Source: an uncultured Clostridia bacterium (GTDB taxonomy: Bacteria > Bacillota > Clostridia > Peptostreptococcales > Anaerovoracaceae). From it: 64,000 bases of DNA. Location of the stretch: contig CANEEC010000001.1 of NCBI GenBank assembly GCA_947426455.1, forward strand, positions 1 to 64,000, given 5' to 3'. The notes beneath the pieces are model-generated. The model made no database searches, was not told where the DNA came from, and saw only the letters and a program-made list of their open reading frames with translations. Each line of letters opens with the position of its first letter. Positions within the stretch are counted from its first letter, which is position 1. The position numbers and the translations under genes were made by a program. Below are positions 1-64,000 of this stretch, one piece after another.

Positions 1-645
1 AGGCACATCGGTGCGGCACACCAGCACGTCCGGCTGGATGCCGAAACCCTGCAGCTCCTTGACCGAGTGCTGTACCGGCTTGCTTTTTAGTTCGCCGGAG
101 CCGGGAATCGTCACCAGTAAAGGAACATGAATGAACATCACGTCCTCCCTGCTCTGCTCCTGGGCAATCTGGCGGATAGCCTCCAAAAACGGCTGGGATT
201 CGATATCGCCCACGGTACCGCCGATTTCACAGATGACCACATCGGTATCCGTTTCTGACACCGCGTAGATACGGCGCTTGATTTCATCCGTCACATGGGG
301 AATGATTTGAATGGTGGCACCCAGATAATCTCCCCGACGCTCCCGGTTCAGCACCTCCCAAATGACCTTACCGGAGCTGACGCTGGATTTTCCCGTCAGG
401 TTCACATTGGTAAAGCGCTCATAGTGACCCAGATCCAAATCGGTCTCTGCGCCGTCGTCAGTGACGAACACCTCGCCGTGCTGATAGGGACTCATGGTGC
501 CGGGATCCACGTTGTAGTAGGGGTCGAACTTCTGGTTCACCACATGCAAACCCCGCTGCTTTAAAAGCCGCCCCAGACTGGCCGCGCAAATACCCTTACC
601 CAGGCCGGATACCACGCCTCCGGTTACGAATACATACTTTGCCAT
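1..645 (-). CDS. pyrG: CTP synthase, N-terminal part (3' end outside window)
   Basis: CTP synthase makes CTP from UTP, ATP and glutamine in the cytosol. The 215 visible codons are the start of the synthetase domain. They begin [18 protein letters not shown], which holds the ATP-binding loop at residues 9-18, followed by [19 protein letters not shown] and, further on, [15 protein letters not shown], all family signatures. The C-terminal glutaminase domain lies beyond base 1. The ATG at 643-645 is preceded by GTGAGGATCAC, a usable ribosome site. A strong promoter, an attenuator-like hairpin and a decayed glmS fragment lie upstream. The frame is intact over the visible part. Identification is secure from motifs alone. 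Confidence 0.97.
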
Positions 646-680
646 GTGATCCTCACACCCCCTATTATATTTTCTCTTTC

Positions 681-788
681 TCATCCTTTGCAGGCGGCCG
701 GAAAGACCGGAGATTCCAGTTTCTTCAGACCCTCCAACAAAATTGGCGCCGCTTACCGGGCGCCGATATATCCTACGATGCTGCACAT
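681..788 (-). pseudogene. relic of the glmS 5' end in the pyrG leader
   Basis: Read on the minus strand from the ATG at 786-788, this stretch begins [11 protein letters not shown] and hits a stop at 753-755. In the same frame it then continues [13 protein letters not shown] before diverging, with a second stop at 681-683. GlmS (glutamine-fructose-6-phosphate aminotransferase) proteins start MCGIVGYIG... and continue [20 protein letters not shown], so about the first 26 codons are recognisable. A Shine-Dalgarno-like GAAGGA sits 7 bases before the ATG, so an 11-residue peptide could still be made. Cys2, the glutaminase nucleophile, is kept, but Gly3 is Ser. It lies between the pyrG attenuator and pyrG itself. 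It could be a decayed gene or a retained leader peptide; the resemblance is seen, the function is not known. Confidence 0.75.
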
Positions 789-821
789 GAGACATTCCTT
801 CTTGCGCAGCAAAGCTTCTAT

Positions 822-866
822 AAAAACAAAAAACACCGGATCCGATCCTTTCGGATAGGCCCAGTG
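822..866 (-). terminator. attenuator-like hairpin in the pyrG leader
   Basis: On the minus strand the RNA can form CACTGG / CCGGTG continued by ATCCGA / TCGGAT with a 4-base bulge and loop AAGGA, followed by TTTTTTGTTTTT. It starts only a few bases after the predicted transcription start. The first transcribed bases ATAGGC are complementary to GCCTAT inside the 5' arm, giving a mutually exclusive fold. B. subtilis pyrG is controlled by a leader terminator that extra 5' G residues block when CTP is low; whether that mechanism applies here is inference. Confidence 0.6.
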
Positions 867-879
867 TAGTGCCTATATT

Positions 880-908
880 AGTATACTCCACCCCATGGGA
901 GATGTCAA
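880..908 (-). promoter_or_regulatory. sigma-A promoter of pyrG
   Basis: TTGACA (complement of 903-908), a 17-base spacer and TATACT (complement of 880-885). The predicted start falls near the GGC at 871-873, just before the attenuator hairpin. Confidence 0.8.
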
Positions 909-999
909 CAACAGCTTATCGTCAAAGAAGCTCAAAGGGTATCAGTTTTTGGCGAAACTTTATGTGTGGCGCATCCTGAAAATATAAATGGTTCAGACG

Positions 1000-1028
1000 T
1001 TGTAAATCGAATTGGATTGTGGTACAAT
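1000..1028 (+). promoter_or_regulatory. sigma-A promoter of darA
   Basis: TTGTAA (1000-1005), a 17-base spacer and TACAAT (1023-1028), 33 bases ahead of the darA ATG. It is divergent from the pyrG promoter; the intervening ~90 bases hold nothing else recognisable. Confidence 0.6.
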
Positions 1029-1061
1029 GATTAAAAATAGCCTTCAAAGGGGGGTGCCTTC

Positions 1062-1397
1062 ATGAAATTGATTTTAGCCATCGTCAATAAGGACGACGAA
1101 GTAGATACCATCAGCGAACTGAACAAAAACCAGTACTTTGTAACGAAGCTGGCCACTACCGGCGGTTTCCTCAACGGAAAGAATACCACACTGATGATCG
1201 GTACCGGTGATGACCGGGTTGCCGGCGCTGTGGAAATCATTCAGAAAATGGCCGGAAGCCGCACCACGAAGATGGCCGGAACGCCGCCCATGACTTCCGG
1301 CGGCCTGTTCCCCGGCGCTGCCACCATTCCCGTAGACGTGCAGACCGGCGGCGCTACCGTTTTCGTTTTAAACGTAGAACAATTCGAAAAACTATAA
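1062..1397 (+). CDS. darA: cyclic-di-AMP receptor DarA (PstA/YaaQ family)
   Basis: PII-like trimeric cytosolic protein that binds c-di-AMP; downstream partners in this family are not settled. The 111 residues match the family's usual ~109. VTKLATTGGFL and MIGTGDDRV match the conserved ligand-binding stretches of B. subtilis YaaQ, and GGATVFVLNVEQFEKL is the typical C-terminus. The start is fixed by AAGGGGGGTG upstream. It has its own promoter and a terminator directly after, so it is monocistronic. In Firmicutes darA commonly lies near tmk/holB in the origin region. Here it stands next to pyrG and a cysteine-desulfurase-like gene, a different neighbourhood. Confidence 0.95.
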   Translation: MKLILAIVNKDDEVDTISELNKNQYFVTKLATTGGFLNGKNTTLMIGTGDDRVAGAVEIIQKMAGSRTTKMAGTPPMTSGGLFPGAATIPVDVQTGGATVFVLNVEQFEKL

Positions 1398-1420
1398 CTT
1401 CCAAACTACTATTACTACGT

Positions 1421-1452
1421 AAAAACTGCTGTGAATGTTCACAGCAGTTTTT
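1421..1452. terminator. bidirectional terminator
   Basis: Perfect 15-bp hairpin AAAAACTGCTGTGAA / TTCACAGCAGTTTTT with a 2-base loop between two convergent genes. It supplies A/T tails in both directions and overlaps the last codon of the minus-strand gene. Confidence 0.9.
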
Positions 1453-2593
1453 ATGTTCGGCTGCGGCAGATGCGCCGGATGGCTTCCGCCGCCGCATCCA
1501 TTTCCCGCATGGTATTTCCCGGTCCCACGCTGATGCGTACGCAGCCCGTATCCGCTGTACCGATGGTCTTATGAGCCAACCCGGCACAGTGGAACCCGGC
1601 ACGTACGGCGATTCCGTACCGATTCAACTCTTCTCCTACTTCTTCGCAATCCATATTGACAATGTTAAAAGCAGTGATTCCCATCTTTTCCTCTAAGAAC
1701 TCGGGACCGTAGACGATCACTTCCTCCATGTTTCGCAGCTTTTCCTCCAGGCGGCCGATCAAAGCCATCTCGTGATTTCGGATCCTCTGCCAACCCAACC
1801 GGCTTACCTTGCCGATGGAAGCTCCCAGACCGATGATGGCCGGCGCGTTCAGCGTTCCCGATTCATAGCGCTCCGGAAGTTCCTCCGGCTGCCGCAAATC
1901 TCTGGATACCGTGCCCGTTCCGCCTTCTTTTATGGTATTCAGATAACAGCCGGAAGCCACGTACAATAGTCCCGTACCCAACGGCCCCAGCAACCCCTTG
2001 TGTCCCGGCATGGCCACCAAATCCGCGTCGAGCTGATTTACATTCACTTCCAAAGCCCCTGCCGACTGAGAAGCATCGATCAAATATCGAAGCTGATGCT
2101 TCTTTGCGATTTTACCAATTTCTTCCACCGGAAGAATCGTCCCCGTTACGTTGGAGGCATGGGTGCAGATAATCATGGCTGTTTCCGGACGAATGGCGGA
2201 TTCTATGGTTTGGGGATCCACCCTTCCCTGACGGTCTCCATAGATTACCGTGGTCCCCACGCCTTGCTTTTCCATAGCTTTCAGCGGACGCAAAACCGAA
2301 TTGTGTTCCATGGATGTCGTAATCACATGATCCCCCGGCTTCAGGCTGCCCTTGATGGCCAAATTCAGTGAATCGGTGGCATTCAGCGTAAAAATAATAC
2401 GAGAGGGATCCGCCGCGCCCAAGAATCCGGCCGCTGTCTTTCTGGCTTCATATACCTTTGCTCCCGTTTTCATCGACATGGCGTGTCCAGAACGTCCGGG
2501 ATTTCCACAGTAGTGAACTATGCAGTCTTCCATGGCGCGGACACATTCCGCCGGCTTGGGAAACGAAGTCGCCGCGTTGTCCAAATAAATCAT
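1451..2593 (-). CDS. cysteine desulfurase family protein (class V aminotransferase fold)
   Basis: PLP-dependent enzyme related to NifS/SufS/Csd, which remove sulfur or selenium from cysteine or selenocysteine. It begins MIYLDNAATSFPKP. It carries the cofactor-contact motifs TTSMEHNSVLRP and IDASQSAG, the Schiff-base lysine motif MPGHKG, and a catalytic-cysteine segment RAGFHCAGLAH near the C-terminus. At 380 aa it has full length. The ATG at 2593 is preferred because AAAGGGTGA lies 6 bases upstream; a TTG two codons earlier would overlap that site. It most resembles the EF2568-type subgroup often linked to selenium-dependent molybdenum hydroxylases, but no such genes are visible here, so the sulfur/selenium acceptor is unknown. 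The CATACAAT in its upstream region is discussed in findings. Confidence 0.88.
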   Translation of the reverse strand: MIYLDNAATSFPKPAECVRAMEDCIVHYCGNPGRSGHAMSMKTGAKVYEARKTAAGFLGAADPSRIIFTLNATDSLNLAIKGSLKPGDHVITTSMEHNSVLRPLKAMEKQGVGTTVIYGDRQGRVDPQTIESAIRPETAMIICTHASNVTGTILPVEEIGKIAKKHQLRYLIDASQSAGALEVNVNQLDADLVAMPGHKGLLGPLGTGLLYVASGCYLNTIKEGGTGTVSRDLRQPEELPERYESGTLNAPAIIGLGASIGKVSRLGWQRIRNHEMALIGRLEEKLRNMEEVIVYGPEFLEEKMGITAFNIVNMDCEEVGEELNRYGIAVRAGFHCAGLAHKTIGTADTGCVRISVGPGNTMREMDAAAEAIRRICRSRT

Positions 2594-2673
2594 ATGCAAT
2601 CACCCTTTCCTTTGATATTGCTGGTTTATCATTGTATGCGGCACGGCGGGAAAGTGTGACAAAAAAAGAAAGA

Positions 2674-2706
2674 AAATCCGCAGAATTCTATGAATCCCGC
2701 GGATTT
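2674..2706 (-). terminator. terminator after the PIN-like gene
   Basis: AAATCCGC / GCGGATTT stem followed, on the minus strand, by TTTTCTTTCTTTTTTTG. It lies 46 bases beyond the stop of the upstream gene. Confidence 0.7.
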
Positions 2707-2751
2707 ACATTGCCATTCCAGCGAAGTAATCTTCCCCTGACTTCGTTTCGA

Positions 2752-4248
2752 TTATTTTTTCCGTCCGAACCAGCGTCCGAAGAATCCGGAGCCGGATTGA
2801 CCGGAAGCCTTCCTGGACTGTGCAGGATTCGGAGCGGAAACCGACGCAGCTTTCATGGACGAGTTGGCGGCTTTATGGGTCGCTTCCTTGGCCTGTGCCT
2901 GCCTCATTGACTCAGCCTTCGCTGCCTTTTCGGCCTTCGCCAAGTTTTCGTTTTTAACCTCGTTTTCGGCTTTCACTGCCTGCACATTTTCTTTTACGTT
3001 TATATCCCCTTTAATGGGAACTACTTTTCCGCGGTAGTTGTCCTCCCGAGAATTTTCTCTCCGATCTCTGCAGTCTCTTTCCTCCGGATTTCTTTCTCTT
3101 TGATCTCTTTGAAAATCCTTTCTCTTGTCGTATCTTTTATCGTAATCTCCGCTATTGTAGCTTCTGCGGTTTGGGTATTCTCCGCCGTATTTCTTTCTGG
3201 GAAGGTCGGACCCTACTGCCGCATCCGTACGCTTCTGAAACCGCTTTTCCTCTACGGTTTCAGGAACGAATTCAGAAGCTGACTTAATTGCAGATGCAGC
3301 CGCAGCTTCCGGCGCCGGTTTCTTTTTTCTCAGGTCCTTATTTTTATAGAAAGACTGGTTCTGTTCTTCTGTTCTCACTGTACCAAAGCGCAGGGGAATA
3401 TTGTAATCCCCCAGCATCTGACGGACTTCTTTTTCTTCTCCCTTTGCTGTCTGTTGGATTTCAGCCATATTTTGCTTGGGCGCTTCCCACTGATTCGGTA
3501 CTTCCCATCGAGGCGCTTCTTTTTTTTCTTCCCTTGCCTCGCGCTTTTCTTCACGCCTTTCTTCATATTTTACAAAGGAATTCTTTCGTTGAGCTCTGGT
3601 GTTGACACGGGCGTTGACTCTCTCTCCTCCGGCTTCTCTCTTTACCGCAGCCACTGCCTTTCCCATTTTCCCCTGCACCTTTTGCTGGACTTCGATGACT
3701 TTCTTTTCCGCCCTCTCCACCTTTTCGATGACCTTCGTCTCCACTTCTTCCCTGGAAACATCTCCAAACAACGTCTTTAAATGCGCGTATACCAAATTGC
3801 CCTGATCCGTGCCGTACTCCTTAATAAAAGCGTTATTCAGTTCCTGCTTGTTCTTCGCCTTTAAAATAAACGCCATCTGGAAACAGTCGAAGATGGATTC
3901 TTTTCGTTCCAATTCCTTAAATCTGCCGCTGTAACGTCTCTTTACATAGTCGATGGCCGCATCGTAACCCTTGTCACCGCTGATGATGTAAGCATACTGT
4001 AAATCTTCATACTGAGAAAGAAATCCCAGCTCCGTGGTAATCTGAAAGTCCACGGAATTTTTTCCGGCGCGTACGCTTTCAATAAAATCAACCTTGGCGG
4101 AACAACCTTTTACTCTTTTTTTAAATTTGGTAATTTCCATAGATCTGCTGTGAAAGATCATAACGTAATCTTCCTCCGGCAGCATTTCGATTCCGTGGAG
4201 ACCCGTATTGATGTTGTTGTCTCCATCCACTAAAAAAATTCTTTTCAT
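2752..4248 (-). CDS. PIN/NYN-like domain protein with long charged C-terminal tail
   Basis: Function not known. Residues 1 to about 150 look like a PIN-like nuclease fold: MKRIFLVDGDNNIN supplies an early Asp pair, VDFQITTELG a middle acidic residue, and YIISGDKGYDAAIDYV the late Asp motif, matching acidic metal-binding positions of PIN/NYN RNases. The remaining ~350 residues are low complexity. They include a Lys/Glu-rich stretch, an Arg/Asp-rich run (KRYDKRKDFQRDQRER), an Ala/Lys-rich helix and a basic Gly/Phe end (GSGFFGRWFGRKK). Such tails often bind RNA or membranes, which is inference. The ATG at 4248 follows AGGAGAAAGCAA; the frame stays open upstream but lacks a ribosome site. It lies downstream of parB, separated by a hairpin that contains a parS-like site. 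Confidence 0.75.
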   Translation of the reverse strand: MKRIFLVDGDNNINTGLHGIEMLPEEDYVMIFHSRSMEITKFKKRVKGCSAKVDFIESVRAGKNSVDFQITTELGFLSQYEDLQYAYIISGDKGYDAAIDYVKRRYSGRFKELERKESIFDCFQMAFILKAKNKQELNNAFIKEYGTDQGNLVYAHLKTLFGDVSREEVETKVIEKVERAEKKVIEVQQKVQGKMGKAVAAVKREAGGERVNARVNTRAQRKNSFVKYEERREEKREAREEKKEAPRWEVPNQWEAPKQNMAEIQQTAKGEEKEVRQMLGDYNIPLRFGTVRTEEQNQSFYKNKDLRKKKPAPEAAAASAIKSASEFVPETVEEKRFQKRTDAAVGSDLPRKKYGGEYPNRRSYNSGDYDKRYDKRKDFQRDQRERNPEERDCRDRRENSREDNYRGKVVPIKGDINVKENVQAVKAENEVKNENLAKAEKAAKAESMRQAQAKEATHKAANSSMKAASVSAPNPAQSRKASGQSGSGFFGRWFGRKK

Positions 4249-4273
4249 TTGCTTTCTCCTGTTTTGTTTTCCG

Positions 4274-4313
4274 AAAAAAGGATATGTTTCATGTGAAACA
4301 TATCCCTTTTTGT
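4274..4313 (-). terminator. parAB terminator with embedded parS-like palindrome
   Basis: Near-perfect inverted repeat GGATATGTTTCA...TGAAACATATCC flanked by A and T runs. On the minus strand it ends TATCCTTTTTTC, 17 bases beyond the parB stop. The same bases hold the parS-like site listed separately. Confidence 0.7.
4285..4300. promoter_or_regulatory. parS: parS-like centromere site
   Basis: TGTTTCATGTGAAACA differs at one base from the consensus TGTTTCACGTGAAACA bound by ParB/Spo0J. ParB loads and slides from such sites to form the origin-proximal partition complex. Confidence 0.75.
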
Positions 4314-4330
4314 ATTCATTTTTCAATGCT

Positions 4331-5254
4331 TCACTGTTTTAAACCGAGAATCAGTTCCACCAGTCTGTCCAGTTCGTCTCTGGAGTAATATTCAATCTCG
4401 ATCTTTCCCTTTCGTCCTCCATACTGAATTTTTACCTTCGTACCCAAGACATCCTTCATCTGAGCTTCTACAGCCAAAACATCCTCTCTGACCTTTCTGG
4501 GTACCGCACGTTTTCCCTCGCTCTTTTTTTTGTGGGAAGCTCCTGCGTAGTTTTCGATTTCGCGAACGGACCATCCCAACTCTACCGCTTTTTTCGCCGC
4601 AGCGATCTTTTCTTCTTCACCGGACAGTCCGGCAATGGCTCTGGCATGGCCGCCGGACAGCGTTCCACTGCTGACCATGGCTCTGACTTCCTCCGGCAGC
4701 TTTAACAGACGGAGAGCATTGGTAATATACGGACGGCTCTTTCCCACACTGCGGGAAACCTCCTCCTGAGTCAATCCATACGTCCTAATCATTTCTTCCA
4801 GCGCCAGCGCCTCTTCGATGGGATTCAAATCCTCCCGCTGCATGTTTTCGATGATGGCGATCAACATATTCTGCTGTTCGTCCAACTCCCGTACAATGGC
4901 GGGAATTTTTTTCAACCCGGCTTTTCTGGCGGCCCTCCAACGGCGTTCTCCAGCGACGATTTCATATCCTCTGGTCACGGGGCGCACCATGATAGGCTGA
5001 ATCACACCGTGAATTTCAATGGAATTCGCCAATTCTTCGATCTTCTCTTCGTTGAAATCCTTTCGAGGTTGATTTGCGTTGGGTCTGATATCGTTGATAT
5101 CCAAAAAGACGATTTCCCCTGCGATATCGCCCTTTTCTCTCCGTTCTGCTCCTTCAGTTTCCGTCTGTTGATATTCCTCTGCCCGAACGGGAACATCTTC
5201 AAACAGAGAACTCAGGCCTCGCCCCAGGCCTCCTTTTCGTTTCGGTGCTGCCAT
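4331..5254 (-). CDS. parB: chromosome partitioning protein ParB (Spo0J)
   Basis: CTP-dependent DNA clamp that loads at parS and, with ParA and SMC, segregates origins. The 307 residues begin with a basic tail containing GLGRGLSSLF, the ParA-stimulating type of N-terminus. The CTP-binding ParB/Srx region follows, with RPNANQPRKDF, GERRWRAARKAG and ENMQREDLNPIEEA. A helix-turn-helix (LTQEEVSRSVGKSRPYITNALRLL) comes next, and the C-terminal dimerisation domain starts at about residue 250. The gene starts 2 bases after the parA stop, so the two are one operon. Two candidate parS sites lie at 4285 and 6145. All key motifs are present. Confidence 0.97.
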   Translation of the reverse strand: MAAPKRKGGLGRGLSSLFEDVPVRAEEYQQTETEGAERREKGDIAGEIVFLDINDIRPNANQPRKDFNEEKIEELANSIEIHGVIQPIMVRPVTRGYEIVAGERRWRAARKAGLKKIPAIVRELDEQQNMLIAIIENMQREDLNPIEEALALEEMIRTYGLTQEEVSRSVGKSRPYITNALRLLKLPEEVRAMVSSGTLSGGHARAIAGLSGEEEKIAAAKKAVELGWSVREIENYAGASHKKKSEGKRAVPRKVREDVLAVEAQMKDVLGTKVKIQYGGRKGKIEIEYYSRDELDRLVELILGLKQ

Positions 5255-5256
5255 CT

Positions 5257-6027
5257 CTAATTTTCAGCCTCCTCGATAAACTCTTCAGCAAATTCCGCAT
5301 AGGCTTCTGCGCCCTTGGATTTCGGATCGTAGATACTGATGGGCAGACCAAAGCTGGGAGCCTCCGCCAACCGCACGTTTCTCGGAATAATGGTGGTATA
5401 TACCTTGGAACCGAAATACCGCTTCACTTCCTCCACTACCTGAATAGATAAATTCGTTCTTCCATCGAACATGGAAAGAATAACGCCTTCGATTTCCAGA
5501 TTTTTATTGAAGCTCTGCTTTACCATTTCAATGGTGCTCATTAACTGGCTAACGCCCTCCAGGGCGTAGAATTCGCACTGAATAGGAATCAATACGCTGT
5601 CCACAGCGGTGAGAGAGTTGATGGTCAAAAGACCCAGGGACGGCGGGCAATCGATGAAAATATAATCGTAATTTTGGCGAATCTTATCCAGCGCCTTTTT
5701 CAGCCTCTTTTCTCTGCCTTCCAGCTGAACCAACTCAATTTCAGCACCAGCCATGTCCACGCTTCCCGGAATGATATCCAGACCCTGAATACCCGTATGA
5801 ATCACCACTTCAGCAGGATCGATCTTATCGTCGATGAGGATATCGTAACACGTCTTGTGTTCTCCCTTTTTAGAAATGCCCATACCGCTGGTGGTATTTC
5901 CCTGAGGGTCAATATCCAATACCAATATCTTCTTTCCTTTTAAAGCCAGACATGCCGCTAAATTGATGTTGGTTGTGGTCTTACCCACTCCGCCTTTTTG
6001 ATTAAATATTGCGATTGCTTTGCCCAA
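5257..6027 (-). CDS. parA: chromosome partitioning ATPase ParA (Soj)
   Basis: ParA/MinD-family ATPase that forms DNA-bound dimers and works with ParB in origin segregation; in Bacillus Soj also controls DnaA. The deviant Walker A motif KGGVGKTTT lies at residues 10-18. DIDPQGNTTSGMG and IFIDCPPSLGLLT supply Walker A' and B. Length is 256 aa. I chose the TTG at 6025-6027 (protein MGKAIAIFNQ, the usual Soj start) because AAGGGG lies 8 bases before it. A GTG at 6034-6036 would sit on the ribosome site. The gene follows noc and precedes parB. Confidence 0.96.
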   Translation of the reverse strand: MGKAIAIFNQKGGVGKTTTNINLAACLALKGKKILVLDIDPQGNTTSGMGISKKGEHKTCYDILIDDKIDPAEVVIHTGIQGLDIIPGSVDMAGAEIELVQLEGREKRLKKALDKIRQNYDYIFIDCPPSLGLLTINSLTAVDSVLIPIQCEFYALEGVSQLMSTIEMVKQSFNKNLEIEGVILSMFDGRTNLSIQVVEEVKRYFGSKVYTTIIPRNVRLAEAPSFGLPISIYDPKSKGAEAYAEFAEEFIEEAEN

Positions 6028-6128
6028 ATGTGTCACCCCTTATTATCACTTCTGCATTCCCTTTAGAATGTTGATCTTTCGATCAATTTCATTATATACT
6101 ATTTCACAGAAATTCACCATGTTTTTTT

Positions 6129-6179
6129 CAAAAAAAATATGCGAAGTTTCACGTGAAACAATCGACGAAAAACTTCGCA
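6129..6179 (-). terminator. noc terminator enclosing a parS-like site
   Basis: TGCGAAGTTT / AAACTTCGCA stem (6140-6149 with 6170-6179). On the minus strand it is followed by TATTTTTTTTG, directly after the noc stop. The loop side carries the parS palindrome. Confidence 0.65.
6145..6160. promoter_or_regulatory. parS: parS site
   Basis: AGTTTCACGTGAAACA contains the full 14-base palindromic core GTTTCACGTGAAAC of the bacterial parS consensus. It lies between noc and parA. Confidence 0.9.
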
Positions 6180-6193
6180 CAAATGTTGAAATT

Positions 6194-6997
6194 CTAAGAT
6201 ATTTTTCGATTGGACTTCGGTATTTTTATGAGAACCTCCACATATTCTCCACAATCCTTCTGCGAAAAGGATGCGCCTTTTTCCACTTCCGATATGGAAT
6301 TATACGCATGTTTTAGTGAATTTATGTAAATTTTGTAATTTATAAACTTTAACCTGTCCTTCTTGCGGCTCTGCTCTTCTTTTTGCGCTAAAAGATCCTC
6401 GATGAGCTTTTCTGTCTGTTTCACATTGAGATTGTGAGCGCCGATGCGATGAATCAATTTCGTTCTGACTTCGTCGTCCTCTATTTTTAAGAGCGCTCTG
6501 GCGTGACGTTCCGTCAGATGATATTTCGCCAAAAGCAGCTGATCCTCCTGGGGCAGCATCAAAAGCCGTATCTTATTGGATATGGTGGATTGTTTCTTTC
6601 CCACCTTCTTTGCGATGTCCGCCTGGGTCAGATGAAATTCCTCCATCAGCCGCCGATAGGCCAAGGCTTCCTCGATGTAATTCAAATTTTCTCTCTGCAC
6701 GTTCTCGATGATGGCGATCAGCGCCACATCCTTTTCATCCGCTTCTCTGACGATTACCGGCACCTTGCTTAAACCCGCCATTTTAGAAGCACGCAGCCGC
6801 CGCTCACCGGCGATGAGAAAATATTTTCCACTGCCATCCTTTTTGACAATCAACGGCTGAATTACGCCAAATTCCCCTATGGAACTGCATAATTCCGCCA
6901 ATTCTTCTTCTTCAAATACCTTTCGCGGCTGATCCGGATTAATCTCAATCTGATCGATGGGAAGTTCCATTCGATCTCCTCTTTTTAACTGAAGCAT
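6194..6997 (-). CDS. noc: nucleoid occlusion protein Noc (ParB paralogue)
   Basis: ParB-family CTP-dependent DNA binder that prevents division over the nucleoid. It shows PDQPRKVFEEEELAEL, GERRLRASKMAG, ENVQRENLNYIEEA and the helix-turn-helix LTQADIAKKVGKKQSTISNK. It lacks the basic ParB N-terminus. The position between rsmG and parA is the classic place for noc. The ATG at 6997 (MLQLKRGD) follows AAGGGGG with 8 bases spacing and gives 267 aa. The next ATG (MELPIDQ), after GAGGAG, is an equally good start, and the frame also runs open further upstream. The N-terminal membrane-binding helix is therefore unresolved. Confidence 0.9.
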   Translation of the reverse strand: MLQLKRGDRMELPIDQIEINPDQPRKVFEEEELAELCSSIGEFGVIQPLIVKKDGSGKYFLIAGERRLRASKMAGLSKVPVIVREADEKDVALIAIIENVQRENLNYIEEALAYRRLMEEFHLTQADIAKKVGKKQSTISNKIRLLMLPQEDQLLLAKYHLTERHARALLKIEDDEVRTKLIHRIGAHNLNVKQTEKLIEDLLAQKEEQSRKKDRLKFINYKIYINSLKHAYNSISEVEKGASFSQKDCGEYVEVLIKIPKSNRKIS

Positions 6998-7115
6998 ATC
7001 TCTTTCCCCCTTGTCTTTCGTAACCCCTGAATTCTTTGAAAGCCACTTGGCATCCAAATCCTCTAAATACATTCTAACACGGGACTTTTCCTGGGAAAAG
7101 ATACATTCGTCCGAC

Positions 7116-7142
7116 AAAAAAACCCCCGAAATTCTATTTCAG
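7116..7142 (-). terminator. weak terminator after rsmG
   Basis: Minus strand CTGAAAT / ATTTCGG stem followed by GGGTTTTTTTG. It overlaps the rsmG stop codon. Confidence 0.4.
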
Positions 7143-7838
7143 AGGCTGTTTCGACGGGATTCCCGCTTTTCTCGGATATTTCGCAGGAGTTTCCCTGACT
7201 TTTTTAATCCATAAAATGGTATGCTCCAGGTCCCCCGATGAGAATCCGGTGATCCGCTCCAGGTGACCCCCCAACAGGAACAACGCCCTTTGGCTTTCTT
7301 CGATCTCCCCTTCCGCCGCCGCCGTCTTGTACGGCGCAAAGTATCCACCCGCCTTTACAAAGGGGAGACAATATTCCGAAAGGGTGGATAAATTGGCAAC
7401 CGCCCGGGAAACGCAGACGTCAAACTGCTCACGGTATTCCGGCTGCTTCGCCAGATCCTCCGCCCGAGCATGAACCACTTCCACGTTGCGGATTCCGATT
7501 TCCTTCGTCAGTTCATCGATGATTTTTATCCGCTTTCCCAAAGAATCCATCAGAGTGAACTGCTTTTTCGGAAACAGGATAGCCAAAGGAATTCCCGGAA
7601 AACCGCCGCCGGTTCCCACGTCGATGATGTGTTTCGCATGCTGCATGGCCGAATCCCCGGCCGCCATGACAGAATCCTTAAAATGCTTGATTTCAAATTC
7701 GTCGGGATCGTTAATGGCCGTCAGATTCACCTTTTCGTTCCATTCCAAAATTCCGCTGCGATACTGCTCAAACTGTCTCAGCTGTTCCTCCGAGAGCTTC
7801 ATTCCAAGCGAAGTTACCGCTTCCTGTAAGTGTTTCAT
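7134..7838 (-). CDS. rsmG: 16S rRNA (guanine527-N7)-methyltransferase RsmG (GidB)
   Basis: Methylates G527 of 16S rRNA using S-adenosylmethionine; loss gives low-level streptomycin resistance in many bacteria. The protein is 234 aa, the usual length. LEWNEKVNLTAI near residue 35 and the SAM-binding loop DVGTGGGFPGIPLAI at about 70-85 are diagnostic. SRAVANLSTLSEYCLP is a further family block. It follows mnmG with a 41-base gap in the conserved mnmE-mnmG-rsmG-noc-parA-parB string. The ribosome site GAAAGGAACCC is part of a short tandem duplication. Confidence 0.97.
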   Translation of the reverse strand: MKHLQEAVTSLGMKLSEEQLRQFEQYRSGILEWNEKVNLTAINDPDEFEIKHFKDSVMAAGDSAMQHAKHIIDVGTGGGFPGIPLAILFPKKQFTLMDSLGKRIKIIDELTKEIGIRNVEVVHARAEDLAKQPEYREQFDVCVSRAVANLSTLSEYCLPFVKAGGYFAPYKTAAAEGEIEESQRALFLLGGHLERITGFSSGDLEHTILWIKKVRETPAKYPRKAGIPSKQPLK

Positions 7839-7847
7839 AGAGGGTTC

Positions 7848-7890
7848 CTTTCTCTATTGCTTTGATTGCGTTGCTTTCTCTATTGCTTTG
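7848..7890. repeat. 26-bp tandem duplication at the mnmG-rsmG junction
   Basis: The 17-mer CTTTCTCTATTGCTTTG occurs at 7848-7864 and 7874-7890, exactly 26 bases apart. One copy holds the mnmG stop codon and the other the rsmG ribosome site. Confidence 0.85.
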
Positions 7891-9760
7891 TCCGTCTCAT
7901 CTTTTCCAAATGAATCAACAGCACATTGATGTCCGCCGGAGATACGCCGGAAATCCGGGAAGCCTGTCCTACGGAAAGGGGTTTGATCTGGGACAGCTTC
8001 TGGCGAGCCTCGATTCGAAGTCCCTCCAAGGCCATGTAATCCAGATCGGGACTTAGCTTTTTCGTCTCCAACCGTTTGAATTTCTCAATTTGCTGATATT
8101 GCTTCGCGATATATCCTTCGTACTTGATCTGCACCTCCACCCGTGTCACAGAGTGGCGGGATAACCGAGGACGCTCGTCGTCGATTGCCGCCAGCATCTC
8201 GTAGGTGATCTCCGGACGCTTCAAAAGCTCTGCCAGCGTAATCTTATTTTGCAGCGGCGCGCTTCCTACAGATGCGAGAAAATCATTGATCTGCGAAGGC
8301 GTCACTTCCTTTTGAGACAGCCGCTGAATTTCCTGTTCCGCGTCCGCCTTGATCTTTTGATACCTCTCATAGCGCTCCCGACTGACCAGACCGATTTCAT
8401 AAGCGCGCTCCGTCAGCCGCAGATCCGCATTATCCTGGCGCAGCACCAGCCGATATTCCGCCCGAGACGTCATAATGCGGTACGGCTCGTTGGTTCCCTT
8501 AGTTACCAGATCGTCGATCAAAACGCCGATATAGGCTTCGCTTCTGTCGAGAATGAACGGTTCTCTGCCCTGAATCCAAAGCGCCGCATTGATTCCGGCA
8601 ATCAGCCCCTGAGCGGCGGCTTCCTCATAACCGGAACTGCCGTTGAACTGACCGGCACAGAACAGGCCGGCGATCGTCTTGTGCTGAAGGGATGTCAACA
8701 GTTCCTGGGGGTCGATACAGTCGTATTCAATGGCATAGGCCGGACGGACGATTTCCAGATGCTCCAACCCGGGAATGGTCTTGTAGAACTGCTGCTGCAC
8801 GTCCTCGGGAAGACTGGAGGACATTCCCTGAATGTACATTTCATCTGTGGAAGCACCCTCCGGCTCAATGAACAGCTGATGACGCTCTTTATCGGAAAAC
8901 CGGTTTACCTTATCTTCGATGGAAGGGCAGTATCTGGGGCCTACGCCCTCAATCTGACCGCCAAACAGCGCGGAGCGGTGAAAGTTGTTGCGAATCACCG
9001 TGTGGGTTTCCTCGTTGGTATAGGTCAGCCAGCAGGAAACCTGCTCCTTTTCCAGCGTTTCATTCATAAAGGAAAACGGCACGATGGTTTCGTCCCCCTT
9101 TTGCTCGATCATTTTGGAATAGTCCAAGCTCTTCCCCAACGCCCGGGCAGGGGTTCCCGTCTTGAAACGACGCAGCTTCAATCCTTTTTCTTTCAGGCGC
9201 TCCGCCAGTTCCATGGAAGGCGCCAAGCCGTTGGGACCGCTGTCAAAAGCGGCCTCGCCGATGAAAATTTTTCCCCGCAGAAACGTACCGGTACACAAAA
9301 TGACCGCCTTGGACAGGTATTGCGCCCCGGTTTTCATCTTCACGCCCTTTACAGCCCCGTCCTCCACGATGATGTCCACCGCTTCGCCCTGCTTCAAATC
9401 CAAGTTAGGTTGATTTTCGATGGTCTTTTTCATTTCCAAATGGTACTGTTCTTTATCCGCCTGCGCCCGCAGAGAATGAACCGCCGGCCCCTTGGCCGTG
9501 TTTAGCATCTTGCTCTGCAAAAAGGTCTTATCGATATTGATTCCCATCTCGCCGCCCAACGCGTCGATTTCCCGCACCAGATGTCCCTTGCCGCTTCCGC
9601 CGATGGAGGGATTGCAGGGCATCATGGCCACAGCCTCCAAATTGATAGAAAGCATCAGCGTTTTTTGTCCCATTCTGGCAGAAGCCAAAGCCGCTTCGCA
9701 GCCCGCATGTCCCGCACCGATGACGATAATATCGTACTCTCCCATAGTAAAGTAATTCAT
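7880..9760 (-). CDS. mnmG: tRNA uridine-5-carboxymethylaminomethyl modification enzyme MnmG (GidA)
   Basis: FAD enzyme that with MnmE installs cmnm5U at the wobble position of certain tRNAs. The FAD-binding motif [19 protein letters not shown] is at the N-terminus. [31 protein letters not shown] and RFKTGTPAR are family signatures, and [16 protein letters not shown] is the C-terminal MnmE-contact region. Length is 626 aa. The ATG at 9760 follows AAAGGAACATGCT, while the frame is also open a few codons upstream into mnmE. The gene begins 11 bases after the mnmE stop and is in one operon with it. Confidence 0.98.
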
Positions 9761-9771
9761 AGCATGTTCCT

Positions 9772-11142
9772 TTATTTTCCCAGGCAAAACCGGGCAAACA
9801 CCTCTTCGATGATGGTACCGCTGACGGTCTCGCCGATAATTTCACCCAGCGCCTCAAAGCACTGACGGACATTGACTTCCAGAAAGTCCAACGCTTCGCC
9901 GCGACGGCACATGGACAGCGCCATCTGTATTTCTTCCTTTGCCTGTTTCATCAGATCCGCATGGCGCACATTGGTGATAAGAAGCCGGTTTTCCTGGGTT
10001 ACCTGCCCCTCGAAAACCATATCATAAATCAGATCTTCTACCTCTTTTACGCCTTCGCCGCTTTCCATGGAGGTGAGAATCACCCTGCTTTCGGGCATCC
10101 ACTGCTTGATCTGCGACTCCGTCACTATCTGAGTTAAATCCGCTTTGTTTATCAGAATCAGAGTTTTTTTGTTCCGAACACCATCGGCAATCTCCCTGTC
10201 CTCCCGGCTGATTTCCCGACTCCCATCCAGAACGAAAATCACTAAATCCGCCTGATTCAGAGCCTCTCTGCTCTTTTCGATCCCAATTTTTTCGATGATA
10301 TCTTCGGTGCTTCGAATTCCCGCCGTATCGATGAGCTTTACCGGAATTCCCCGCAGGCTCATGGATTCTTCAATGATATCTCGGGTCGTTCCCGGAATAT
10401 CGGTGACGATGGCTCGGGATTCTCTCAAAAATCGATTCATCAGCGACGATTTTCCCACGTTGGGTTTCCCGATGATTGCCACCGACAATCCCTCCCGCAG
10501 CAAACGTCCCGTTCGGGCGGTACTCAAAAGCTTGTCCACGTCGTCTTCAATCGCCTGCAGCTGACTTTCCAGCGTTCCATAGGTAATTTCCTCGATATCC
10601 TCGTCGGGATAATCCAAATTCACGGTGATGTTCACTAAAACGTCCATCAGTTTGGCGCGAATTTCCTTGATTTCTCTGGAAATGGAACCTTCCATCTGAC
10701 CCATGGCAACATCGAAGCTGCGGTCGGTTTTGGCGCGAATCAGGTCGATGACTGCCTCCGCCTGAGACAGGTCGATTCGCCCATTGAGAAACGCCCGCTT
10801 GGTAAATTCCCCCGGCTCCGCCATGCGCGCACCCCATTGAAGCGTAAGAGCCAGCGTCTTTCTGAGAGCCACAATACTTCCGTGGCAGTTAATCTCCGCC
10901 ACATCCTCCGTAGTATAGGTGTGAGGACCTTTCATATAAACCGCCAACACCTCATCCACTACGCTGCCATCCTGCGGATCGATGATCTTTCCATAGGTCA
11001 TTTTTCGATTTTCTATGGGTCTTTGCCGCATGGGAACAAAGATGCGTTCCAACACATTTTTGGCCTTAGGTCCGCTGATGCGGACGATGCCGATGCCGCC
11101 TTCTCCCCAGGCTGTCGCTACCGCAGAAATGGTATCTTCCAT
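9772..11142 (-). CDS. mnmE: tRNA modification GTPase MnmE (TrmE)
   Basis: Potassium-dependent GTPase partner of MnmG. The N-terminal tetrahydrofolate domain starts [24 protein letters not shown]. The inserted G domain begins at about residue 220 with [16 protein letters not shown] (G1), DIPGTTRDI (G2), DTAGIR (G3) and NKADL (G4). The C-terminal catalytic signature is FCLGK, a conservative variant of the common FCIGK. Length 456 aa is normal. The 273 bases between it and the upstream gene contain the repeated stem-loop element at 11219-11334, oriented toward this gene. Confidence 0.98.
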
Positions 11143-11218
11143 GGCGTTTCCTTTCTCACACTTCTCCCGCTCATAAGCGTATTGCTGCGCAATCCTTATT
11201 GCACCTGCATATTTTTAT

Positions 11219-11334
11219 ATTATACCATATTGACTAAGCTCTGTCTGCGCCTTTGGCGCAATGTTGGATATGGTGCAATCGTTCCTTCCTTGCGGCAACG
11301 CCGCAGGTCAATAGTTGGAACTATTATATCACAA
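11219..11334 (-). repeat. copy A of a ~115-bp tandem stem-loop element
   Basis: Close match, on the opposite strand, to 34022-34134. On the minus strand it reads TTGTGATATAATAGTTCC..., then two stem-loop units, ending ATATGGTATAAT. The inner hairpins here are TGCGGC / GCCGCA and TGCGCC / GGCGCA. The second unit keeps the outer ACCATAT / ATATGGT stem although the flank beside it has changed. It lies 77 bases ahead of the mnmE start. Confidence 0.9.
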
Positions 11335-11371
11335 CTATTTCCCTTCTGTCCTTCTTTTCTCCAACCACGAT

Positions 11372-11401
11372 AGAAAAAGCAGATGAATTTCATCTGCTTT
11401 T
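11372..11401 (-). terminator. terminator after the creatininase-family gene
   Basis: AAAGCAGATG / CATCTGCTTT hairpin, on the minus strand followed by TTTC. It lies 15 bases past the stop codon. Confidence 0.65.
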
Positions 11402-11415
11402 CCATTCGTTCTTTT

Positions 11416-12210
11416 TTATTCTTTCCAATCCCTGATTTCCAATAGACCCTGAACTAAAATTCGAGCGCTGGTTTCCAGAATGATACGTCCCTTTTCCGCC
11501 GTAGCGCCGGAAGGATCGCCGCCAATACCAATAGGCTTTCCTTCTTTTGTTTTCCAGTCCTCCGACATCCATCCAATCGATGTGGTTCCATATGGCAAAA
11601 GTGCTTTATTTTGAACAAAGGAAGCAGGAATTCCAGCTTCTGCGGTATCTAATTTCACCAAACTTTCATCCACGGCCATAACCATGGAAGTTTCCATTTC
11701 ACCGCCATGAAAATCCCAAATGTTTCCTTCCGAGACGGTAGCCTTTACATCAGGATGGGAAAAGGCGCCAGAGGAAAGAAAAAAGGGGTAAATTCCCAAT
11801 TCACTCCGTAATTCTCTGCTGAGCACCTGAACGATAGGCGTATTTCCACCATGGCAAATCAGAAATGCTATCTTTTGAAAGCCGTGATGAGCCAAGCTGC
11901 TGCAAATGTCATAAAGCAAATGATAATATGTATCAGGACGAAAAGTGATGGAACCGCAGAAATTTTTATGTTCTGTGCTGAGTCCCACGGGAATCAGGGG
12001 AAAAACCAGCATGGGAAAATTTTCTTCCCCCGCTTGTTCCAACGCTTTTCCGATCTGTTCCACCATAGCTTCGGCAATGATATCATCCGTTCCTAAAGGC
12101 GCTTGATTTCCGTGTTGTTCCAAAGATCCCAGGGGAATGAGAACGATGGTGTTTTTCTTATCCAGCCGTTCCATTTCCAAACGGGTAAAATCCCTGTAAT
12201 TCTTAAGCAT
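11416..12210 (-). CDS. creatininase-family amidohydrolase, FMN-riboswitch operon
   Basis: Metal-dependent amidohydrolase of the creatininase family (creatinine amidohydrolases, archaeal FAPy-nucleotide deformylase ArfB, MftE). Putative metal ligands are all present: LGSLEQHG, GTDD, ICHGGN and DFHGGEMETS. Length is 264 aa from the ATG at 12210, which overlaps the end of the upstream transporter gene by 8 bases and so implies translational coupling; GGGAGG lies 11 bases upstream. A TTG three codons earlier sits too close to that site. Because the promoter upstream of the pair carries an FMN riboswitch, a role in flavin or flavin-precursor metabolism is a reasonable inference. Creatinine as substrate is unlikely, but the true substrate is not shown by sequence. 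Confidence 0.85.
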   Translation of the reverse strand: MLKNYRDFTRLEMERLDKKNTIVLIPLGSLEQHGNQAPLGTDDIIAEAMVEQIGKALEQAGEENFPMLVFPLIPVGLSTEHKNFCGSITFRPDTYYHLLYDICSSLAHHGFQKIAFLICHGGNTPIVQVLSRELRSELGIYPFFLSSGAFSHPDVKATVSEGNIWDFHGGEMETSMVMAVDESLVKLDTAEAGIPASFVQNKALLPYGTTSIGWMSEDWKTKEGKPIGIGGDPSGATAEKGRIILETSARILVQGLLEIRDWKE

Positions 12211-12820
12211 AATCCGCAATTCCTCCCGTAAAATTGGTCGCTTTTAAACGCTCAAATAACCAATAGCCGGCAACATAATTCAGCGAAATTTTTATCAAAT
12301 TAAAGGGAACCGTAGCCAACGCAAGGAATGTTGGCAAATCCTGAATCAAGGGATTGACGGAAGCTACGATGGCCACCACTTCATTCAAAGGCATTCCCAT
12401 GGCCTTTGCATAGAGCGGCAGCGTAATGCACGCGTTTATAAAGCAGGAAAACGTAATGCGAATGGGAATGCTTGCCATCAAAGCGATAAACGCCGCCCTC
12501 TTCGTTTTTCCTAACTTATGATAAATCAAATAAACCGGTAAAATGAACAGCACAATTCCCAATAAATTAGCGAATTCTCCCACATACATGCTATTCGTTC
12601 CCACAGTAAACAGCTTAATCAGAATTTTAATGACTTCAACGCAGGCAGCAGAACCGGGACCTGCAGCAAACAAAGCAATAATCGTGGGGATATCGCTGAA
12701 GTCGACCTTGTAAAAGGGAGGCATCATCGGCAAGGAAAATTCCAAAGACATCAATACCCCCGCTACCGCAGATAACATAGCTGTAAGAACTAACTTTTTA
12801 GTAGACCATTTGTTTTTCAT
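12203..12820 (-). CDS. ribU: ECF transporter S component, RibU-like riboflavin uptake
   Basis: Substrate-binding membrane subunit of an energy-coupling-factor importer; the shared EcfAA'T module is not in this window. About six hydrophobic segments fill the 205 aa. Family features are KLVLTAMLSAVAGVLM near the start and DFSDIPTIIALFAAGPGSAACVEVIK in the middle. The ATG at 12820 follows AAAGGAG with 8 bases spacing. The upstream FMN riboswitch with its terminator strongly supports riboflavin (or roseoflavin-like) uptake. The gene is followed, with overlap, by a creatininase-family enzyme. Confidence 0.92.
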   Translation of the reverse strand: MKNKWSTKKLVLTAMLSAVAGVLMSLEFSLPMMPPFYKVDFSDIPTIIALFAAGPGSAACVEVIKILIKLFTVGTNSMYVGEFANLLGIVLFILPVYLIYHKLGKTKRAAFIALMASIPIRITFSCFINACITLPLYAKAMGMPLNEVVAIVASVNPLIQDLPTFLALATVPFNLIKISLNYVAGYWLFERLKATNFTGGIADYA

Positions 12821-12884
12821 ACATTTTTCTCCTTTCAATGAATGAATTTTACTAAATAAATTCCTCGGAAAGGTAGAACTGTAT

Positions 12885-12916
12885 AAAAAAAATCGACGCA
12901 AAAAAGGGGCATCGAT
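12885..12916 (-). terminator. expression-platform terminator of the FMN riboswitch
   Basis: Minus strand AATCGATGC / GCGTCGATT stem with a T-rich loop, followed by eight Ts. It lies between the aptamer and the ribU start, as expected for FMN-induced termination. Confidence 0.88.
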
Positions 12917-12936
12917 TACATACATAAAACTTTCTT

Positions 12937-13050
12937 TTCTTCTCTCATCCAGACTGTAACTGTCGGTTTTGGAATTTCACCAAATCAGCCGCCGAAACGG
13001 GTCGCGGACTATCACCGCCGGTAGGGAATTTCGCCCTGCCCCGAAGAACT
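12937..13050 (-). ncRNA. FMN riboswitch (RFN element)
   Basis: The minus strand shows the conserved RFN blocks in order: TTCTTCGGGGCAGGG, GAAATTCCC, ACCGGCGGT, AGTCCGCGA, GATTTGGTGAAATTCC, AACCGACAGT and AGTCTGGATGAGAGAAG. These are the invariant strands of the six-helix FMN aptamer. FMN binding is expected to favour the downstream terminator and switch off ribU and the creatininase-family gene. Confidence 0.97.
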
Positions 13051-13068
13051 TATTCTTTTTACCCTTTC

Positions 13069-13097
13069 ACTATACAGCGCATATTATTTTCTGTCAA
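13069..13097 (-). promoter_or_regulatory. sigma-A promoter of the FMN-riboswitch operon
   Basis: TTGACA (complement of 13092-13097), a 17-base spacer and TATAGT (complement of 13069-13074), about 19 bases ahead of the aptamer. Confidence 0.85.
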
Positions 13098-13135
13098 TCA
13101 CATATTTTTTCTTTTAACCAGATATTACATAATAA

Positions 13136-13177
13136 TAAAAAAGAGATGAACTCGCTTGAAATTCATCTCTTTTTTTA
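13136..13177 (-). terminator. terminator of the rpmH-to-jag operon
   Basis: AAAGAGATGAA / TTCATCTCTTT stem with a long A/T flank on both sides, directly after the jag stop. Confidence 0.85.
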
Positions 13178-13179
13178 TG

Positions 13180-14067
13180 CTATCTCGTGGATTCGATGAC
13201 CACTCTTCTGTAGGGTTCTTCACCCTCGCTTCTGGTTGTTACGCCATTTCTGTTTTGCAGTGCTGCATGGATGATTTTACGTTCATAGGGGTTCATCGGC
13301 TCCAGACGAACGCTTCTTCCCGTCTTGCGAACCTTATCGGCCAGACGATTAGCCAGCTGTTCCAGAGTACGTTCTCTCTTGGCTCTGTAATTTTCAGCGT
13401 CGATGACAACGCGGACGTAAGAATCATTGTCCTTGTTGGCAACCAGACTGCACAGGTATTGAATCGCATCCAGCGTTTGCCCTCTCTTACCGATGATGGT
13501 TCCGCTGTCCTTACCGTTGATATCGATGTAGACATTTTCAGCGTTGAACGACGCTTTGATATCCAGGTTCAACCCCATCTTTTCTGTAACCTCCTGCATA
13601 AACAGGTAAACGGGATGGTCGGTGGTCTCCTCCAAATCAGCGGGACGCTCTCTCAAAACCGGCTTTTCTTCCGCTGGAACAACTCTCGATTCTCTGTAAT
13701 TTTTCTTTTCGCCGCGATGCTCTCTGCGTTCTCTGTAGCTGTTGGCTTCATGAGATTCGCTGTCTTCGCTTCTCTGCTCTTTCTTTGATTCTCTTCTGAA
13801 ATCGTATTTATTTCTGGAAGAAACATTTTCAAATCTGCCGGGAATGGCTTCTTTTTTCAGCTCTTGCTTTGGTTCTTCTTTCTTTTCTTCCACTTCCGAC
13901 TTCTTTTCTACTCTTACCTTCGCCAGTCTGGAACCGATTCCGAAAAATCCTTTCGACGGTTCTTCAAGAACGGTTACAGTCACCTGGTCTTCTGTCAGTT
14001 TTAAATCGATCAGGGCTAATTTTACAGCAGCTTCAACACTGTCGCCCCATTTTTCTGAATAGTCCAT
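13180..14067 (-). CDS. jag: RNA-binding protein Jag/KhpB (SpoIIIJ-associated)
   Basis: Single-stranded nucleic-acid-binding protein linked to YidC/SpoIIIJ and, in several Firmicutes, to cell elongation with KhpA. The N-terminal Jag domain covers residues 1-55 (KGFFGIGSRLAKVRV). A highly charged linker rich in Arg/Glu/Ser runs to about residue 150. A KH domain follows with the GxxG-type loop IIGKRGQTLDAIQYL, and an R3H domain ends the protein (NPYERKIIHAAL). Length is 295 aa. The ATG at 14067 follows GAGGTTGAGA; the TTG two codons earlier overlaps that site. Its place after yidC is conserved. Confidence 0.95.
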   Translation of the reverse strand: MDYSEKWGDSVEAAVKLALIDLKLTEDQVTVTVLEEPSKGFFGIGSRLAKVRVEKKSEVEEKKEEPKQELKKEAIPGRFENVSSRNKYDFRRESKKEQRSEDSESHEANSYRERREHRGEKKNYRESRVVPAEEKPVLRERPADLEETTDHPVYLFMQEVTEKMGLNLDIKASFNAENVYIDINGKDSGTIIGKRGQTLDAIQYLCSLVANKDNDSYVRVVIDAENYRAKRERTLEQLANRLADKVRKTGRSVRLEPMNPYERKIIHAALQNRNGVTTRSEGEEPYRRVVIESTR

Positions 14068-14081
14068 TCTCAACCTCTTTA

Positions 14082-14771
14082 CTATTTCTTTGTCTTTTTA
14101 TCGTTATTTCCTTTGCCGTTTTTCAGCTTGTCCTTATATCCTCTCAGCATGAAATTCTGGGCGATGGTAACCAAAGTACCGAAGAACCAATACATGGACA
14201 AACCTGCCGGGAACGATCTTCCCATCAGAAAAATCATAACGGGGAAAAAGTACTTCATGGAATTCATCATACCGGCGGACGACGGATCCATGGAAGCGGT
14301 CTGCGTTGAAAAGGAAAAATACTGGGTTAAACCAGCCGCAATGGGTAAAATCCAGCTGTCAGGCTGGCTTAAATCCGATACCCATAAAAAAGACTCATGT
14401 ACTGCCATCACCATGCTTTCACTTGTCATGTACAGCATAGGGTTTCTCAATAAAGCGAACAGACCCATGATAATGGGTAACTGAATTACCATAGGTAAAC
14501 AGCCGGACATGGGATTGTAATTCGCTTCTGCATACGCATCAGATAATTTCTGCTGCATCAATTCCGGATTTCTGGCATAGCGTTTTCTGATTTCCTGTAT
14601 TTTCGGCTGAATTTCAGCCATAGCAGCGGAAGTACGCATCTGCTTTGCATACAGGGGGATCATGCAGACTCTGGCAATAATCGTAAAAATAATCAAGGAA
14701 ATACCGTAATTATTTACTACGTGATAAATACCGGTCAACAGCAATCCCAGGGGTTTTGCAATAATTCCCAC
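14082..14771 (-). CDS. yidC: membrane protein insertase YidC/OxaA/SpoIIIJ
   Basis: Inserts and folds membrane proteins, alone or with Sec; the SpoIIIJ form is needed for sigma-G activation in Bacillus. Five hydrophobic segments are visible. The first cytosolic hairpin is RVCMIPLYAKQMRTSAAMAEIQ, its Arg being the conserved groove residue. Further segments are MVIQLPIIMGLFALLRN and GLSMYWFFGTLVTIAQN. Length 229 aa lacks the large periplasmic domain, as in Gram-positives. No lipobox is seen. The start is GTG at 14769-14771 with GGAGG 11 bases upstream. It sits between yidD and jag. Confidence 0.96.
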   Translation of the reverse strand: MGIIAKPLGLLLTGIYHVVNNYGISLIIFTIIARVCMIPLYAKQMRTSAAMAEIQPKIQEIRKRYARNPELMQQKLSDAYAEANYNPMSGCLPMVIQLPIIMGLFALLRNPMLYMTSESMVMAVHESFLWVSDLSQPDSWILPIAAGLTQYFSFSTQTASMDPSSAGMMNSMKYFFPVMIFLMGRSFPAGLSMYWFFGTLVTIAQNFMLRGYKDKLKNGKGNNDKKTKK

Positions 14772-14789
14772 TCTTAATTTTACCTCCGT

Positions 14790-15005
14790 TTACTTCAAAG
14801 GATCGTAATAATCACCGTGGTAAAACGGATGACAACGCAAAATCCTTTTAATTCCAAGATAACTTCCCTTAAATGCTCCATACTTTTCAACCGACTGGAT
14901 GAAATATGAAGAACAGGTGGGATAGAACCGGCAACGTGCCGGAAACAGCGGTGAAATGAATTTTTGATACCCTCGAACCATGAGGATCAACAGCTTTTTT
15001 AACAT
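14790..15005 (-). CDS. yidD: membrane protein insertion efficiency factor YidD
   Basis: Small amphipathic protein thought to help YidC. The 71 residues include the hallmark [20 protein letters not shown] followed by [17 protein letters not shown] and the His/Cys-rich [16 protein letters not shown]. Its start overlaps the end of rnpA by 7 bases, the usual arrangement. Confidence 0.96.
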
Positions 15006-15367
15006 GTCACCTTACCGTTTTGCTTTGGGGATTTGGATAAAATCCCACATCGTTTCAGTGCGGCTTCAATTGATTTTTTCACATCCGCGCATTTCAGATT
15101 ACAAATTGTGGTACGAGCGATGAAAATCATATCGTACCCTGCCGGAATCTGATCTTTTAAATTCCGGTAGCTTTCTTTCATCAGCCTTCTGGCTCTGTTT
15201 CGAACCACGCTGTTTCCCACTTTTTTGCTGGCTAAAAAAGCTGTTCGACTATAATCCAGGCCATTTTTTCTGTAAAATACGACCACGCATCTGTCGCCCA
15301 CGGACTTTCCCCGCTTGTAAATCGAAGAAAAATCCTTCTGATTGCGCAAAACATTGGGTTTCAGCAT
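14999..15367 (-). CDS. rnpA: ribonuclease P protein component
   Basis: Protein subunit of RNase P, which matures tRNA 5' ends together with the rnpB RNA (not in this window). The RNR signature [18 protein letters not shown] lies at residues ~45-65. The start [20 protein letters not shown] is typical, and the 122-aa length is normal. It follows rpmH, with an attenuating hairpin in between. Confidence 0.97.
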
Positions 15368-15413
15368 AAAAGTTCATCCTTTTGTTTTCTGCCTGTAAAA
15401 GCCTCTCTTAAAC

Positions 15414-15437
15414 AAAAAGACCACATAAGCGGCCTCT
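15414..15437 (-). terminator. attenuator hairpin between rpmH and rnpA
   Basis: Minus strand AGAGGCCGC / GTGGTCTTT (with G-U pairs) and a TTAT loop, then TTG. It begins inside the rpmH stop codon and probably lowers rnpA expression relative to rpmH. Confidence 0.6.
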
Positions 15438-15570
15438 ATGCTGTAAGGGACTTTCTACCTCTTGCTCTTCTTCTCTTCAGTACATTTCTTCCGTTTTTCG
15501 TAGCCATTCTCTTACGGAATCCATGTTCTCTCTTTCTCTGTCTTACCTTAGGCTGGTATGTCATCTTCAT
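15436..15570 (-). CDS. rpmH: 50S ribosomal protein L34
   Basis: 44-aa ribosomal protein, [20 protein letters not shown] through GRKSLTA, matching the family end to end. The ATG at 15570 follows AAGGAGGTG; the frame is open a further 18 codons upstream, but no ribosome site supports that. A strong promoter lies at 15641-15669, partly inside the end of recF. Confidence 0.97.
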
Positions 15571-15640
15571 CTCTATACACCTCCTTACCTCATAGAGTTT
15601 CGTGAACAACCAAAAGTTGTCCAAACATAATCGCTTGTAG

Positions 15641-15669
15641 ATTATACCCTTTAAAGCGTCTTATGTCAA
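15641..15669 (-). promoter_or_regulatory. strong sigma-A promoter of rpmH
   Basis: TTGACA (complement of 15664-15669), a 17-base spacer and TATAAT (complement of 15641-15646), a consensus match. The -35 box lies in the last codons of recF. Confidence 0.92.
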
Positions 15670-16779
15670 GCATTTTTCAATGGTTTTCAGCAGATGCACC
15701 TGTCCGTTTTTCACTTCAAAAATATTTCCTTCGTCTAAATGGGATAACAGGGTTTCGCTCATCTCCGTAGTGGTGATAAAAATCTGAATATCCTGAAGGC
15801 GATTCAGCAAAAACGTCTGCCGATTCACATCCAATTCCGACAATACGTCGTCCAAAAGGAGGATCGCATCCTCTCCTGTCTCCTCCTTGATCAGGTAAAT
15901 TTCAGCTAATTTCAACGATAAAGCCGCTGTACGCTGCTGTCCCTGCGAACCGAAATGCCGGATATCCACTCCGTTCACCTGAATTTTCAAATCGTCCTTG
16001 TGAGGACCGGATTCCGTATTTCCCTTGGAGCAATCCCGAAAAGCGCCGTTTTTTAACCGCTCCAAAAATTGATTTTTCTGATTCGAAAGCTCCTGTTTCA
16101 AAGGAACGTTGCTCTCGTAGGAAACCGCCAGAGATTCCTTTCCGTCGGTGATCTTTTGGTGAATTTCCCTGGAAATGCGGTTCAGCTTTTCCACGAAGGC
16201 CGCTCGATCCAGAATGATTCGCGAACCGTAATCCGCCAGTTCCTCATCGTATACGGACATCAAATGAGGGTCGGAAACGCCGTTCTTCAAAAGCAAATTT
16301 CGATTTTGAAGAACTTTTTTGTAACGACCCAAATTCCGATAGTACACAGGACGAATCTGGCACAACTCCCGATCCATGAACTTTCGCCGTTTTTCCGGTT
16401 CTTCCTTAACGATTTTCAAATCTTCGGGAGAAAACACTACGGCGTAAACCTGCTCCAAAAGATCACTGGTTTTCGGCGCGCGAACGCCGTCGATTTTGAT
16501 CAGCTTTCCCTCTTTTTTATAGTTGATCTCGATCTCCACATCCCGATCATCCTTCACGGATATCGTTTTAGCGCGACAAAAATCATAACCAAAGCCGATC
16601 ATTTCACTATCTCGACCGGTACGAAAGGATTTTCCCAGACTCATGACGTAGATTCCCTCTAACAGGTTCGTCTTTCCCTGGGCATTGTTTCCCGTAATCA
16701 CATTCAGTTTTCTGTGAAGCTGCAAATCCAATTTCTCATAGTTTCGGAACTGCAGCAAACTGATTTGCCTGATATACAT
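15661..16779 (-). CDS. recF: DNA replication and repair protein RecF
   Basis: SMC-like ATPase that helps load RecA at gaps. Walker A is ITGNNAQGKTNLLEGIY at about residues 28-44. The ABC signature is GSQGQQRTAALSLKLAE and Walker B is ILLLDDVLSELD, both near the C-terminus. Length 372 aa is typical. The start is 3 bases after the dnaN stop without a clear ribosome site, suggesting translational coupling. The small S4-domain gene (yaaA/rlbA) that normally sits between dnaN and recF in Firmicutes is absent here. The gene runs into rpmH rather than gyrB. Confidence 0.97.
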   Translation of the reverse strand: MYIRQISLLQFRNYEKLDLQLHRKLNVITGNNAQGKTNLLEGIYVMSLGKSFRTGRDSEMIGFGYDFCRAKTISVKDDRDVEIEINYKKEGKLIKIDGVRAPKTSDLLEQVYAVVFSPEDLKIVKEEPEKRRKFMDRELCQIRPVYYRNLGRYKKVLQNRNLLLKNGVSDPHLMSVYDEELADYGSRIILDRAAFVEKLNRISREIHQKITDGKESLAVSYESNVPLKQELSNQKNQFLERLKNGAFRDCSKGNTESGPHKDDLKIQVNGVDIRHFGSQGQQRTAALSLKLAEIYLIKEETGEDAILLLDDVLSELDVNRQTFLLNRLQDIQIFITTTEMSETLLSHLDEGNIFEVKNGQVHLLKTIEKCLT

Positions 16780-16782
16780 AGT

Positions 16783-17889
16783 TTAATTGGAAATTCTAAC
16801 AGGCAGTACTAAATATTCGAAGGCGTCGCCTTCTACCGGTTTGATCATACAGGGACTGACGCTGGAATTGAACTCCATGTGGATTTCATCATCGTCGATG
16901 ACCTTCATAACATCCAAAAGGTACTTGGAATTGAAACCGATCTCCAGATTCTGCCCTTCTCTTGCAATGGAGATTTCCTCTTTTACATTTCCTTCTTCGG
17001 AGCGGGAGGTCACCGTCATGGAAGTTTCGTCGATGGCCATGCGAATCAGATTGTTTCTTCCGTCTCTGGCAAGCAGAGATGCCCGCTCGATGCTCTCCAA
17101 AAATTCGCTTCTGGAAACTCTGACTCTGGTCTGATGCTCTTTGGGAATGACGTTTTTAAAATCGATAAACTGTCCCTCCAGCATGCGAACTACGATTTTT
17201 GTATCGCCGGTGAGGAACATGGCTTTTTTCTGATCTAATACAATGTCCATATTGGGTTCGTCACCGGAATCCATAATGACCTTATTGACCTCGTTTAAGA
17301 TTCTGGCAGCGATGATCATCTTCTGGGCGCTGTCGCCCTGGATATGTTCTCTGGTGATGGCCAGCCGATATCCGTCCAGCGCCACCATCTGCACCAGGTC
17401 TGACGAAATATCGATCAGTACGCCCAAAATGATTCCCTTGGATTCGTCCACACTGGCGGCAAAGGAAGTTCTGCGCACCATATCCTTAAACAACTCCTTT
17501 TCCAGGCGGATAGAGTTGGTTTCGTCCACGTCGCCGGTATTGGGAAACTCGTCGGCAGGCTGGCAGACGATAGTGAATTCAGAATTCATGCAGCGCACAA
17601 CCGCCGTATTGTTTTCTTTTTCTTCGATCTCCACCATACCGGAGGGGAGCTTTCGAATAATGTCGCTGAACAATTTAGCGGAGATGACAAGAGAACCCGC
17701 TTCTGCTACTTGTACGTCAATTTTCGTTTCAATGGATAATTCCAGGTCAGATGCGGTCAGCGTCAGCTGGCCGTTTTCCGCTTCTAAGAGAATTCCCTTT
17801 AAAATGGGAATGGTGGTTCTGTTGGTAATAGCTTTGGATACCACATTGAGAGCTTTCGCTAATGTCTGTTGTGGGCATGTGAATTTCAT
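16783..17889 (-). CDS. dnaN: DNA polymerase III beta subunit (sliding clamp)
   Basis: Ring-shaped processivity clamp. The 368 residues start MKFTCPQQTLAKALNVVSKA with TNRTTIPILKGI, the usual clamp N-terminus, and end EYLVLPVRISN, matching the family C-terminus that forms part of the binding pocket. GGAGGCCGCCTC precedes the ATG. The gene begins immediately beyond the origin's AT-rich unwinding segment. Confidence 0.98.
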   Translation of the reverse strand: MKFTCPQQTLAKALNVVSKAITNRTTIPILKGILLEAENGQLTLTASDLELSIETKIDVQVAEAGSLVISAKLFSDIIRKLPSGMVEIEEKENNTAVVRCMNSEFTIVCQPADEFPNTGDVDETNSIRLEKELFKDMVRRTSFAASVDESKGIILGVLIDISSDLVQMVALDGYRLAITREHIQGDSAQKMIIAARILNEVNKVIMDSGDEPNMDIVLDQKKAMFLTGDTKIVVRMLEGQFIDFKNVIPKEHQTRVRVSRSEFLESIERASLLARDGRNNLIRMAIDETSMTVTSRSEEGNVKEEISIAREGQNLEIGFNSKYLLDVMKVIDDDEIHMEFNSSVSPCMIKPVEGDAFEYLVLPVRISN

Positions 17890-17897
17890 GAGGCGGC

Positions 17898-18044
17898 CTC
17901 CTTATTTTTATTTTTTTGCAGTAGCAGTAGTAGTAGTGCCTGTGAATATGTGGATAACTTCTGTGGACAAGTAATTCAAAGGATTTTATTCAGGCAAAAC
18001 CCTGTGGAAAACTTGTTTTTTCTGTGTAAAACCCCTGTGGATAA
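17898..18044 (-). other. oriC: oriC unwinding element with DnaA boxes and DnaA-trios
   Basis: Read on the minus strand, dnaA side first, the segment holds boxes complementary to TGTGGATAA at 18036-18044 and 17949-17957. Weaker boxes lie at 18023 (TGTGTAAAA), 18003 (TGTGGAAAA), 17962 (TGTGGACAA) and 17941 (TGTGAATAT). Next come a short GC step (GGCA), the trinucleotide run CTACTACTACTGCTACTG (17919-17936) and an A/T-only stretch (17901-17917). This is the order of the B. subtilis basal unwinding system: boxes, GC clamp, DnaA-trios, AT-rich DUE. It is located between dnaA and dnaN, as in Bacillus. Confidence 0.9.
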
Positions 18045-18049
18045 AGGGG

Positions 18050-19390
18050 TTACTCCTGCATCTCCGATTTCAGAGAATGGATCGTCTGTTGAAGCTCCGA
18101 ATTCGGTTCTTTTTCCAGATCTTTGGAAATCTTTTCGCAGGCGTGTAAAACGGTGGTGTGATCCCGACCCCCGAACAGCTCGCCGATTTTAGGAAGGGAC
18201 AGTCCTGTCATTTCACGGCACAGATACATGGCGATTTGTCTGGGATAGGCGATGTTTCTGGAACGTTTGGAAGAATCGAAATCCGTTATTTTCACGTTGA
18301 AGCGTTTGGCCACCGTCCGTTTGATTTCTTCCGGCGTTACGTCTTTCTGTTTGGAAGAGAAGACGTCCTGCAGTACCTGCTGCGCCATTTCTTTGGTGAT
18401 TTTCTGATTGGTCAAATTGGCGTAGGCGATGATGCGGTTCAGCGCGCCTTCCAGCTCTCGAATATTGGAAGGAATATTCTGCGCAATGGTGTGGATGGCC
18501 TCCATGGCCATATCGGAGAGATAGATATCTTCAATTTCCGCTTTTTTCGTCAGAATCGCCACTCTCGTTTCGTAGTCCGGTTCTTCGATTTTGGCAACCA
18601 TGCCCATGCCGAACCGGGAGGTGAGTCGCTGCTCCAAACCCTTCAGCTGTGAAGGGGGTTTGTCGCTGGTGAAGATGATCTGCTTGTTGGCCATGTGCAG
18701 ATCGTTGAAGGTATAGAACAGTTCCTCCTGGGTACTGTCTTTTCCTTCGATAAACTGGATATCGTCCAGCATAAATACGTCAATGCTTCTGTATTTATTC
18801 TTAAATTCCATTTGACGGTTTTCACGGATAGCTCGAATCAGTTCGTTGGTAAACATTTCTGAGGACACGTAGAGAACTTTCAGTTTGGGAAAATTCTTGC
18901 GAATGGCGTGACCGATGGCGTGCATCAGATGGGTTTTTCCCAGTCCGGCGTCTCCGTATAAAAACAGCGGATTGTGAGCTTTGGAAGGGTTGTTGGCCAC
19001 GGCCAGAGAAACCGCGTGGGCGAATTCGTTGTTTTTACCTACTACGAAGGTGCTGAATATGTACTTGGGATTGAGATTCAATTCATCAGTATAGGGAGTG
19101 TAATTGGCTTCTTCCTGGATGCCGTCCATTTCGTCCGCCAGCATGACCGTGATTTTGTAAGGCTCTCCTAAAATTTCCGCCACGCTGTTTTCCAGGGTTT
19201 GCTTGTATCGATTCTCCAGAATGGATTTTCCCATATCCACTTCCGTGGAGAGAAATAAAATTTTATTTTCTCTGTCGATATTGATTACCTTGACTGGCGC
19301 AATCCAGGCCTGATAGGCCGCGCTGATCATGGTGCTTTCCAGATGACTTTGGATGGAATTCCAAATTTTTTCCAGATCTTTCTTTCTCAT
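18050..19390 (-). CDS. dnaA: chromosomal replication initiator protein DnaA
   Basis: AAA+ ATPase that opens oriC. The N-terminal DnaB-interaction domain (residues 1-80) starts with an LEKIWNSIQSHLE-type helix. Walker A is FLYGDAGLGKTHLMHAIG and Walker B is VFMLDDIQFIEGK. The C-terminal helix-turn-helix carries the signature GGRDHTTVLHACEKI. Length is 446 aa. The start is fixed by AAAGGAAGACATAC. DnaA boxes on both sides (18.0 and 19.5 kb) imply autoregulation and origin function. The gene faces divergent gyrB, unlike the Bacillus order in which rpmH is the divergent neighbour. Confidence 0.98.
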   Translation of the reverse strand: MRKKDLEKIWNSIQSHLESTMISAAYQAWIAPVKVINIDRENKILFLSTEVDMGKSILENRYKQTLENSVAEILGEPYKITVMLADEMDGIQEEANYTPYTDELNLNPKYIFSTFVVGKNNEFAHAVSLAVANNPSKAHNPLFLYGDAGLGKTHLMHAIGHAIRKNFPKLKVLYVSSEMFTNELIRAIRENRQMEFKNKYRSIDVFMLDDIQFIEGKDSTQEELFYTFNDLHMANKQIIFTSDKPPSQLKGLEQRLTSRFGMGMVAKIEEPDYETRVAILTKKAEIEDIYLSDMAMEAIHTIAQNIPSNIRELEGALNRIIAYANLTNQKITKEMAQQVLQDVFSSKQKDVTPEEIKRTVAKRFNVKITDFDSSKRSRNIAYPRQIAMYLCREMTGLSLPKIGELFGGRDHTTVLHACEKISKDLEKEPNSELQQTIHSLKSEMQE

Positions 19391-21996
<2,606 letters not shown>

Positions 21997-22014
21997 TGCA
22001 GGAGGAACAATCAC

Positions 22015-24501
22015 ATGGAAAACTTTTTAGAGGATCGAAGCAAGCTGATACAGCATGAGATCCACGATGAAATGAAAAACTCCTACATTGACTACGCCAT
22101 GAGCGTCATCGTAGGACGTGCCCTGCCGGACGTCAGAGACGGTCTGAAGCCGGTGCACAGAAGAATTTTATACGGTATGAGCGGTCTGGGAGTAACGCCG
22201 GACAAGCCTCATAAAAAATCCGCCCGTATCGTGGGTGAAGTCATGGGTAAATATCACCCCCACGGCGACAGCTCTATCTACGACGCTATGGTTCGTATGG
22301 CGCAGGATTTCTCCATTCGCTACATGCTGGTGGACGGCCACGGCAACTTCGGTTCCGTGGACGGCGACGGCGCTGCGGCCATGCGTTACACCGAGGCCAG
22401 AATGACGCCCTTCGCTTTGGAAATGCTGCGGGATATCGATAAAGAAACCGTGGATTTCATGCCCAACTTCGACGGCGAAGAAGAAGAACCGAAGGTGTTG
22501 CCGGCGCGGTTTCCACAGCTCCTGGTCAACGGCTCCAACGGAATCGCCGTCGGTATGGCAACCTCCATTCCGCCCCACAATCTGGGCGAGGTCATCGACG
22601 CGGCGGTAAAGCTCATCGACGATGAAGAAGCTACGGTGGAAGATCTGATCAAAATCGTCAAAGGACCGGACTTCCCCACCGGCGCCACCATCATGGGAAA
22701 GAACGCCATTCGGGAAGCTTACCGGACGGGACAGGGAAAGATCTTAGTCAGATCCAAGGCCGAAATCGAAGAAACCAACCGGGGCCGTCAGCAGATCGTG
22801 GTTACGGAAATTCCGTATCAGGTAAATAAGGCGCGGCTCATCGAAAAGATTGCCGAGCTGGTAAAAGAAAAGAGACTGGAAGGAATTTCTGACATTCGCG
22901 ACGAATCCAACCGTCAGGGTATGAGAATCGTCATCGAGTTGAAGCGGGACGCCAATGCGCAGATCATTTTAAACCGTCTGTACAAGCACACCCAGATGCA
23001 GGAGAGCTTTTCCATCATCATGATCGCCCTGGTGGACGGCCGTCCCAAGGTGCTGAGCCTGTACGAGGTTTTGGACGAATATCTGAAGCATCAAAAGGAT
23101 GTTGTCACCAGAAGAACGCAATACGATTTGAAGAAGGCCGAAGCCAGAGCCCACATTTTAGAGGGTTTGCGCATTGCCATCGACAACATCGACGAAGTGA
23201 TTCGCATTATCCGTGCCAGCTACAATGACGCCAAGCAGCGTTTGATGGACACCTTTGGGTTGTCCGAGCTTCAGGCGCAGTCCATTCTGGAAATGCAGCT
23301 TCGTCGCTTGCAGGGTCTGGAACGGGAAAAAATCGAAGAGGAATATCAGGAGCTGTTGAAGAAAATCGCTTATTACAAGCAGCTTTTGGCCGATGAAAAG
23401 ATGCTGATGGGCGTCATCAAAGACGAACTTTTGGAGATCAAAAGAAAGTACGGCGACAAGCGCCGCACCAAGATCGTTGCGGATGCAGAGGAACTGGACG
23501 AAGAAGATCTGATCGCCGAAGAACAGGTGGCCATCACTCTGACTCATCTGGGTTATCTGAAGCGGGTTCCCGCCGATACCTACAAGGCGCAGAAGCGCGG
23601 CGGCAAGGGAATTACCGGATTGACCACCAGAGAAAACGACTTCGTGAAGAACATGATTATCACTTCTACTCACGATTATCTGATGTTCTTCACCAATCTG
23701 GGCAAGGCGTACCGGATCAAGGCCTACGAAATTCCCGAAGCCCACAGAACGGCCAAGGGAATGCCGGCGGTGAACTTCCTGAACCTGATGCAGCGTGAGC
23801 GCATTACGGCCGTCATGCCGGTGAAGGACTTCGAATCTGAAAAATACCTGATCGCTGTGACCAAACAAGGCGTCATCAAGAAGGTGGATATGGCGCAGTT
23901 CGACACCAGCCGCAAGGCCGGTTTGATTGCCATCAACCTGAAGGACGGCGACGAATTGATCGGCATTAAGGAAACCACCGGTACCTCCAACGTGATCATC
24001 GTAACGAAGCACGGCAAGTGCATTTGTTTCAGCGAAAACGATGTGAGACCCATGGGTCGTCTGGCCGGCGGCGTGAGAGCCATCACTTTGGAAAAGGACG
24101 ACGAAGTGGTTGCTATGGAGTTGGCGGAAAAACAAGAAGAACTTCTGGTGGTAACTCAGGCGGGCTACGGCAAGAGGACGCCGGTGAAGGACTATAAAAT
24201 TCAGGCCAGAGGCGGCAAGGGACTGCTGACCTACGACAAGGGGAAGTTCGATAAGACCGGTTATCTCATCGGCGCTATGGTGGTCAGTGATCAGGATGAA
24301 GTGCTTTTGATCAATTCCGACGGCATCATCATTCGCGTAAAGGCCAGCGGCATTTCCCGACTGGGCCGCGCTACTCAGGGCGTAAAGATCATGCGGGTAG
24401 ATGAGGAAGCCAATATCATCGCCATGGCAAAGGTGATCCGTGAGGACGACGAGGAAACCGAAGCGGACGACAACATGCAGATCTCCATGGAAACCAAGTA
24501 A
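22015..24501 (+). CDS. gyrA: DNA gyrase subunit A
   Basis: DNA-cleaving subunit of gyrase. The catalytic tyrosine motif is [10 protein letters not shown]. The quinolone-resistance region reads [19 protein letters not shown] and keeps Ser and Asp at the positions equivalent to E. coli Ser83 and Asp87, so no target mutation is seen. The C-terminal beta-pinwheel carries the gyrase box-like QRGGKG (as [11 protein letters not shown]) rather than a ParC-type tail, supporting gyrase over topoisomerase IV. Length is 828 aa, ending in a short acidic tail. GGAGGAACAATCAC precedes the ATG. It forms an operon with gyrB. Confidence 0.98.
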
Positions 24502-24603
24502 AAACAGGGATTGGGTAAAAAAAGACAGAAGAAACGGTAACGAATGTGAACGGCCCGCGTTTTGCGGCCCGAATTCAGGGAATAATACAAGGAGGAGAGG
24601 ATT

Positions 24604-24912
24604 ATGTCTTTACAGATCGGGCGGAAATTTAACGAAGCGGATCAACTCTGGGAGGTCATCCTAAAGGGCGAGGTCGACATCAGTAACGCCGCTCAGCTGA
24701 AAAGTGAGCTGCAGGCCATGCTAAAAGAAAAAATGGCGTCTGTGACCATGGACATCAAAGATCTTTCCTATATTGACAGCACAGGTCTGGGCGTGATCAT
24801 AGGCACATATAAACGCATGGAAGAACGGGGCGTTTCCATGAAGATGAAAAACCCTGTGAAAAATGTGGAGAAGCTGCTGAAAATTACAAATCTGGATCGC
24901 ATTTTCCTATAG
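24604..24912 (+). CDS. anti-anti-sigma factor (STAS domain, RsbV/SpoIIAA type)
   Basis: Partner-switching protein that, when unphosphorylated, binds the anti-sigma kinase and frees the sigma factor. The 102 aa form one STAS domain. The phosphorylatable Ser is in DLSYIDSTGLGVIIG, the exact motif of RsbV/SpoIIAA, and GEVDISNAAQLKSEL is the first conserved strand. AAGGAGGAGAGGATT precedes the ATG. It is first of three genes encoding a complete switch: this antagonist, the anti-sigma kinase (24937) and the sigma factor (25357). The antagonist is more RsbV-like than SpoIIAA-like, but I cannot separate these by motif. Confidence 0.92.
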   Translation: MSLQIGRKFNEADQLWEVILKGEVDISNAAQLKSELQAMLKEKMASVTMDIKDLSYIDSTGLGVIIGTYKRMEERGVSMKMKNPVKNVEKLLKITNLDRIFL

Positions 24913-24936
24913 ACTGAGAGGAAAAGAGGTTAGAGC

Positions 24937-25341
24937 ATGGCAGATGTATTGAAATTTTGTATTCCCGGAAAACCGGAGTACGTAAGCACTGTGCGGATGT
25001 TGATTTCTTCCCTGGCAAATGTGGCCGGCTTCGATGTGGAAGCCATCGAGGACATGAAGGTAGCCGTTTCCGAAGCCTGTACCAACGTGGTATGTCACGG
25101 CGTAACCGATGCAAGAACCTATGAAGTCTCCTGTGAAATCAATGATGACCGGATTTGCATTATCGTAAAGGATCAGGGGGAGGGCTGCGATATGGAACAG
25201 TATCGTCATCCCGACCTGAACTGTCCGAAGGAGGGCGGATTGGGTCTGTTCATCATCCGGACGCTGATGGATGAAGTGGATATCTCTTCCGAGCTGGGAA
25301 AAGGAACCCGGATACAGATGGTAAAGTATTACCGGAAGTGA
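24937..25341 (+). CDS. anti-sigma factor serine kinase (RsbW/SpoIIAB type)
   Basis: GHKL-fold protein kinase that binds and inhibits the sigma factor and phosphorylates the STAS antagonist. The 134 aa show the N box EDMKVAVSEACTNVVCHG, the G1 box IVKDQGEGCD and the G2 box KEGGLGLFIIRTLMDEV, all complete. It starts 24 bases after the antagonist and ends 15 bases before the sigma gene. No phosphatase of the RsbU/SpoIIE type is in the window to close the circuit. Confidence 0.92.
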   Translation: MADVLKFCIPGKPEYVSTVRMLISSLANVAGFDVEAIEDMKVAVSEACTNVVCHGVTDARTYEVSCEINDDRICIIVKDQGEGCDMEQYRHPDLNCPKEGGLGLFIIRTLMDEVDISSELGKGTRIQMVKYYRK

Positions 25342-25356
25342 TGAAGGAGAGATGAC

Positions 25357-26106
25357 ATGTCCCTGGATGAAAAAAATATAAAAGCAAGCTTGGAAGAATA
25401 CAGCCGGACAAGGGATGTGGCGCTGAGAAATGAAATCGTGGAATACTATCTGTACGTGGTAGATATCCTGGTCAGGAAATATCTGAACCGCGGCATAGAA
25501 TACGAGGATCTGTATCAGGTGGGCTGCATGGCGCTGATCATGGCGGTGGATCGGTTCGACCCTTCTAAGGGTTTCGAGTTTACCAGCTTTGCTACCCCCA
25601 CTATCATTGGGGAGATCAAGCGGTATTTCCGCGACAAGGGATGGGCGGTGAAGGTACCCCGCCGTCTGAAGGAAATTTCGGCGCAGATTCCGAAAATCCG
25701 AGAGGAAATCGAACAGAAGACCGGCAAGGCTCCTTCAGTGGCACAGATTGCAGAAATCTTAGGAGTGGACGAAGAACTGGTATTGGAAGCCATGGAAAGC
25801 GGCCATTCCTATGGAACCTACTCCCTGTCCCAACCCTTCGAGGAAGGCGGCGAGGAAGGAGATTCTTCGGCATTTGCAAAGTACCTTGGCCGCAGAGAAG
25901 AAGGGTATGAGAATTTTGAAATCGGCGACTTGATCCGCAGCGTTTACGACGAACTGTCGGAAAAAGAAAAAGAAATTTTTCGTCTGCGGTTTTTAGAGAA
26001 TAAAACCCAGCAGGAGATTGCCGATGTAAAGGGAACGTCCCAGATGACCGTGTCCCGCATTGAAAAAAAGCTGAAGGAAAAATTTAAGACAGCCTATCTG
26101 TCTTAG
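25357..26106 (+). CDS. RNA polymerase sigma factor of the SigB/SigF/SigG family
   Basis: Alternative sigma-70-type factor, 249 aa. Region 2 reads EDLYQVGCMALIMAVDRFDP then FTSFATPTIIGEIKRYFRDK and WAVKVPRRLKE, typical of the SigB/F/G branch. Region 3 follows, and region 4 ends with the helix-turn-helix EIADVKGTSQMTVSRIEKKL. Being adjacent to its own anti-sigma pair, it is either a general-stress SigB-like factor or a spoIIAC-like sporulation factor. Position after gyrA rather than the usual spoIIA locus favours the SigB-like reading, which is inference. Confidence 0.92.
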   Translation: MSLDEKNIKASLEEYSRTRDVALRNEIVEYYLYVVDILVRKYLNRGIEYEDLYQVGCMALIMAVDRFDPSKGFEFTSFATPTIIGEIKRYFRDKGWAVKVPRRLKEISAQIPKIREEIEQKTGKAPSVAQIAEILGVDEELVLEAMESGHSYGTYSLSQPFEEGGEEGDSSAFAKYLGRREEGYENFEIGDLIRSVYDELSEKEKEIFRLRFLENKTQQEIADVKGTSQMTVSRIEKKLKEKFKTAYLS

Positions 26107-26158
26107 CACAGCATAAAATTGCCGCTGACGCTGCGGCAGGAAACGGTGGTGAATATAA

Positions 26159-27139
26159 ATGAAACGAGTCTTTTCCGGCGTACAGCCCACAGGAAACATA
26201 CATATTGGAAATTATCTGGGAGCGCTGAAACAGTTTGTTCAGCTTCAGGAGGAAAATGATGCTATCTACTGCATCGTGGATTTACATTCCATTACGGTTC
26301 CTCAGGATCCCAAGATGCTCCGGCAGCACATCCTGGATGTGGCGGCGCTGTATTTGGCGGTGGGATTGGATCCGAAAAAGTCCATCATTTTCGTTCAGTC
26401 CGACGTTTCGGGCCACGCGGAGCTTTCCTGGATTTTAACCTGTAATTCCTACACCGGAGAGCTGTCCCGTATGACCCAGTTTAAACAGAAGAGCAAGGGG
26501 AAGGAATCTGCGCCTGCCGGCCTGTTCACCTATCCGGTGCTGATGGCGGCGGACATTTTGCTTTACGATACGGATATCGTTCCCGTGGGCAACGATCAAA
26601 AGCAGCATATCGAATTGACCAGAGACATCGCCCTGCGGGTGAACAACAAGTACGGCGAAACCTTCGTAGTTCCCGAGGGTCAATTTGTAAAGAGCGGCGC
26701 CCGAATCATGGCGCTGGACGATCCCCATAATAAAATGTCCAAGTCTGCGGAAAATCCCCACAGCCGAATTTCCCTGCTGGACGAACCCTCTAAAATTAAA
26801 AAGTCTATCATGAAGGCCACCACCGATTCGGAGGGCGTCATTCGCTTCGATGCGGAAAACAAGCCGGGAGTTTCCAATCTGCTGTCCATCTACAGTGCCT
26901 TTTCCGGAACGTCCATCGAAGAACTGGAACGCCAGTATGAGGGACAGGGTTACGGCGCATTAAAAAAGGACTTGGTGGAGATCACGGTGGACGCGCTGAT
27001 GCCTATTCAGGAACGGTTCAGGGAGATCCGTGATTCTCAGGAACTTTTGGACATTTTAAAGGACGGCGGCGAGAGAGCCGGCGCCATTGCAGAAAAGACC
27101 ATGAAGCGGGTAAAGGAACGCTTTGGATTGGGGTTGTAA
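26159..27139 (+). CDS. trpS: tryptophan-tRNA ligase
   Basis: Class I aminoacyl-tRNA synthetase charging tRNA-Trp. The HIGH motif is present as HIGNYLGALK at the N-terminus and KMSKS appears as DPHNKMSKSAENPHSRI; the 326-aa length is normal for TrpS. No T-box leader is seen in the 52 bases upstream, so tryptophan-responsive control is not apparent and the gene probably reads through from the sigma-factor genes. The ribosome site (GGTGGTG) is modest. Its stop codon overlaps the next start (TAATG). Confidence 0.97.
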   Translation: MKRVFSGVQPTGNIHIGNYLGALKQFVQLQEENDAIYCIVDLHSITVPQDPKMLRQHILDVAALYLAVGLDPKKSIIFVQSDVSGHAELSWILTCNSYTGELSRMTQFKQKSKGKESAPAGLFTYPVLMAADILLYDTDIVPVGNDQKQHIELTRDIALRVNNKYGETFVVPEGQFVKSGARIMALDDPHNKMSKSAENPHSRISLLDEPSKIKKSIMKATTDSEGVIRFDAENKPGVSNLLSIYSAFSGTSIEELERQYEGQGYGALKKDLVEITVDALMPIQERFREIRDSQELLDILKDGGERAGAIAEKTMKRVKERFGLGL

Positions 27140-28086
27140 TGAGAATCATCGACATGCACTGCGATACCATGTGTCTGGGATGGAAACGACCGGAGGTCAG
27201 CTTTTACGACGGAGAGTTTTCCGTAACGCTGAAGTTTTTAAAGGAACATGAAAGCATGGTACAATTCTTTGCCATGTTTCTTCCCAGAGAGGATATGGAG
27301 ACCATGGATCCCTATGATATTTTCAAGGGGATCTACGGCTATTATACAGAGCAGATGGAGCGGTACAGCCACATCATCCGCCCCGTGTATCAGGTCAGCG
27401 ACATGGAAGAAAACAGAAGAAAGGGGCTTTTGTCCTCCCTTCTGACCGTGGAAGATGGCGTATTTGTGGATGGCGATATCCGCCGATTGCAGGAAGCTTA
27501 CGATATGGGCGTCCGCTTGATTACGCTGATGTGGAATTACGAAAACTGCATGGGATATCCCTGCAAAGCCGATCCGACGCTGCACGCAAAGGGTCTGAAA
27601 CCCTTTGGCATTCAGACGGTAGAGGAGATGAACCGCTTGGGAATGATCATCGACGTAGCGCACATGTCGGAGGGAGGCTTCTACGACGTGGCAAAGTACA
27701 GCAAAAAACCCTTTGTGGCTTCTCATTCCTGCGCTCGGGCGCTGTGCAATCACCAGCGTAATCTCACCGATGACCAGCTGAGGACTTTGGGAAACTGCGG
27801 CGGCGTAGTAGGTATCAACTTTGAACGCGCTTTCCTCAACGAGGATGGAACCTCCGCTACGTTTGACAGGATTATCGAACATCTCCTGTATATGAGAGAC
27901 AAAGCCGGCAGGGAGGCCATCGCCTTTGGCTCTGATCTGGACGGCATTGAAGATAATGGCGAACTGATAAATTACAGCGGTTTTCCCCTCTTATTGGAGC
28001 GTATGGAACGCGCTTTCACCGACGATGAGATCGATGAAATCGCTTCGAAAAACGTTCTGCGGGTCATGAAAGAAGTCATCGGATAA
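27139..28086 (+). CDS. membrane dipeptidase (peptidase M19)
   Basis: Zinc amidohydrolase-fold dipeptidase that splits dipeptides, including D-amino-acid ones. Metal ligands are visible as IDMHCDT at the start, the bridging Glu in LLTVEDG, IIDVAHMSEGG and VASHSCARALCNHQRNLTD; FGSDLDGI near the C-terminus holds the last Asp. Length is 315 aa with no signal peptide, so it is probably cytosolic despite the family name. It overlaps trpS by one base and is closed by a strong terminator. Confidence 0.93.
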   Translation: MRIIDMHCDTMCLGWKRPEVSFYDGEFSVTLKFLKEHESMVQFFAMFLPREDMETMDPYDIFKGIYGYYTEQMERYSHIIRPVYQVSDMEENRRKGLLSSLLTVEDGVFVDGDIRRLQEAYDMGVRLITLMWNYENCMGYPCKADPTLHAKGLKPFGIQTVEEMNRLGMIIDVAHMSEGGFYDVAKYSKKPFVASHSCARALCNHQRNLTDDQLRTLGNCGGVVGINFERAFLNEDGTSATFDRIIEHLLYMRDKAGREAIAFGSDLDGIEDNGELINYSGFPLLLERMERAFTDDEIDEIASKNVLRVMKEVIG

Positions 28087-28103
28087 TACATAGCAAACAA
28101 ACG

Positions 28104-28135
28104 AAGCTCGGACGACAAAATGTCCGAGCTTTTTT
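28104..28135 (+). terminator. rho-independent terminator
   Basis: AGCTCGGAC / GTCCGAGCT stem followed by TTTTTT, 18 bases past the dipeptidase stop. It ends the transcript running from trpS. A second GC hairpin (CCCCGC / GCGGGG, 28191-28211) downstream lacks a T tail. Confidence 0.92.
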
Positions 28136-28242
28136 ACGTGGTATTGTCATAACTTCCCTGATTTCGATTAGATATATATGGAGAAAGATATGCCCCGCAG
28201 AAAGCGCGGGGTTAACAAGGTGAAATATAGGGGGGAATGAGT

Positions 28243-28974
28243 ATGATGAATTACATTTGGGTGGGACTGGTGGTGATTTCCGTCGTCTGCGGCGCGCTCA
28301 CCGGAACCATCTCCGACGTGCTGGACAGCGTTTTCGCCTTTGCGGGAACAGCGGTGGAAATCGCCTTCGGGCTCATCGGCGTCATGGCGTTTTTCTGCGG
28401 ATTGATGAACGTGATGGAAAAGGCGGGACTGTGTGAAAAGCTGGGACGGCTGATCTCTCCGCTGATGCGGAAGCTGTTTCCGGAGATTCCGCCGGATCAT
28501 CCCGCAAACTCCGCTATGGCGCTGTACTTTGCGGCTAACATCTTAGGCATCGGAAACGCCGCAACGCCCTTCGGTCTAAAGGCCATGGCGGAATTGCAGA
28601 AGCTCAATCCCACCAAGGACATTGCCACCAATGCTCAGTGCATGCTGATGGCCATTTCCACTACTTCCATTACGCTGATTCCGGTCACCGTGATGGCGCT
28701 GCGCTCGGCGGTTCAGGTAGAGGGCGCCGCTGAAATCATCGCGCCGGTGATCATTGCCACCACCGTTTCTACGGTAACCGGCGTCGTCTGCACGTTGATT
28801 TTCCAGAATATGAAGCGCTGGAAGTGGGAGAACGTCATCGAAGAAGAAATGGCGGCCGATACGCTGCAGCTGAACGAAAATTACGAGGGAACGAACCCCA
28901 TCGTCCTGCCGGAAAAGGTTGAAAAGACCGAAAAGGCCGAAGAACAAAAGGATGATGCAGCGAAACAGCAATAA
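28243..28974 (+). CDS. spmA: spore maturation protein A
   Basis: Membrane protein of the SpmA/nucleoside-recognition (Gate) family, needed in Bacillus for full spore-core dehydration. Several transmembrane helices are present. AANILGIGNAATPFGLKAM and ISTTSITLIPVTVMALRSA are the conserved family blocks. The charged tail (about 40 residues, Glu/Lys rich) is longer than usual. GGGGGGAATGAGT fits a start at the ATG of 28243 (MMNYIWVG); the ATG at 28237 is too close to the ribosome site. spmB follows after 13 bases. Confidence 0.95.
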   Translation: MMNYIWVGLVVISVVCGALTGTISDVLDSVFAFAGTAVEIAFGLIGVMAFFCGLMNVMEKAGLCEKLGRLISPLMRKLFPEIPPDHPANSAMALYFAANILGIGNAATPFGLKAMAELQKLNPTKDIATNAQCMLMAISTTSITLIPVTVMALRSAVQVEGAAEIIAPVIIATTVSTVTGVVCTLIFQNMKRWKWENVIEEEMAADTLQLNENYEGTNPIVLPEKVEKTEKAEEQKDDAAKQQ

Positions 28975-28987
28975 GGAGGAAAGTGAG

Positions 28988-29521
28988 ATGACAGCAATTT
29001 TAGAAACCATTTCCGTTTGGGCCATTCCCCTTCTGATCGCCTTTGTGGCGCTGTATGCGCTCTACAAAAAAGTACCGGTGTATTCCACCTTTACCGAGGG
29101 AGCGAAGCAGGGGTTTCACACTTCCATTATGATCATTCCCTATCTGACTGCCATGCTGTGCAGCATCGGTATGTTTCGGGCTTCCGGCGCTATGGATTAC
29201 GTTACACAGCTGTTAGCGCCCATCACCGAACTGATCGGCCTTCCGGCGGAGGTTTTGCCCATGGGAATTATGCGCTCTTTCTCCGGCGGAGCTGCCGAAG
29301 GGTTGATGGCCGATCTGCTGGCCACCCACGGTACCCAGTCGCAAATCGGCCGCATCGCTTCGGTGGCGCTGGGTTCTACGGAAACCACCTTTTACGTCAT
29401 CGCGGTCTACTTCGGCGCGGTGGGTTTATCCAAGACGAGACACTGTGTGGCCGCCGGTCTTTTGGGCGATCTGGCGTCTTTAGTGGCGGCGGCGGTGATC
29501 GTCAATCTCATGTGGTTTTAA
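28988..29521 (+). CDS. spmB: spore maturation protein B
   Basis: Partner of SpmA with the same Gate fold. The 177 aa show MKAIL-like N-terminus (MTAILETISVWAIPLLI), the conserved MRSFSGGAAEGLMADLL and LGSTETTFYVIAVYFGAVG, and several membrane helices. The ATG at 28988 is placed by AAGGAGGAAAGTGAG; the frame is open further upstream inside spmA. Together with spmA it points to a spore-forming organism. Confidence 0.95.
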   Translation: MTAILETISVWAIPLLIAFVALYALYKKVPVYSTFTEGAKQGFHTSIMIIPYLTAMLCSIGMFRASGAMDYVTQLLAPITELIGLPAEVLPMGIMRSFSGGAAEGLMADLLATHGTQSQIGRIASVALGSTETTFYVIAVYFGAVGLSKTRHCVAAGLLGDLASLVAAAVIVNLMWF

Positions 29522-29538
29522 GAGAGGGAGAACGAGCA

Positions 29539-30459
29539 GTGAATTTTCCTAAAATGTTGAAATTGGGGGATACTGTGGGGTTGATCTGCCCCAGCTCTCC
29601 GGTGACGACTCAGAGGGTGCAGGAATGTATCAAGGCTGTCACAGATTTGGGTTACAACGTCAAAGCGGCGGAAAATCTCACGGAAAATTACGGCGGCTAC
29701 ATGGCCGGTACCGCCCAGACTCGGGCACGATGGGTCAATGAAATGTTCGCCGACGACGAAGTGGACGCGATCTTCTGCGTCAGGGGAGGCGACGGTTCCA
29801 GCCGCATTATGGAATATCTGGACTACGATATGATTCGGCGCCATCCCAAGATTTTCGTGGGTTACAGCGATATTACCAACCTGCATCTGGCGCTGACTGC
29901 GCGCTGCGAGCTGGTGACCTTTCACGGCCCTATGGTGTCCTCCAATATGGTGGAACACTTCGACGACGAGACGAAAGCCTCTTTTTATTCCGTCATCAAC
30001 GGCAGGGGAACGGTGGAATTTCAAAATCCGCGGGGTGAGGAAATTCAGGTGCTGCAGAGCGGCAAGGCCGAAGGCCGTCTCATCGGCGGCAATCTGTCGC
30101 TGCTTTCCGCAAGCGAGGGCACGCCGTATCAGGTGGATACGGAGGGGGCGATCCTCTTTATCGAAGAGGTTTGCGAGCCGGTGAGCAAAATCGAAAAGTG
30201 GGGATATCATCTGCGAAACGCCGGACTGTTGGAGAAATGCCGCGGTGTACTTTTGGGGCAGTTTACCCGAATCACCAACGATACGAAGCCACAGTTTGAC
30301 GCATTGCAATGCTTTGCCGATATTTTGCAGGGACTGGACATTCCGGTGCTTTGCAACGTGCAGTCCGGCCACGGAAAACCCATGATGACGCTGCCCATGG
30401 GAACCATGTGCCGGATGGATGCAGAGGCCAGGCGCATTTCCTTCGTCATGCGGCCGTGA
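29539..30459 (+). CDS. LD-carboxypeptidase (peptidase S66, LdcA/MccF family)
   Basis: Serine peptidase that removes the terminal D-amino acid from murein tetrapeptides, or detoxifies microcin-like peptides. The nucleophile region is VRGGDGSSRIMEYLDYD (family GxGS), followed by FVGYSDITNLHLAL. The later Glu (FIEEVCEP) and His (QSGHGKPMMTLPMG) complete the triad. Length is 306 aa. The start is GTG at 29539-29541 with GGGAG 8 bases upstream; the longer frame running from 29017 overlaps spmB and is not supported. No signal peptide is present, so it likely acts in peptidoglycan recycling. Confidence 0.93.
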   Translation: MNFPKMLKLGDTVGLICPSSPVTTQRVQECIKAVTDLGYNVKAAENLTENYGGYMAGTAQTRARWVNEMFADDEVDAIFCVRGGDGSSRIMEYLDYDMIRRHPKIFVGYSDITNLHLALTARCELVTFHGPMVSSNMVEHFDDETKASFYSVINGRGTVEFQNPRGEEIQVLQSGKAEGRLIGGNLSLLSASEGTPYQVDTEGAILFIEEVCEPVSKIEKWGYHLRNAGLLEKCRGVLLGQFTRITNDTKPQFDALQCFADILQGLDIPVLCNVQSGHGKPMMTLPMGTMCRMDAEARRISFVMRP

Positions 30460-30505
30460 TCCGCTTTTGATAAATGGTCTTTATGAACTCATGGTCAGGT
30501 TGTAT

Positions 30506-30535
30506 TGGACAAAGGCGCGGCATTCAAGGTACAAT
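30506..30535 (+). promoter_or_regulatory. probable promoter of the AEC transporter gene
   Basis: TGGACA (30506-30511), an 18-base spacer and TACAAT (30530-30535), in a 141-base gap after the LD-carboxypeptidase gene. Confidence 0.5.
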
Positions 30536-30600
30536 AGAAAAGGTCAACGGAATTTTGTCGAAAAACGGCGAACCTTCCGAAGCGACAGAGAGGAACATAA

Positions 30601-31539
30601 ATGAGCAGCTTTTGGATTTCGTTCAATGCGGTAGTACCCATGTTTTGCGCCATCTTCTTGGGAATGTACTTTAAGAAAAAGGGATATCTCAGCGAAGAGA
30701 CTGTACAGCAGATGAATAAACTGACCTTTGTCTGCTTTACTCCGGCTCTGATTTTTAAAAATATCTACACTTCCGACGGCCTTTCCGCCATGCATCCAAA
30801 GCTGATGATTTATACGGCTGTGGCGATTTTTGCTGTCTTTTTTTGTGCCCTCGGGCTGGTGATGTTCGTGGAAAAAACGCCGCAGAAGCGGGGCGCTATG
30901 ATTCAGGGCATCTTCCGCAGCAACTTCACCCTGTTCGGCGTTCCCATGGTGGTGAATCTGTTCGGGGAAGGAATGGGAAGCGTTCCCAGCCTTCTGGTAT
31001 CCGTGGTCATTCCCATCTACAACGTGCTGGCGGTGATCGTGCTGGAGGTATTTCGCGGCGGCGGTTTACATCCGAAGAAAATTTTCTTAAACATTTTGAA
31101 AAATCCGTTTCTGGACGCTGCGGTTCTGGGAGTGATGTTCATGCTGACCGGCTGGCATCTTCCCGTCTTTGCCGAAAAGGCTGTACAGGACATTGCCGGT
31201 GTGGCAACGCCTTTGGCGCTGGTTGTCCTGGGCGCCTCCTTCCGCTACAGCGAAGTGGCCAAAAGCATGAAACAACTGATTTTAGTAACGGCCATGAAGA
31301 TCGTTGTCGTTCCCTTTGTGGTTCTGGGAGCGGCCATCCTCATCGGCTTCCGCGGTATCGATCTGGGATCGCTTTTAGCGGTATTTGCTTCTCCTACGGC
31401 CATTGGCGCTTACGCCATGGTGGTGCAGATGGACAGCGACGTAGACCTGACGGCGGGCATCATTTTAGCTACCACGCTGGGTTCCTGCCTCACTCTGTTT
31501 TTATTTATCTTTACGCTCAGTTATTGTGGATTTTTGTAG
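30601..31539 (+). CDS. AEC family transporter
   Basis: Auxin-efflux-carrier family membrane protein. Bacterial members move malonate, malate, citrate or amino-acid related compounds. About ten hydrophobic segments fill the 312 aa. Conserved blocks are LTFVCFTPALIFKNIY, GIFRSNFTLFGVPMVVNLFG (the NxxxxG region) and FASPTAIGAYAMVVQMDSD (family SPxAxxxxxMA). It starts after a 141-base gap with its own promoter and is followed 30 bases later by an M20 peptidase gene. The substrate cannot be told from sequence. Confidence 0.9.
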   Translation: MSSFWISFNAVVPMFCAIFLGMYFKKKGYLSEETVQQMNKLTFVCFTPALIFKNIYTSDGLSAMHPKLMIYTAVAIFAVFFCALGLVMFVEKTPQKRGAMIQGIFRSNFTLFGVPMVVNLFGEGMGSVPSLLVSVVIPIYNVLAVIVLEVFRGGGLHPKKIFLNILKNPFLDAAVLGVMFMLTGWHLPVFAEKAVQDIAGVATPLALVVLGASFRYSEVAKSMKQLILVTAMKIVVVPFVVLGAAILIGFRGIDLGSLLAVFASPTAIGAYAMVVQMDSDVDLTAGIILATTLGSCLTLFLFIFTLSYCGFL

Positions 31540-31569
31540 GCGCTTTACAAACGCAGAAAGGATGAAATC

Positions 31570-32682
31570 ATGGTCAACGAAAAAAGAGTAGTGGAACGGT
31601 TTATGAACTACGTGCGCATCGGAAGCGAGACCGGCTCCGAAGGAGAAATGAGCCGCTATCTGGCTCAGGAACTAAAAGATCTGGGATTTCAGGTCTATGT
31701 GGATCAGGCGGGCGCGGGAATCGGCTCCGATGGAAACAATGTGTATTGCTTCCTGCCGGGGGATGAGTCCTATGAAGCGATGATGTTCAGTTCTCACATG
31801 GATACGGTCACTCCGGGAAAGAACGTGGAGCCGGTGATCAAAGACGGTTACATTGTGGCCGCCGGCGACACCATTTTAGGCGCCGACGATAAGGCGGGGA
31901 TTGCCGCCATCGTGGAGGCCATGGTCACCATCAAGGAGAACAACATTCCCCACCGTCCCATCGAAGCGGTGTTTACCGTGCGGGAGGAGGACGGACTTTT
32001 GGGTGCGGCAAACCTGGAATACGACAGGTTGAAGGCGAAAAAGGCCATCGTTTTGGATGCCAGCGACGACGTGGGCAAAATCGTTGCCCGCGCGCCGGGA
32101 GAATACCATCTGCGGGCTGAAATCTTCGGCAAGCGTTCCCACGCCGGTTCCGACCCGGAAAAGGGTGTCAGCGCCATCCAGGCGGCGGTCATCGGCGCCA
32201 GCCGCATGAGACTGCAGAGGATCGACGAAGAAACCACCGCCAACATCGGAACGCTGTCCACCGTGGGCGCCACCAACGTGGTGCAGGATCACTGCGTGTT
32301 TGAAGCGGAAACCAGAAGCCGTAACAAAGAGAAGCTGGAAGCACAGATCGCCCACATGGTTCAGTGCATGGAGGATGCCTGTAACGAACTGGGGGCGAAG
32401 CTGGAATACAGGGCATGGAAAAATTACGATGCCTACGACTATCCCGACGACCATCCTCACGTGCAGTTCCTGGTGGAAAAATGCCGTCAGGCCGGCGTAA
32501 AACCATGGGTTACCCACAGCGGCGGCGCCACCGACGGCAATGTGTATAACGCCAAGGGACTGACCGCAGCCGTCCTGTCCTGCGGAATGGAAAAGGAACA
32601 CACAAAGGAAGAACGCATCGCCGTCTACAATCTGGTCAACATCACCAAAGTGGTATTGCAGATCATGCGGGTGGACGAATAG
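31570..32682 (+). CDS. M20 family metallopeptidase, PepT-like
   Basis: Dizinc peptidase related to tripeptidase PepT (the shorter PepT2-like branch). Zinc ligands are in SSHMDTVTPG and ILGADDKAGIAAIVEA, and the catalytic Glu pair is in VREEDGLLGAANL. The dimerisation domain covers about residues 175-280, and HSGGATDGNVYNAKGL holds the last ligand region. Length is 370 aa, without a signal peptide. AGAAAGGATGAAATC precedes the ATG. It lies in one transcript with the AEC transporter gene, which could supply or remove its substrate or product (inference). Confidence 0.92.
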   Translation: MVNEKRVVERFMNYVRIGSETGSEGEMSRYLAQELKDLGFQVYVDQAGAGIGSDGNNVYCFLPGDESYEAMMFSSHMDTVTPGKNVEPVIKDGYIVAAGDTILGADDKAGIAAIVEAMVTIKENNIPHRPIEAVFTVREEDGLLGAANLEYDRLKAKKAIVLDASDDVGKIVARAPGEYHLRAEIFGKRSHAGSDPEKGVSAIQAAVIGASRMRLQRIDEETTANIGTLSTVGATNVVQDHCVFEAETRSRNKEKLEAQIAHMVQCMEDACNELGAKLEYRAWKNYDAYDYPDDHPHVQFLVEKCRQAGVKPWVTHSGGATDGNVYNAKGLTAAVLSCGMEKEHTKEERIAVYNLVNITKVVLQIMRVDE

Positions 32683-32705
32683 ACGTAAAAGAGAGTACAA
32701 GCAGT

Positions 32706-32728
32706 AAAACCGGCGTAAGCCGGTTTTT
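32706..32728. terminator. bidirectional terminator
   Basis: AAAACCGGC / GCCGGTTTT with GTAA loop between two convergent genes, T-rich on both strands. Confidence 0.92.
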
Positions 32729-32743
32729 GCGTTATTTCATGCG

Positions 32744-33967
32744 TTATTCCAAAAGCAGTCCGTGTCCCTGTGCCTCCGGCGGCTCTTTGGGAAGGAGAAC
32801 CAGAGAGCGAAAGAGAAGGCGCTTCAGTGAAAGGGGGTCGATTCCGGGAAAGCGGGCATACAGGGAACAGGCTGCCCTGCTGACGAAGGGAGCCGCCATG
32901 GAGGTTCCCGACTGAGCGATATAACCGGTGGGGTCTTTCGCGTCCAGTGACAGAATGCTGACGCCGGGGGCGACCAGATCGGGTTTGATCAATCCGCGGG
33001 GTGTGGGGCCACGGCTGGAAAAGGAAGCCACGTGATCGCCCTCCGCGGCGCCTACGGTGATGGCGCTTTGGCAGATTCCCGGAGAGCTGATGGTTTCCGG
33101 TTCGGGACCGCTGTTTCCGGCGGCCGCCACCACGGTGAGGCCGTAGCGGGTCAGAGCCTCCACGCCCCGTACCAGAGGATCGTTGTCGTATTCCTCCTCC
33201 GCCGTGACGCCCAGTGACAGATTCACCGTGCGAATGTTGTAATAACGGCTGTTATTCAATACCCACTGCATGGCGGCCAAAATGTCGGAAGCGTTTCCGT
33301 TTCCCTGATGATCCAAGGCTTTCACCGCTACCAACGCAGGGCCGGCGGGGAAAACGGCGCGGTGATCGGGGTCGCCGCTCAGTCCGCAGAGGATGCCGGA
33401 GATGTGGGTTCCGTGGCCGTCATCGTCGTAAGGTTCGGACTTGTGGCCGATGAGATCGTAAAAGGCGCGCAGACGACTGACGGGAAAAAGAAGATCCCGA
33501 TGCAGTGCGACGCCCGTATCGATGACGGCGGCGGCGATGGGAACCGCACGGCGACGTCCGCCCAGACCGCCGCGCTGAACAGAACCGTAAAAACCGGAGA
33601 AGGGGTCGAAGTAAGAATCCACCAGCCACGGATCGGCTGCCGTTTTGCCGGCGGCCGTACGGATTTCGCCGGCGGCTTCAAAGCTTTTGCCGGTCGGTGC
33701 GGAGCCGTGGTTAGCTGCTACCTTACTGACGGCGGCGTCATCGGTAATCCACTGCACCATGCGCTCTTTGGAGATGTCGGCGATGGTTTCCGCCGGAAGC
33801 TCCATGGCCATGGCGTTGATAAAGGGCAGATGGTACTTGATCCGCCCGTGGCGGCGGCTGATGTATTGGCGAATTTCTGCCGCGTCCCGGCGATAGTATA
33901 AAATCACCGGAAAGCGAGTTTGAATTCCGGCGTTCATTTTCTTATAAAGACGAGGATGAATTTGCAT
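32744..33967 (-). CDS. S8 family serine peptidase (subtilase)
   Basis: Subtilisin-like protease of 407 aa with a complete triad: Asp in AAVIDTGVAL, His in DDDGHGTHISGIL, Ser in AQSGTSMAAPFVS, and the oxyanion Asn in AAAGNSGPE. Residues 1-100 resemble an I9-type propeptide (inhibitor) domain. No signal peptide or membrane anchor is seen, so it is either cytosolic (AprX-like) or packaged in the forespore. The ATG at 33967 follows GGAGGAAACCCTC; the open frame upstream is created by the repeat element. A CATACAAT motif lies about 33 bases before the ATG and suggests a sporulation sigma factor. Confidence 0.93.
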   Translation of the reverse strand: MQIHPRLYKKMNAGIQTRFPVILYYRRDAAEIRQYISRRHGRIKYHLPFINAMAMELPAETIADISKERMVQWITDDAAVSKVAANHGSAPTGKSFEAAGEIRTAAGKTAADPWLVDSYFDPFSGFYGSVQRGGLGGRRRAVPIAAAVIDTGVALHRDLLFPVSRLRAFYDLIGHKSEPYDDDGHGTHISGILCGLSGDPDHRAVFPAGPALVAVKALDHQGNGNASDILAAMQWVLNNSRYYNIRTVNLSLGVTAEEEYDNDPLVRGVEALTRYGLTVVAAAGNSGPEPETISSPGICQSAITVGAAEGDHVASFSSRGPTPRGLIKPDLVAPGVSILSLDAKDPTGYIAQSGTSMAAPFVSRAACSLYARFPGIDPLSLKRLLFRSLVLLPKEPPEAQGHGLLLE

Positions 33968-34000
33968 GAGGGTTTCCTCCGAAACAATGAAAGTTGATTC

Positions 34001-34008
34001 ATTGTATG
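34001..34008 (-). promoter_or_regulatory. possible sigma-E-type -10 box upstream of the subtilase
   Basis: The minus strand reads GCCGCATACAATGA here and again upstream of the gene starting at 2593 (complement of about 2626-2640). CATACAAT matches the -10 sequence of the mother-cell sigma factor sigma-E of Bacillus. The -35 side is weak. Confidence 0.4.
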
Positions 34009-34021
34009 CGGCGAAACAAAA

Positions 34022-34134
34022 TTGTGATATAATAGTTCCAACTATTAATTTGCGGCGTTGCCGCAAGGAAGGAACTATTGCACCATATCCAACATTGCGC
34101 CAACGGCGCCAAGATCGGAAGGATATGGTATAAT
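34022..34134 (+). repeat. copy B of a ~115-bp tandem stem-loop element
   Basis: Two successive stem-loop units. Unit 1: AATAGTTCC (34031-34039) pairs with GGAACTATT (34071-34079) around TTGCGGC / GCCGCAA. Unit 2: ACCATATCC (34082-34090) pairs with GGATATGGT (34121-34129) around GCGCC / GGCGC. Both ends carry TATAAT (34028-34033 and 34129-34134). Copy A is at 11219-11334 on the other strand. Each copy points toward the downstream gene, here the dehydrogenase at 34171. Confidence 0.92.
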
Positions 34135-34170
34135 GAATGCACATGAAAAATAATCAGGGAGGGTAATACC

Positions 34171-35118
34171 ATGAGCGGAATTATTTTATCGGTTGTCCCT
34201 TTGCAGTCCCAGGATATTCAGAGATTGCAGGGCGCGTGCGGGGATCGCGAAATTATGTGTTTTCAAAGCGGTGAAGAGATCAGCGATGAGCTTTTGAAAG
34301 AAGCCGAGGTCATCTTCGGCAACCTGCCTCCGGCCAGGCTTGCCAACTGCGAGCATCTGCGCTTTGTTCAGCTGGAATCGGCGGGTTATGACAATTATCT
34401 GGCCGACGGAGTTTTGAAAGAGGATACCATGCTAGCAAATGCCTCCGGCGCTTACGGCATTGCCTTGGCGGAACATATGATTGCCGGAATTCTGGCGGTG
34501 CAGAAAAACCTGTATGGCTATCACCGTCAGCAGGAGGGAGAGATTTGGAAGAGCCTGGGAACCGTCACCGGACTTTACGGCGCAAACGTGCTGATCATCG
34601 GCGCCGGCGACATCGGTACGGAAACCGCAAAGCGGCTTCGTGCCTTCGGCGCGCATGTTGCCGGTTTGAAGCGCAGGGTGACGAAAGAACTGGAAGGCTT
34701 TGACCGGCTCTATGAATACGATTCCATGCCCTGGGCGGAAGTTCTGAAAACCACGGATATCGTGGTCATCTCCGCACCGTTGACAGACCAGACCCGTCAC
34801 CTGATCAACGCCGATACCATCGCCATGCTGAAGGACGGCGCCATGATCGTCAACGGCGGCCGCGGTCCCATCGTCGATACGGAGGCGCTCTGCGACGCGC
34901 TGGAAAGCGGTAAGCTCTCCGCGGCGGTGCTGGATGTCACCGACCCCGAACCGCTGCCTGCGAACCATCGCCTGTGGAAAACGCCCGGCGCATACATTAC
35001 GCCCCACGTGGCCGGAGGTCACAGCTTCCACACCACGGTGGAAAAGCTGGTGGAACTGGGCGTGGCCAATCTGGAACGCTATTTCAACGGTCAGCCCATC
35101 GTCAATCGGGTAAAATAA
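34171..35118 (+). CDS. D-2-hydroxyacid dehydrogenase (NAD-dependent)
   Basis: Reduces 2-oxoacids to D-2-hydroxyacids or the reverse. The nucleotide-binding loop is LIIGAGDIGTETAKRLRAFG at about residue 140. The active-site Arg is in VNGGRGPIVDTEAL, an acidic residue is in AVLDVTDPEPLP, and the catalytic His is in YITPHVAGG. At 315 aa it lacks ACT or other regulatory domains, so 3-phosphoglycerate dehydrogenase is unlikely. The substrate is not deducible. GGAGGGTAATACC precedes the ATG. The repeat element ends 37 bases upstream and carries a TATAAT that could be its -10 box, although no -35 is evident. Confidence 0.9.
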   Translation: MSGIILSVVPLQSQDIQRLQGACGDREIMCFQSGEEISDELLKEAEVIFGNLPPARLANCEHLRFVQLESAGYDNYLADGVLKEDTMLANASGAYGIALAEHMIAGILAVQKNLYGYHRQQEGEIWKSLGTVTGLYGANVLIIGAGDIGTETAKRLRAFGAHVAGLKRRVTKELEGFDRLYEYDSMPWAEVLKTTDIVVISAPLTDQTRHLINADTIAMLKDGAMIVNGGRGPIVDTEALCDALESGKLSAAVLDVTDPEPLPANHRLWKTPGAYITPHVAGGHSFHTTVEKLVELGVANLERYFNGQPIVNRVK

Positions 35119-35129
35119 CCTTTGACGTT

Positions 35130-35158
35130 TTGACGGCGGCAAGGATTTCTGATATACT
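35130..35158 (+). promoter_or_regulatory. sigma-A promoter of the walRK-like operon
   Basis: TTGACG (35130-35135), a 17-base spacer and TATACT (35153-35158), 81 bases before the response-regulator ATG. Confidence 0.85.
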
Positions 35159-35238
35159 TAAATTTCAAGGAAACAACGGCGAAAAAGCCATTCTTTCGCG
35201 GGTGTAACAATCATCAAAGGGGATATGAAGGAGGAACT

Positions 35239-35937
35239 ATGGATCAGAAGAAAGTATTGATTATCGAAGATGAAAAATCCATTTCTGATATCATAAAATT
35301 CAATTTAACGAAAGAAGGATTTTCGGTGGAAACCGCCTACGACGGTCAGGACGGCTTGACGAAGGCCATCGCTTCCGAGCCGGATTTGATTTTGCTGGAT
35401 GTGATGCTGCCCGTGCTGGACGGCTTTTCCGTCTGCAAAAAAGTCAGAGAGACCAGCACTGTTCCCATTCTGATGCTCACCGCAAAAGAAGAAGAGGTGG
35501 ATAAGGTGTTGGGTCTTGAACTGGGAGCTGACGATTACATCACAAAACCCTTTGGAATGAGGGAACTGATCGCCAGAATCAAGGCAAACATCCGCCGCTC
35601 CGAATTTATGACCGATCAGGCCGACGCGCCGGAAAACGTGCGGGAATTCGGTAACCTGGCCATCGACTTAAACCGCTATGAGGTCAGAAAGAACGGACGG
35701 GCGCTGGAACTGACCCTGCGGGAATTTGAACTGCTGAAATATCTGGCAGAGAGGGAAAACAAAGTGTTTTCCAGAGAACAGCTTCTGGAAGAGGTCTGGG
35801 GTTACGAATATTACGGCGATATCCGCACGGTGGACGTGACGGTGCGACGCCTGAGAGAAAAGTTAGAGGACGATTCCAGCGAGCCGAAGTACATTATGAC
35901 AAAGCGGGGAATCGGATATTATTTCAGGAGGCCGTAG
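35239..35937 (+). CDS. walR: response regulator of the OmpR/PhoB family, WalR-like
   Basis: Two-component transcription factor, 232 aa. The receiver domain (residues 1-120) has the acidic pair E10/D11, phospho-acceptor Asp54 in LILLDVMLP, and Lys in DDYITKPFG. The winged-helix output domain (about 135-230) shows LTLREFELLKYLAERE and RTVDVTVRRLREKLE. IDFNL-type N-terminal sequence (IIKFNLTKEGF) and DKVLGLELGADDY are very close to WalR/YycF, the essential wall-metabolism regulator. PhoP is the main alternative. The kinase gene follows 3 bases later. Confidence 0.9.
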   Translation: MDQKKVLIIEDEKSISDIIKFNLTKEGFSVETAYDGQDGLTKAIASEPDLILLDVMLPVLDGFSVCKKVRETSTVPILMLTAKEEEVDKVLGLELGADDYITKPFGMRELIARIKANIRRSEFMTDQADAPENVREFGNLAIDLNRYEVRKNGRALELTLREFELLKYLAERENKVFSREQLLEEVWGYEYYGDIRTVDVTVRRLREKLEDDSSEPKYIMTKRGIGYYFRRP

Positions 35938-35940
35938 CAG

Positions 35941-37776
35941 ATGCAGGGAAAACACAGTTGGCCGGGTTCCATGCGGTGGCGGATCGTATTGATCTGCTTT
36001 CTGCTGGTGTTTATCGCCATGGTTGTGGTGGCGGTGTTCATCACCAACAGTCTGGAAACCTATCAGATGGATTCTCTGCGAAACAAGCTGACTTCCACCG
36101 TGGAGAAGGGGAGCTTTCTGAGGACGCTTTCGGAATACGATAACCTGCTGAACCATCAGGAGGAAATTCAGGAGACCATCATCGATACATGGGAGTTCGG
36201 ATTTTCGGAGGAACTGTCCATCGTGGACGACAATTTTACCATCGTGGCTTCCACCAACGAAAATCTCACGGGAGAAAATGCCTCTGAGGTATTGAATACC
36301 AGCATTTTGACCACGGCTATCATCGGCGGTTCCGTGGCGGAGGCTGACGGCGTTTTGACGGGCAACATCCCGGTGAAGCATCTGGTCTATCCCTTCGGCA
36401 GCGACGGAGAAGGACAGTGCAGAGGTGCCGTTTACATCCGCGCCGACCTGTCGGATATCTACGATTTCTCATCCCAATCCAAATATATCTTCATCTGCGC
36501 CATGATGTTGGCGCTGGTGATCACGGCGGTGCTGGGAATTTTGACCTCCAAGAGCATCACCGACCCCATCAACGACGTAACGCGGCAGGCGGAGCGAATG
36601 TCTTACGGGGATTTCAGTCAGGAGGTTACCGTAAAATCCGAGGACGAAATCGGGCGCCTGGCGGAGATGTTCAATCTGCTTCGGGAGAAGCTGGACTTCA
36701 CCCTGTCGGAGATGAGCAACGAAAAATCCAAGCTGGAAACCATCTTAAAATACATGGCGGACGGCCTGCTGGCCGTGGAGCTTTCGGGGCGGTTTATGCA
36801 CATCAATCCGGCGGCCATGCAGATGCTGGACATCCTGCCGGAGGATTTGGAAGGCCATACCTACGACCAGATCATGGAAAAATGCGGCAAACACCTGTCC
36901 TTAGAGGCGTTGCTGGAAGGCTCCAAAACCGGCGGCGCGCAGGACACCTTCGATTTTCGGGGCAATGTGTTTGCCATGAGATACGACCGGTTTAAAAACG
37001 AAAGCGGTCAGGACATGGGCGTCATCATACTGATTCAGGACATCACGGAGCGTCAGAAGCTGGAAAACATGCAGACCGACTTCGTGGCCAATGTATCCCA
37101 CGAGCTGAAAACGCCGCTGACCACGGTAAAGAGCTATACGGAAACCCTGTTGGACGGCGCGGTGGACGACCGGGAGACGGCGGTCAGCTTCTTGAACATC
37201 ATCGATACGGAGGCCGACCGGATGAACCGTCTGGTGAAGGATCTTCTCCAACTGTCCAGAATCGACCACCAGCGAGAGCGGTGGAGCATGAAGGAGAGCA
37301 ACCTCACCGCTTTGGTGAAGTCGGTGATTCCCAAGATCGAGCTTTCCGCCCGTCAAAAACAACAGCATTTGAACGTGTTGTTTGACGAAGATGCAAAAAT
37401 TCTGGTGAATATTGATAAAGACAGAATTGAGCAGGTAATTTTGAATATCTTGAGCAATGCCATCAAATATACCAACGAGGGCGGCCGCATCGATATCGAC
37501 ATGCTGGAGGGCGACGGCAACGTAAGGGTTATCGTTTCCGACAGCGGCATCGGCATCTCGGAAGCCGACATTCCCCGGGTATTTGAGCGGTTTTACCGGG
37601 TGGACAAAGCGCGTTCCCGCGCCATGGGCGGCACGGGGTTAGGGTTGTCCATTGCCAAGCAGATCGTGGAGGAACACCACGGCACCATCACCATCGAAAG
37701 TCAGGAGGGCAAGGGCACCAAAGTGTCCATTTCCCTTCCTCTGGCCATTCGCCGCGGCAAGCGGGGAATCGACTGA
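35941..37776 (+). CDS. walK: sensor histidine kinase, WalK/VicK-like
   Basis: Membrane kinase of 611 aa. TM1 spans about residues 13-36, an extracellular sensor about 37-180, and TM2 about 182-203 (YIFICAMMLALVITAVLGIL). A HAMP domain follows to about 256, then PAS at about 270-365. The HisKA phospho-acceptor is His387 in NVSHELKTPLTTVKSYTETL. The HATPase has the N box NILSNAIKYTNEGG, DSGIGI and GGTGLGLSIAKQI. The TM-HAMP-PAS-kinase layout and the H box are those of WalK. The usual partners walH, walI and walJ do not follow; a serine hydrolase gene does. Confidence 0.9.
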   Translation: MQGKHSWPGSMRWRIVLICFLLVFIAMVVVAVFITNSLETYQMDSLRNKLTSTVEKGSFLRTLSEYDNLLNHQEEIQETIIDTWEFGFSEELSIVDDNFTIVASTNENLTGENASEVLNTSILTTAIIGGSVAEADGVLTGNIPVKHLVYPFGSDGEGQCRGAVYIRADLSDIYDFSSQSKYIFICAMMLALVITAVLGILTSKSITDPINDVTRQAERMSYGDFSQEVTVKSEDEIGRLAEMFNLLREKLDFTLSEMSNEKSKLETILKYMADGLLAVELSGRFMHINPAAMQMLDILPEDLEGHTYDQIMEKCGKHLSLEALLEGSKTGGAQDTFDFRGNVFAMRYDRFKNESGQDMGVIILIQDITERQKLENMQTDFVANVSHELKTPLTTVKSYTETLLDGAVDDRETAVSFLNIIDTEADRMNRLVKDLLQLSRIDHQRERWSMKESNLTALVKSVIPKIELSARQKQQHLNVLFDEDAKILVNIDKDRIEQVILNILSNAIKYTNEGGRIDIDMLEGDGNVRVIVSDSGIGISEADIPRVFERFYRVDKARSRAMGGTGLGLSIAKQIVEEHHGTITIESQEGKGTKVSISLPLAIRRGKRGID

Positions 37777-37822
37777 TATTCACGACTGATATCCAATGGC
37801 GGCAAAGAAAAGGAGGCCTCTC

Positions 37823-38839
37823 ATGCAAATCAAAGATACCTATCGGAACTGCGAAGAATCTGTTACGCGGCTGCTGCAAAAGGGGATGGAACGGTGGAAG
37901 GTTCCCGGCATCACTGTGGCCATCATGGAACAGGGAAACATCGTCTACAAAAAGGCGCTGGGCGTAAAAAATCCGGCAGGCGATCCCGTAACGGAGGACA
38001 CGCTATTTGAAGCGGCTTCTCTGACTAAAACGCTGTTTGGAACCATGGTCATGGGAATGGCGCAGCGCGGTCAGTTGAATCTGGATCAACCCATTATGGA
38101 CGTCTATCAGGCCAAACCCTGGTCCGACGATCCTCTGTTTGCGAGCATAACGCCGCGCCACTGCCTGTGTCACGGCTCAGGCCTTCCCAACTGGGAAGAA
38201 CAACCCTTGAAATTCTTATTTCAACCCATGACAAGCTACAGTTATTCCGGCGAGGGATATTATCTCCTTCAGCACATGGTGGAACAGCTTACCGGTAAGG
38301 GATTGGACGATCTTCTGAAAGAGACCTTTCTGAAACCGCTGGGAATGAACCGTTCGGCGGCTTTCTGGACACCTGCCATCGGAGCGGCCTTCTCCAACGG
38401 CTACGACGGCGAAGGAGCGTCCATCAAAGTGAGAGATCGGGTGGATCTGGAGGGGGTCGCACCGGAACCCAACGCGGCCTGGTCGCTGTATTCCAACGCT
38501 TTCGAGATGATTCACTTCCTGAAATACGTGGCCGAACAGCGGGGAGGCCTAAGCGAAGAGCAGTTCGCCGAAATGCACCGTCCCCAGAACTGGGCTACGC
38601 CGGAAATTCCCTGGGGCCTGGGTTGGGGTTTAACGAAAAAAGACCCTGCAATCCTGTGGCACTGGGGCGACAACACCGGATTCAAATCCCTGTCCCTGCT
38701 GGATTGGAAGGAGAAAAACGCTCTGTCCATTTTTACCAACAGCGACAACGGCTTCGCCTTCTGGGAAGCCGTTGCAAAGGAACTGACCGACGCGCCCGTG
38801 AGCGATATCGCCGCCTTCGTCAAGGTGGCGGAAGCGTAG
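37823..38839 (+). CDS. serine hydrolase, beta-lactamase/class C family
   Basis: Penicillin-binding-protein fold hydrolase or esterase, 338 aa. The nucleophile tetrad is Ser66-x-x-Lys69 (ASLTK), the Tyr motif is YSYSGEGY, and the third motif is HWGDN near the C-terminus. The ATG at 37823 is chosen for AAAGGAGGCCTCTC. No signal peptide or membrane helix is visible, so a wall-facing D,D-peptidase role is doubtful despite the position after walRK; an intracellular esterase or amidohydrolase is possible. It is 46 bases past walK and ends at a strong terminator. Confidence 0.88.
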   Translation: MQIKDTYRNCEESVTRLLQKGMERWKVPGITVAIMEQGNIVYKKALGVKNPAGDPVTEDTLFEAASLTKTLFGTMVMGMAQRGQLNLDQPIMDVYQAKPWSDDPLFASITPRHCLCHGSGLPNWEEQPLKFLFQPMTSYSYSGEGYYLLQHMVEQLTGKGLDDLLKETFLKPLGMNRSAAFWTPAIGAAFSNGYDGEGASIKVRDRVDLEGVAPEPNAAWSLYSNAFEMIHFLKYVAEQRGGLSEEQFAEMHRPQNWATPEIPWGLGWGLTKKDPAILWHWGDNTGFKSLSLLDWKEKNALSIFTNSDNGFAFWEAVAKELTDAPVSDIAAFVKVAEA

Positions 38840-38867
38840 GGACGCGCCATATCATCTGCGACAACCC

Positions 38868-38897
38868 AAAGCGTTCGCCATGGCGGACGCTTTTTTT
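38868..38897 (+). terminator. rho-independent terminator
   Basis: AAAGCGTTCGCC / GGCGGACGCTTT (one G-U pair) followed by TTTTTTT, 29 bases past the serine hydrolase stop. Confidence 0.92.
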
Positions 38898-38969
38898 CAT
38901 GAGAACGGGCAACCGCGCCGCTTTCGGCGCATATACTGTACCAGCGCTTATTGGAAAAAGGAGGTCGTC

Positions 38970-39254
38970 ATGGAAGAAAGAAAGTCGGAAGTCAATGGCC
39001 GAAATCATACGGTATACATCGATAACCGGGAATCCCTGGTGGTAACGGACGTCAGCGACGTGGCCAGCTTCAGCGAAGATACCGTACTGTTCACTCTGTC
39101 TCAGGGCGGGTTGATGGTCAAGGGAGAAAATTTGCACATGCAGCAGCTGGATCTGGAAACGGGAAAGGCAGTGCTTTCGGGCAGCGTACAGTCGGCGGTC
39201 TACACCCAAAAGAAGAACCGGGAGAAAAACCTGCTGTCCCGGCTGCTGAAGTAG
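38970..39254 (+). CDS. yabP: sporulation protein YabP
   Basis: Mother-cell protein of the SafA/YabP type needed for spore formation in Bacillus. The 94 aa match the family: RNHTVYIDNRESLVVTDVSD, FTLSQGGLMVKGENLHMQQLD and GSVQSAVYTQKK. AAAGGAGGTCGTC precedes the ATG at 38970; the longer frame upstream passes through the terminator and has no ribosome site. It is followed by yabQ, and then by divIC, in the conserved order. Confidence 0.9.
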   Translation: MEERKSEVNGRNHTVYIDNRESLVVTDVSDVASFSEDTVLFTLSQGGLMVKGENLHMQQLDLETGKAVLSGSVQSAVYTQKKNREKNLLSRLLK

Positions 39255-39256
39255 CC

Positions 39257-39613
39257 ATGCGTCAGTGGATTTTAGGCTGGGAGATGTTCAGTCCCCAGGT
39301 ATGCCAACAGATTTTAGAGGTGGTGGTGATGACCCTGTGCGGCATGGTCATCGGACTTGCCCGAACGGTGGATCTGTGTACGGTGAAGCGATGGAAGCTG
39401 CATGCCCTGACCGCCTGGCTGCTGGAGGTGCTGTTTTGGGTAGCAAGTGGTTTTATCGCTGCGGAATTTTTGTATTACTGCGCCTATGGCGCTCTCAGCT
39501 TTCACGGGGTAGCGGCGATGGCCGGTGGTTTTTTTCTGTGGAAATACGCTTTTTGTCGGCAAATTGTAAGTTTTATAGGGATGGTATTTAGTGGACAGAA
39601 CCCGAATGAGTGA
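39257..39613 (+). CDS. yabQ: spore cortex biosynthesis protein YabQ
   Basis: Small membrane protein (118 aa) required for spore cortex formation. Hydrophobic segments are at about residues 18-38, 50-70 and 80-95. VVMTLCGMVIGLARTVDLC is the typical early YabQ segment, and the conserved place between yabP and divIC supports the call. The start lies 2 bases after the yabP stop without a strong ribosome site, so translation is probably coupled. Confidence 0.85.
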   Translation: MRQWILGWEMFSPQVCQQILEVVVMTLCGMVIGLARTVDLCTVKRWKLHALTAWLLEVLFWVASGFIAAEFLYYCAYGALSFHGVAAMAGGFFLWKYAFCRQIVSFIGMVFSGQNPNE

Positions 39614-39621
39614 GGTATAAT
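39592..39621 (+). promoter_or_regulatory. probable promoter of divIC
   Basis: TGGACA (39592-39597), an 18-base spacer and TATAAT (39616-39621). It overlaps the end of yabQ, giving divIC and the downstream housekeeping genes expression independent of sporulation. Confidence 0.7.
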
Positions 39622-39677
39622 GATAGGGTATCATTCGAAGAAACGGCATTTCAGGGGAACCGTCGGGGAACACGGAT

Positions 39678-40235
39678 ATGAGAAAGATGAGACGAAGCCG
39701 CGCCTTTAAAAAAGAAAGGGAAAACAACGTCATCGACATCGATGATGCCAGAAAGCAGCGGCGGAAAAAGAGAAAAGAAGAAAAAGAGAAAAGGGAAGAA
39801 AAGCAGGCAAAATCGGAAAAGGGCATAGCTTCTCAGCGCAGGCGCGCCAGAGGATACCGCCGGAGGCTGATCTATTTTTTGATCTTTGCTCTTATCGTGG
39901 GCGTGGTGACCTATACCGTGTGGAACCTTCACACGCTGCGGCAGCGCGAGGCAAAAGCGCAGGCGGAGCTTCAGGTGAAGCAGGAGGAAAAGGAGCGGCT
40001 GGAGCTGGAATTGGAAAACGTGGAAAGCGAAGAATCCGTGGAGCAGGAAGCCAGAGAACAGCTGCACATGATACGCCCGGGAGAGACGGTTTACATTCTG
40101 CCTCCCGATGAAACGAAAAAAGACGAAACCGACGCAGATGAAAACAGCGCAGAAGAAAATAATATAGACGAAACACAGAAAAATAAATCCAGCGAAAGTG
40201 AAACGGAAAACGATAAAAAAGAGGAGACCACATAG
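39678..40235 (+). CDS. divIC: septum formation initiator DivIC (FtsB-like)
   Basis: Bitopic division protein that with FtsL/DivIB activates septal wall synthesis. A very basic cytosolic tail (residues 1-62) precedes one membrane helix (about 63-83, LIYFLIFALIVGVVTYTVW). The Glu-rich coiled coil (about 90-125) and EQEAREQLHMIRPGETVYIL, the DivIC/FtsB end block, follow. A further 45-residue acidic tail rich in Glu/Asp/Asn makes it longer (185 aa) than the Bacillus protein (125). It ends one base before rnmV. Confidence 0.92.
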   Translation: MRKMRRSRAFKKERENNVIDIDDARKQRRKKRKEEKEKREEKQAKSEKGIASQRRRARGYRRRLIYFLIFALIVGVVTYTVWNLHTLRQREAKAQAELQVKQEEKERLELELENVESEESVEQEAREQLHMIRPGETVYILPPDETKKDETDADENSAEENNIDETQKNKSSESETENDKKEETT

Positions 40236-40790
40236 ATGATCAAAGAAGTGATCGTGGTGGAGGGACGGGACGATGAACAGGCGGTACGCCGGGCTGTGGA
40301 AGCGTCCACCATCGCCACCCACGGTTTTGGAATTGCCAAAAGCACCTGGCAGCTGATCGAAAAGGCTTATGAGGAGCGGGGAATCATCGTGTTCACCGAT
40401 CCCGACTTTGCGGGGGAACAGATTCGGAAGCGGATCACGGACAAGTTCCCGAAGGCCAAACAGGCTTACCTCACCCAGGCGGAGGCCTGGAAGGACGGGG
40501 ACATCGGCATTGAGAACGCACAACCCGAAGATATCGCCGACGCGCTGAGCAAGGCAAGAGCCACCGCTGTGGAGGGGCGTCGAACCTTCGACCAAAGCGA
40601 TTTATTCGCCATGGAGCTGATGGGAAAAGAACATTCCGCTGAATTGAGGAATCTGGTGGGACGAACCCTTGGCATCGGCTACGGAAACGGAAAGCTGTTT
40701 TTAAAGCGGCTGAATGAATATGCAGTGACGAGAGAGGAGTTGACTGCCGCATGGACAAGCTGTATGCGCCAACTACAATCCGAAAAATAA
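40236..40790 (+). CDS. rnmV: ribonuclease M5
   Basis: TOPRIM-domain endonuclease that matures 5S rRNA in low-GC Gram-positives. EVIVVEGRDD supplies the catalytic Glu and FTDPDFAGEQIRKRI the DxD pair. SKARATAVEGRRTFDQSDLF is in the C-terminal RNase M5 region. Length is 184 aa. The ATG directly abuts the divIC stop and the 3' end overlaps rsmA by 40 bases, the usual rnmV-rsmA arrangement. Confidence 0.95.
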   Translation: MIKEVIVVEGRDDEQAVRRAVEASTIATHGFGIAKSTWQLIEKAYEERGIIVFTDPDFAGEQIRKRITDKFPKAKQAYLTQAEAWKDGDIGIENAQPEDIADALSKARATAVEGRRTFDQSDLFAMELMGKEHSAELRNLVGRTLGIGYGNGKLFLKRLNEYAVTREELTAAWTSCMRQLQSEK

Positions 40791-41623
40791 AACAAAAGCA
40801 TAAATTCCATCTGTCAAAGAGCTTGGGACAGAATTTTCTCACCGATGGCAACATCGTAGCCAATATTGTAGAAAGCTGCGGCGCGGGGGAAGAAGACCTG
40901 GTCATCGAAATCGGCCCCGGCATCGGCGTCCTTACCGCGCAGGCCGCGGAGGCTGCCGGCAAAGTGGTGGCGGTGGAAGTGGACAAGCACCTGATTCCCA
41001 TTTTAAAAGAAACCTTGGCGGAATATTCCAATGTGACGGTGGTCAATCAGGATATCCTGAAAACCGATGTGACACAGCTGATTGCAGAGCATCGGATGAT
41101 TGGCGATCGTCCGGCGAAAGGGATAAAAATCATCGGCAATCTGCCATACTATATCACCACGCCCATCATCATGAAGCTGTTGGAAGAACAGGTTCCCTGC
41201 GACAGCATTACCATTATGCTGCAAAAGGAAGTGGCGGAACGTATCCAGGCGCCGCCTGGTTCCCGCATCTACGGCGCGCTGTCGGTGGCGGTGCAGTACC
41301 ACTGTGAAGTCACCTATGTGATGACGGTACCGAAGGAGGTATTTCATCCGCAGCCCAAGGTGGATTCCGCGGTGATTCGTCTGGATCGGCGAACCCAACG
41401 GCCGGTGGAACTCACGGACGAGAGACTGTTCTTCGAAGCGGTCAAAGCCGGTTTCGGCCAGCGGCGAAAGACGCTGCTCAACGCGCTGACCGGTGTTCGA
41501 GGGAAAACCAAAGAAGAAATAGCGGTCATGTTAGAGGCCGCGGGAGTTGAGGCAAATCGTCGGGCGGAGACGCTGACCATGGGGGAGTTTGCATCCATCG
41601 CCAACGAGATTGCAAAGCAGTAA
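40751..41623 (+). CDS. rsmA: 16S rRNA (adenine1518/1519-N6)-dimethyltransferase KsgA
   Basis: Dimethylates two adjacent adenines near the 3' end of 16S rRNA; loss gives kasugamycin resistance. KSLGQNFLTDGNI at residue ~23, the SAM loop VIEIGPGIGVLT and the catalytic motif IIGNLPYYITTPII are all intact, and FHPQPKVDSAVI is the later family block. Length is 290 aa. It overlaps rnmV by 40 bases in another frame. Confidence 0.97.
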   Translation: MDKLYAPTTIRKIKQKHKFHLSKSLGQNFLTDGNIVANIVESCGAGEEDLVIEIGPGIGVLTAQAAEAAGKVVAVEVDKHLIPILKETLAEYSNVTVVNQDILKTDVTQLIAEHRMIGDRPAKGIKIIGNLPYYITTPIIMKLLEEQVPCDSITIMLQKEVAERIQAPPGSRIYGALSVAVQYHCEVTYVMTVPKEVFHPQPKVDSAVIRLDRRTQRPVELTDERLFFEAVKAGFGQRRKTLLNALTGVRGKTKEEIAVMLEAAGVEANRRAETLTMGEFASIANEIAKQ

Positions 41624-41661
41624 CAACCGATTAGGGAAAAGAGAATTACGGGGAAACAACA

Positions 41662-43686
41662 TTGGAGATAACAAAAGAAAACGAAAAGCAAAACGAAATA
41701 CAGGAGAAAAAACGAAAACAACTGTGGAATTACCCGCTGTGCCGCATCATGGCGCTGGCGGTGGGTTTGACGTTATATATGGAGATCTGGAATCAGAAAA
41801 GTTTAGGGGGGTTGTGGAATTTCATCGGCAATCGTCCTGTGGCCTTCGGCATCAATCTGCTGATCGTACTGGCCACTTTGGCGCCGGGATTTTTATTTCG
41901 GCGGCGAATCTTCTATGTGACGTTTATGTCGCTGGTCTGGATCATTGGAGGAACCGTCAACGGCGTTATTTTAACCCAGCGCATCACGCCGTTTACCATC
42001 AACGATTTCGATGTGGTGCAGACGGGACTGGGCGTTTTGCCCAACTACTTTTCCAATACGGAGCTTTACGCCATGGCAGGAGGAATTATCGCCACGGTGG
42101 TCATACTGGTCATCGTCTTCTGTAAAGCGCCAAAGGTGGAAAAGAGAAGCCTGTGGAAGGGCGCGCTGATCACGGCGATCTGCGTTGCCGCGGCGCTTGG
42201 CGGAACGGAGGCGGCGCTGCGGCAGGGAGAACTTTCCAACGTATTCAACAATCTGGGCGACGCTTATCAGAAATACGGGTTTGCCTATTGCTTTGGCAGC
42301 ACCTGGCTGAATCGGGGCGTAACCAGGCCCTCTAACTATTCCCAGGAGCGGATGCTGGGCGTTTTGGATAACATCGAAGAAGAGAGAGACTGGGATTCGG
42401 AGGCGCCCAATCGCCTTCCCAATATTGTGTACGTGCAGTTGGAATCCTTTATGGATCCCCAGTACATCAAATGGCTGGAATGTTCGGAGGATCCCCTGCC
42501 AAACTGGCGCAGGATCAAACGTCGCGGAAGCGACGGTTTCCTTACAGTGCCTGTGGTGGGAGCCGGAACCTCCAACACGGAAATGGAAATTCTGACGGGA
42601 ATGAGAATTCGTTTCTTCGGCCCGGGCGAATATCCTTTCGAGACCATCCTGAAAAAGACTACGGTGGAAACGACGGCCTATAGCCTGAAAGAGCTGGGAT
42701 ACGCCACCCACGCGCTGCATAACCATCGGGGCGTATTCTACGGACGGAACGAAATCTATGCCAATCTGGGCTTCGACGATTTCACATCGCTGGAATACAT
42801 GTTGAACGTGACCAAAACTCCGAAGAACTGGGCGCGAGACGAGGTGCTGACCGACGAAATTATGACGGCGCTGCAGTCCACCGAAGGAAGGGATTACGTC
42901 TACACCGTATCGGTGCAGGGTCACGGCAAGTATCCCACGAAAAAGGTGTATGACGAGCCGGAAATTCAGATCCAAAGCAACGACCCCACCGTCAGTCAGG
43001 AACGGTTGAATCAGTTTGAATACTACGTCCAGCAGGTTCACGAAATGGATCAGTTCATCGGCGAACTCACCGATGCGCTGAGCCGGTGGGACGAGCCCAC
43101 CGTGGTGGTCTTTTACGGAGATCATCTGCCCAATCTGGACATCGAAAAAAATGAGCTTACGAATCGCGACCTGTTCCAGACGGAATACGTGGTCTGGAGC
43201 AATTTCCGCATGAGACAGAAAGACCAGGATCTGTACGCCTATCAGTTGTCTGCGGAGCTGTTCGACCAGCTGGGCATCCACGCGGGAACCATGATTCAGT
43301 TCCACCAGACCCAGCAGGAGCGCACCAGCTACATTTCCAACTTAAAGGCGCTTCAGTATGACATGCTGTACGGCCAGCGATATATCTACGGAGAAAAGGG
43401 AATGCCGAAGCCTACGGATCTGAAGATGGGAATTCGGGATATCGTGGTGACCAACGTCTTTTCTTCTGCCGGCAAATGGTACGTACAGGGAGAAAATTTC
43501 ACCCCCTACAGCGAGGTGACGGTGGACGGAGAAATTCTGGATACCGATTATATCAGTGAAAACCTGCTTCTGGTCAACGGAGTGATGACGCTTCCCGATG
43601 CGTCCCAAATCCAGATCAGCCAGGTAGAAAAATACAGGGTAGTGCTGTCCGTATCGCCGGAGACACTTCCCGAAGAAGAACCATAG
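41662..43686 (+). CDS. LTA synthase family sulfatase-fold membrane protein
   Basis: Membrane-anchored alkaline-phosphatase-superfamily enzyme, 674 aa. Several membrane helices fill residues 30-190. The extracellular sulfatase domain runs from about 245, with NIVYVQLESFMDP (metal site), the nucleophile Thr in GAGTSNTEMEILTG, and VFYGDHLPNL (metal site). Relatives transfer phosphoglycerol (LtaS) or phosphoethanolamine-type groups. An extra ~90-residue C-terminal domain (from about 570) looks like an Ig-like or TIG fold and is not in LtaS. The TTG start at 41662 follows GGGGA by 7 bases; the next ATG would remove the region before TM1. Confidence 0.85.
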   Translation: MEITKENEKQNEIQEKKRKQLWNYPLCRIMALAVGLTLYMEIWNQKSLGGLWNFIGNRPVAFGINLLIVLATLAPGFLFRRRIFYVTFMSLVWIIGGTVNGVILTQRITPFTINDFDVVQTGLGVLPNYFSNTELYAMAGGIIATVVILVIVFCKAPKVEKRSLWKGALITAICVAAALGGTEAALRQGELSNVFNNLGDAYQKYGFAYCFGSTWLNRGVTRPSNYSQERMLGVLDNIEEERDWDSEAPNRLPNIVYVQLESFMDPQYIKWLECSEDPLPNWRRIKRRGSDGFLTVPVVGAGTSNTEMEILTGMRIRFFGPGEYPFETILKKTTVETTAYSLKELGYATHALHNHRGVFYGRNEIYANLGFDDFTSLEYMLNVTKTPKNWARDEVLTDEIMTALQSTEGRDYVYTVSVQGHGKYPTKKVYDEPEIQIQSNDPTVSQERLNQFEYYVQQVHEMDQFIGELTDALSRWDEPTVVVFYGDHLPNLDIEKNELTNRDLFQTEYVVWSNFRMRQKDQDLYAYQLSAELFDQLGIHAGTMIQFHQTQQERTSYISNLKALQYDMLYGQRYIYGEKGMPKPTDLKMGIRDIVVTNVFSSAGKWYVQGENFTPYSEVTVDGEILDTDYISENLLLVNGVMTLPDASQIQISQVEKYRVVLSVSPETLPEEEP

Positions 43687-43707
43687 AATGTTAAGGAGGA
43701 TCATGTC

Positions 43708-44085
43708 ATGAAAAAACCAGTTGCAACGAAAAACGCACCGGCGGCCATCGGCCCTTACGCTCAGGCAAACATTGTAGGAGGCCTGCTGTTTGCCTCCGGT
43801 CAGCTTCCGGCGGATCCGGAGACCGGAAACATCCCTGAGGGCATTGAGGCTCAGGCGACCCAGTCTTTGAAAAATGTGAAGGCTATCGTGGAGGCTGCGG
43901 GAAGTTCCATGGATAAGGTAATCAAGACCACCGTATTCATGAAGGATATGAACGATTTTGCCAAGATGAACGCCATCTACGCCACCTTCTTTACCGAAGG
44001 GCAATATCCTTCTCGCTCTGCCATCGAGGTAGCGCGTCTGCCCAAGGACGTTCTCATTGAGATCGAGGTTATCGCAGAGGTATAA
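43708..44085 (+). CDS. ridA: RidA family enamine/imine deaminase
   Basis: Trimeric YjgF/YER057c/UK114 protein that hydrolyses reactive 2-aminoacrylate released by PLP enzymes. The 125 aa contain APAAIGPYAQANIVGGLLFA, the conserved Arg in YPSRSAIEVARLPKD, and IEIEVIAEV at the C-terminus. AAGGAGGATCATGTC precedes the ATG. It follows the LTA-synthase-like gene by 22 bases. Confidence 0.96.
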   Translation: MKKPVATKNAPAAIGPYAQANIVGGLLFASGQLPADPETGNIPEGIEAQATQSLKNVKAIVEAAGSSMDKVIKTTVFMKDMNDFAKMNAIYATFFTEGQYPSRSAIEVARLPKDVLIEIEVIAEV

Positions 44086-44091
44086 GCGGCT

Positions 44092-44460
44092 ATGGCATTG
44101 GTATTGAGAACGCTTTTGATTGTGGTTTGTATGATCGTGGGCGCTTTTCTCGACGCGCAGCTGAACATCTATGCGGGCGCATCGGGGAATCTGCTGTTTT
44201 TAGCCTCCATCGCTACGTACATCGTGTACTTTGCCGTAGGGGTGACGCTGGGAACCATCTTCAACCCGCGTCTCACAAAGAACAATCAGAAAATGATATA
44301 TCTGTTTCCCATCATCATTTTTATCATCATCGGCGTTACGCCGTTGTTCAATTTGGTGATGCCCATGCTGGCTATCAATCGGTTCACCATATATCTGAAA
44401 CAGTTTACTTATCTGTCCTGGACGATTGTAGGCGCTTTTACAGCGCTGATCTTCCGGTAA
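44092..44460 (+). CDS. hypothetical membrane protein, four helices
   Basis: No family recognised. The 122 aa are nearly all hydrophobic, with segments at about residues 5-22, 34-54, 67-88 and 97-119. A basic loop (NPRLTKNNQK) between the second and third helices suggests an even-numbered helical bundle with both ends on one side. It starts 6 bases after ridA and ends before a terminator, so it belongs to the same transcript. The ribosome site is weak (GAGGTATAAGCGGCT). Confidence 0.7.
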   Translation: MALVLRTLLIVVCMIVGAFLDAQLNIYAGASGNLLFLASIATYIVYFAVGVTLGTIFNPRLTKNNQKMIYLFPIIIFIIIGVTPLFNLVMPMLAINRFTIYLKQFTYLSWTIVGAFTALIFR

Positions 44461-44492
44461 CCGCAGATGAATACATAAAGGACGATAAAACA

Positions 44493-44537
44493 AAAAAGGC
44501 CTTGTCAACTCTTCGGAGCTGCAAGGTCTTTATATTT
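44493..44537. terminator. bidirectional terminator
   Basis: AAAGGCCTTG / CAAGGTCTTT stem with an inner ACTC-TTCG-GAG hairpin. It is flanked by an A run on one side and TTTATATTTTT on the other, between convergent genes. Confidence 0.8.
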
Positions 44538-44585
44538 TTGGCGAAACTGCGTCGCTAAGTCATGGAGATTGCTTTTTTCTACATT

Positions 44586-45302
44586 TTACTTTTTGGAACC
44601 TTCCACTGCTTCTGTCTTTGCGCTCAGATCCTCACAAAGATCTCGTTTTGCGAATTCCGGGTTCCGCGGTAGCGTCAAGTCAAAGCGTTCGATCTTGTTG
44701 ATTTTAACGCTGATTTTGTCGGCGGATAGTCCTAAGATATGACCGCCCTGGGTTTTATCCCCACTCAGATAGTGGAAATGCCAGCCAGGCAGGTTTATGC
44801 CGTTGACATAGGCCGGACAAAATACCGCGATTACACTGCCCCAGGTATGGGAATGGTGAAATTCCCTCTGATTTCGTGCTACCTCTGATAAGGTCGGATA
44901 TGGCTTTTCGCTGGGGAAACAACTGCGGACATGCATGGTTTTAAAATTGCCGCAGGCCTTGATCATATAGAACACATTCTTATTATCCTTGACAAGTGGT
45001 TCCAACGCTTTTTTGAGCGCTTCCAAATCTTTGATATCCTTGAACTCTATTTCCGGAACGCTTTCATCAAACTGTGCAACCGTACCAAACGCTATCCCGT
45101 CCTCCGGTTTCATGGTGACAACTTTACCATCCGCCGTTGCCTTGTAAGCTACGCCGTCTTCAAAAATTGCCTCGCCATCCAGCCCGGTATAAGTACCGAT
45201 GCCGGTATTTGCATGATGCAGGAAATCCTTCACATTGACGGTCTCGTCAAAATTACCTAACATAAGCGCATTCAAGGTCGATGCCTGCACTAAAGTTTTC
45301 AT
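44586..45302 (-). CDS. budA: alpha-acetolactate decarboxylase
   Basis: Zinc enzyme converting acetolactate to (R)-acetoin, a pH-neutral overflow route from pyruvate. The 238 aa contain the metal-binding block GWHFHYLSGDKTQGGHIL, with three His ligands, and the Arg/Glu motifs of the family. GAGGTGTTATT precedes the ATG. It lies 50 bases after kdgT on the same strand. This pairing with a 2-keto-3-deoxygluconate transporter suggests that excess pyruvate from sugar-acid catabolism is vented as acetoin (inference). Acetolactate synthase is not in the window. Confidence 0.95.
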   Translation of the reverse strand: MKTLVQASTLNALMLGNFDETVNVKDFLHHANTGIGTYTGLDGEAIFEDGVAYKATADGKVVTMKPEDGIAFGTVAQFDESVPEIEFKDIKDLEALKKALEPLVKDNKNVFYMIKACGNFKTMHVRSCFPSEKPYPTLSEVARNQREFHHSHTWGSVIAVFCPAYVNGINLPGWHFHYLSGDKTQGGHILGLSADKISVKINKIERFDLTLPRNPEFAKRDLCEDLSAKTEAVEGSKK

Positions 45303-45352
45303 AATAACACCTCATTTCATATGGTTCTGTTTTGATTGTTTTCTTTCCCCGC

Positions 45353-46390
45353 TTATTTCATGGCTGCCGCCGGATGGTTATGACGGTTCTCCTTCTGCTT
45401 TGGCTGTTCATCGGCGGGGTGTCTGGTCAGAATGTACTTAACCATGAACGGACATAGAATGTTCGTAATCGCAAGTACGAAGGCAAGCACTGCAACCGCA
45501 GAGTCTACATAGGGTTCAAACATCGTGTTGGAAGCCGCAGCCATAGAAGGAATGACCAGAGCGACGCCCGCCAGAGAACCGCTTGCAAAGGAGGCATAAC
45601 CCGGTCTGTGCAGAGCTGTTCTTTCAAAAATGTAGGACGGCGTAATCACGATGATGAAGTAAAGTACGCTCAGCAGGAGCCCCTGGGGAATCATTTTAAA
45701 CGCATCGATCAGATTGATGGTGGAGCCGAATTCAAAACCCAGGAACGGCAGGATGATTGCGTTGCCGCCTGCGAATATTTTGCGGATATCCATATCCAGA
45801 TTGCCCAAAACCATACCTAAGATGAACGGAATGATTAGAGAAATAATCTGCATAATCTGTGCTTCACCAAAACCCGCTTCTCCATAAAAACCCAAGAACA
45901 GCAGCGGCAGCAGGGGCATAGAGCAAATCAGCATGATTCCGAAGCTTGCTTTATCCGCTTTGTCACCGAACGGAGAAATGATACCCATGTAAAGAGCCGC
46001 GTTTGCGCTGGTTACTGCGCAGACAAAGGCGAGGAAGGAAATTCCGAAAAAGCCTTCATAGCTGAACGCCAGATAAAACAGTGCGCATAAGACATAGGCG
46101 ATACCCAGCCTGACGATAATTAGCCGCATACCACGATGCATAGCATCCTTGATATCGGACATTTTCAGCTGCGTACCGGTACAGAACAGCATCAAACCGA
46201 TGATCAGCATCTGACCGGAGGAGGAGAACATATCCTTCATTGGGTTCCCCAACGTGTCCCATAAATTAAGATCCAGAAAGCCTTCACAAATTGTTGTGAT
46301 AATTGCACCGATAATCAGCGGTACAAACATGGTACCTGCCGGCACCTTCTGCAGTGTTTTCCAAATGTTTACGTTTCTTTTCGTTTCCAT
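45353..46390 (-). CDS. kdgT: 2-keto-3-deoxygluconate permease family transporter
   Basis: Proton-coupled importer for 2-keto-3-deoxygluconate, the common intermediate of pectin and hexuronate breakdown. The 345 aa have about ten membrane segments. The N-terminal block KVPAGTMFVPLIIGAIITT and the segments ALYMGIISPFGDK and GSLAGVALVIPSMAAASN are typical of KdgT. The tail is His/Lys rich. It is divergent from a PucR-type regulator gene and shares the strand and family logic of kdgK and eda 4 kb away. Confidence 0.88.
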   Translation of the reverse strand: METKRNVNIWKTLQKVPAGTMFVPLIIGAIITTICEGFLDLNLWDTLGNPMKDMFSSSGQMLIIGLMLFCTGTQLKMSDIKDAMHRGMRLIIVRLGIAYVLCALFYLAFSYEGFFGISFLAFVCAVTSANAALYMGIISPFGDKADKASFGIMLICSMPLLPLLFLGFYGEAGFGEAQIMQIISLIIPFILGMVLGNLDMDIRKIFAGGNAIILPFLGFEFGSTINLIDAFKMIPQGLLLSVLYFIIVITPSYIFERTALHRPGYASFASGSLAGVALVIPSMAAASNTMFEPYVDSAVAVLAFVLAITNILCPFMVKYILTRHPADEQPKQKENRHNHPAAAMK

Positions 46391-46494
46391 ATCTTTGCAC
46401 CCTCTCCCTTTATATCATTGATCTTCTAATCTTTTCCCACGGGGAATCCATTCCTTCTCCTTTCTCTTTACATCTACAATTTAATCCGATTTCC

Positions 46495-46554
46495 TTGCTT
46501 TTGCAATGTTATGTCGGTATAATGATTTTATTCTTATTTGTGCGTTTAGCACAA
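46495..46554 (+). promoter_or_regulatory. promoter and palindromic site ahead of the PucR-type regulator
   Basis: TTGCTT (46495-46500), a 17-base spacer and TATAAT (46518-46523), followed by the inverted repeat TTGTGC-GTTTA-GCACAA at 46538-46554, just past the predicted start. The location suits an autoregulatory operator; kdgT diverges from the same 240-base gap. Confidence 0.55.
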
Positions 46555-46631
46555 TAAAATACGACAGAGGGGATTGCCGACAGAAAGAAGCGAGACTTGT
46601 TCGCTATGGCCGGCGGAGGAAAGGAAATAGC

Positions 46632-47834
46632 ATGGAGTTACAAACCTTATTAGCGGACTTTTTCAAGCAGGACGACTTCAACCAACTTGCGATTGACAGT
46701 GCTGGGATTCTCGGCTGCCCGCTGATGATTGTGGATGAAACCTTTCACATTGTGGCGCACCACGCGCCTGCGGATTTTCATGACAAGGTTTTTGTACATG
46801 CTGTCAGTCGGGGTGAGATCACCTATGAAGCCAGTGCTATGTTCAGTACCAATGAGGAGATTTGTGCCGGACGTGCGGCTTATATGACGCTTGCAGACAG
46901 TCCCTACCCGCGGCGTGTTGCACCGCTGTGCACTGCGAATCTCCGTCTCGGATATCTGATATGTGTCGATGTGGATGGACATCTGCATACTCTGGAGGAA
47001 GCTGCCTATGATGCCGTTGAATCGGTATTGGCTAAACAGCTTTTTATGGAGGTCAATCGACAGGGGCGGCTTTTTGAAACCGCAGAGGAGGTTCTGGAGA
47101 GTCTGCTGGATGGTTGTTTTTCCGCTGAACCATATTTTCGGCTGCAGGCCTCTACCACTTATCTTGCGGACTTTCATCCCAAGGCCTTTGCACTGATTGA
47201 TCTGAAGGGTTACCACAGCCTGTATCTGGACGGCAACCGCCTGAAGGATGAGTTAATGTACCGTTTCTATGAGTCGCACCCGTTTTTGTATCGCGGGAAC
47301 GTGCTGATGTTTCTGCACGAAGCGCATAATCGGTATGCACTGCACAGTCTTGCAGAAGAATTTCACCTCAAAATAGTGATTTCTCCGCCCCTTGGCAATC
47401 TCTTTGGCCTACCGCAGCTATATCGTTGTGTGAAGGAGGGACTGGATATTCTGGCGGAAGCCTCTGAAGACAGCGACGGCGTTGTTTTCCGTGCATCCGC
47501 GCTCAGTACACTGATCCTGTTGTGCAAATATAAAGAGCGCACAGACCTGATCGATGAAAAGGTACAGGCGCTTGCCGCTAACGATACGAAAAAAGGCAGC
47601 CTGTACTGCGAGACGCTGTACCGCTACCTGATTTGCGGTCATTCTCTCAAGGAAACCTGCGAGGCGCTGTTTACCCATCGCAATACGGTACTCTACCGCC
47701 TTCGCCGCATGAAGGATGACTGTGGGATTTCACTGGAAGATCCCATGCAGCATGCAAATCTGCTGCTATCTGTTTCTCTGCTCCTGCTTCAGACACGGGG
47801 TGCGGCCTTCTTCCTGCCGCAGCAGGAAATCTGA
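46632..47834 (+). CDS. PucR/CdaR family transcriptional regulator
   Basis: Regulator of sugar-acid or purine pathways in relatives. The 400 aa comprise an N-terminal sensing region (GCPLMIVDETFHIVAH resembles a PAS or GAF-like start), a middle domain, and a C-terminal PucR helix-turn-helix in YLICGHSLKETCEALFTHRN then TVLYRLRRMKDDCGI. The ATG at 46632 is supported by GGAGGAAAGGAAATAGC. Placed divergently from kdgT and beside uxaB/kdgK, it is the probable regulator of the KDG block (inference from position). CdaR-type proteins sense glycerate or glucarate. Confidence 0.9.
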   Translation: MELQTLLADFFKQDDFNQLAIDSAGILGCPLMIVDETFHIVAHHAPADFHDKVFVHAVSRGEITYEASAMFSTNEEICAGRAAYMTLADSPYPRRVAPLCTANLRLGYLICVDVDGHLHTLEEAAYDAVESVLAKQLFMEVNRQGRLFETAEEVLESLLDGCFSAEPYFRLQASTTYLADFHPKAFALIDLKGYHSLYLDGNRLKDELMYRFYESHPFLYRGNVLMFLHEAHNRYALHSLAEEFHLKIVISPPLGNLFGLPQLYRCVKEGLDILAEASEDSDGVVFRASALSTLILLCKYKERTDLIDEKVQALAANDTKKGSLYCETLYRYLICGHSLKETCEALFTHRNTVLYRLRRMKDDCGISLEDPMQHANLLLSVSLLLLQTRGAAFFLPQQEI

Positions 47835-47858
47835 CCGCATCGCCTTCCCTCGCCATAT

Positions 47859-49334
47859 TTATAGGCACTCCTTCATGGCCTGCGCCATTCCTGCGGATTC
47901 CATGCGCAGGAATGCGGCCAAAGCCGCTTCCTCAAAGCCGGGAAGGAAAGACAGAGCGTCGCCCCACATGGAATGGTTATTTACCACTGCGTGGAACAAC
48001 TGGCGGGGGTCGTCGTCCTTATGAGAATAGTAGAAGTCCATGACCCAGTCATCGTCCTTTACCTGATAGGGTTTGCCGCCGCGATACCCTATGAGACAGC
48101 CGTCGCCCCGCTCCTTGGCGTTGTGGTAAAAGGCCACGTAGGCCGCGAAGGAGAAGGTGAGGCAGCGCGGCAGGCTTTCCCTGCGCTTGACGTACTCCAA
48201 AAGGCTTGGCATCACTCGGGTTTTCCACTTGGCGGTGGAGTTCAAAGCGATGGCAAGCAGGGAATGATCGATGTAGGGATTGTTGAATCGTTGTGCCACT
48301 GCCGCGGCGAAGTCCGTCAGCTGAGATGCGGGAAGATCCAACGTGGGAATGATTTCTTCATAGATGGTTTTGTTCATAAAGCCGCGGATGGTTTCATCTT
48401 CCATGCAGCCGCGCACGATGTTCTGACCGCACAGATACGCTCCCAATACCATGGACGTGTGAGCGCCGTTTAAAATGCGCACCTTGCGCTCTTCATAAAG
48501 AGCGCAGTCCTTCACCATGGTTACGGGAAGTCCGGCAGCGGCAAAGGGCAATTCTTCGGAGAGGGAATCAGGGCCTTCGATGATCCAGGCGCCGAATACT
48601 TCTGCGGTATCGATCATCTGGTCTTCATACCCCCACTGCTGGCAGAGAGCGTCAGCTTCCTCCCTGGGATAGCCGGTAACGATACGGTCTACCAGCGTAT
48701 TGCAGAAAGTGTTTTCCTTCTCCAGCCAAGTGCAAAATTCCGGCTCTAAGCCCCATAAATCAGCGTATTGGAGAATGCACTGCTTCAGAGCCGCGCCGTT
48801 TTTGTGAATCAGCTCGCAGGGCAGAATGACAAAGCCGGCAAGTCCCAGCCGGTATCGCCGGTATAAAAACAGGGTCAGTTTTCCCGGGAAACTCTTGGGC
48901 GGCGCGTCGTCCTTTTTGCAGTCGGGGTCAAAGACGATGCCCGCTTCGGTGGTGTTAGAAACTAAGAACCGAAGCTGGGGATTTTCCGCGCATTCCAAAA
49001 GGGCGTCCCACTGCTCATTGGCGTTGAGGCAGCGGGAGACGCAGGAGATGACCCGGCGGTAGCTCACCGGCCGTCCTCCTTCCCGTCCGCGCAGCAGCAG
49101 CGTATACAGGCCGTCCTGCTGGTTCAGCTTGGGATTGAGCTTGGGGGCGGCGGGTTGAACCACCACCACCTTGCCGTCAAAGCCTGCGGTCTCGTTCATC
49201 CGGTCGATGAAGTGATCCACGAAGGCGCGGAGGAAATTTCCATCGCCGAACTGTAGGACACGTTCGGGGGCATCCTCCAGAAGATATTGGTCAAAACCCT
49301 GATTTTTCAGAGTTTCATAGCTTAAACGCAGCAT
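47859..49334 (-). CDS. uxaB: tagaturonate reductase (mannitol dehydrogenase superfamily)
   Basis: NADH-dependent reductase that converts D-tagaturonate to D-altronate, or in relatives fructuronate to mannonate. The 491 aa align with E. coli UxaB through RVLQFGDGNFLRAFVD, FLVSNTTEAGI, NTFCNTLVDRIVTGYP, KVRILNGAHTSMV and LTFSFAAYVAFY. AGGAGGCTCTC precedes the ATG. Altronate dehydratase (uxaA) and uronate isomerase are not nearby, whereas mannonate dehydratase (uxuA) is. The enzyme may therefore act as the fructuronate reductase of this cluster. Confidence 0.85.
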   Translation of the reverse strand: MLRLSYETLKNQGFDQYLLEDAPERVLQFGDGNFLRAFVDHFIDRMNETAGFDGKVVVVQPAAPKLNPKLNQQDGLYTLLLRGREGGRPVSYRRVISCVSRCLNANEQWDALLECAENPQLRFLVSNTTEAGIVFDPDCKKDDAPPKSFPGKLTLFLYRRYRLGLAGFVILPCELIHKNGAALKQCILQYADLWGLEPEFCTWLEKENTFCNTLVDRIVTGYPREEADALCQQWGYEDQMIDTAEVFGAWIIEGPDSLSEELPFAAAGLPVTMVKDCALYEERKVRILNGAHTSMVLGAYLCGQNIVRGCMEDETIRGFMNKTIYEEIIPTLDLPASQLTDFAAAVAQRFNNPYIDHSLLAIALNSTAKWKTRVMPSLLEYVKRRESLPRCLTFSFAAYVAFYHNAKERGDGCLIGYRGGKPYQVKDDDWVMDFYYSHKDDDPRQLFHAVVNNHSMWGDALSFLPGFEEAALAAFLRMESAGMAQAMKECL

Positions 49335-49345
49335 GAGAGCCTCCT

Positions 49346-49393
49346 AAAAAAATACATGGCGCAAACACGCAGGAAAACCTACGCCGCGCCATG
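49346..49393 (-). terminator. terminator between kdgK and uxaB
   Basis: CATGGCGC / GCGCCATG outer stem with a further G-U-rich inner stem, on the minus strand followed by TATTTTTTT. It lies inside the eda-kdgK-uxaB run, so uxaB may be expressed at a lower level or by readthrough. Confidence 0.75.
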
Positions 49394-49398
49394 AAACA

Positions 49399-50421
49399 TT
49401 ATCTTTGCACGCGGCCGGAGCCGTCGCCGCCAGCCAGCTTTTCCACCTCGGCCACAGTGACCCGGTTGAAATCACCCTCTACGCTGTGCTTCAGCGCCGA
49501 AGCCGCCACGGCAAATTCAATGGCCTCCTGAGTGGACTTTCCGTTTAACAGAGAGTAGATCAGGCCGCCGCCGAAGGAATCGCCGCCGCCTACCCGGTCT
49601 ACGATGTGCAGGTGGTAGGACTTGGAGAAGCAGTAGTCTTTGCCGTCGTACAGCATACCCGCCCAGTCGTTATCGCTGGCGGAAATGGAGGTGCGCAGGG
49701 TGATGGCAACCTTCTCAAAGCCGAACCGATCCATCAGCTGTTTGGCCACGGATCTGTAGGCTTCATGATCCAGCTTGCCGCCGGTGATATCGGTGTTTTC
49801 CGCTTCGATGCCGAACACGTCTTTCGCATCTTCTTCGTTGGAAATGCACACGTCCACGTATTGACAGAGGTCGGTCATGGCCTCCCGGGCTTCGGCGCGG
49901 CTCCACAGCTTGCCGCGGTAGTTCAGGTCGCAGGAAATTTTAACGCCCCGCGCCTTTGCCGCCTGACAGGCATCCCTGCAGATTTCCACCAGATTGGGGC
50001 CGAGAGCCGGAGTGATGCCGGTGAAATGGAACCATTCAGCGCCTTCAAAGATGCGATTCCAGTCAAAATCCTCACGGCTAGCTTCTTGAATAGCGGAGTA
50101 GGCTCTGTCGTAGATGCACACGGAACCCCGCTGAGAAGCGCCCTTTTCCAGATAGTAGATACCTACGCGGTCGCCGCCCCGGGCGATCATGGAGGTATCC
50201 ACGCCGAAGGAACGCAGAGAATTTACGGCTGCCTGTCCGATGGCGTGAGTGGGCAGCTTGGTAACGTAGGCCACATCCATGCCGTAATTGGCCAGCGACA
50301 CGGCCACGTTGGCTTCGCCGCCGCCGAAGGTGGCCTGCAGCTGGTCGCTTTGGAAGAAACGATAGTAACCATTGGGCGCCAGGCGCAGCATAATTTCACC
50401 AAATGTAATGATTTTACCCAT
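49399..50421 (-). CDS. kdgK: 2-dehydro-3-deoxygluconokinase
   Basis: PfkB-family sugar kinase that phosphorylates KDG to KDPG. The 340 aa contain the N-terminal PfkB signature region (FGGGEANVAVSLANYGMD) and the catalytic motif VDRVGGGDSFGGGLIYSLL with the general base Asp. KITFGEIMLRL-type start (KIITFGEIMLRLAP) is typical of KdgK. AAAGGAGACTGATTTC lies before the ATG. It follows the eda-VOC gene after 47 bases and feeds it directly. Confidence 0.95.
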   Translation of the reverse strand: MGKIITFGEIMLRLAPNGYYRFFQSDQLQATFGGGEANVAVSLANYGMDVAYVTKLPTHAIGQAAVNSLRSFGVDTSMIARGGDRVGIYYLEKGASQRGSVCIYDRAYSAIQEASREDFDWNRIFEGAEWFHFTGITPALGPNLVEICRDACQAAKARGVKISCDLNYRGKLWSRAEAREAMTDLCQYVDVCISNEEDAKDVFGIEAENTDITGGKLDHEAYRSVAKQLMDRFGFEKVAITLRTSISASDNDWAGMLYDGKDYCFSKSYHLHIVDRVGGGDSFGGGLIYSLLNGKSTQEAIEFAVAASALKHSVEGDFNRVTVAEVEKLAGGDGSGRVQR

Positions 50422-50468
50422 GAAATCAGTCTCCTTTTCTGTTGTTTTGATTCTTTTCTGGCGGTGGA

Positions 50469-51431
50469 TTATTTCTTCACTAAATGAATGGCAAATCCGC
50501 CAACTTGCCCTTTCAGATAGATGGCCTTTGTATTTCCCTTACCGTCGGTCTTGCGGGTGGAGTGGTCGAATTCCACGCCGCGGCGGCTCAGATGATAGAT
50601 GGCGCGGTCTACATTGTAGGTGCCGATGGCCAGATGACCCATGTCACCTAAGTAGGGCTGTTTCGTACATTCCACGGAGCTTCCGGCGTAAATGGAAGAG
50701 TTGCCGGGTTTGTAGTCCAGATCGAACAGGGCGCACAGCGTCTTTGCGGTGGCCGCAGCCTCTTCTTCGCTGGCACAGTTGATTCCCACATGGTGCAGAG
50801 AAAAGCCCAGCATGGTTTTGACGGCTTCCTTGCAGATGCGGGTGATTTCCTCCCAACGCTGACCTTCGATGAAATCCTTTTTCACCATCCAGGTGCCGCC
50901 GCAGGCAGCGACTTGGTCAAAAGCCATATATTCCGTCAAATTTTTCGTATTGACGCCGCCGGTGGGCATCCATTTCAATGTCCGGTAAGGGCCTGCCAAC
51001 GCTTTCAGCTTGGCTACGCCGCCGTTTTGCTCCGCAGGGAAGAACTTCACCATTTCCAGACCTAAAGCCATGGCCTGCTGCATTTCGCCGCCGGTAGCGG
51101 TGCCGGGCAGCATTACGGCGCCCTGGGACAGACCGTATTTTACCATGTCCGGATCGTAACCCGGAGTGACGATGAATTTCGCTCCGGCGCTTAACGCCCG
51201 ATCCAGCTGCTCTTTGGTCAACACGGTACCGGCTCCTACCAGCATGTCGGGAACTTCTGCGGTAATGGCGCGCATGGCTTCCTCAGCGGCATCGGTGCGG
51301 AAAGTGATTTCCGCCGCCGGCAAACCGCCTTCGGCTAACGCTTTTGCCAGGGGAACGGCTTTTTTCGCATCGTCGATGGCGATGACCGGAACGATGCCGA
51401 TTTGTGAAAGTGTCTGAAGAATTTCGTTCAT
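50469..51431 (-). CDS. eda: KHG/KDPG aldolase fused to a VOC (glyoxalase-like) domain
   Basis: The N-terminal ~205 residues are a class I aldolase that splits KDPG to pyruvate and glyceraldehyde 3-phosphate. Motifs are the base Glu in AEITFRTDAA, LVGAGTVLTKEQ, KFIVTPG, and the Schiff-base Lys in MVKFFPAEQNGG, then WMPTGGV. From about residue 212 (FSLHHVGINCASEEEAA) to the end, a vicinal-oxygen-chelate fold follows (GHLAIGTYNVDRAIYHLSRRG, IYLKGQVGGFAIHLVKK). Total length is 320 aa. The ATG at 51431 follows AGGAGGCATCGATT. The aldolase assignment is firm; the role of the VOC part (metal-dependent partner activity or regulation) is unknown. Confidence 0.93.
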   Translation of the reverse strand: MNEILQTLSQIGIVPVIAIDDAKKAVPLAKALAEGGLPAAEITFRTDAAEEAMRAITAEVPDMLVGAGTVLTKEQLDRALSAGAKFIVTPGYDPDMVKYGLSQGAVMLPGTATGGEMQQAMALGLEMVKFFPAEQNGGVAKLKALAGPYRTLKWMPTGGVNTKNLTEYMAFDQVAACGGTWMVKKDFIEGQRWEEITRICKEAVKTMLGFSLHHVGINCASEEEAAATAKTLCALFDLDYKPGNSSIYAGSSVECTKQPYLGDMGHLAIGTYNVDRAIYHLSRRGVEFDHSTRKTDGKGNTKAIYLKGQVGGFAIHLVKK

Positions 51432-51470
51432 AATCGATGCCTCCTGTGATCGTTGCATATAGAAAAGCCG

Positions 51471-52019
51471 CTATGCGATGGCAGAGCGGCGATCCTTGGC
51501 TTTGTGCCCACTGCGGTCGCAGATGTAATCCCAAATGGTTTGAAAACGCTTGGGGTCCGGCTCTGTAACCAAAAAGTAGTTACCCTTTGCCGGACACAAA
51601 ACGATGCAGTTGGACAGGCAATAGGCAGCGAAAAGCTGTTCCCAGGTGCATTCCGCCTGTTCCGTTTCGCTGTAGAACTCCACACCCTCGTCGGTAAGGC
51701 TGACCATGTAGCTGTCGATGACGGCATCGTAGGGCGCGTTGTGGGTGTTATCCCGTATGATGCGGGTAAAGGTTCTGAAATAGATGATGGGAATGCCGAT
51801 ACCGAAGATCACGGAAACAACCGCTAAAATGTTGGACACAAGGCCGTTCTTGGCCATGTAAAAAATGCCGGCCAGCAACAGGAAGTTGCAGGCGATAAAC
51901 AGCGGGAATATCCAGCGCTTTCTCAGTGTGAAGGTCTCAAATTTGGCGAAATTCCGGTAAATTTCCGGCGTGACCTTGGTATGAATGGTAAATTTATATT
52001 TGTCTTTTGTCTTGTTCAT
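51471..52019 (-). CDS. YcxB-like membrane protein
   Basis: 182 aa with two adjacent membrane helices (about 36-55 and 60-82) after a short cytosolic start. A C-terminal soluble domain follows (VSLTDEGVEFYSETEQAECTW then AYCLSNCIVLCPAKGNYFL) resembling the YcxB family of unknown function. AGGAGGATTTCCAT precedes the ATG. It is the first gene of the minus-strand eda-kdgK-uxaB run, 39 bases upstream of eda, and divergent from uxuA. No enzymatic role is visible; it may sense envelope state or just be co-located. Confidence 0.7.
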   Translation of the reverse strand: MNKTKDKYKFTIHTKVTPEIYRNFAKFETFTLRKRWIFPLFIACNFLLLAGIFYMAKNGLVSNILAVVSVIFGIGIPIIYFRTFTRIIRDNTHNAPYDAVIDSYMVSLTDEGVEFYSETEQAECTWEQLFAAYCLSNCIVLCPAKGNYFLVTEPDPKRFQTIWDYICDRSGHKAKDRRSAIA

Positions 52020-52198
52020 ATGGAAATCCTCCTGTAATGCTACCTAATAAATAATTATAATCTGTATAAGGGAGGATTGGCAAGTAGAATTATGATGGGT
52101 AGCCGTTCTTTTTGCCGGTTGCTTATCCTCAGCAGATTGCATATAATTTACATGAGATGAAGTTTGCGGAATTACGTTTGGAGAAAGGAGGGTCTTTG

Positions 52199-53269
52199 AT
52201 GCAAATGACGTTTCGCTGGTACGGCGCCGGTAACGACAGCATTACGCCCCAGCAGATCAAACAGATTCCCGGAGTCAGCGGGTTGGTATGGGCGCTGCAC
52301 CAAAAACAGCCGGGAGAAGTCTGGGAGGCGGAGGAAATCGAAGAAGTCCGCCGGCAGATCCAGGGCGCGGGGTTTCACATGGATGTGGTGGAGAGCGTCA
52401 ACGTACACGACGATATTAAAATCGGACTTCCCAGTCGCGATCAATACATTGAAAATTACAAAAAGACGCTGCGCAATTTAGCGAAGTTCGGAGTCAAAGT
52501 GGTCACTTACAATTTCATGCCCATTTTCGACTGGACGCGCACCGATTTGTTTCATCCTATGGAGGACGGTTCCACCGCCCTGTTTTACGAAAAATCCAAA
52601 ATTCGGCAGGATTATAAAGAAATGGCCGACTACATTTTAAACCATCTTCAGGGTATGACGTTTCCCGGGTGGGAACCGGAACGCATGGCCAGGCTGGACG
52701 AGCTGTTTGAAGCCTACCGCCCCGTGACAAAAGAAAAGCTTTGGGAAAACCTCAGATACTTTGTAGCCGCCCTCATGCCCGTCTGCCATGAGACGGACAT
52801 AAAACTGGCCATTCATCCGGACGATCCGCCCTGGGATATCTTCGGTCTTCCCCGGCTGCTGGTGGACAAGGCATCCATCGGCAGGTTTCTCGCCATGGTG
52901 GATGACGAATATAACTGTCTCTGCCTCTGTTCCGGCTCTTTGAGCGCCGATCCCCAAAATGATGTGGCGGATATCATCCGTACCTATCACCGTCGGATTG
53001 CCTTTGCCCATGTACGCAATGTAAAGCATTTTCCGGGCGGCGATTTTACGGAAGCGTCCCATCGGGACTGCGACGGCGATACGGGGATTCTGGACATTAT
53101 GAAGGCGTATCACGACTGCGGTTATCAGGGGTATATCCGTCCCGACCACGGCCGTCACCTGTGGGGTGAACAGTGCCGTCCCGGATACGGCCTGTACGAC
53201 CGCGCCCTGGGTATTATGTACCTGTGGGGATGCTGGGACATGCTGGATAAAATAGGAAGAAGTCAATAA
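52199..53269 (+). CDS. uxuA: mannonate dehydratase
   Basis: Iron/manganese-dependent enzyme dehydrating D-mannonate to 2-keto-3-deoxygluconate. The 356 aa start MQMTFRWYGAGNDSITPQQI. They contain AIHPDDPPWDIFGLPR (metal/substrate site), RRIAFAHVRNVKHFPGG and GYIRPDHGRHLWGEQCRPGY, all family signatures. The ATG at 52199 follows AAAGGAGGGTCTTTG; the frame is open 29 codons upstream without a ribosome site. It supplies KDG to KdgK and Eda on the opposite strand, and diverges from the YcxB-like gene. Confidence 0.96.
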   Translation: MQMTFRWYGAGNDSITPQQIKQIPGVSGLVWALHQKQPGEVWEAEEIEEVRRQIQGAGFHMDVVESVNVHDDIKIGLPSRDQYIENYKKTLRNLAKFGVKVVTYNFMPIFDWTRTDLFHPMEDGSTALFYEKSKIRQDYKEMADYILNHLQGMTFPGWEPERMARLDELFEAYRPVTKEKLWENLRYFVAALMPVCHETDIKLAIHPDDPPWDIFGLPRLLVDKASIGRFLAMVDDEYNCLCLCSGSLSADPQNDVADIIRTYHRRIAFAHVRNVKHFPGGDFTEASHRDCDGDTGILDIMKAYHDCGYQGYIRPDHGRHLWGEQCRPGYGLYDRALGIMYLWGCWDMLDKIGRSQ

Positions 53270-53302
53270 AAACGAAACAGTTGTAAAAGGAGTGATAAAC
53301 AT

Positions 53303-53869
53303 ATGAGTTACGTGCCAAGCGTAGAAGAAGCACGGGAAATTTTAAAGAAATTCAATCAGGACGAGTTCCATCTGAAGCACGGAGAAATCGTTTCCGGCGT
53401 CATGGGATACTTTGCGCAGGAATACGACCCGGAGCAGGTGGAATTCTGGAAGGCGGTGGGGATGCTCCACGACCTGGACTTTGAACAGTATCCGGATCAG
53501 CACTGCGTGAAGCAGCAGGAATTGATGCGGGAACTGGATCTGGATGAGCGAATCATTCACGCAACCTGCAGCCACGGGTACGGCCTGACGGTGGACATCA
53601 AGCCGGAACACCTCATGGAAAAAATTCTGTTTGCCGTGGACGAGCTGACCGGTCTCATCGGCGCGGTGGCCATCATGAGACCCTCCAAGAGCGTGGACGA
53701 CCTGGAACTGAAATCGGTAAAAAAGAAGTTTAAGACGCTGAACTTTGCGGCGGGCTGCTCCCGCGAGGTGATTCGGCAGGGCGCGGACATGCTTGCGTGG
53801 GAACTGGATGACCTGATTAGCCGAACCATTTTGGCAATGCGCAGCCTGAATCCGGAAATGGGAATTTAG
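53303..53869 (+). CDS. HD-domain hydrolase family protein
   Basis: 188-aa protein with an HD-type metal phosphohydrolase core: an upstream His in HLKHGEIVSGVM, the HD pair in VGMLHDLDFEQYP, and HATCSHGYGLT later. The C-terminal part is helical. Such proteins hydrolyse nucleotides or other phosphate esters; the substrate is not known. AAAGGAGTGATAAAC precedes the ATG. It follows uxuA by 33 bases and may be cotranscribed with it, although no functional link is clear. Confidence 0.8.
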   Translation: MSYVPSVEEAREILKKFNQDEFHLKHGEIVSGVMGYFAQEYDPEQVEFWKAVGMLHDLDFEQYPDQHCVKQQELMRELDLDERIIHATCSHGYGLTVDIKPEHLMEKILFAVDELTGLIGAVAIMRPSKSVDDLELKSVKKKFKTLNFAAGCSREVIRQGADMLAWELDDLISRTILAMRSLNPEMGI

Positions 53870-54084
53870 CGGCGCGGCGGCAGCGTGCGGAAACCATGAC
53901 GCGGCGATGCTGTTTGGATACGCGGGAGAAGCGCTGACCGCGTAGTATCGCAGGCGGACGGTCGCTTTTCGGGAGCCGCTGCACAGAGACGCCCCTCGAA
54001 GCGAATTTATGCATATATAAATGAATAATATGAATATAAAAAGAATTATTTTAAAAAAATACCGGATTTTTTGAATAAATATGC
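53870..54084. other. intergenic stretch with no recognisable gene
   Basis: A GC-rich first half (to about 53995) changes abruptly to AT-rich DNA. I see no open frame with a ribosome site and no clear terminator hairpin. Confidence 0.6.
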
Positions 54085-54113
54085 TTGACTTATGCAGAAA
54101 CAAATGCTATAGT
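54085..54113 (+). promoter_or_regulatory. strong sigma-A promoter of the binding-protein gene
   Basis: TTGACT (54085-54090), a 17-base spacer and TATAGT (54108-54113), 54 bases before the ATG. Confidence 0.88.
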
Positions 54114-54166
54114 GGATTCATCGGTTAACGAAATCATTTTTTATATGAATAAAAGGAGAATGGAAA

Positions 54167-55036
54167 ATGAAGACGATGAATATGAAAAAATGGCTTGCTT
54201 GCATTCTGGTTCTGCTGATGGCGATGACCGCCATGGCAGGATGCGGTGGAAACTCTGATGAAAACGGCGGAAACGACGGAAACAACGACAGTTCCGCAGA
54301 TACTTCTTTACAGGATGTGCTGGATGCTGGAGTGATTACCTGCGCCATCAGTCCCGACTATGCGCCCTACGAATATCTGGATCTGACCACCGGTGAGGTC
54401 AAGGGCAGCGACATCAAGCTGGCGCAATACATTGCGGATCAGCTGGGAGTGAAATTGCAGATTGAGCAGATGAGCTTTGAATCCTGTCTGGCCGCCGTAC
54501 AGAGCGGAAATACAGACATCTCCACCAGCTGCCTGTCCTGGACAGAAGATCGTGCTGAAAAGATGAACCTGTCCACATATTACAACATGGACTCCGCTCA
54601 CGCACAGACGGTTTTGGTCAAGGCGGAGGATGCGGATCAGTACAAGACCGCAGAGGATTTCACCGGTCTGAAGATTGCGGCACAGAACGGAACCACCCAG
54701 TGGGAAATGACCACGACACAGATTCCCGATGTACAGGCGACGGCCATCTCTCAGATGAACGACGGTCTTCTGATGCTGATGGAAGGCAAGGTGGACGGTA
54801 TGACCACACCTGTGGACGTAGCCAAGTCTTACGTAGAAAATTATCCGCAGCTGGCGATTCCCGAATTCCTGTTCAATAATGAAGAAATCGGCAACGTAGT
54901 AGGAACTGCCAAAGGAAATGACGCCCTGATGGAAAAAATCAACGAGATCATAGACCAGCTGGAAGCTGACGGTCTGTATACCCAGTGGCTGCAGGAGGCT
55001 ACGGAGGATGCGGCTGCACAGGGATTGTTAGACTAA
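54167..55036 (+). CDS. amino-acid ABC transporter substrate-binding lipoprotein (SBP_bac_3)
   Basis: Extracellular lipoprotein that captures a polar amino acid or similar ligand. The signal peptide covers residues 1-25, with the lipobox AMAGC and Cys26 as lipid anchor, followed by a Gly/Asn/Asp linker to about residue 45. The family-3 solute-binding domain starts GVITCAISPDYAPYEYLDL. SCLSWTEDRAEKMNLS and IAAQNGTTQWEM are conserved lobes, and the helix LEADGLYTQWLQEA ends the protein. Length is 289 aa. No permease or ATPase gene is adjacent; the next gene encodes an ornithine-cyclodeaminase-like enzyme, which suggests a related amino-acid ligand (inference). Confidence 0.93.
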   Translation: MKTMNMKKWLACILVLLMAMTAMAGCGGNSDENGGNDGNNDSSADTSLQDVLDAGVITCAISPDYAPYEYLDLTTGEVKGSDIKLAQYIADQLGVKLQIEQMSFESCLAAVQSGNTDISTSCLSWTEDRAEKMNLSTYYNMDSAHAQTVLVKAEDADQYKTAEDFTGLKIAAQNGTTQWEMTTTQIPDVQATAISQMNDGLLMLMEGKVDGMTTPVDVAKSYVENYPQLAIPEFLFNNEEIGNVVGTAKGNDALMEKINEIIDQLEADGLYTQWLQEATEDAAAQGLLD

Positions 55037-55083
55037 CAAATTTTCGGTGAGATTACGCGGAAAACATTTGGAGGAAAAGAAAA

Positions 55084-56118
55084 ATGAGTAAAGCAGAGGT
55101 TCTATTTCTGAGCCAGGAGGAAGAAATTCAGTGCGGCCTGCTGGACATGAAAATGGTTATGGAAGAGGTGGAAAAATCCTTCGTTAAGATGGGGAAAGGC
55201 ATGGTAAAAAATCCGCCGAAGGTAAAGCTGGGTCTTCCCGAAAATCACAACTGGACCAGTTTCTTCAACTCCATGCCCACCTGGCTTGGAAGCGAAGAAG
55301 AAGGAGACGAGGGCATCGTCGGATTCAAATGGGCTGCCGAGTCGAAGAACAACGTGAAAGAAAATAACGGACTGCCTCTGGGCGTGGATGTGGTCATTCT
55401 CAGCGATCCTCATACCGTTATGCCCAAGGCCATCATGGACGGAACGATTATTACGGCCATGAGAACCTCCGCCGTAGCCGGTGTAGCTGCAAAATATCTG
55501 GCGCCCAAAGACGCCAAGAGCGCGTGTCTTGTGGGAGCGGGCGTCATCGGAAGAACCATGGTCATGGCTATGATGGAGGCGCTGCCGCAGTTAGAGGTCA
55601 TCTATATGGCCGATTTAAAGGTGGAGAAGTGTCAGGGACTGGCAGAAGAATTTAAAGACCAGATCAAGATCGTGCCTTCGGCATCGGTGGAAGAATCCGT
55701 AAAGGACGCGGATGTGGTAGTTACCGCAACCACCGCCGGAAAACCCATCGTGGCCAAGGAGTGGATCAAAAAGGAGAAGGTTACCTTCATCCAGATGTCC
55801 GGCTATGAAATGGATTTACAGATCGGGTTGGCTTCGAAAAAATACGTGGATAATTACAAGCAGATGATGACCTTTGATGACAAGCTGCTGTACGATATGG
55901 TCGTCAACCACAACGTAGCGGAAAAGGACGTGTGGGAGCTTTCCGATGTGGCTACGAAAGCGAAGAAAGGCCGCGAAGACGGCGACAAATGGATTATCTG
56001 CATGACCATGGGTATGGGAATGCAGGATATCATCGTCGCCAACAAGCTGTACGAAAACGCTTTGAAACAGGGTCTGGGAACGAAACTGACCTACTGGGAA
56101 AATCCGCTGTGGATATAA
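55084..56118 (+). CDS. ornithine cyclodeaminase / mu-crystallin family protein
   Basis: NAD(P)-dependent enzyme family that includes ornithine cyclodeaminase, alanine dehydrogenase and imine reductases. The 344 aa contain the conserved Lys region GIVGFKWAAESKNN, the substrate-side block TAMRTSAVAGVAAKYLAP, and the Rossmann loop ACLVGAGVIGRTMVMAM at about residue 155. VVTATTAGKPIV is the later cofactor strand. ATTTGGAGGAAAAGAAAA precedes the ATG. It is 47 bases after the binding-protein gene and closed by a terminator, so the two form an operon. The reaction is not certain; several charged insertions differ from true ornithine cyclodeaminase. Confidence 0.88.
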   Translation: MSKAEVLFLSQEEEIQCGLLDMKMVMEEVEKSFVKMGKGMVKNPPKVKLGLPENHNWTSFFNSMPTWLGSEEEGDEGIVGFKWAAESKNNVKENNGLPLGVDVVILSDPHTVMPKAIMDGTIITAMRTSAVAGVAAKYLAPKDAKSACLVGAGVIGRTMVMAMMEALPQLEVIYMADLKVEKCQGLAEEFKDQIKIVPSASVEESVKDADVVVTATTAGKPIVAKEWIKKEKVTFIQMSGYEMDLQIGLASKKYVDNYKQMMTFDDKLLYDMVVNHNVAEKDVWELSDVATKAKKGREDGDKWIICMTMGMGMQDIIVANKLYENALKQGLGTKLTYWENPLWI

Positions 56119-56142
56119 ACGCGAATGAATAAAAACGCTTGC

Positions 56143-56173
56143 AAGGATACGGCTTTGGCCGTATCCTTTTGTT
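56143..56173 (+). terminator. rho-independent terminator
   Basis: AAGGATACGGC / GCCGTATCCTT stem with a 4-base loop and TTTGTTTTT tail, 25 bases past the stop. Confidence 0.92.
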
Positions 56174-56239
56174 TTTGTTGTGCATAGGGACGGTGGCTTT
56201 CCGAAGCGGCGCTGGCCGCCAAAATGGAATCGGCCGCCA

Positions 56240-57703
56240 TTACGTCTGCGGCAGCAGTTCCCCCAACCGCCGGATGGCGGCTTCCATCTGTTCTAAGGGG
56301 ATTCTGGTGTAATAGAAAATCAGAAGCCGTTGGGACTGGGGGTCGGAAAATTCTCCGGAAGGGAAGACCGCCAGCAGGGGAAGTCCCTCCGCCGCGGCTT
56401 GCCGGTGCAGCAGGGACAGCTGTTCTTCATTACAGTCCGGAAGCTCCAGGAGCATGTGCAGTCCGGAGGTGTTGGAATGAATGGTGACAGCATCGCCGCA
56501 GAACCGCCCTAAAGCGGCGGTTGCCACCTGAATTTTCTGGGCGTAGAGGTTGCGCAGTTTTTTGATGTTCGCCTGATACAATCCCTTTTCCATGTATAAT
56601 GCCAAGGTCAGCTGTTCCGTCTTGGAGCAGGTCTGCGTGTAGGAGGACAGATGTTCCTCAAAGATGCGCAGCATGGGGCGGGAGAGGACCATGTAGCTGA
56701 TCTTGATGGCCGGAAACAGCGTGGAGGAAAATGATCCCAGATAGATGACCCGGCCGTTGCGGTCCAACCCCTGAAGGGAGGGTACGGCGCGGCCAAAGTA
56801 GCGCAGTTCGCTGTTGTAGTCGTCTTCAATGATGATGCTGTCGTTTTTTTCCGCCCACTCCAGCAACTGATAGCATCGAGCGACAGGCATGACGGAACCG
56901 GTGGGGAACTGGTTGGAGGGACTGACGTAGGCAGTGGAGCGGATATTGGCGGGAAGCCTTTCTATCTGGATGCCGTCCTTCTGTACCGGGACAGTGGTCA
57001 TTTTAAAGCCGCGGTCGCGGAAGATGCTGCGCACGGGAAGATAGCCCGGTTCCTCGAAAGCCACGTAATCGATTCCCATGTTGGCCAAAATGACGCAGAG
57101 AAGGCCGGTCAGCTGCTGCGTACCGGCGCCGATGACGATTTGCTCCGGTCGGCAGCGAACGCCCCGCGCCTGATAAATGTATTTGGAAATTTCATAGCGC
57201 AGCGGAGATTCACCCTGGGGATCGCCTTCGCTGTAGAGAAAATCGGTGTATTCGGTAAGAACGCGGTTCATGCACTTCTTCCATTTGACGAAGTCAAAGC
57301 AGGCGGGATCATAATAGGCTGGCGGCTGCCCGAAGTCCGACCCTGACGGACTGTGACAGCCGGCGGGACTATCCTCTTGGGAAATCGCTTCATGGGAAAC
57401 CGCCGCGTCCCGGGAGGCGGTTGCATTCATCGCTCGTGTACTGAGAGCGTCCGAAGAGATGTCGCAGGCGTAATAGCCGGACTGGGGACGCGACTGGATG
57501 TACCCTTCTACTGACAGCTGGCTGTAGGCCTGTTCCACGGTGGTGACGCTGAGCTTCAGGGATTTGGCCAGGGCGCGCAGCGAAGGCAGCCGCTCTCCGG
57601 CGCGGATCTCTCCCGCTAAAATGGCGGTGCGAATGGATTGGTAAAGCTGTAGATATAAGGGAGTTGCAGAGATTTCATTCAAAACGGGAGTCAAGGTATT
57701 CAT
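56240..57703 (-). CDS. MocR-type regulator (GntR helix-turn-helix fused to an aminotransferase fold)
   Basis: Transcription factor of 487 aa. Residues 10-80 form a GntR winged helix (TPLYLQLYQSIRTAILAGEI, LPSLRALAKSLKLSVTTVEQ, LSVEGYIQSRPQSGYY). A ~45-residue linker leads to a fold-type I aminotransferase domain (IVIGAGTQQLTGLL, YVSPSNQFPTGSVM, IIEDDYNSELRYFG). The lysine expected to bind PLP in the family motif FSKTL is Ser327 here (GSFSSTLFP), so an ordinary Schiff base cannot form at that position. The ATG at 57703 follows AAAAGGAACCTAACG. It diverges from an ECF S-component across a palindromic operator, a layout typical of vitamin B6-related MocR loci. Confidence 0.9.
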   Translation of the reverse strand: MNTLTPVLNEISATPLYLQLYQSIRTAILAGEIRAGERLPSLRALAKSLKLSVTTVEQAYSQLSVEGYIQSRPQSGYYACDISSDALSTRAMNATASRDAAVSHEAISQEDSPAGCHSPSGSDFGQPPAYYDPACFDFVKWKKCMNRVLTEYTDFLYSEGDPQGESPLRYEISKYIYQARGVRCRPEQIVIGAGTQQLTGLLCVILANMGIDYVAFEEPGYLPVRSIFRDRGFKMTTVPVQKDGIQIERLPANIRSTAYVSPSNQFPTGSVMPVARCYQLLEWAEKNDSIIIEDDYNSELRYFGRAVPSLQGLDRNGRVIYLGSFSSTLFPAIKISYMVLSRPMLRIFEEHLSSYTQTCSKTEQLTLALYMEKGLYQANIKKLRNLYAQKIQVATAALGRFCGDAVTIHSNTSGLHMLLELPDCNEEQLSLLHRQAAAEGLPLLAVFPSGEFSDPQSQRLLIFYYTRIPLEQMEAAIRRLGELLPQT

Positions 57704-57800
57704 CGTTAGGTTCCTTTTCAAGTAACTTCTGAAAATAGTTTTTCGAAAAACCATGCAATTTTCGGGAAAATCGCAAAACTGTACTGGAAAAAATAAATGT

Positions 57801-57826
57801 AATTGTATCTTTTAAAGAATACAATT
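57801..57826. promoter_or_regulatory. palindromic operator between the MocR and ECF-S genes
   Basis: AATTGTAT-CTTTTAAAGA-ATACAATT: perfect 8-base arms, and the spacer is itself nearly palindromic. It is placed in the middle of the divergent 184-base gap, as expected for a GntR/MocR dimer site. Confidence 0.7.
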
Positions 57827-57887
57827 TGTGATTATTATTATATAAGAGATTACAGATAAAATGCAATAGGAAGAAAGGGGTTTCCAT

Positions 57888-58427
57888 ATGAAAACAAAAG
57901 AAAGGGATCAAACCACGATTTTAGTGCTGACCGGCGTATTGACAGCTCTCGTTACAGTGAGTATTATGGTATTGCCCATTCCCATCCCCATGACTACGGG
58001 GTATGTGAATCTGGGCGATGGAATGATTTTTCTCGCCGTCATGCTGGTGGGGCGCAGGCACGGCGCCTTTGCCGGCGGCGTGGGCGCGGCGCTGGCCGAC
58101 ATCCTGTTAAGCGCCGCCGCCTGGGCGCCCTGGACGCTGGCGATCAAAGCGGGCATGGCGTTCATTGTGGGTACCTGCTTACATTCCGGCGGGGAGGACA
58201 AGAGCGCGTCCGTTGTTTCCGTTTGGGGAATCGGCGGTATGGCGCTTGCCACCGCATTTATGGCCGCAGGCTACTATGTGGCAGAAAGCGTCATGTATGG
58301 CAACTGGGCGGCTCCGCTGGTGGGCGTTCCCTGGAATCTGATTCAGGGAGCCGTGGGAACGGCGGTTGCCTGTGCATTGGCCGGGGCGCTGAAAAAGACG
58401 CCGGCGAAAAAATATTTCGCATATTGA
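57888..58427 (+). CDS. ECF transporter S component
   Basis: Substrate-binding membrane subunit of an ECF vitamin importer, 179 aa with about five to six hydrophobic segments. Family features are LTGVLTALVTVSIMVLPIPI, GYVNLGDGMIFLAVMLVG and RHGAFAGGVGAALADIL. It has no adjacent EcfAT genes. GAAAGAAAGGGG precedes the ATG. Divergent from a MocR regulator, it may import a B6 vitamer or another pyridoxal/thiamine-related compound; the ligand is inferred from neighbourhood only. Confidence 0.88.
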   Translation: MKTKERDQTTILVLTGVLTALVTVSIMVLPIPIPMTTGYVNLGDGMIFLAVMLVGRRHGAFAGGVGAALADILLSAAAWAPWTLAIKAGMAFIVGTCLHSGGEDKSASVVSVWGIGGMALATAFMAAGYYVAESVMYGNWAAPLVGVPWNLIQGAVGTAVACALAGALKKTPAKKYFAY

Positions 58428-58449
58428 TGACAGATGGAGGAATATCTTT

Positions 58450-59577
58450 ATGAAGGCACTGATATTAAGCGTGTCCACGGGACAGGGACATCACGCCGTA
58501 GGGAAAGCCGTATCGGATTGCTTCGAGAGCATGGGCGTTTCCTGCGAGATGCTGGATGCTTACGGTTATGCGGAACCGCTGCTGCAGAGTCTGCTTTCCA
58601 AGGGATATTTAATCAGTACCAAGTACATGCCGAAAATCAGTTCTAAGGCATACGACTGGATCGTGAAGAAAAACGAACCGTCGCCGGGATATTCGCCCCT
58701 GCGGCTGACCCACGCATTTATCGCGGCGGAGCTGCGGGAACATCTGGAAAAAACCAAGCCGGACGTGGTGATTTGCACCCACGTGCTGTCCTCCATCATG
58801 ATGAGCATTTTAAAGCAGCGGGGACAGTATCAGGGAATTGTGGTGGGTATTGTGACGGATTTCACTGCACATCCGCTGTGGGAGGAAACCGGCTGGGTGG
58901 ATTACTATGTGTCCCCCAGTATGCTTCTGGAATACCAAATGAAGAAAAAAGGGATTCCGGCACGCAAGCTGCTGTCCTTTGGAATTCCCATCCGACCGGA
59001 GTTTTCAGTCAAGAGGGATAAGGCGGAGGCCAGGAAGCTGCTGGGTCTGGAGCAGGAAAAAAATACGCTGCTGCTCATGGGCGGTTCCATGGGTTACGGC
59101 AAGATCGACAAACGTCTTTTGGAATTGGATCAGCTGGGGATGGAGTTTCAGATCATGGTGGTCTGCGGCAACAATAAAAAGATGTACCGAAGGATCACCA
59201 GGCTGAAGGCGAAGCTTCGAAGCGACGTCTATGTCTACGGCTTCGTAGACAATGTACACGAGATGATGGACGCGGCGGACTGCATTATCACCAAGCCCGG
59301 TGGCATTACCCTGTCGGAGGCCATGGCCAAGGAGCTTCCGGCCATCATGGTCAATCCCATTCCCGGACAGGAGGAACGCAACGTGGAGTTCATGCTGAAC
59401 AACGGATTGGCCGTTTACGTCACAAAGACGTTTTCTCTGGCGGAGGCGGTGTTTTCCCTATTTCGCCATCCGGAAACCATTCGGCACATGAGCGAAACGG
59501 CGGCGCTTCGAGGGAAAAAACGGGCGGCCGAACGGCTGTGCGAATTTCTTGTGGAACAGGTGGAAGAAAACAAATAA
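58450..59577 (+). CDS. UgtP/MGDG-synthase-like glycosyltransferase
   Basis: GT28-type lipid glycosyltransferase of 375 aa, related to diacylglycerol glucosyltransferase UgtP and plant MGDG synthase. The acceptor loop SVSTGQGHHAVGKAV is at the N-terminus and DVVICTHVLSSIMMS is in the first lobe. The nucleotide-sugar site is LLLMGGSMGYGKID, then ADCIITKPGGITLSEAMAKELP and NPIPGQEERN. No membrane helices are visible, so it is a peripheral membrane enzyme making glycolipids, possibly lipoteichoic-acid anchors. GGAGGAATATCTTT precedes the ATG. It follows the ECF gene by 22 bases. Confidence 0.9.
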   Translation: MKALILSVSTGQGHHAVGKAVSDCFESMGVSCEMLDAYGYAEPLLQSLLSKGYLISTKYMPKISSKAYDWIVKKNEPSPGYSPLRLTHAFIAAELREHLEKTKPDVVICTHVLSSIMMSILKQRGQYQGIVVGIVTDFTAHPLWEETGWVDYYVSPSMLLEYQMKKKGIPARKLLSFGIPIRPEFSVKRDKAEARKLLGLEQEKNTLLLMGGSMGYGKIDKRLLELDQLGMEFQIMVVCGNNKKMYRRITRLKAKLRSDVYVYGFVDNVHEMMDAADCIITKPGGITLSEAMAKELPAIMVNPIPGQEERNVEFMLNNGLAVYVTKTFSLAEAVFSLFRHPETIRHMSETAALRGKKRAAERLCEFLVEQVEENK

Positions 59578-59600
59578 TATACGAATAAATCACACAAAAG

Positions 59601-59634
59601 AAAGAGTAAGCGGGAAAAGATGCTTGCTCTTTTG
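59601..59634 (+). terminator. rho-independent terminator
   Basis: AAAGAGTAAGC / GCTTGCTCTTT stem (one G-U pair) followed by TGTG; the T tail is short, so efficiency is uncertain. Confidence 0.65.
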
Positions 59635-59707
59635 TGTTCCTGCCGAAAAAAATAGTCTAAAATGACAAGAAGGGTATTGTAAAATGACAAAATAATTTGA
59701 TAATTGT

Positions 59708-59735
59708 TTGACAATTTTGTAGAAGGTGGTAAAAT
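59708..59735 (+). promoter_or_regulatory. sigma-A promoter of the antiporter gene
   Basis: TTGACA (59708-59713), a 16-base spacer and TAAAAT (59730-59735), 49 bases before the ATG. Confidence 0.75.
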
Positions 59736-59784
59736 ATTAAATATAATGTGTTGCTGTGAAGTATCTGTTTATTAGGAGGAAAAA

Positions 59785-61464
59785 ATGACTAAAAAAAGTA
59801 CACGTACGGCATACGTGGTAGCGCTCATCGCTATCGTCGTGCTGCTGGCGGTGCTGGGGACGATGTACAAAGACGTGGAGACCGGCTTTACCGGTACCTG
59901 CTGGGCGCTGCTGCCTCCCGTCGTTGCCATCGCTTTGGCGCTGATCAGTAAGGAAGTTTACTCTTCCCTGTTCATGGGATGCTTGGTAGGCGCTTTACTG
60001 TACACACAGTTTTCGCCCTGGGACGCCATCGTCCAGTTGGTGGGCGGCGACTACGGCATCGTAACCACCGTAGCCGATTCTTACAACATGGGTATCATCG
60101 CATTTCTGGTCATGTTAGGTATTATCGTAGATTTAATGAACAAGGGCGGCGGTTCTGAGGCCTTCGGCCGTTGGGCCAAGGGTAGCGTAAAGACGCGCTG
60201 CGGTGCACAGCTGATGACCATGCTGTTAGGATGCCTGATCTTCATCGACGACTATTTCAACTGCCTGACCGTAGGCGCTGTTATGCGTCCCGTAACGGAA
60301 AGCCACAAAATTTCCCGTGCGAAGTTGGCTTACGTCATCGATGCTACCGCGGCTCCTGTCTGCATGATCGCCCCGGTTTCTTCCTGGGCGGCTGCCGTAT
60401 CCGGTTACGTACAGTCCGATAACGTGAACGGCATTGAAATGTTCATCAAGCAGATTCCTTACAACTATTACTGTCTGCTGACGCTGCTGATGATCGTCAC
60501 CATCTCTGTGCTGAACATCGACTACGGTCCTATGTTAAAGCACGAATACAACGCTCAGGTAAAGGGTGACCTGTTCACCACTCCGGAACGTCCCTTCGCG
60601 GGTGACGACGAGTATGAAAAGCCGGCTAACGGAAAGTCTTCGGTTGCCGACCTGCTTCTGCCCGTTATCGTTCTGATCGTTGTCTGCATCATCGGTCTGA
60701 TCTATTCCGGCGGTTATTTCGATCCGGAAGCCGGAGACGCGTATCACAGCGTTGTAGAAGCCTTCTCCAACGCGGATGCGGCGACAGGTTTGTCCATCGG
60801 CGCTCTGATCGGTCTGGTATTTACCTTTGTTTATTTCTGGGTTCGTCGGAGCATCAGCTTTGAAAAGTCCTTCGAATCTGTTCCCAACGGCTTTATCCAG
60901 ATGGTATCTCCCATTCTGATCCTGTCCTTCGCCTGGACGCTGTGCGCGTTCACCCGTTATGGACTGGATTCCGAGAGCTTCGTTGTCGGCGCTTTGGCCG
61001 GCATGGAATCCTTGAAGAAGTTCCTGCCCGCCGTGATTTTCATTATCGGTGCGTTTATCGGTTTTGCTACCGGTACTTCCTGGGGAACTATCGGTATTAT
61101 GGCTCCCATCGTTGTTTCTGTATTCAACTACGATGTAGAACCGACGCTGTGCGTCATCGGTCTGGCTGCGGCTTGTGCCGGCGGCGTTTGCGGCGACCAC
61201 TGCTCGCCCATCTCCGATACGACGATCATGGCTTCTGCCGGCGCTCACTGCTACCACTTAAATCACGTATTTACACAGCTGCCCTACGCAATGACGGTAG
61301 CGGCAGTGTCCTTTGTTTCCTTCATTATCGCCGGCCTGCTTCAGAACGTAGTGATCTGCCTGATCATCGCCTGCGCTCTGATGATAGGTACTCTGCTGGT
61401 CATCCGCGCGATCACTCAAAAGCAGCACGCAGAAATGCTGAACGAAATCAAGGCGGTAAAATAG
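59785..61464 (+). CDS. NhaC family Na+/H+ antiporter-like transporter
   Basis: Polytopic membrane protein of 559 aa with about twelve hydrophobic segments. Conserved NhaC-superfamily blocks are LIFIDDYFNCLTVGAVMRPV, IDATAAPVCMIAPVSSWAA, GFATGTSWGTIGIMAPIV and CGDHCSPISDTTIMASAG. The last is the His/Ser/Asp pattern seen in NhaC and related amino-acid/proton exchangers. Sodium-proton exchange is the default reading, but similar proteins in Clostridia exchange malate/lactate or amino acids. AGGAGGAAAAA precedes the ATG. The gene is monocistronic between its own promoter and a perfect 17-bp terminator. Confidence 0.9.
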   Translation: MTKKSTRTAYVVALIAIVVLLAVLGTMYKDVETGFTGTCWALLPPVVAIALALISKEVYSSLFMGCLVGALLYTQFSPWDAIVQLVGGDYGIVTTVADSYNMGIIAFLVMLGIIVDLMNKGGGSEAFGRWAKGSVKTRCGAQLMTMLLGCLIFIDDYFNCLTVGAVMRPVTESHKISRAKLAYVIDATAAPVCMIAPVSSWAAAVSGYVQSDNVNGIEMFIKQIPYNYYCLLTLLMIVTISVLNIDYGPMLKHEYNAQVKGDLFTTPERPFAGDDEYEKPANGKSSVADLLLPVIVLIVVCIIGLIYSGGYFDPEAGDAYHSVVEAFSNADAATGLSIGALIGLVFTFVYFWVRRSISFEKSFESVPNGFIQMVSPILILSFAWTLCAFTRYGLDSESFVVGALAGMESLKKFLPAVIFIIGAFIGFATGTSWGTIGIMAPIVVSVFNYDVEPTLCVIGLAAACAGGVCGDHCSPISDTTIMASAGAHCYHLNHVFTQLPYAMTVAAVSFVSFIIAGLLQNVVICLIIACALMIGTLLVIRAITQKQHAEMLNEIKAVK

Positions 61465-61524
61465 CAAAATTGCAGCCTACATAGGGAAATAAAGGAAAAG
61501 ATCATGTCACAGACACATTGAACG

Positions 61525-61560
61525 AAAAGAGGACGTTTGGATTTCCAAACGTCCTCTTTT
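61525..61560. terminator. perfect 17-bp terminator hairpin
   Basis: AAAAGAGGACGTTTGGA / TCCAAACGTCCTCTTTT with a 2-base loop, symmetrical for both strands. Confidence 0.95.
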
Positions 61561-61648
61561 ATGCTTGCGATGCTTTTGTCTGCTGTACTTTTACCGGCGG
61601 GGCCGTCCGCAGCCGCTTGCGACCGCTCGTGGTTTTTGTCAGCGTTCG

Positions 61649-62068
61649 CTAAAAGTTTTTATCCACGAAACGATTGTACTTTTTCTCATCCATGACGCTC
61701 CGGTAGGTGTTGCGGAACTTCTGGACGGTTAGATTGTTGTATTCCAGCAATCTCCGATATTTTAGAAAACCGCCCAACAGGGGGATTCCCCCGCAGAGCA
61801 TCCCTAAGGAGCCGTTTTTCACGCAGGCCGCGGCCAACGCGGCAAAGACTACGAAAGAGATCAGTACGCCGGCGTTGCGCTTTTGCGTGTGCATCCTGTC
61901 AAAGGTCTCCCGGTCGATGACGCCCTCTTGAATCATGGTTTCGCCGAAGCGCTTCTGCACCGTAAACATGGATATGGCGTTTAAAATCATAGGCGCTACC
62001 ACGAAAAAGGCAAACAATGCCAACGCTGCGTCAAAGAATAAAACGGCAGCGCTTTGTGTATTTCCCAT
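61649..62068 (-). CDS. hypothetical membrane protein
   Basis: Family not recognised. 139 aa with a hydrophobic N-terminal segment (about 8-33), a soluble stretch that looks helical (RFGETMIQEGVIDRETFDRM), and one or two further hydrophobic segments (about 67-102). A basic C-terminus (KYRRLLEYNNLTVQKFRNTY) follows. AAGGAGGATTTTCT precedes the ATG. It starts 12 bases after the nrdG stop and is probably the last gene of the nrdD operon, which may be only positional. Confidence 0.7.
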   Translation of the reverse strand: MGNTQSAAVLFFDAALALFAFFVVAPMILNAISMFTVQKRFGETMIQEGVIDRETFDRMHTQKRNAGVLISFVVFAALAAACVKNGSLGMLCGGIPLLGGFLKYRRLLEYNNLTVQKFRNTYRSVMDEKKYNRFVDKNF

Positions 62069-62080
62069 AGAAAATCCTCC

Positions 62081-62578
62081 TTATATGATCTGGCCGTTCT
62101 GCAGCTGCAGGATGCGCTGGTTGGCGCTTCCGCGAAATTGCAGGGTCAGGTCGCGCTCTGCTTCAAGATAAGGGCCGTCAATTAAGGTATCGCAAAGCTG
62201 CAACAGTCGGCTGACGGCCTGATTCTTCCGGGACAGCTCCATCAGCTGTTCGTAGGTGTAGCCGCTGAATATCAGCAGGTGAAGTCCCCGTTCTTTGATC
62301 TTTTGCGCCAGAGGTAATAAAGCCTCTGGCTGGACGAAGGGTTCTCCGCCGGAAAACGTGACGCCGGAAAGCAAAGGATTTTTGTCGATCTCCGAAAGCA
62401 GGCTCAGGGGATCGATCAGCGTTCCGCCGTTAAAATCGTGAGTCTGGGGATTGTGACAGCCGGGGCAGCCGTGAGGGCAGCCCTGGGTAAAGATCACGTA
62501 TCGAAATCCCGGTCCGTCTACGATGGACTCCTCTACCACGCCGCTGATACGAAGCAGTGGAAAAGAGTTACATTCCAT
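62081..62578 (-). CDS. nrdG: anaerobic ribonucleotide reductase activating protein
   Basis: Radical SAM enzyme that makes the glycyl radical on NrdD. The 165 aa contain the 4Fe-4S motif CPHGCPGC in FTQGCPHGCPGCHNP, preceded by GVVEESIVDGPGFRYVIF, and the SAM-contact block GVTFSGGEPFVQPEALLP. It overlaps the 3' end of the small upstream gene by 11 bases, which implies coupled translation. Confidence 0.96.
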   Translation of the reverse strand: MECNSFPLLRISGVVEESIVDGPGFRYVIFTQGCPHGCPGCHNPQTHDFNGGTLIDPLSLLSEIDKNPLLSGVTFSGGEPFVQPEALLPLAQKIKERGLHLLIFSGYTYEQLMELSRKNQAVSRLLQLCDTLIDGPYLEAERDLTLQFRGSANQRILQLQNGQII

Positions 62579-62744
62579 GCTTGACGCGGTCCTTTTCCTC
62601 GGCTTGCTTGGCGTTGTTGAAACGATCGGTGGTGCCTACCAGATAGCCGGTGATGCGGCGGATGCGTTCAAACTTTACGCCTTCTCCCAGCATTTTTTCT
62701 TCGGATTTTACAGAAACGGTGTTGGTTGCGTTCATAGGGGTCAT
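62568..62744 (-). CDS. 58-aa NrdD-like small protein between nrdD and nrdG
   Basis: Short gene, ATG at 62742-62744 after GGAGACCATTATC, stop at 62568-62570. The protein begins MTPMNATNTVSVKSEEKM and ends with a conserved basic helix (FERIRRITGYLVGTTDRFNN, then AKQAEEKDRVKH). This block matches short database-type proteins of Clostridia labelled anaerobic ribonucleoside-triphosphate reductase, and resembles NrdD C-terminal sequence. It has no catalytic residues. It lies 28 bases after the nrdD stop and overlaps nrdG by 11 bases, so it is surely cotranscribed. A role in holding the NrdD-NrdG complex is only a guess. Confidence 0.85.
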   Translation of the reverse strand: MTPMNATNTVSVKSEEKMLGEGVKFERIRRITGYLVGTTDRFNNAKQAEEKDRVKHGM

Positions 62745-62772
62745 GATAATGGTCTCCTTTCATGGGTTGCGA

Positions 62773-64000
62773 TTATTCACAGCCGCAGAAGCGCGGCATA
62801 TTGGGATATTTCTTACGCAGTTCTTTCAGTTTTTCCAGGCTGACGCCTTCGCCCTCTCTTCGGCCGCAGCGGGGGCAAACGTCGTCGATGACGCCGGTAT
62901 AGCCGCAGACAGGGTCTCTGTCCACCGGATGGTTCACCGAACCGTAGCCGACGCCGGCTTCCTTCATGCAGCGAACCACGGCTTCGAAGGCCTGGGGATT
63001 TTTACAGGTGTCGCCGTCCAGTTCTACGTAGCTGATGTGTCCGGCGTTGGTCAGCGCGTGATAGGGAGCCTCCGTGAGGATCTTATGATATGCGCCGATG
63101 GGATAGTAAACGGGAACGTGGAAGGAATTGGTGTAGTAATCGCGATCGGTGATTCCTTTGCGTTCGCCGTAAATCTTGCGGTCGATGCGTACGAAACGGC
63201 CGGACAGGCCTTCGGCGGGCGTGGCCAGCAGGGTGAAATTCAGACCGGTTTTTTCTGATTCTTCATCCATGCGGCTTCGCATGTGGCCGATGATTTCCAG
63301 TCCCAGCTTCTGACTTTCTTCGCTTTCGCCGTGGTGTTTGCCCGTGAGAGCCACCAGGGTTTCGGCAAGACCGATGAAGCCTACGGACAGGGTTCCATGC
63401 TTCAGAACTTCGCCTACGGTATCGTCTGGTCCCAGGGTATCGGACTGAATCCAGATGCCCTGTCCCATGAGGAATGGGTAGTTCAGGCATTTCTTTGCCG
63501 CCTGAATCTTGTAGCGGTGCAGCAGCTGGCGAATGACGAGATCGATCTGCTCATCCAGCAGTTGGTAGAACTTCTGAATATCTCCCTCTGCCTTGATGCC
63601 GATTCTGGGCAGGTTGATGGAGGTGAAGCTCAGGTTTCCGCGGCCGCAGGTTACCTCGTTTTCGGGGTCGTAGCGGTTGCCCATCACTCGGGTACGGCAT
63701 CCCATGTAGGACACCTCGCTGTTGTAGTCGCCCGGGCGATAGTACTGCGCATTGAAGGGCGCGTCCAGGAAGCTGAAATTGGGGAACAACCGTTTGGCCG
63801 ACGTCTGGATGGCCAGCTGGAACAAATCGTAATTGGGATCCTCCGGATTGTAGCTGATACCTTCTTTCACCTTGAAAATCTGTACCGGAAAAATGGGCGT
63901 TTCGCCGTTTCCCAGACCGGCGTCGGTGGCCTTCAAAAGGTTTTTGATGACCAGACGTCCCTCGGGAGAGGTATCGGTTCCGTAGTTCAGGGAACTGAAG
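62773..64000 (-). CDS. nrdD: anaerobic ribonucleoside-triphosphate reductase, C-terminal part (5' end outside window)
   Basis: Class III reductase making dNTPs without oxygen. The 408 visible codons include FSSLNYGTDTSPEGRLVIKN, CRTRVMGNRYDPE, RGNLSFTSINLPRIG and YYTNSFHVPVYYPIGAYHK. A zinc site reads CGYTG...CPRCG. The C-terminus is PRFCGCE, where the Gly of RFCG is the expected radical site, followed by Cys rather than the frequent Tyr. The frame is open through base 64000. It is first of nrdD, the 58-aa gene and nrdG. Confidence 0.96.
   Translation of the reverse strand, partial: FSSLNYGTDTSPEGRLVIKNLLKATDAGLGNGETPIFPVQIFKVKEGISYNPEDPNYDLFQLAIQTSAKRLFPNFSFLDAPFNAQYYRPGDYNSEVSYMGCRTRVMGNRYDPENEVTCGRGNLSFTSINLPRIGIKAEGDIQKFYQLLDEQIDLVIRQLLHRYKIQAAKKCLNYPFLMGQGIWIQSDTLGPDDTVGEVLKHGTLSVGFIGLAETLVALTGKHHGESEESQKLGLEIIGHMRSRMDEESEKTGLNFTLLATPAEGLSGRFVRIDRKIYGERKGITDRDYYTNSFHVPVYYPIGAYHKILTEAPYHALTNAGHISYVELDGDTCKNPQAFEAVVRCMKEAGVGYGSVNHPVDRDPVCGYTGVIDDVCPRCGRREGEGVSLEKLKELRKKYPNMPRFCGCE

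Follow-up and report, generated by a model that had tools for sequence, protein, structure and literature searches.

The question raised by this locus is why a creatininase-family hydrolase should be encoded together with a riboflavin importer behind an FMN riboswitch, and on what compound such an enzyme might act. The cassette lies within a 64,000-nucleotide stretch of DNA (the window) from a 1.89 Mb draft genome that is 96% complete, where it occupies positions 13097-11374 of the minus strand, wedged between jag and mnmE. All of its elements are read from that strand. It begins with a promoter-like TTGACA-17-TATAGT sequence (13069..13097) located 17 nt 5' of the aptamer; this site is a consensus match only (11 of 12 positions), as promoter-like sites were found in the region at a rate not above that in shuffles. 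The FMN aptamer (RF00050, 12933..13052) scored 114.4 bits against a gathering score of 66.2, and its sequence is canonical by alignment to the Rfam consensus, with which alone the pocket nucleotides were compared. It is followed by an intrinsic terminator (12884..12917; z = -4.7) whose hairpin (12917-12891) has a 9-bp stem, AATCGATGC/GCGTCGATT, a 9-nt loop and a U tract.

The ribU-like gene (12203..12820; 205 aa) encodes a putative S component of a riboflavin ECF transporter, and its start is probably at position 12820 rather than at an upstream ATG situated in the leader. The creatininase-family gene (11416..12210; 264 aa) has an open frame that extends to a TTG at 12219, the start listed first. 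This TTG is probably unused, given that the family begins at the ATG at 12210 (invariant M4), which is preceded by GGGAGGAA and makes the gene overlap the ribU stop by 8 nt (ATGCTTAA). A terminator 3' of the hydrolase gene (11374..11402; z = -7.9) and the terminator of the upstream gene jag (13137..13175) form the borders of the cassette. The two border terminators have in common a 19-nt, 89% complementary inverted core (GATGAAATTC-like; 11374-11392 and 13157-13175), which might have played a role in cassette insertion or might be due to chance. All of the parts that an earlier note on this DNA had joined into one unit, namely promoter, FMN aptamer, terminator, RibU-like gene and overlapping creatininase-family gene, were present.

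To describe the distribution of this unit, relatives were gathered by scanning a single genome from each species. They were 58-87% identical and nearly all came from Lachnospiraceae, with a few labeled as Erysipelotrichaceae, Oscillospiraceae or Christensenellaceae; the carriers include cultured Clostridium symbiosum, C. fessum, Drancourtella massiliensis and Oribacterium. A ribU homolog was found immediately upstream of the hydrolase gene in 80/80 related loci, and an FMN aptamer lay upstream in 40 of the 41 loci scanned (16/16, 15/15 and 9/10), the sole exception (L079) being truncated by a contig end. An intrinsic terminator was located between aptamer and ribU in 29 of 31 homologous leaders, which is the predicted layout of an off-switch. 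Neither a third conserved gene nor an efflux or other detoxification gene accompanied the pair in the related loci, whose neighborhoods vary, so the ribU-hydrolase linkage is not due to general synteny. Thus the gene pair is not unique to one strain, whereas uniqueness was what the earlier note would have taken as refutation, and the note's proposal of FMN control with coupling to riboflavin import is borne out, at the level of sequence, by the aptamers and ribU homologs upstream of the related hydrolase genes.

A sample not chosen by similarity, consisting of 299 genomes drawn evenly from one family, contained the hydrolase in 13 genomes, all with scores of at least 460 bits, and no other match at E <= 1e-60. 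The unit is patchy and hence dispensable. Five of these carriers were new, and four of them showed the riboswitch-ribU-hydrolase arrangement. In the fifth (G744), which has no ribU at the locus, the aptamer and terminator are placed directly 5' of the hydrolase gene and a dxs-like gene lies farther 5'; the only RibU homolog of this genome sits elsewhere behind its own FMN switch. This arrangement implies that the hydrolase can be under FMN control by itself, and not only through its neighbor. A second FMN-switched RibU without hydrolase is common in carriers (G063, G067, G070, G073, G074, G075, G546 and G000; loci L201, L203, L112, L121, L116, L127, L202, L227 and L003), and these second RibUs belong either to the long-loop type, like the paired ones, or to a short-loop type.

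The hydrolase matched PF02633 over residues 11-257 (E 3e-62; 210 bits against a cut-off of 31.3). In a Foldseek search with its AF2 model (pLDDT 93), all 26 matches at E <= 0.001 were creatininase-family chains (TM 0.67-0.77), pointing to a creatininase-like predicted fold. Residues E34, H36, D45, H123, H171 and E176, which correspond to the metal and catalytic residues of creatininase (1j2t), are conserved in 40/40 clade members, and the predicted active site is intact. By contrast, the position of creatininase Glu122, a second metal ligand, is occupied by Gly125, with glycine in 40/40 clade members. The enzyme fell below the cut-off of every named NCBIfam equivalog, the best-scoring model being MftE (TIGR03964; 104 bits vs 172), with creatininase (TIGR04448; 73.5 vs 235), IolN (46 vs 245) and ArfB (NF033501; 18.2 vs 180) lower. 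The protein shares with creatininase CrnA and MftE the fold and the metal-site motif ExH...D...H...HGGxxET, but differs from both in its equivalog scores and from creatininase in the Glu122 replacement; no mycofactocin cluster was seen adjoining the hydrolase gene. In a tree of ribU-linked members and 40 other PF02633 proteins, the ribU-linked hydrolases grouped together in a single clade (support 100/100), which is set apart by some 35 specific positions, including Q39, E83, C122, F153, N166, D169, F170 and a PIGIGG stretch. The invariant catalytic positions, the Glu122 to Gly change and these clade-specific positions speak for one conserved specificity, probably distinct from those of the named members. 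The location of the enzyme looks cytosolic.

With respect to its partner, the RibU-like product matched PF12822 (E 2e-22), and its best solved relative is RibU of Staphylococcus aureus (3p5n; E 6.5e-18). The positions aligned with N131 and K167 of the latter, presumably functional residues, hold N in 81 and K in 80 of 82 rows. In nine carriers devoid of RibH and GTP cyclohydrolase II, the paired RibU is the only RibU homolog, and in all but a few of these carriers no FMN switch exists besides the one that precedes it. On this comparison among RibU homologs, the paired RibU presumably carries riboflavin. A longer TM5-TM6 gate loop was rejected as a hallmark of the paired RibU, as it is present in unpaired RibUs too. 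We do not claim independent recruitment of two RibU lineages as partners, as a single clade was not rejected (AU p 0.25).

A role for the hydrolase in de novo riboflavin synthesis has a direct precedent. BrbF of Sinorhizobium and Brucella, a creatininase-family protein like the cassette hydrolase, is an AFRPP (FAPy nucleotide) formamidase of bacterial riboflavin biosynthesis, and its Clostridium homologs form a separate, uncharacterized clade III (PMC9478397). BrbF, absent from the earlier note, gives a creatininase-family role in flavin metabolism a better footing than the archaeal AFRPP deformylase ArfB alone, which shares the family fold and the FMN/F420 pathway theme. FMN control would also be compatible with an enzyme of this kind. 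However, 16 of 28 carrier genomes encode neither GTP cyclohydrolase II nor RibH (lumazine synthase), and 11 encode both. The pathway-less genomes include those of the isolates Drancourtella massiliensis An770, Oribacterium NK2B42 and Enterocloster hominis BX10, so that draft incompleteness is no explanation. The remaining carrier (G085) has a lone GTP cyclohydrolase II domain of ~180 aa (L207; G085:C106:8625-9065) without lumazine synthase.

The window genome does encode both RibH and GTP cyclohydrolase II. It has two FMN riboswitches besides that of the cassette, one preceding ribD and ribE (L001) and the other preceding a second, distant RibU (L003), and its sole PF02633 protein is the cassette hydrolase, which stands outside the rib operon with its separate switch. 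Carriage showed no association with riboflavin auxotrophy (RibH in 4 of 13 carriers vs 116 of 299 genomes overall), and is, as judged from gene content, independent of the de novo pathway. FAPy nucleotides, put forward as a substrate in the earlier note, do not hold up, as most carriers possess neither the enzyme that would make AFRPP nor the one that would use its product, and the score with the ArfB model is a tenth of its cut-off. A biosynthetic role like that of ArfB is impossible in the auxotrophic carriers. BrbF differs further in adjoining MarR and CobW genes and in serving de novo synthesis, whereas the cassette hydrolase pairs with RibU under an FMN riboswitch and is present in riboflavin auxotrophs. 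We consider it very improbable that this hydrolase is a bacterial AFRPP formamidase of the BrbF/ArfB kind.

MnmG sequences of congeners were 88-89% identical to that of the window, those of family members 71-77% and those of Lachnospiraceae 58-62%. The hydrolase was 53% identical in a family member (G022) vs 84-87% in records labeled as Lachnospiraceae or Oscillospiraceae. In three genomes (G062, G006 and G008) jag directly adjoins mnmE without any insert, and one of these (G062) has the cassette on a different contig. The simplest reading of these comparisons is that the cassette moved horizontally as one unit. Plasmid relatives of the hydrolase were all distant, the best-ranked 30 rows being 30-33% identical. 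In a congener (G002) a NUDIX-like gene on the opposite strand lies upstream of mnmE (L229, 3945-4457), indicating that the jag-mnmE junction was rearranged in this genus too.

The cassette resembles the FMN riboswitch-ribU (ypaA) transport unit of Firmicutes (PMC4418817, PMC3766115) in its riboswitch, terminator and RibU-type ECF S component, and differs from it in that a hydrolase is added and coupled to it. The terms creatininase, hydrolase and amidohydrolase were not found when the text of the transporter survey (PMC4418817) was searched, and in the searched text of the RNA-regulon survey (PMC3766115) FMN-regulon genes are assigned to no class other than riboflavin biosynthesis or transport. 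The fin neighborhood of Clostridium scindens, involved in anaerobic riboflavin breakdown, likewise belongs to flavin metabolism of gut Lachnospiraceae, about half of which are predicted riboflavin auxotrophs, and involves FMN-switched ribU genes (PMC12934955). High riboflavin induces the fin genes, which lack a creatininase, and a text search of that preprint did not find the word; the cassette, by contrast, has an off-switch and its expression would be expected at low FMN. In the main texts of the papers searched, no link between a creatininase-family gene and an FMN riboswitch was found, and among papers naming creatininase together with riboflavin only that on BrbF was relevant. The parts are known; their combination and the hydrolase clade appear to be new.

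We propose, with a probability of roughly one half, that the cassette is a self-contained mobile flavin-acquisition unit whose hydrolase recovers usable flavin from an imported or damaged derivative. Low cytosolic FMN would allow transcription to proceed through the riboswitch terminator, so that RibU and the coupled, putatively cytosolic metal hydrolase would be produced together. RibU would work with the shared ECF energizing module and import riboflavin and, by extension, related flavins. The hydrolase would cleave one amide-type bond of a flavin derivative that had been taken up or had arisen through damage inside the cell, and its product would enter the normal riboflavin kinase/FAD synthetase route; we infer all three of flavin substrate, usable-flavin product and bond. 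As the pair has no companion gene and the enzyme looks cytosolic, one hydrolysis should suffice to yield a substrate for flavin kinase/FAD synthetase, which favors salvage or repair of a flavin derivative. A flavin salvage role of the hydrolase is plausible and the one that we favor. Against it we count that, to our knowledge, no common natural flavin has a simple hydrolysable amide, that carriage is patchy within the sampled family and does not track the loss of riboflavin synthesis, and that genes may be clustered and co-regulated without sharing a pathway.

The same co-production with an importer at low FMN would also suit a protective enzyme, which would remove or neutralize a flavin analog or damaged flavin mis-imported by RibU instead of salvaging it. 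RibU-type transporters accept more than one flavin, which also speaks for it. The lack of an efflux or other detoxification gene beside the pair argues against it, and we can name no toxic flavin with an amide beyond the ring imide, which riboflavin itself has. Gut Lachnospiraceae do form riboflavin breakdown products (PMC12934955), a point in its favor, and on balance we regard protection as unlikely.

Creatinine or an unrelated amide as substrate, with the shared transcript being incidental, would agree with the family annotation, and transcript sharing can be accidental. It is harder to reconcile with the maintenance of the pair in every related locus despite varied surroundings, with the FMN switch that G744 retains on the hydrolase without ribU, and with the low creatininase equivalog score and missing Glu122 ligand, and we hold it to be distinctly improbable.

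RibU and hydrolase could alternatively handle another RibU-compatible compound under FMN control, for example a pyrimidine, pteridine or lumazine. The second FMN-switched RibU in the window genome and in several carriers would leave the paired one free to be specialized, and distant relatives of the hydrolase adjoin ECF or NMT1-type importers and other amidohydrolases. This reading conflicts with the nine auxotrophs in which the paired RibU, as the only homolog, should carry riboflavin, and it seems to us rather unlikely. The neighbors of distant creatininases (8-oxoguanine-deaminase-like amidohydrolases, isochorismatase, UbiD and NMT1/ECF importers) gave no firm substrate hint, and an FMN switch was found in 0/8 of their regions scanned. 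One distant relative lies inside an ECF transporter cluster without FMN switch (L192, 3671-9521; G298:C1:582670-588520), formed by a small Pfam-less protein, a double ABC ATPase, a T-like component, the creatininase, an isochorismatase-family hydrolase (best model, biuret amidohydrolase) and a UbiD decarboxylase. The small protein is possibly an S component, and the cluster possibly another ECF-creatininase pathway of uptake and hydrolysis. In three other regions (L193, 4436-11107; L166; L167) creatininase relatives adjoin an atrazine/8-oxoguanine-deaminase-like amidohydrolase, in the first together with an NMT1/THI5-type importer and an FAD-linked oxidase, and these relatives are likely to serve heterocycle catabolism.

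Returning to flavin salvage or repair, a more specific version, which we hold tentatively and with some doubt, is that the hydrolase is the first enzyme dedicated to the salvage or repair of vitamin B2, one that regenerates usable flavin from modified, ring-opened or N-acylated forms and travels among gut bacteria with its FMN-switched cassette. If so, it would be the B2 counterpart of the amidohydrolase step of thiamin salvage. For the gut Clostridia, membership in this family alone is no ground for calling their "creatininase" genes creatinine degraders. To the question of how gut anaerobes obtain, reuse and degrade flavins, the cassette brings a specific, conserved and testable enzyme, and an FMN switch placed over a vitamin B2 importer and an uncharacterized metal hydrolase points to an undescribed enzyme step in the acquisition or repair of this vitamin.

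Follow-up and report, generated by a model that had tools for sequence, protein, structure and literature searches.

Several groups of short bacterial repeats offer points of comparison for the element described here. Miniature elements derived from the IS200/IS605 transposons carry hairpins near both ends and insert directionally next to a short target, without requiring a target duplication. The BOX elements of Streptococcus pneumoniae are modular, contain a variable number of internal stem-forming units and lie near genes; we know of none that sits on a -10 box. The Correia elements of Neisseria possess terminal inverted repeats and duplicate TA. These elements, together with other promoter-carrying prokaryotic MITEs, are approximately 100-200 bp long, non-coding and dispersed, are located mostly 5' of genes and carry a sigma-70-like promoter (PMC10969869). 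REP sequences and BIMEs are short imperfect palindromes, often grouped, which have been proposed to be mobilised by tyrosine transposases; REPs are found mostly downstream of genes and are tagged with GTAG or CGTC (PMC3733652).

The repeat family that we have analysed in the Anaerovoracaceae resembles each of these groups in part. Like the Correia elements, it is short, non-coding, dispersed and located upstream of genes, and it has extended -10 boxes with predicted promoter activity. In contrast to them, it lacks terminal inverted repeats, its apparent target is a -10 box, its orientation is fixed, and it forms chains of units with a common TATAAT. It differs from the REP/RAYT system in its position (upstream of genes, at -10 boxes) and in that the transposase class is missing in several carriers. 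With the IS200/IS605-derived elements it shares hairpins near both ends and directional placement next to a short target, but several of its carriers are without a Y1 transposase and the putative target is a promoter hexamer. Compared with BOX, the sequence plan is different.

The window (the whole analysed stretch of DNA, 64,000 nucleotides) contains two copies. Copy A, as read directly in the window sequence, occupies positions 34026-34134 of the plus strand, on which all of its parts are given here. At its left end lies T1, the extended -10 box TGATATAAT (34025-34033, with TATAAT at 34028-34033), which is the putative resident promoter box. Stem-loop 1 (34034-34076) is composed of the arm AGTTCC, a loop, the GC hairpin TGCGGC-GTT-GCCGCA (34051-34065), AGGAA and the arm GGAACT, and is followed by the anti-box ATTGCACC (34077-34084), which could pair with either TATAAT and is not itself a reverse -10 box. 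In stem-loop 2 (34082-34129), ACCATATCC...GGATATGGT are placed around GCGCC-AAC-GGCGC. The element ends with T2, GGTATAAT (34127-34134, with TATAAT at 34129-34134), the candidate element-borne -10 box, and 36 bases separate it from the ATG (34171) of a gene for a D-isomer specific 2-hydroxyacid dehydrogenase (PF02826; 34171-35118, plus strand). An AAGGAA purine tract is present in the element loop. The RNA fold of copy A beats all dinucleotide shuffles (z = -4.3), and the two DNA strands fold about equally well (z = -4.7 and -4.4 against dinucleotide shuffles).

Copy B lies on the minus strand (11219-11330; T1 at 11328-11323, T2 at 11224-11219), approximately 77 bases ahead of the start of mnmE (9772-11142, minus strand), and is 94% identical to copy A over its first 88 bases. 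An earlier reading of the window, made from the sequence alone, had ascribed the same plan to both units of both copies. This is correct for copy A, whereas the 3' half of the second stem-loop of copy B has been replaced by another sequence, AGACAGAGCTTAGTC, so that only the outer 7 bp and the small hairpin are kept. Elsewhere in the window, an FMN riboswitch (RF00050, 114 bits) was found at 12933-13052 on the minus strand, 5' of a gene for a membrane protein resembling a riboflavin transporter.

The genome from which the window derives (G000; 1.89 Mb, 154 contigs) yielded 8 strong blastn matches and three weaker left-end remnants. A covariance model (R1), built from 8 sequences, located 8 full-length or near full-length places and two weak ones in this genome; further copies are situated on the window's contig just beyond its end, at 65491-65601 and 68654-68745. 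In the G000 copies homology begins at the first TATAAT and stops at the second, while the flanks are unrelated, and such multiple copies in unrelated surroundings characterise a dispersed repeat family. This bears out the sequence-only reading, which had proposed a dispersed element and had considered that there might be two copies only, or that the similarity might be part of a longer duplication: neither is the case, given the matches within the genome, the many relatives in other genomes and the limits of the similarity at the two TATAATs.

R1 matches were present in 21 of 149 sampled genomes of the Anaerovoracaceae, with 20-28 matches in each of G098 and G075, and the copy numbers differ strongly between sister species of one genus. 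Across the order, 13 of the 247 genomes searched were positive, all of them belonging to the Anaerovoracaceae, and other families of the order showed no element. A search of 84,980 species genomes with the exact core pattern revealed 39 stretches, whose carriers include Emergencia timonensis, Anaerovorax odorimutans SL.3.17, Clostridium aminobutyricum DSM 2634 and Bacilliculturomica massiliensis (Emergencia, Anaerovorax and Bacilliculturomica are listed under Anaerovoracaceae). No match to the element was obtained in the plasmids, phages and viral contigs searched. Within G098, an 87-bp unit is identical at two loci (unit 2 of L080, and L082) and 97% identical at a third with unrelated flanks. 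We conclude that the repeat family is real and lineage-restricted. It is also apparently undescribed, as had been supposed from the sequence: Rfam 15 gave no match at the gathering threshold and none up to E = 5 on the region, and a search within the open-licence literature (weak evidence of absence) returned reviews and comparators and no published description of the family.

The unit of the family follows the plan TATAAT - stem-loop 1 - anti-box (ATTGAA/ATTGCA) - stem-loop 2 - second TATAAT. Arm pairing of the first stem was examined in 121 distinct first halves, collected without requiring that the arms pair. In stem 1, 95% of arm positions are paired (70% after shuffling), 91 of the 121 units have perfectly complementary arms, and 17 different perfect arm sequences occur; for stem 2 the corresponding pairing is 91%, against 70% in shuffled sequences. 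Both-sided changes affected 10 of 30 pairs in a small starting alignment, a value reached by none of 500 shuffles. The near-identical copies L001 and L004 of G000 differ by a swap of the whole arm pair, both arms having changed together. Changes in the arms are mostly double, and the single-sided departures comprise 17 G-T and 26 A-C pairs, in a count that omits the one base adjoining the second -10 box. Selection on RNA would favour G-U; since G-U is not preferred over A-C, structured RNA is not well suited as the main function, and the pattern is better explained by a palindrome at the level of DNA, or by a copying process that preserves the complementarity of the arms.

Among 106 TATAAT units with perfect arms the anti-box reads ATTGAA in 81 and ATTGCA in 14, the rest being close variants; the perfect mirror, ATTATA, occurs in none of the 106, which indicates that the units maintain the palindrome and at the same time avoid a -10 box in reverse orientation. 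The constant flank observed in the family is TATAAT/ATTGAA. In one array of G149 (L200) the box is TATACT and its mirror AGTGAA, and the base preceding T2 forms a standard pair with its mirror partner in 94 of 98 units.

The units are chained head to tail, with the TATAAT common to neighbours, and the earlier suggestion of a duplicated structural module is supported. Chains comprise three units in G098 (L084) and at least seven unbroken ones in G075 (L111), and up to nine were clustered by the array script. At L080, unit 1 is followed by a foreign unit, identical to that of L082, and then by a partial copy of unit 1, with the joins at TATAAT, an arrangement expected if a whole unit had inserted after TATAAT within an existing array. 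The last unit of many arrays is incomplete, with a length of roughly 7-35 nt, which either variable trimming or copying past one unit would produce. Other repeats also occur in the vicinity of the elements. In G012 (L019, L024 and L026) the element forms chains with hairpin modules of other kinds (TATAATGTCCGCATAGCGGACATTATA... and ATTATACCATGATGGCCTGCGGCCAGTCATGGTATAAT), joined at TATAAT, and in L200 of G149 other dispersed repeats of approximately 350 and 180 bp, present in tens of copies, adjoin elements (635-1000 and 16837-17210).

Under simple ORF rules, 60 of 80 distinct arrays are immediately followed by a gene of the same orientation and one by a convergent gene, the remaining 19 being unclear. 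The extended form TGnTATAAT is found at T1 in 86% of 78 first units, compared with 16% of the 188 further TATAATs that these loci contain, and matches to the -35 hexamer are better upstream of T1 than upstream of T2 (p = 6e-10) or of other TATAATs (p = 0.0015). Judged by these features, T1 is most likely the resident extended -10 box of the target promoter. The sequence-only reading had placed a TATAAT at both ends of the element; both are indeed present, but the first most likely represents the resident target box and is not element-borne. The sequence common to both ends is at most TATAAT (6 bp), and the preceding base differs at some loci (GATATAAT/GGTATAAT at mnmE). The flanking TATAATs may have arisen by duplication of a 6-bp target, or one may be the target box and the other a box brought by the element; both explain the data equally well. 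The ends are direct repeats (TATAAT...TATAAT), with the inverted repeats internal, and the earlier remark that terminal inverted repeats are lacking stands. Terminal inverted repeats and mariner-type TA insertion were rejected, because the ends do not match.

The downstream genes are not common to the genomes, with one homologous pair of products (38.9% identity). A shared regulon was rejected on these grounds, as the genes are unrelated apart from this pair and no shared functions were seen. Intrinsic terminators were looked for and none was found, and a short leader peptide after the AAGGAA tract was dropped from consideration, since its frame (inspected by eye) is not conserved. A related hairpin is present at the 3' end of apparently the same gene in two genera (L050 of G154 and L051 of G133), where it overlaps the last codons in antisense and may be retained as a terminator-like structure.

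The comparison with empty sites in sisters, suggested in the sequence-only reading, was carried out for seven promoters; it showed that the sister species have one -10 box at these promoters, and revealed one clean two-sided empty site. The latter is locus 1 of G098 (L201), both flanks of which align with G176 (left 39/50; right score 34, against a shuffled maximum of 20). Here G176 reads ...CTATAATTATGTTATAATGGAGAATAATAATTAAAGATGATAG, and G098 reads ...CTGTATTTGTGGTATAAT-(unit-TATAAT-GATTCCAAAGATTG)-AGGATAAAATTAAAGATGATAG. Elsewhere one flank or the -10 box alone could be aligned. At locus 2 and locus 3 (G155 array, several units), of genus g90, the alignment covers the right flank, and the sister promoter contains one -10 box. 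One box is likewise present in the sister at locus 4 (genus g90), in the pair G149/G086 and at mnmE, where the left-side alignment is slightly above chance in a count that includes the fixed TATAAT letters; mnmE of the sister species G002 and G003 is preceded by one TGTGATATAAT. At the dehydrogenase promoter, G002 and G003 each have one TGATATAAT, and G004 has TGTGTATAAT; these sister promoters are too diverged to have alignable flanks, and that of G002 may carry a decayed one-hairpin version.

Three of the four species compared at locus 1 have different versions of the element at the same promoter, G175 and G155 carrying others. This could reflect retention and function instead of fresh insertion, and promoters may either act as hot spots or retain the element. 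At the orthologous dehydrogenase promoter of L187 (G001:C293), a hairpin repeat of another kind, GTCTACACC...GGTGTAACAGATACC, was observed directly after the same TGTGATATAAT; a second, decayed unit is also present, and parts of its inner motif (GCGATTGGCAAGCC and GGCGCAGACAGAGC) recur upstream of L002 and within L005.

We propose, with a probability of roughly 0.6, that the family is a miniature, non-coding, hairpin-forming mobile repeat of the Anaerovoracaceae, whose insertion site is the -10 hexamer of promoters. A unit would enter immediately 3' of a TGnTATAAT already resident there, in a fixed orientation, and would bring a TATAAT of its own at its far end, so that the gene would keep a usable extended -10 box near its start. 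The new TATAAT could serve as the next target, which would generate chains of units with a common TATAAT. Recognition would probably involve strand folding (single-strand or cruciform), and the strand concerned may be the non-template one, opened in promoter complexes; the units presumably move as units, and T2 presumably drives transcription. The copies, the chains, the exact -10 position, the orientation, the single-box sister sites and the compensated arms are direct observations, and a mobile repeat is supported by the dispersal with unrelated flanks, the -10 position, the 60 to 1 orientation, the sister sites, the chains, the DNA-level pairing and the lack of downstream genes in common between genomes. 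The promoter-carrying mobile element envisaged from the sequence alone thus gains support at the level of sequence, with movement and promoter activity as its conjectural parts. Against a mobile repeat, PF01797 is missing in several carriers, no gene-carrying relative was seen, just one empty site is clean on both sides, the differing versions at locus 1 could point to retention, and variable partial end units would also be expected from local duplication and deletion.

The Y1 transposase (PF01797) is present in the carriers G075, G096, G032 and G155 and absent from 10 of the 14 carriers searched, including the single-contig, element-rich G098. A RAYT/IS200 Y1 transposase as the mobiliser within the same genome was rejected because of its absence from most carriers searched, and no gene-carrying or longer relative was found among the matches in the examined genome contigs. 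A miniature element derived from a single-strand transposon of the IS200/IS605 or REP/RAYT type would account for the two subterminal hairpins without terminal inverted repeats, for the fixed orientation beside a short target with a target-like right end, and for the internal stretch complementary to both box sites. However, with PF01797 missing from G000, G098, G012, G149, G093 and G014, and with no autonomous copy seen, we regard such an origin as quite improbable.

Two further explanations place the function of the repeat in gene control. A cis-regulatory structured RNA or attenuator, in which two stem-loops in the leader transcript control the downstream gene, would agree with the strong folding, the compensated arms, the sense-direction position ahead of genes and the AAGGAA purine tract in the loop. 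It is nevertheless unlikely: transcription from T1 would start within the 5' arm of the first stem, which could then not fully form in its own transcript, the downstream genes are unrelated, and neither a terminator nor an Rfam match is present. The symmetry of the G-T and A-C departures and the mostly element-free orthologous promoters further weaken this alternative, which the sequence-only reading had entertained. Slightly better odds, although still low ones, may be given to a supercoiling- or protein-responsive promoter array, in which the -10 box is part of an extrudable palindrome, the family marks promoters under the control of a DNA-binding protein, and its units spread by recombination. 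The location of the box within a stem, its covariation with the anti-box (TATACT/AGTGAA in L200), the strand-symmetric pairing and the promoter with versions in three species all favour it, but the arms that would have to be bound differ completely among copies, shared gene functions were not seen, and the numbers of copies are very different in sister species of one genus.

As a mobile repeat, the family would behave much as a promoter-carrying MITE or a single-strand element does, yet it has the defining features of neither: terminal inverted repeats, a certain target duplication and a known transposase are all lacking. There is a sizeable chance that the -10-targeting behaviour constitutes a new mechanism. 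A fuller version, possible but rather doubtful, is that transposition targets the -10 hexamer, probably as single-stranded DNA in open promoter complexes, and rebuilds the -10 box at the element's own 3' end, so that the insertion is tolerated and each one creates the next target; the arms would change in concert, and the enzyme would belong to a type that has so far not been associated with elements of this kind.

Should the mobile-repeat reading prove true, the repeat would parasitise promoters without breaking them, by landing on the -10 box and supplying a replacement, which would explain how stacked rows of promoters have been acquired in a bacterial lineage. It would also be a natural case of promoter rewiring and of DNA that is hypervariable in sequence and constant in structure. 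Clostridium aminobutyricum and Emergencia timonensis are examples of culturable hosts in which the targeting of DNA opened by RNA polymerase could be tested directly.
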